The notes beneath the pieces are model-generated. The model ran no database searches, was not told where the DNA came from, and saw nothing but the letters and a program-made list of their open reading frames with translations. From Bacillota bacterium (GTDB taxonomy: Bacteria > Bacillota_C > Negativicutes > CTSoil-072), in contig JAGFXW010000088.1 in NCBI GenBank assembly GCA_017861495.1, positions 1-11,578 on the forward strand: a stretch of DNA of 11,578 nucleotides, read 5' to 3'. The translations under genes were made by a program, and so were the position numbers. This document shows, one piece after another, positions 1 through 11,578 of this stretch; positions within the stretch are counted from its first letter, which is position 1; each line of letters starts with the position of its first letter.

Positions 1-132
1 GTGAATACAGTTGCTGCGTTTAACTTTTTTAGCCAAGGCTGGTTTTTTAGCGTTGGTTATTTTGCGTTTACGTGGACAACTGAATATGGCGCAAACTTTT
101 TTAAGTTCCTCAGTACGGATCCTGTTACATGA
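1..132 (+). CDS. C-terminal part of an unrecognised protein (cut by window start)
   Basis: An open frame runs from the first base to a TGA at 130-132 and gives 43 residues rich in aromatic amino acids (Phe, Trp, Tyr). A GTG stands at position 1, but the real start may lie outside the window because no ribosome binding site can be seen. The frame ends 25 bases before a strong terminator, which fits a genuine gene end. I do not recognise the family. The hydrophobic stretch around residues 7-24 could be membrane-associated, but this is only a guess from composition. Confidence 0.45.
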   Translation: MNTVAAFNFFSQGWFFSVGYFAFTWTTEYGANFFKFLSTDPVT

Positions 133-157
133 TCATTATGCGATATGAATGACATGC

Positions 158-198
158 AAGGCGAGGTTCTTTAAAAAGAACCTCGCCTTTTTGTTTTT
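158..198 (+). terminator. Intrinsic terminator before aroF
   Basis: A 13-bp perfect stem (160-172 pairing with 175-187, arms GGCGAGGTTCTTT and AAAGAACCTCGCC) is followed by a T-rich run (188-198). It ends transcription of the upstream gene and separates it from aroF. Confidence 0.9.
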
Positions 199-226
199 GC
201 TAGTCCAACACATCAGTAAGTACAAA
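197..226 (+). promoter_or_regulatory. Weak candidate promoter for aroF-pheA
   Basis: TTGCTA (197-202) and TACAAA (221-226) are separated by 18 bases, each matching 4 of 6 consensus positions. It is the best sigma-A-like pair between the terminator and aroF, but it is weak and overlaps the end of the terminator T-run. Because a terminator stands upstream, some promoter must lie in this interval. Confidence 0.3.
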
Positions 227-257
227 ATTTTAATACGAAATAATTAGGAGGGGTACT

Positions 258-1259
258 ATGTTAATCGCTATGAAACCGGGAGCGCCACAACAGGAAGTAG
301 ATAAAGTATATGCGGGGTTGATGCAAATGGGAACCGAAGTTTCCGTCATCCAAGGAACACAGCAATGCGTATTTGCGTTAGTGGGAGACACCAGCAAGAT
401 CGAAGCAGGGACGTTTTCTGCCAATCAGTATATTGAAAAGATTATGCGGGTACAGCAACCGTATAAATTGGCCAGCCGGGTTTTCCAACCAGAGGACACG
501 GTCATTGACATTAGCGGCTGCAAAGTGGGCGGCGGCCATAAAGTGGTGATTGCCGGGCCTTGTTCGGTTGAGAGTGAAGAACAAATGATCGAGACCGCGG
601 TGTTGGTCAAACAGTATGGCGCCACGATGATGCGCGGCGGTGCGTACAAACCCCGCTCTTCACCTTACAGTTTCCAGGGAACCGGCGAAGAAGGGCTGCA
701 GATGTTGGTAAAAGCCAGGGAAGCCACAGGATTGCCGTTTGTTACGGAAGTCATGAGTATTGATACATTTGACCTCGTTGAAGAATGTGCGGACCTTATC
801 CAAATCGGCACGCGAAACATGCAGAACTTCCCCTTACTGAAACGGGCGGGAAAAAGCAGCAAGCCGATCCTGCTGAAACGCGGCATGAGCGCGACATTGG
901 AAGAATTCTTGATGGCTGCTGAATACATTATGGCCGGCGGCAATAGCCAGGTGATTTTGTGCGAACGGGGCATCCGGACTTTTGATACCTACACCCGTAA
1001 TACCTTGGATTTAAGCATTATTCCGGCGATTAAAGAATTGAGCCATTTGCCGATCATTGTCGATCCCAGCCATGCGTGCGGCAAATGGTCTATGGTTGAA
1101 CCGCTCGCCAAAGCGGCGATGGCTGTTGGGTCGGATGGTCTGATCATTGAAGTGCACCATCAGCCGGAAAAGGCGCTTTGTGACGGCGCACAATCGTTAA
1201 AACCAGAAAAATTCGGGAAGTTAATGACCTCTGTTCACCGGATTATGGAGGCAGTGTAA
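258..1259 (+). CDS. aroF: 3-deoxy-7-phosphoheptulonate (DAHP) synthase, Thermotoga-type with N-terminal regulatory domain
   Basis: The enzyme condenses phosphoenolpyruvate and erythrose 4-phosphate to DAHP, the first step of the shikimate pathway, in the cytoplasm. The 333 residues fit the type I-beta family: an N-terminal ferredoxin-like regulatory domain (about 1-70), then a TIM barrel. Visible motifs are AGPCSVES (99-106), RGGAYKPRSSPYSFQG (126-141), QIGTRNMQN (182-190), KRGMSATLEEF (207-217) and VDPSHACGKW (268-277). The metal ligands C102, H272, E298 and D309 sit at the same numbers as in the Thermotoga maritima enzyme (family knowledge). The fused N-terminal domain in that family gives feedback inhibition by tyrosine or phenylalanine. 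The ATG at 258 follows AGGAGGGG (246-253) at 4 bases. pheA follows 39 bases downstream with no terminator, so the two are probably one operon. Among DAHP synthases, aroF naming is convention here. Confidence 0.96.
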   Translation: MLIAMKPGAPQQEVDKVYAGLMQMGTEVSVIQGTQQCVFALVGDTSKIEAGTFSANQYIEKIMRVQQPYKLASRVFQPEDTVIDISGCKVGGGHKVVIAGPCSVESEEQMIETAVLVKQYGATMMRGGAYKPRSSPYSFQGTGEEGLQMLVKAREATGLPFVTEVMSIDTFDLVEECADLIQIGTRNMQNFPLLKRAGKSSKPILLKRGMSATLEEFLMAAEYIMAGGNSQVILCERGIRTFDTYTRNTLDLSIIPAIKELSHLPIIVDPSHACGKWSMVEPLAKAAMAVGSDGLIIEVHHQPEKALCDGAQSLKPEKFGKLMTSVHRIMEAV

Positions 1260-1298
1260 GTTTCAACCACCACATGGCAATGAGATGGGAGATGTTTT

Positions 1299-2141
1299 AT
1301 GAAGATTGGATATTTAGGGCCGATAGGAACGTACAGCCATGAAGCAGCCTGTTCCTATATCAAAGCCATTAACGAAGAATCAGATTGTGTAGCGCTGCCG
1401 AATTTCCGGGCCATTGTTGACATGGTGGAGCAAGGCCAGGTCGAGCGGGGGATTATCCCGGTGGAAAACTCGACGCACGGGGCAGTGGCGACGGCCATGG
1501 ATACCTTGCTTCATGTCAGCCGAAGCAAGATATGCGGCGAGATTACGTTAAAGATCGATCATTGCCTGTTGAGTACAGCAAAAACCATCGGGGATATCCG
1601 GTACGTGTATTCCCATGAACAGGCCTTGGAACAATGCAGTCAATTTTTTTATAAACAAAATCCGCACATCCAAGTAAGACATTGTCCCAGCACGGCACAG
1701 GCCTGCGCGCTGGCATTGGAAAAAGGCGGTGAATATGCCGCCGTAGCCAGCGTGTCGGCGGCGAAATGCTATGAATTAAATGTCCTGGCAAAAACGATCC
1801 AGGATAATCCGTTCAACCAGACCCGGTTCTTAGTGATTGGCGATGCCTATCCGGAGATTAGCGGCGCAGATAAAACGTCGATTATTTTGTCTTTTGCCGA
1901 TGATCGTTCCGGCAGCCTGTACCATGTTCTTCATTCGTTTGCCAGCCGGGGCATCAATTTGACCCGCATCGAATCCCGGCCGGCCAAACACAGTGTAGGC
2001 CAGTACATTTTTTACCTTGATTTCCAAGGGCACCGGGATGAAGAACTGGGCCGCGACGTACTGAGGGAAATCAAGGAACAAGTCAGCTGGCTGAAGGTGC
2101 TGGGATCGTACCCTGTGGGCAGACAGCAAAAGGAATCATGA
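1299..2141 (+). CDS. pheA: Prephenate dehydratase with C-terminal ACT domain
   Basis: It converts prephenate to phenylpyruvate, the committed step of phenylalanine synthesis. The 280-residue length is that of the stand-alone dehydratase without a chorismate mutase fusion. Residues 1-180 form the catalytic PDT domain, with GYLGPIGTYSHEAA near the N-terminus, IIPVENSTHGAV (about 53-64) and the NQTRF catalytic motif (about 173-177). The ACT domain follows, with GSLYHVL and ESRP, the motifs that bind phenylalanine in this family, so feedback inhibition by phenylalanine is expected. The ATG at 1299 is preceded by GGGAG (1287-1291), spacing 7. It lies directly after aroF and probably shares its transcript, linking pathway entry with the phenylalanine branch. 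The next gene has its own promoter. Confidence 0.96.
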   Translation: MKIGYLGPIGTYSHEAACSYIKAINEESDCVALPNFRAIVDMVEQGQVERGIIPVENSTHGAVATAMDTLLHVSRSKICGEITLKIDHCLLSTAKTIGDIRYVYSHEQALEQCSQFFYKQNPHIQVRHCPSTAQACALALEKGGEYAAVASVSAAKCYELNVLAKTIQDNPFNQTRFLVIGDAYPEISGADKTSIILSFADDRSGSLYHVLHSFASRGINLTRIESRPAKHSVGQYIFYLDFQGHRDEELGRDVLREIKEQVSWLKVLGSYPVGRQQKES

Positions 2142-2159
2142 CAAGAGCGGCGTAATCAC

Positions 2160-2188
2160 TTGGAGAAATCCTAATTTTGCGCTATAAT
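2160..2188 (+). promoter_or_regulatory. Promoter of the EamA transporter gene
   Basis: TTGGAG (2160-2165) and a perfect TATAAT (2183-2188) are separated by 17 bases, in the short gap after pheA. No terminator hairpin is obvious between pheA and this promoter, so read-through from aroF-pheA may add to its expression. Confidence 0.7.
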
Positions 2189-2223
2189 TGGTTTAATCTA
2201 CATAGGAATTGAACGAGGATAAA

Positions 2224-3144
2224 ATGAAAAGTGATAAAAAAAATTTAATTTATCCGGTGCTGGTGCTTGTAACCTTGATTTGGGGCTTGAATATGCCCAT
2301 CATGAAAATTGGGTTGCTTTCGCTTCCGCCGATGCCGTACAATGCTGCCAGGATGCTGTGCGCGCTAGCGGCAACGTTGATTATTTCTCTTATTACGAAA
2401 AAGTATCGGCCGGTGGCCCGCGAGGATATAAAACCGATATTGCTAATCAGTGTAATCGGCTTTTTTGTTTTTCAGCTGTTTCTTACGGCCGGAGTCCAAA
2501 AAACCGCGGCGGGAAATGCTTCGTTAATTATGGCGTTGTTGCCGGTCAGTGTTGCCATTATCAATAAAGTCTGCAAGATCGAAGAAATTACCCGCCAGGC
2601 ATTGGCCGGGATCATTGTTTCGTTGTCGGGCGTTGTATTGATTATCGCCGGGTCCGGTAAAGAGGTTAGTTTTGAACCAGAGCATCTGTATGGCGCTCTT
2701 TTGCTGCTGGGAGGACAGGCTAGTTATGGCTATTACACCGTTTTCTCCAAGGATTTACTGGCGAAATACTCCACGTATCAACTTACGACCTATGTCGTTT
2801 TGATTTCTACGGTTTTATTTTGTCTTACTGCCTGGCCGAGCATCATGGCGACGGATTGGCGGCAGGTACCGCTGGCAGGATGGGGCAGCATCGTGATTTC
2901 CGGCGTGTTTGCGTTATGCATCTGTAATTTCTTGTGGTTTTGGGGCGTGGGCAAGATCGGGAGTATCAAAGCTTCGATTTTTAATAATCTGGCACCTGTT
3001 TTTGCGATCATTGGCAGTTATGTGCTGTTGGGAGAAACGTTCAGCCTGCTGCAGTTTATCGGGGCGGCAATTATTTTTCTCGGTTTGAACTTAGCCCGCA
3101 AAAAAGGCAAACTGCAAACGATTTTGTTGGAGCAGCAGAAATAA
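2224..3144 (+). CDS. EamA/DMT-family membrane transporter
   Basis: This is a drug/metabolite-transporter-superfamily protein, probably an exporter of amino acids or other small metabolites. The substrate cannot be read from sequence. From ATG 2224 it has 306 residues, the usual size for two tandem EamA repeats of five helices each. About ten hydrophobic segments are visible, with the second repeat beginning near GALLLLGGQASYGYY and ending in LGETFSLLQFIGAAIIFLG, typical of the family end. I chose ATG 2224 because GAGG (2215-2218) lies 5 bases upstream. A TTG at 2209 would extend the frame by five residues but has its AGGA only 2 bases away. The gene has its own promoter and ends at a terminator shared with the convergent pan operon. 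Its position after aroF-pheA permits, but does not show, a role in aromatic amino acid export. Confidence 0.9.
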   Translation: MKSDKKNLIYPVLVLVTLIWGLNMPIMKIGLLSLPPMPYNAARMLCALAATLIISLITKKYRPVAREDIKPILLISVIGFFVFQLFLTAGVQKTAAGNASLIMALLPVSVAIINKVCKIEEITRQALAGIIVSLSGVVLIIAGSGKEVSFEPEHLYGALLLLGGQASYGYYTVFSKDLLAKYSTYQLTTYVVLISTVLFCLTAWPSIMATDWRQVPLAGWGSIVISGVFALCICNFLWFWGVGKIGSIKASIFNNLAPVFAIIGSYVLLGETFSLLQFIGAAIIFLGLNLARKKGKLQTILLEQQK

Positions 3145-3166
3145 ATGAAACGAAAAAGCGCAATAG

Positions 3167-3205
3167 AAAATCCGCGGAACAGTATAGAATGTTCCGCGGA
3201 TTTTT
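3167..3205. terminator. Bidirectional intrinsic terminator between EamA gene and panC
   Basis: A 15-bp perfect stem (3167-3181 with 3190-3204, arms starting AAAATCCGCGGAACA) has an 8-base loop and ends in a T-run on the plus strand and an A-run on the other side, so it can act in both directions between the convergent genes. Confidence 0.85.
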
Positions 3206-3259
3206 ATCGGGAGTATGAAAAATCTGTATATGCGGGTGGATATCAGCCATCCATGTTGA

Positions 3260-3279
3260 AGCGCAGGACGGCCTGCGCT
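3260..3279 (-). terminator. GC-rich hairpin just after panC
   Basis: AGCGCAGG (3260-3267) pairs with CCTGCGCT (3272-3279) around a 4-base loop, 5 bases after the panC stop. No T-run follows on the minus strand, so it is more likely an mRNA 3'-end stabiliser or a weak terminator; the stronger one is at 3167-3205. Confidence 0.5.
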
Positions 3280-3283
3280 CGAT

Positions 3284-4141
3284 TTAGTTAGATGCGCTCA
3301 AAATTATATTGTCAATCAAACGGGTTTTGCCGAAGCGGACTGCCAGCGCCAGGAGAGCTTTGTCCGTCAGTGTCCCGGTAGTTTGCAAATCGGGATACTG
3401 GTAAATTTCCACATAATCAATTTCCGCCCGTGGTTCGGCTTGGATCGTATTGCAAACCAGTTCGCGAAGAACGGCAATATCACGCTCACCCTTTTTTACC
3501 GCTTGGGCGGCTATTTGCATGCTCTGCGACAGAACGAGCGCCGCCCGCGCTTCTTCCGGTGCCAGATAGGCGTTGCGAGAGCTTAAGGCCAGTCCGTTCG
3601 CATCCCGTACGGTTGGAACCATGTTGATTTTGAGGTTCATATTCAAATCCGCAACCATCCGCTGAATGACCAAACATTGCTGGGCGTCTTTTTGACCGAA
3701 GAAAGCGATATCCGGCGTTACGATATTGAACAGTTTTGTGACGACTGTCGCGACGCCCTGAAAATGGCCGGGGCGGGAAAGACCGCACAGTTTATCGGTT
3801 ATTCCCGTGACATTGACATAGGTTGCAAATCCTGGCGGATACATTTCGGCCGGTTGGGGATGGAAAATTGCATCGACGCCGACTCCTTCCGCGAGGAGGC
3901 AATCATTTTCAAACTTACGGGGATAGGCGGCAAAATCTTCGTTCGGACCGAATTGGGTAGGATTAACGAAGATGCTGGCAACTACAATGTTACAGGCCGA
4001 TTTAGCTTCCTGCATCAAGGTAAGATGGCCTTCATGCAGGGCTCCCATCGTCGGGACCAAACCAATCGTTTTTCCGGCTTGCCGGGCTTCCTGAACAAAA
4101 ACGCGCATATCGGTAACGGTTTTTATAATTTTAATCATCAT
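3284..4141 (-). CDS. panC: Pantothenate synthetase (pantoate--beta-alanine ligase)
   Basis: It joins pantoate and beta-alanine with ATP, through a pantoyl-adenylate, to form pantothenate, the precursor of coenzyme A. At 285 residues it has the normal length. The ATP-binding signature is clear: PTMGALHEGH (HIGH-like) near residues 30-39, NPTQFGPNEDF, the central GHFQGVATVV and FFGQKDAQQ, and the KMSKS-equivalent region with SSRNAYL. The start ATG at 4141-4139 overlaps the TGA of the upstream DUF2520 gene (ATGA), showing translational coupling. A second ATG follows directly at 4138-4136, so the N-terminus may be one residue shorter. AGGAAGGG lies just upstream. Neither panB nor panD is present in the window. 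Confidence 0.97.
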   Translation of the reverse strand: MMIKIIKTVTDMRVFVQEARQAGKTIGLVPTMGALHEGHLTLMQEAKSACNIVVASIFVNPTQFGPNEDFAAYPRKFENDCLLAEGVGVDAIFHPQPAEMYPPGFATYVNVTGITDKLCGLSRPGHFQGVATVVTKLFNIVTPDIAFFGQKDAQQCLVIQRMVADLNMNLKINMVPTVRDANGLALSSRNAYLAPEEARAALVLSQSMQIAAQAVKKGERDIAVLRELVCNTIQAEPRAEIDYVEIYQYPDLQTTGTLTDKALLALAVRFGKTRLIDNIILSASN

Positions 4142-5025
4142 AAATCCCTTCCTTTTTCCAGTGTGATCGATAAATCAAAAGCTTGCGCCTCGTTAATGGA
4201 GGCTTTTTCTTGTGCGATTTGCAACGTGTACAAACCAAGCGTTCGATACAGTTCTGCCTCGCCGCCTTTGAACCCGGCAAGCGCTTTCGTATGGCCCTCG
4301 ATTGTCGGAATATCGCCGCGGCTGATTGGGCCGGTCAACGCATCCGGCAAACCGACTTTTTGCAAATTGGTCAGAGTTCCGTGAATCAGAGGCGCTAAAG
4401 CCTGCAGCGCTTCTGTGGAGGACAGCCCGAAAGTTTCATACATTTTGGCGGCGCAGTAGGTCAAGGAAACCAAGTAGTTGGAAGCGACACAAGCCGCCGC
4501 ATGGTACAGGGAACGGTCTTTTGCCGGAACAAAAAAACTGTGCCCTTCCAAGGCGGTGATAATTTTCTGTCCGGCCGCGATGGCTTGTTCATCGCCGTCT
4601 AGGGCGAAATACGATCCAGGGAGGTTCGTTTTGGCTGTTTCAATATCAGCAAACGATTGTAAAGGGTGGAGCGATCCGGTGAACGCCCCTAATCGCTGGG
4701 CCGGGCTGAGGATTTCCGCCGTCATGGATCCGCAGGCGTGAAACACGGATTGGCCAGGGCGAAATCCGCCGGCTGCGGCAATCTCACCGACGACTTGGCC
4801 GATAAAACGGTCCGGTACGGTCAGGAAGATAAAATCAGCCTTCGGGGTCACTTCACCCGGAGAAGTGGTCGCAATTGCCCCGGGAAATTGCTCTGCCAGA
4901 CGGGAAGCCGATTCTTGGGTCCGGCTGGCGATTCCCGTAATAGGGTATCCGCGGCAATGGAGTAAAGTTGCTAATGCACTGCCGACTTTGCCGGCGCCAA
5001 TGATAGCGATTGCTGGTTTTGTCAA
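4138..5025 (-). CDS. DUF2520 / Rossmann-like NAD(P)-binding protein, possible ketopantoate reductase
   Basis: The protein has an N-terminal dinucleotide-binding domain: IAIIGAGKVGSA carries GxGxxG (residues about 7-12), and an Arg after the second strand (GIASRTQ) suggests NADP preference. Other family landmarks are FLTVPDRFI, FHACGSM, GSLHPLQSF, then a helical C-terminal DUF2520 domain with YHAAACVASNYLVSL and GPISRGD. The fold resembles ketopantoate reductase and 6-phosphogluconate dehydrogenase. I place the start at TTG 5025 because AAGGAGGAG (5040-5032) lies 6 bases ahead and the conserved domain begins directly; this gives 295 residues. The in-frame ATG at 5091 would put the ribosome binding site inside the gene and start within the leader terminator. 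Overlap with panC points to pantothenate synthesis. It could supply the pantoate-forming reduction, like the PanG enzymes described in Francisella, but membership is from memory. Confidence 0.85.
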   Translation of the reverse strand: MTKPAIAIIGAGKVGSALATLLHCRGYPITGIASRTQESASRLAEQFPGAIATTSPGEVTPKADFIFLTVPDRFIGQVVGEIAAAGGFRPGQSVFHACGSMTAEILSPAQRLGAFTGSLHPLQSFADIETAKTNLPGSYFALDGDEQAIAAGQKIITALEGHSFFVPAKDRSLYHAAACVASNYLVSLTYCAAKMYETFGLSSTEALQALAPLIHGTLTNLQKVGLPDALTGPISRGDIPTIEGHTKALAGFKGGEAELYRTLGLYTLQIAQEKASINEAQAFDLSITLEKGRDL

Positions 5026-5038
5026 AACGAACTCCTCC

Positions 5039-5240
5039 TTGTGCAGGGAGCCGCCAACTGTCCGGAAAAGACAAAAAAACCTTTCGGACAAATTCCGAAA
5101 GGCAGGGACATACCTTATACCTTCCCGTCTCAGTCACATCGGATCCAAGCGGATAAAAATTGTATTGGTTAACCCGTGATACGGCGCAGGGCTGTTGTGC
5201 AGCTCATAACGATGCCGCCAACAGACGCAGTATCAGCCTA
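5039..5240 (-). ncRNA. Structured 5' leader of the pantothenate operon (pan-motif-like candidate)
   Basis: Downstream of the promoter the RNA can form a long hairpin: UGAUAC (5235-5230) with GUAUCA (5182-5177), GCG with CGC, CUGUUG (5224-5219) with CAACAG (5197-5192), a bulged A (5198), and GCGGC (5218-5214) with GCUGC (5203-5199). The core UUGGCGG...CUGC-A-CAA is repeated after the terminator: UUG (5057-5055) with CAA (5041-5039), GCGG (5054-5051) with CUGC (5046-5043), again with the same bulged A (5042), and running straight into the AAGGAGGAG ribosome site. Known pan-motif RNAs sit upstream of pantothenate genes and use hairpins with conserved bulged adenosines. I infer, but cannot confirm, that this is a member. 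Confidence 0.55.
5073..5102 (-). terminator. Intrinsic terminator inside the pan operon leader (attenuator)
   Basis: On the minus strand CCTTTCGGA pairs with TCCGAAAGG (5102-5094 with 5088-5080) around a 5-base loop, followed by seven U (5079-5073). It lies between the promoter at 5241-5269 and the first pan start codon at 5025, with no gene before it, so it can only act on the leader transcript. This is the hallmark of premature termination control. Confidence 0.85.
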
Positions 5241-5269
5241 AAAGTACCATGGTACGGGACATTTGTCAA
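5241..5269 (-). promoter_or_regulatory. Promoter of the pan operon with palindromic spacer
   Basis: On the minus strand a perfect TTGACA (5269-5264) is followed after 17 bases by TACTTT (5246-5241), a weak -10. A 12-bp perfect palindrome, GTACCATGGTAC (5244-5255), fills the spacer and touches the -10. It may be an operator, or chance. Confidence 0.65.
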
Positions 5270-5295
5270 TACAGTTACGAATGATAAGAAAAAAT

Positions 5296-5325
5296 TTGCA
5301 TTTTCTTTTCCAACGGTGCTATAAT
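5296..5325 (+). promoter_or_regulatory. Promoter of rpsF-ssb-rpsR
   Basis: TTGCAT (5296-5301), 18-base spacer, perfect TATAAT (5320-5325) preceded by TGC, an extended -10. It points away from the pan promoter, so the two operons diverge from about 5270-5295. Confidence 0.8.
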
Positions 5326-5333
5326 AATTAAGT

Positions 5334-5420
5334 CTAGGACAAAGCTATAGGTTTCAAATCTCGGTTTGTGAACCTTCCCTGCCCCCATGTGCGGGGCCAT
5401 TAGTCCAGAGGAGGAGGTGA
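5334..5420 (+). promoter_or_regulatory. Structured leader of rpsF, candidate autoregulatory site
   Basis: The leader can fold as a three-way junction: GGAC (5337-5340) with GUCC (5403-5406), a hairpin GGUU/AACC plus CAAA/UUUG (5350-5374, loop UCUCGG), and a hairpin GCCCC/GGGGC (5381-5397). It then runs into an exceptionally strong Shine-Dalgarno stretch (5408-5420). Many bacterial rpsF leaders bind the S6:S18 complex for autoregulation. However, the CCG trinucleotide usually conserved in that motif is absent here, so assignment to that RNA family is unsure. Confidence 0.4.
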
Positions 5421-5424
5421 TTTC

Positions 5425-5709
5425 GTGAAAAATTACGAAATTATGTTTATCGTGAAACCGTTGGAAGAAGAAGCGACAAATGCGGTGATTACCAAATTTG
5501 AAACGCTGATCACTGCAAACGGCGGTACCGTAGAAAAAATTGACCGTTGGGGCAAACGTCGTTTGGCCTATGAAGTCAAGGATTTCATTGACGGTTTTTA
5601 CTGCTTGATGCACTTTGCCAGTGAGCCCAACGTGATTGCCGAACTTGACCGTGTAATGAAAATTACCGAAGATGTCATTAAACACATGATTATTCGCAAG
5701 GAAGAATAG
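5425..5709 (+). CDS. rpsF: 30S ribosomal protein S6
   Basis: S6 binds the central domain of 16S rRNA together with S18 during assembly of the small subunit. The 94 residues match the normal bacterial length. The start KNYEIMFIVKP, the region IDRWGKRRLAYEVKDF and the central GFYCLMHF strand are typical of S6. It starts with GTG at 5425, 4 bases after the very strong GAGGAGGAGGTGA site. It is the first gene of the rpsF-ssb-rpsR operon, and ssb starts 18 bases after its stop. Confidence 0.97.
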   Translation: MKNYEIMFIVKPLEEEATNAVITKFETLITANGGTVEKIDRWGKRRLAYEVKDFIDGFYCLMHFASEPNVIAELDRVMKITEDVIKHMIIRKEE

Positions 5710-5727
5710 TCCAGGGGGAATGTTTCC

Positions 5728-6144
5728 GTGAACAAGGTGATCTTGGTAGGACGCTTAACCAGGGATCCTGATGTCAGAACGACACAATCTGGTAGATTTG
5801 TGGCTTCATTTACGTTAGCGGTTGACCGTATCGTAGCAAAAGGTGCGGAACAGCAAACCGACTTCATTCCTGTCGTGGCATGGGGTCAATTGGCGGAAGT
5901 CATTGGCAACTATGTGGCTAAAGGACACCGGTTGCTGGTAGATGGGCGCATGCAAGTCCGCAGCTATGAAAAAGACGGCCAGAAACGCTGGGTAACGGAA
6001 GTCATTGCCCAGAACGTTGAGTTTTTGGAAAGAAAAGGCCAAGCCCCTATGGGAACGAATTCGCCGGATTCGCCAATGGGCGGTTCGGATGATGTGAATT
6101 CGTTTGGCAAGGATGTTTTTCCCGGAGAGGAAATACCATTTTAA
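5728..6144 (+). CDS. ssb: Single-stranded DNA-binding protein
   Basis: SSB coats single-stranded DNA in replication, repair and recombination. The 138-residue protein has the OB-fold at about 1-105, beginning NKVILVGRLTRDPDVR, with FIPVVAWGQLAE and the GRMQVRSYEKDG region. A short Gly/Ser/Pro-rich linker leads to an acidic tip ending GEEIPF, the partner-docking tail (family consensus DDDIPF). It starts with GTG at 5728; GGGGG (5714-5718) lies 9 bases upstream. It is located between rpsF and rpsR as in most Firmicutes. Confidence 0.97.
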   Translation: MNKVILVGRLTRDPDVRTTQSGRFVASFTLAVDRIVAKGAEQQTDFIPVVAWGQLAEVIGNYVAKGHRLLVDGRMQVRSYEKDGQKRWVTEVIAQNVEFLERKGQAPMGTNSPDSPMGGSDDVNSFGKDVFPGEEIPF

Positions 6145-6160
6145 TAGGAGGTAAATCTTG

Positions 6161-6391
6161 GTGAAACGCGAAAGAGGCAGAAAACCGAAGAAAAAAGTAT
6201 GTAGTTTCTGCGTTGATAAAGTTGCAGCCATTGATTATAAAGATGTTCCTAAATTGCGTCGTTATGTTACGGAACGCGGAAAAATTTTACCGCGCCGTAT
6301 TTCTGGTAACTGCGCGAAACATCAACGTCAATTGACTTTAGCGATTAAACGGGCGCGTAATATTGCGCTGTTGCCGTTTACTGCAGAATAA
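6161..6391 (+). CDS. rpsR: 30S ribosomal protein S18, zinc-binding (C+) form
   Basis: S18 pairs with S6 on the platform of the 30S subunit. The 76 residues include [28 protein letters not shown] and the end [12 protein letters not shown]. It carries CSFC near the N-terminus and NCAKH further on, giving a Cys-x2-Cys plus Cys-x2-His set, as expected for the zinc-binding form of this protein. I use GTG 6161, 9 bases after AGGAGG (6146-6151). A TTG at 6158 directly before it, spacing 6, is equally possible and adds one residue. This is the last host gene before the accessory region; the usual downstream host genes do not follow. Confidence 0.96.
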
Positions 6392-6402
6392 CAGAAGTTA
6401 AA

Positions 6403-6500
6403 CCATATTGTACCATAGCAGTCCATAGACGTTGATAATACAGGCGTTTGTGGACTGCTTTAGTTTTATATTACCCCATATCGTACCATAGAAAACCATA
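6403..6500 (+). repeat. Two triplets of 10-bp-phased CCATA boxes (candidate attachment or recombinase-binding site)
   Basis: A 16-base sequence at 6403-6418 recurs at 6476-6491 with one difference (CCATATTGTACCATAG and CCATATCGTACCATAG). Each copy begins a series of three CCATA boxes exactly 10 bases apart: 6403, 6413, 6423 and 6476, 6486, 6496. One helical turn of spacing places all three on the same DNA face, as expected for cooperative protein binding. The pair spans the border between rpsR and the accessory region, so binding or crossover by a site-specific recombinase is a reasonable inference, not a demonstration. Confidence 0.5.
6417..6465 (+). terminator. Intrinsic terminator after rpsR
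   Basis: AGCAGTCCATAGACG (6417-6431) pairs over 15 bp, with two G-U pairs, with CGTTTGTGGACTGCT (6445-6459); the loop is 13 bases and TTTAGTTTTAT follows. Its left arm contains one of the CCATA boxes. Confidence 0.7.
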
Positions 6501-6513
6501 CAGTTTTCTTTTC
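6490..6513 (+). terminator. Small A/T-rich hairpin with T-run
   Basis: AGAAAAC (6490-6496) pairs with GTTTTCT (6503-6509), followed by TTT. The stem is weak. It may add to the rpsR terminator or may simply result from the third CCATA box. Confidence 0.3.
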
Positions 6514-6567
6514 CGGAGGCAGTACAGATGGCAGTAAAGGCATTATTGAACCTTGAAAACATCATAA

Positions 6568-6750
6568 GAAAGTGATGAATTTTTCGCGGAAGTTGCGATG
6601 GATTTTCCCGTGACGTTGGGAGCCTTCGGCAGTATCTCCAAGAGTGGGGATGCTTCCCCAGAAGTGCGGAATGACCGGAATTTAAATCCGGCCATCGTGA
6701 CCACAAGTGGCTACGGTTTCTCCGCTTGTGGAGAAAAAGGGAATGAATAG
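6568..6750 (+). pseudogene. Possible C-terminal remnant of an IS200/IS605-type TnpB
   Basis: Between a TAA (6565-6567) and a TAG (6748-6750) an open frame of 60 codons has no convincing start. Its last part reads LGAFGSISKSGD... and ends TSGYGFSACGEKGNE. Short tails with an 'ACG' element, directly followed by hairpins, are common at the 3' end of tnpB genes, where the coding tail overlaps the guide-RNA scaffold (family knowledge from memory). The RuvC and zinc-finger parts of TnpB are absent, so any such gene is only a relic. An unrelated non-coding structured sequence is the main alternative. Confidence 0.3.
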
Positions 6751-6806
6751 CAGTAAGCCCCTAACGTCGGTTTAACCGACACCCTTGTGGCATAAGGGGG
6801 TAATTT
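6645..6806 (+). mobile_element. Hairpin series, possible IS605-type right end with reRNA scaffold
   Basis: Hairpins follow one another closely: TGGGGA/TCCCCA (6645-6660), CCGGA/TCCGG (6675-6691), TTTCTCC/GGAGAAA (6717-6736), GTCGGTT/AACCGAC (6766-6780, one-base loop) and CCCTT/AAGGG (6782-6798), then GGTAATTTCA. The order of tail codons, a short stop-proximal linker and GC hairpins resembles the right end of IS200/IS605 elements. No left end or transposase is visible, so the element would be a fragment. Confidence 0.3.
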
Positions 6807-6970
6807 CAATTGACACCCTCCGTCGGTGGTGTGTTTTGAACCCACTTCAGGGGGTAGCCGAATTTTCGGCAGACCATAAGGCACATCATTCTATAGAGAG
6901 CCCCCTAAATTTAACTTAGGTAGCGTTGCAAAAAGTTGCAACGTTTGAGAGAAGGCCGCTAAAAAAATAA
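6807..6970. other. Gene-free spacer with further hairpins
   Basis: No gene is supported here. It holds the inverted repeats GCCGAA/TTCGGC (6857-6870), CCTAA/TTAGG (6904-6920) and CGTTGCAA/TTGCAACG (6924-6943, 8 bp, loop AAAG). Their function is unknown. They could be stem-loops of a replication origin, a transfer origin or an RNA. Confidence 0.5.
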
Positions 6971-7175
6971 ATATAGCCTCTATACTCTTTTTTTTCAGGG
7001 AAGATAGGGAAGAAATCGCCTTTGAAGCCTTATAAATACTGGATTTGTGACGCAAAAAAAATAGGGTAGATACAGGGAAGAAAAATAAAAACAAAATGCT
7101 GTTGAACCATTGTGAACACTGGGATTATGGCACTTTAAAACAAAAAATAAAATAGGGAAGAAAAATAGGGTAGAA
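6971..7175 (+). repeat. Left iteron-like repeat cluster
   Basis: Six copies of AGGGWAGA stand in the plus orientation at 6997, 7006, 7063, 7074, 7154 and 7167. The first two are exactly 9 bases apart (AGGGAAGAT then AGGGAAGAA). Positions 6971-7019 (49 bp) recur inverted at 11127-11174, differing by one substitution and one T. A second motif, ACTGGATT, lies between boxes at 7038-7045, with a diverged copy near 7117. The surroundings are A/T-rich. The layout matches initiator-binding iterons of a replication origin; this is inference. Confidence 0.7.
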
Positions 7176-7310
7176 ATAACCCAAAACCATTCCTATAGGT
7201 TCGGAAGAGTGTTCCGTTCCCTCAACTCGTGGAGAGACAGAAAAAACGGATACTCTAGCCGGTTACGATACGCCTTACTTCATTATTGGATAACGTGGTG
7301 TAAAAAAGTA
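7176..7310. other. Gene-free upstream region of the MerR-like gene
   Basis: No coding frame is convincing. Short inverted repeats are present, notably CGGAA/TTCCG (7202-7216) with a 5-base loop. It separates the left repeat cluster from the promoter at 7311. Confidence 0.4.
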
Positions 7311-7339
7311 TTGACAGAAAGGATATGCAGAGGTATATT
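7311..7339 (+). promoter_or_regulatory. Strong promoter of the accessory operon
   Basis: Perfect TTGACA (7311-7316), 17-base spacer, TATATT (7334-7339). It precedes the MerR-like gene. Confidence 0.88.
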
Positions 7340-7347
7340 TAACTTGC

Positions 7348-7361
7348 AACTAGATGTAGTT
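7348..7361 (+). promoter_or_regulatory. Candidate operator overlapping the transcription start
   Basis: AACTA (7348-7352) and TAGTT (7357-7361) form an inverted repeat with a 4-base gap, about 9 bases after the -10. The position suits repression of the promoter, for example by the MerR-like protein encoded next, but no binding evidence exists. Confidence 0.35.
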
Positions 7362-7381
7362 CTAACGAGGTGATTGTTAAA

Positions 7382-7894
7382 ATGGGAAATGTTGCTGTTA
7401 AATATAAAGAGCCTCTGCGAATGGTGATTCTAAACATGACTCCGGATGAGCTTTTGAAAAAAGTGAAAAATGATTTTGATATTACAATTGGACGGTCGAC
7501 ACTAAGAAATTATGTAAATAATAAATTGGTACCTGAACCAGAGCAAAAGGTTTTAGGTCGTGGCCTTGGCAGGGAAGCGACTTACCCGCCAGGATCAGAA
7601 GAAGAAGTGGCTGCGGCAAACTACCTTGTTAGCACTCGGAAATTTATAGTCATGATAATTGCGGAAAGCAGGGCCGCATATAATCGGATTAAGGAAGCTA
7701 ATGAAACAGCGGATTTCTTAGAGTTTTACATTAAATTTAACACATTAGCATCTGATAAAAAATACGATGAATTACATCATTATGTGCTCCAGCTTAAAAA
7801 CAGAGATTTTGACACCGCTAGGTTATGGTATTTTGGATTAACAGAGGTAAGACTAACTAGAAATTTATTAGAGTATGAACGATTAAAAAAATAA
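7382..7894 (+). CDS. MerR-like winged-HTH regulator
   Basis: The first half looks like a MerR-type DNA-binding domain: MTPDELLKKV, then a helix-turn-helix around IGRSTLRNYVNNKLV and a wing-like stretch GLGREATYP, ending near the middle of the 170 residues. The second half is helical, without the cysteines or ligand domain of classical metal or drug sensors, and is unrecognised. I start at ATG 7382 because GAGGTGAT (7367-7374) lies 7 bases upstream; a GTG at 7370 would overlap that site. It is driven by the strong promoter at 7311 and followed by a terminator, so it is mostly monocistronic. It probably controls the element's own genes. Confidence 0.75.
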   Translation: MGNVAVKYKEPLRMVILNMTPDELLKKVKNDFDITIGRSTLRNYVNNKLVPEPEQKVLGRGLGREATYPPGSEEEVAAANYLVSTRKFIVMIIAESRAAYNRIKEANETADFLEFYIKFNTLASDKKYDELHHYVLQLKNRDFDTARLWYFGLTEVRLTRNLLEYERLKK

Positions 7895-7898
7895 CTTT

Positions 7899-7924
7899 GC
7901 CGTTATAAACGGCTTTTCTTTTTA
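7899..7924 (+). terminator. Terminator after the MerR-like gene
   Basis: GCCGTT (7899-7904) pairs with AACGGC (7908-7913), followed by TTTTCTTTTTT. An A-run on the other side could allow action in both directions. Confidence 0.8.
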
Positions 7925-7994
7925 ATTTAAAGTTCCAATTAGTTGAAGTTGTATTTAGGTGGAGGAATGTTTGCGTGACGAAGGAGGTGAAGTG

Positions 7995-8165
7995 ATGATA
8001 CAACCATTGACTTACACGGCTAAAGAATTACCGGGCATATTGCATATTAGCCGGACAACTGTGTTTAAACTTATTGCTGATGGAAAAATAAAATCTGTTC
8101 GCGCAGGGAGAAAGATCATTGTCCCAGCCTGGGCGATTGATGAATTTCTTGGCCAAGCAAAGTAA
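7995..8165 (+). CDS. Excisionase-like helix-turn-helix protein
   Basis: A 56-residue protein of the HTH_17/excisionase type: YTAKELPGILHISRTTVFK forms the helix-turn-helix, followed by the family's wing RAGRKIIVPAWAIDEFL. Such proteins bend DNA to direct excision of integrated elements, or act as small regulators. I choose ATG 7995 because AAGGAGGTGA (7981-7990) precedes it by 4 bases; upstream in-frame codons would place that site inside the gene. No integrase is encoded in the window, so a role as recombination directionality factor is inferred from the family. It is followed 14 bases later by the next small gene. Confidence 0.85.
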   Translation: MIQPLTYTAKELPGILHISRTTVFKLIADGKIKSVRAGRKIIVPAWAIDEFLGQAK

Positions 8166-8179
8166 GGAGGCTATGCGAG

Positions 8180-8377
8180 ATGAAAGATGAAGATCGGCTG
8201 GCATATTATTTAGCTGAAATGAGTTGTTGGCAGCGGCACATGTATGACAATTTGTTTGTTATTATGCAACCGCAATCCATCAAGGAACAATGCGCTCTTG
8301 CTTGGTTGTCTATGACAGAGATTGAGACCGCAAAGAATATTCTTGTCATGGCGGCCAGATTAAGAGCCATGCAATGA
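8180..8377 (+). CDS. Small protein of unknown function
   Basis: A 65-residue frame starting at ATG 8180 has AAGGAGG at 8164-8170, 9 bases ahead. The product begins MKDEDRLAYYLAEMSCW and appears fully helical. I do not recognise it. It lies between the excisionase-like gene and the zinc-finger primase gene in the same orientation with short gaps, which suggests the same transcript. The good ribosome site and tight packing support it being real. Confidence 0.7.
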   Translation: MKDEDRLAYYLAEMSCWQRHMYDNLFVIMQPQSIKEQCALAWLSMTEIETAKNILVMAARLRAMQ

Positions 8378-8388
8378 AGGCAAAAAAA

Positions 8389-8412
8389 ATAACTGCCCTG
8401 GACGGCAGTTAT
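8389..8412 (-). terminator. Hairpin before the primase gene; terminator on the minus strand
   Basis: ATAACTGCC (8389-8397) pairs perfectly with GGCAGTTAT (8404-8412). On the minus strand the stem is followed by a run of eight T, an intrinsic terminator shape. On the plus strand no T-run follows, and the stem ends right against the ribosome binding site (8413-8420) of the next gene, so it may instead affect its translation. Confidence 0.55.
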
Positions 8413-8430
8413 AAAAGGAGATGATTAAAT

Positions 8431-9000
8431 ATTCCTTACCCTCAGTATAGCCTAATCGAACAGGTTAAGCAAGAACTGCCGTACCTTCCCGGCTACGAGC
8501 TAAAGCAGAAAGGGCGCAAGTCTTGGGCCTGTTGTCCGTTTCACGGTGAAAAAACTCCATCGTTTGTCATTGATACGGCCAAAGGGCGGGCACACTGTTT
8601 TGGCTGCGGATGGCACGGGGATGGAATAGACCTTGCTTTGAAGGCCACTGGATGGAATATTAAACAGCTTGCTGCAGACCTAGGAATTATGCCAGAGCCA
8701 AAAGCCACCGGCGCCGATCGGCGTGAGTGGCAAAAGCGGATCGAACAAGAAAAGAAACTAAGAGCCTTTGCACAAGCCATAGAATTGGACATTAACCATA
8801 CTTATACTCGCTTAGCGGCGATATTGCGGCGAACCTATAAAGTGACCGTATTGGAGAGCGAAGAAGATATGGACCGGCCAGAAGTAGCAATGGCCTTTGA
8901 TTTACAGGCAATAATCCCATTTTTATTGGATGAACTGGAAAGTAAAGAACCAGGGCGACGGTTATGGGCTTTGGATAAATCACGGGAGTTGATTAGATGA
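8431..9000 (+). CDS. CHC2 zinc-finger primase fragment (probable ATT start)
   Basis: The frame encodes the N-terminal zinc-binding domain of DnaG-type primases: CPFHGEKTPSF and HCFGCG give ligands C35, H38, C56 and C59. This domain recognises the single-stranded template in priming. It lacks the TOPRIM catalytic part; the remaining residues (about 80-189) are helical and unrecognised. From TTA 8425 (after a TGA at 8422) to TTG 8638 there is no in-frame ATG, GTG or TTG, although the zinc finger lies entirely in that interval. ATT 8431 is 9 bases after GGAGA inside AAAAGGAGATGAT (8413-8425), nearly the perfect anti-16S match, so I infer AUU initiation. Starting at TTG 8638 would lose the domain. 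A sequencing error or frameshift from ATG 8421 is the alternative. The next gene starts one base after the stop. Confidence 0.72.
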   Translation: MPYPQYSLIEQVKQELPYLPGYELKQKGRKSWACCPFHGEKTPSFVIDTAKGRAHCFGCGWHGDGIDLALKATGWNIKQLAADLGIMPEPKATGADRREWQKRIEQEKKLRAFAQAIELDINHTYTRLAAILRRTYKVTVLESEEDMDRPEVAMAFDLQAIIPFLLDELESKEPGRRLWALDKSRELIR

Positions 9001-9001
9001 T

Positions 9002-10915
9002 ATGAACACTAAGGATATGGAAGAATATCTTGCCGGCCTTCCCCCAGGAGAGCGGGAGGAAGTTGCCAAGCCCTCTCTGAAAGTGGTTAAAAGTCCTACC
9101 CAGGCCGAAGATGCTCCGCACCCTTACGAAGCATGGAAGCAGTTGTTTTGGGGCACCGGGTACACAGTAGACCGTTACGGCTGCCTATGCCGTGTCAAAA
9201 TGGGGAACAAGGATAAAGGCGAGAAAGAAAGCGTTGTAAGGATGGCCAATTTTACTGCTAAGATTAGCCGGGAAGTTGTCAGGGACGATGGCCAAGACCG
9301 TAAGATGATGTTTGAAATTGACGGGATATTGAAGGGTGGGAGAAATCTTCCGGTTGCATTGGTACCGGCTGATAAATACACGGCTATGAATTGGCCGGTG
9401 GCGAACTGGGGAGCTGCAGCCAATATCATCCCGGGGACAGCTACAAAGGATACTTTACGATATGCTATTCAGACCACAGGCTTTGATTGTCCTAAGGAAC
9501 ATATCTACACCCATACCGGCTGGCGACAGATCGGCGGCAAGTGGGTTTATATTCACGGCAGCGGCGGTATAGGGGCTGACAATGTCAAGGTGGACCTCGA
9601 TGAAGCCAAGCTGATGAATTACTCATTACCGGCAATCGAATTGACACAAGAGGCCAAGAAAGAGGCAATAAGGGCCACCCTGGAATGTTTAGAGATTGGA
9701 CCGGAGGAAATAACTTGGCCGCTGTTGGCCACGATCTTTCTAGGGCCGTTATGCGAACCGATGCGAAAGGCGAATTGCGAACCAGCCTTTGTTCTATGGA
9801 TGGCTGGAATGACCGGTGCAAGGAAATCCACGATTACAGGCTTGTTTCTTTCCCACTATGGGAGCTTTACCGGGAAGGCGTTGCCAGGGAGTTTCAAGGA
9901 CAGTGAAAACACGCTAGAACGAAAAGCCTTCCTACTGAAAGATACGGTCTTTTGCATTGATGATTTCCATCCGGTTGGTACCCAGCAAGAAAAGCGACGA
10001 ATTGAGAAAATTGCCCATAGCATACTCAGAGGCTACGGCGACAGGGTAGGCCGGGGCCGGATGAACGCGGACACCAGTCTACGAGAAACCTACATACCCC
10101 GGGGATTATGTGTTGTAACCGGCGAGGATGTGCCAAACCTTGGCCAAAGCGCAACATCACGGATGTTCACACTGGAACTGCAGCGCGACGCCATCGATCT
10201 TGACCGGCTAACGGTAATGCAAAAGAAATCACATATATTGGCTGATTGTATGGCCGGTTATATTGATTGGCTGCGGCCACAGATCGACGAGTTGGCGAAG
10301 CGATTTAAAGACTTGTTCCCTGATCTTCGACATGCCGCGGCAGATAAGGCCGCTCATGGAAGGATCCCTGAAACCGTGGCCAGCTTGTATTTAGGATTTA
10401 GCTGCATGTTATCGTACTTTGAAGCGGTGAAGGCAATTACGGCAGCGGAGAAGGGCAGCATGGGAGCCAGGGCGTGGGAGCTTCTTGTGATGCTGGGAGA
10501 GCGGCAGGGACGAATGGTCTTTGAAGATGCACCGACAGAGAAATTCTTGACAGCCTTGCAGGAAATGATTGCAGCTAAAGAAGTGGTTATTCATAACTTG
10601 GTGGTTGATGAGATGGGCGAAACCGTTTCATGGGATGGAAAATCATCGAAAGAGAACTTTATCGGATGGAAAGATGACTTATATTATTATCTTTTGCCGG
10701 GGATGGTTTATAAAATGGTTTGTCAGTTTTTCCAGCAGCAAGGTGGCGTCTTCTCGGTGGGGCAAACTACCCTTTGGAAGCATTTAGAATCGGAAGGGAT
10801 GATAAAGACTATACGGGAAGGCAGCCAGGTAAGGCGGGTACATAATAAGCATATCCCATCGGCAGGAAAAAACGTAAAGGTGTTGTGGCTCAAGTTGGAT
10901 GCTTTAAAAATATAG
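9002..10915 (+). CDS. DUF927-like ATPase/helicase, probable replication protein of the element
   Basis: A 637-residue protein. The N-terminal half contains the DUF927-like segment IYTHTGWRQIGGKWVYIHG (about 168-186). The ATPase core follows: Walker A GMTGARKS (269-276), Walker B VFCIDDF (316-322), a sensor-1-like VVTGED (371-376) and a candidate arginine finger, R387 (SATSRMF). In the P-loop the second glycine of GxxxxGKS is replaced by Arg274, which is unusual. The C-terminal part, with SVGQTTLWKHLESEGMI, looks like a winged helix. DUF927 proteins occur with primases in plasmids and phages as replicative helicases. Here the gene follows the zinc-finger primase with one base between, and repeat clusters lie on both sides. 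The ATG at 9002 has only GGGAG 13 bases upstream, so coupled translation is likely. Confidence 0.8.
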   Translation: MNTKDMEEYLAGLPPGEREEVAKPSLKVVKSPTQAEDAPHPYEAWKQLFWGTGYTVDRYGCLCRVKMGNKDKGEKESVVRMANFTAKISREVVRDDGQDRKMMFEIDGILKGGRNLPVALVPADKYTAMNWPVANWGAAANIIPGTATKDTLRYAIQTTGFDCPKEHIYTHTGWRQIGGKWVYIHGSGGIGADNVKVDLDEAKLMNYSLPAIELTQEAKKEAIRATLECLEIGPEEITWPLLATIFLGPLCEPMRKANCEPAFVLWMAGMTGARKSTITGLFLSHYGSFTGKALPGSFKDSENTLERKAFLLKDTVFCIDDFHPVGTQQEKRRIEKIAHSILRGYGDRVGRGRMNADTSLRETYIPRGLCVVTGEDVPNLGQSATSRMFTLELQRDAIDLDRLTVMQKKSHILADCMAGYIDWLRPQIDELAKRFKDLFPDLRHAAADKAAHGRIPETVASLYLGFSCMLSYFEAVKAITAAEKGSMGARAWELLVMLGERQGRMVFEDAPTEKFLTALQEMIAAKEVVIHNLVVDEMGETVSWDGKSSKENFIGWKDDLYYYLLPGMVYKMVCQFFQQQGGVFSVGQTTLWKHLESEGMIKTIREGSQVRRVHNKHIPSAGKNVKVLWLKLDALKI

Positions 10916-11174
10916 CCTATCTAGTTTTTCAGGGAAGATAGGGAAGAAACTACATTTGATTTATTATGAACACTAAGTTTTAGGGAAGACGTTAAAAAAA
11001 TAGGGTAGACACAAAAACCGCGTAGTTACTGGATTTGTAAGATTTTCTTCCCTGTTTTCCTGCCCTATCTTCCCTGTAACAAAAAAATAGGGTAGACGCG
11101 AAAGCCACGTGAATACTGGATTAATAGCGATTTCTTCCCTATCTTCCCTGAAAAAAAGAGTATATAGGCTATAT
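10913..11174. repeat. Right iteron-like repeat cluster
   Basis: AGGGWAGA boxes occur on the plus strand at 10931, 10940, 10982, 11002 and 11089, and on the minus strand at 11045-11053, 11067-11075, 11132-11140 and 11141-11149, with a degenerate one at 11058-11066. Pairs spaced exactly 9 bases recur (10931/10940, 11132/11141). Two similar units follow each other, 10993-11080 and 11083-11158, each with AAAAAAATAGGGTAGAC, an ACTGGATT box and inverted TTCCCT boxes. The end 11127-11174 is the inverted partner of 6971-7019; 10913-10949 is a partial direct copy starting at the stop codon of the ATPase gene. Confidence 0.75.
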
Positions 11175-11220
11175 ATTCATAAATTAATGTTCGGCACAAC
11201 TGGCGAAAGGGAGGGGTAAA

Positions 11221-11454
11221 GTGGATAGACGGATTTTGTTTATAGTATGGGATGACGTTCCTGTAGTGGATCAATTCGGCACGGTACGCCAAGACCTGGA
11301 CAAAGAAGGGAAGATGGTGTATTGCAATGAGTGGCAAAAGAGAGGCTGCCCTAAACTACCATGTTGGCCATGCCGAACCTGCTGGCAAGGAAGGGTGTTT
11401 GACGAGTTTGTTCTCGAGGACGGGGGGCCGCAAAGAAGGGAGGATCAAGAATGA
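11221..11454 (+). CDS. Small cysteine-rich protein, unknown
   Basis: A 77-residue protein starting with GTG 11221 after GGGAGGGG (11209-11216). Five cysteines (35, 43, 48, 51, 54) are clustered, the last three as C-x2-C-x2-C in PCWPCRTCW, which suggests metal binding or a compact cysteine knuckle. The C-terminal 15 residues are charged. I do not recognise the family. Its stop overlaps the next start (ATGA), so the two small genes are translationally coupled and probably act together. Confidence 0.65.
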   Translation: MDRRILFIVWDDVPVVDQFGTVRQDLDKEGKMVYCNEWQKRGCPKLPCWPCRTCWQGRVFDEFVLEDGGPQRREDQE

Positions 11455-11578
11455 GCAGCGGGGTGGTTGTATGTATAAGGTGCGGATCATCGGCAGTGGA
11501 TATAGTGAAATGGGTTGATAATTGCGCAGTGATGCGCTGCAGCCATTGCGGTAATAGGGCGGCGACAGTGGGGTTTAC
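11451..11578 (+). CDS. Zinc-ribbon protein, N-terminal part (cut by window end)
   Basis: From ATG 11451, overlapping the previous stop, the frame stays open to the window end (42 codons). GGGAGG (11439-11444) lies 6 bases upstream. The peptide has CIRC (C8, C11) and CSHC (C30, C33) separated by 18 residues, the two knuckles of a zinc ribbon, with an extra C25. The rest of the protein lies outside. Together with the preceding cysteine-rich protein it suggests a pair of small metal-binding, possibly nucleic-acid-binding, proteins of the element. Confidence 0.65.
   Translation, partial: MSSGVVVCIRCGSSAVDIVKWVDNCAVMRCSHCGNRAATVGF

What the first reader, a model, noticed from the sequence alone, without database searches (positions are those of the whole stretch)
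6971..11174. Two iteron clusters flank the primase/ATPase operon and share a 49/48-bp inverted repeat
About fifteen AGGGWAGAH boxes lie only in 6997-7175 and 10931-11149. The left cluster is all in one orientation, the right one contains both. 6971-7019 and 11127-11174 are near-perfect inverted copies. This could be a double origin, with initiator binding on both sides allowing DNA looping, or a replicon that can be cut out as a unit. I know of no described element with exactly this repeat.
Basis: partly seen in the sequence, partly recalled or inferred. Interest (0 to 1): 0.7.

Follow-up and report, generated by a model that had tools for sequence, protein, structure and literature searches.

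The report
Two-site replication origin of integrated element
A mobile DNA element sitting in a bacterial chromosome appears to carry its own replication start, split into two groups of short repeats on either side of its helicase genes, a layout known from the small phage satellite P4 but here paired with a helicase of the type found in staphylococcal islands.

Summary
The repeats are real: 15 of 16 AGGGWAGAH boxes lie in two clusters (0.38 expected), and the 49/48-bp inverted repeat has one mismatch and one indel. A third copy of its edge block starts the right cluster, so the pairing is not exclusive. The 637-aa ATPase models as a SaPIBov1 Rep/SCCmec Cch-type helicase. In SaPIs the origin lies directly 3' of rep; the right cluster starts 16 bp after this gene. 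In 19 of 77 relatives examined the 400 bp 3' of the gene is repeat-rich (1% of control windows), with motifs that differ widely. A second, distal cluster of the same motif occurs in 3 of 28. Phage P4 has this plan: crr 3' of its primase-helicase gene, ori 5' of the operon. Best reading: a two-site replicon bound by the helicase's C-terminal domain. Looping is plausible but not new in kind; excision as an IR-bounded unit is unsupported. The "primase" shows only a zinc ribbon. Binding, looping and replication are inferred, not tested.

The parts
6391..6392 (.). likely left junction of the integrated element, just after the rpsR stop codon
   Evidence: DNA alignment with the close relative G074 (83% identity over 2128 columns) stops at window 6391; a plain change of gene order is not excluded; the right junction is outside the window
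6398..6500 (+). two 30-nt direct repeats (6398-6427, 6471-6500), possible att arm sites
   Evidence: 80% identical; function inferred
6971..7019 (+). edge block, copy A (left arm of the 49/48-bp inverted repeat)
6997..7175 (+). distal (5') iteron cluster: six AGGGWAGAH boxes, all +; ori-like site
   Evidence: six AGGGWAGA sites in 250 bp, 0 of 1000 shuffles reach that
7032..7125 (+). second motif RTRAAYACTGGATT, two copies (7032-7045, 7112-7125)
7311..7339 (+). promoter-like site TTGACA-17-TATATT (11 of 12) between left cluster and first ORF
   Evidence: 9 promoter-like sites found, 9.4 expected; this is the best-matching one
7382..7894 (+). 170-aa protein; 37 N-terminal residues match the MerR-like protein of the Sporomusa element
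   Evidence: the Sporomusa protein has a sub-threshold Pfam MerR match; the window protein has no family
7995..8165 (+). HTH_17 / excisionase-family DNA-binding protein, 56 aa
8180..8377 (+). 65-aa ORF, no family
8431..9000 (+). CHC2 zinc-ribbon protein of DnaG type, no TOPRIM domain found; no in-frame ATG/GTG/TTG before the zinc ribbon
9002..10915 (+). 637-aa Rep/Cch-type replication helicase (sub-threshold DUF927 match); C-terminal part winged-helix-like by secondary structure
10910..10956 (+). edge block, copy B, direct orientation, diverged
10931..11149 (.). proximal (3') iteron cluster: nine AGGGWAGAH boxes, five + and four -; SaPI-ori/P4-crr-like site, starting 16 bp after the helicase stop codon
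10966..11122 (+). second motif, three copies (10966-10979, 11022-11035, 11109-11122)
11127..11174 (-). edge block, copy C (right arm of the inverted repeat)
11221..11454 (+). next ORF, probably of the same element (77 aa, no family)
   Evidence: membership inferred

Best explanation
The window holds the replication module of an integrated, probably phage-satellite-like element in a chromosome close to G074 (class Negativicutes, class name recalled). The 637-aa protein is a self-loading origin helicase of the SaPIBov1 Rep/SCCmec Cch type. Its C-terminal winged-helix-like domain would bind AGGGWAGAH. The proximal cluster, directly 3' of the gene, is the SaPI-type origin, with iterons in both orientations where two hexamers could load. 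The distal cluster 5' of the operon is a second cis site bound by the same protein, so the two work like P4 crr and ori: bridged by the initiator (DNA looping) for initiation or copy control after excision. Shown here: the repeats, the predicted helicase fold, and the recurrence of a 3' site (often) and of a second site (in three relatives) with other motifs. Inferred: binding, melting, looping, excision and replication.
Against: Most relatives show no second cluster: it was found in 3 of 28 relatives (plus a weak 3-site one in L083) and convincingly in 1 of 15 non-window sets with other or longer flanks, where three more sets gave 3-site groups at high background. The test is limited: 16 of the 28 held 4 kb or more of 5' DNA. 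58 of 77 relatives had no repeat excess 3' of the gene by this measure. The covariation test is weak and nine tests were run without correction. The MerR-like or HTH_17 protein could be the binder in this element: the tblastn search also failed to link the HTH_17 proteins of the window and of L031, so its negatives are weak, and L065 carries an HTH_17 domain inside its integrase. No right end, integrase or empty site of this element could be seen. No AT-rich melting site stands out from the AT-rich clusters.
Confidence: 0.7

Rival explanations
1. Only the right cluster is the origin; the left cluster is an operator array through which the initiator (or the MerR-like protein) controls the operon promoter. 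Not exclusive: the left cluster could do both.
For: A strong promoter-like site lies at 7311-7339, 136 bp past the last left box; most relatives have only the 3' cluster.
Against: The left boxes do not overlap the promoter-like site; in the Sporomusa element the distal cluster is not next to the operon (2.9 kb inside attR); the left cluster repeats the composite layout of the right one (second motif, A-tracts).
Confidence: 0.3
2. The left cluster is the true origin and the right one an accessory site (the P4 assignment), the reverse of the SaPI assignment. A sub-case of the two-site reading.
For: In P4 the site 3' of alpha is annotated crr and the 5' site lies in the annotated origin; distal clusters are mostly one-directional in P4 (5 of 6), window (6 of 6), L031 (7 of 8) and L079 (5 of 6).
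Against: The closest structural relative with a described origin, SaPI Rep, and the Cch2 system have it 3' of the helicase gene; single-cluster relatives keep the 3' site; L065 has a mixed distal cluster (2 and 2) and four of four exact proximal boxes in one direction.
Confidence: 0.25
3. The 49/48-bp inverted repeat bounds a transposable or invertible unit.
For: Arms nearly identical, including spacer letters that copy B does not share.
Against: No transposase or recombinase recognised between the arms; a third, diverged copy lies inside; an exact 14-nt core of the block (TATAGCCTMTATAC) has no match in the 171 loci fetched by then. Target-site duplications were not tested.
Confidence: 0.06
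4. Binding sites of the MerR-like or HTH_17 regulator, unrelated to replication.
For: Both genes lie between the clusters; such proteins bind repeats (recalled).
Against: tblastn finds neither protein in the two-cluster loci L065 and L079, while the helicase is there; that search is not sensitive for short HTH proteins, and L065's integrase has an HTH_17 domain and L079 has other HTH proteins.
Confidence: 0.12

Closest known systems
Satellite phage P4 ori + crr
   Same: Two clusters sharing one iteron (type-1 repeat); one directly 3' of the primase-helicase gene with mixed orientation, one 5' of the operon mostly in one orientation; an excisionase/regulator gene in the operon; about 4.7 kb between clusters in P4, 3.8 kb here.
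   Different: P4 alpha fuses primase and helicase (passages of PMC7145576; TOPRIM-type primase by PMC4234260) and belongs to another helicase class (recalled); here a zinc ribbon and a Rep/Cch-type helicase are separate ORFs; the repeat letters differ; no sid, psu or delta homologue was recognised among the seven window ORFs scanned, and most of the element may be unseen.
SaPI / PICI pri-rep-ori (SaPIBov1 Rep)
   Same: Helicase fold over nearly the whole length including the C-terminal part; iterons directly 3' of the gene.
   Different: A second distant cluster; the associated protein is a DnaG-type zinc ribbon, while the SaPIbov1 and SaPI5 primases are of the archaeo-eukaryotic type.
SCCmec Cch / Cch2 replication operons
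   Different: Three iterons in one place in the Cch2-type element; no second cluster mentioned in the passages seen.
Sporomusa acidovorans 15.5-kb element (L031/L105)
   Same: MerR-like, HTH_17, zinc-ribbon and helicase genes in the same order; two clusters of one iteron.
   Different: Iteron GGTAACGYC; distal cluster at the other end of the integrated copy; tyrosine integrase and 22-bp att-like repeats seen; the two HTH_17 proteins did not find each other by tblastn.

Membership tests
SaPI/PICI-type Rep-ori | AAA+ origin helicase of the SaPIBov1 Rep/Cch fold | tested here: met
SaPI/PICI-type Rep-ori | iterons directly 3' of the helicase gene | tested here: met
   gene ends 10915, first box 10931; literature passages
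SaPI/PICI-type Rep-ori | two iteron sets flanking an AT-rich stretch | tested here: inconclusive
   four + boxes then two - boxes in the right cluster, but no clear AT peak between them
SaPI/PICI-type Rep-ori | primase gene beside or fused to rep | tested here: inconclusive
   CHC2 zinc ribbon found, no catalytic primase domain found
PICI element | int, repressor, xis, phage-interference genes, phage-dependent induction and packaging | not testable with these tools
   window ends before the right end; only an HTH_17/excisionase-family gene is seen
P4-like replicon | two clusters of one iteron flanking the replication operon | tested here: met
P4-like replicon | fused TOPRIM primase-helicase (alpha) | tested here: not met
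   separate zinc-ribbon and Rep/Cch-type helicase ORFs; no TOPRIM hit
P4-like replicon | initiator bridges the two sites by looping (recalled for P4) | not testable with these tools
   needs protein
IR-bounded transposon | transposase between terminal inverted repeats | tested here: not met
   none recognised among the ORFs between the arms that were scanned
IR-bounded transposon | target-site duplication | not tested
   no call made

The most novel reading that the evidence does not exclude
SaPI/Cch-type helicases, found here in records from many bacterial phyla and a few archaeal MAGs, include a two-site class whose members have independently kept or evolved a P4-like pair of cis sites, each pair sharing one iteron read by the helicase's C-terminal domain. 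P4 and SaPI replicons would then be two ends of one design, and the cluster letters would be a readable specificity code.
Probability: 0.35. Interest if true: 0.62.

Novelty: new variant of a known kind. Interest (0 to 1): 0.46.

Why it matters
It links a Rep/Cch-type helicase with the two-site ori/crr layout known from P4, gives many natural helicase-iteron pairs from which DNA-recognition rules of this family could be read, and predicts where the origin lies in a set of integrated elements seen in many bacterial groups.

Tried and rejected
Looked for the exact letters elsewhere. AGGGAAGATAGGGAAGAA: four viral contigs with one match each; a count of AGGGWAGA in those four loci found two or three boxes each and no larger cluster, and their genes were not examined. 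The same 18-mer: 0 of 380 genomes of the class of Sporomusa. A paired-box pattern: 0 in the near relative G074. AGGGWAGA counted in the 83 helicase loci forms no cluster, at most five scattered copies, so the test moved to each relative's own motif.

Single-protein scans of genome and viral contigs with the helicase found no relatives; an alignment of 22 sequences gave 80 kept loci (of 116) and 3.

GC skew is positive in every 400-bp window from 6300 to 11499 and gives no switch. Rfam: only the pan motif above gathering score, plus two sub-threshold matches. No tRNA in the window. A sequence search of the PDB gave only a weak match to Cch (E 0.025); the family was recognised by fold. L010, L011 (simple trinucleotide arrays) and L071 were left out of the 26 loci; L010 and L011 are counted as repeat-rich. 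L021 and L079 have iteron clusters but are not counted as repeat-rich, because part or all of the cluster lies before the stop codon. L004, L020, L023, L026, L056 and L074 had under 200 bp 3' of the gene and were dropped there. L083's second cluster (3 sites) was treated as weak. Marker-frequency analysis was not possible: no genome is held for the window.

Papers: passages seen of PMC7581432, PMC6092414, PMC9942202, PMC4234260, PMC8628076 and PMC7145576; other papers only as listings. P4 ori-crr looping was not found in the held library (searches; 88 not held); looping in P4 is recalled. No paper describing two iteron clusters for a DUF927/Cch-type helicase was seen in the listings of searches, which are capped lists from one library.

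On re-check I ran, added the weakness for HTH proteins, and moved the best explanation from 0.72 to 0.70, the MerR/HTH_17 rival from 0.10 to 0.12 and the operator rival from 0.35 to 0.30 (the last for consistency, not for a new fact).
Full report
OBSERVATION. AGGGWAGAH has 16 matches (0.38 expected, largest of 200 shuffles 4): six at 6997-7175, all +; nine at 10931-11149, five + and four -; one stray at 11307. 6971-7019 pairs with 11127-11174 with one mismatch and one indel. A diverged copy of the same edge block starts the right cluster in direct orientation (10910-10956), so three copies exist. A second motif (RTRAAYACTGGATT, up to 3 mismatches) occurs five times in the clusters, all on +. 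Four of the five lie at two fixed distances from a box: 26 nt from the box starts at 7006 and 10940, 20 nt from 11002 and 11089; the fifth (7112) does not. Twelve matches were found in the whole window against 5.4 expected (2 of 200 shuffles reach 12), so the motif is modest on its own.

SURROUNDINGS. The left part of the window is host: DAHP synthase, pheA-like, panC, rpsF-ssb-rpsR (names are my reading of the ORFs; no family search was run on them). DNA similarity to the G074 locus ends at 6391, the rpsR stop codon, a likely insertion edge, although a change of gene order is not excluded. The right end is not in the window and no genome is held for it. After the left cluster come a strong promoter-like site at 7311-7339 and ORFs for a MerR-like protein, an HTH_17 protein, a 65-aa protein, a zinc ribbon and the helicase. 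The zinc-ribbon frame has no ATG, GTG or TTG before its domain, and no TOPRIM hit was found, so calling it a primase goes too far.

RELATIVES. Of 84 loci (83 relatives and the window), 78 had at least 200 bp 3' of the gene. 20 of 78 (19 relatives and the window) exceed the 99% level of 2999 control windows, which 30 controls do; 58 relatives do not. Two of the 19 (L010, L011) are simple trinucleotide arrays. One search built a motif for 28 chosen relatives and the window. The letters differ widely, some relatives share one (L039 and L041; L031 and L005; L065 and L075), and in most the boxes stand in both orientations. A second, distant cluster of the same motif was found in L031, L065 and L079; L083 is weak. 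Exact-motif clusters reach 8, 4, 6 and (window) 6 sites in 250 bp, each 0 of 1000 block shuffles. In one search, 1 of 15 non-window sets, the Sporomusa one again, had a convincing second cluster; three others gave 3-site groups at high background. So one cluster is the rule and two the minority. Of five window genes searched by tblastn, only the helicase is found in L065 and L079. That search is weak for short HTH proteins: it did not link the two HTH_17 proteins of the window and L031, L065's integrase carries an HTH_17 domain, and L079 has other HTH proteins.

SPOROMUSA ELEMENT. L031/L105 holds MerR-like, HTH_17, zinc-ribbon and helicase genes, a cluster, a tail assembly chaperone, a 1193-aa protein that I read as tape-measure-like (its PHROG match has no known function), the second cluster, another HTH_17 protein and a tyrosine integrase. 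A 22-bp direct repeat at 8291 and 23763 of the joined stretch marks a 15.5-kb element, between genes that I read as phoP- and pstB-like (not searched). Identities to the window proteins are 46% over 37 residues (MerR-like), 35% (zinc ribbon) and 41% (helicase). On the circle its second cluster would lie 5' of the operon, as in the window.

SPECIFICITY TEST. Among 26 loci (325 pairs), similarity of iterons rises with identity of the helicase C-terminal part (residues 511-637: rho 0.151, p 0.025; partial on the AAA+ core 0.166, p 0.018; residues 565-637: 0.129, p 0.045), not with the core (-0.006, p 0.49) or the N-terminal part (0.089, p 0.14). The effect is small, nine tests were run without correction, and shared descent is only partly handled.

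P4. The P4 record annotates crr (4291-4590, ten type-1 repeats, six + and four -) 45 bp beyond the alpha stop codon, and six type-1 repeats at 9310-9413 inside the annotated origin, 5' of ORF88 and the operon. That is the plan seen here. The distal sites are mostly one-directional (P4 5 of 6, window 6 of 6, L031 7 of 8, L079 5 of 6), while L065 is 2 and 2. P4 alpha is a fused primase-helicase, so this works like P4 but is not a P4 member.

VERDICT. An iteron-based replication module with a SaPI-type origin helicase and a P4-like second cis site, in an integrated element. Function rests on homology and position. The inverted repeat is probably a by-product of shared edge blocks, although the near-identity of copies A and C over spacer letters remains unexplained and may reflect exchange between them.

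Noticed in passing
window 8421-8640: The zinc-ribbon frame lacks a standard start codon before its domain; ATT at 8431 follows a ribosome-binding-like AAGGAG, and an ATG at 8421 lies in another frame.
   Followed up: partly
window 6500-6960: About 460 bp without a clear gene between the likely junction and the left cluster; no Rfam match up to E 1.
   Followed up: no
window 9806-9829 (helicase residues 269-276): The Walker A-like motif reads GMTGARKS; G269 and K275 are invariant in the 70-sequence alignment, and its consensus GxTGxxKS lacks the usual glycine before the lysine.
   Followed up: no
window 5121-5221 (-): Rfam pan motif above gathering score, in front of the minus-strand genes at 3284-5091.
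   Followed up: no
L079:11700-12120: In Meiothermus luteus part of the iteron cluster lies inside the 3' end of the helicase gene, so those iterons are also translated.
   Followed up: partly
plasmid hits: Distant relatives of the helicase on Rhodococcus plasmids, mostly near record ends, are annotated telomere-binding protein.
   Followed up: no
window 6971-7019 and 11127-11174: Copies A and C of the edge block agree in spacer letters that copy B does not share, as if exchanged.
   Followed up: partly
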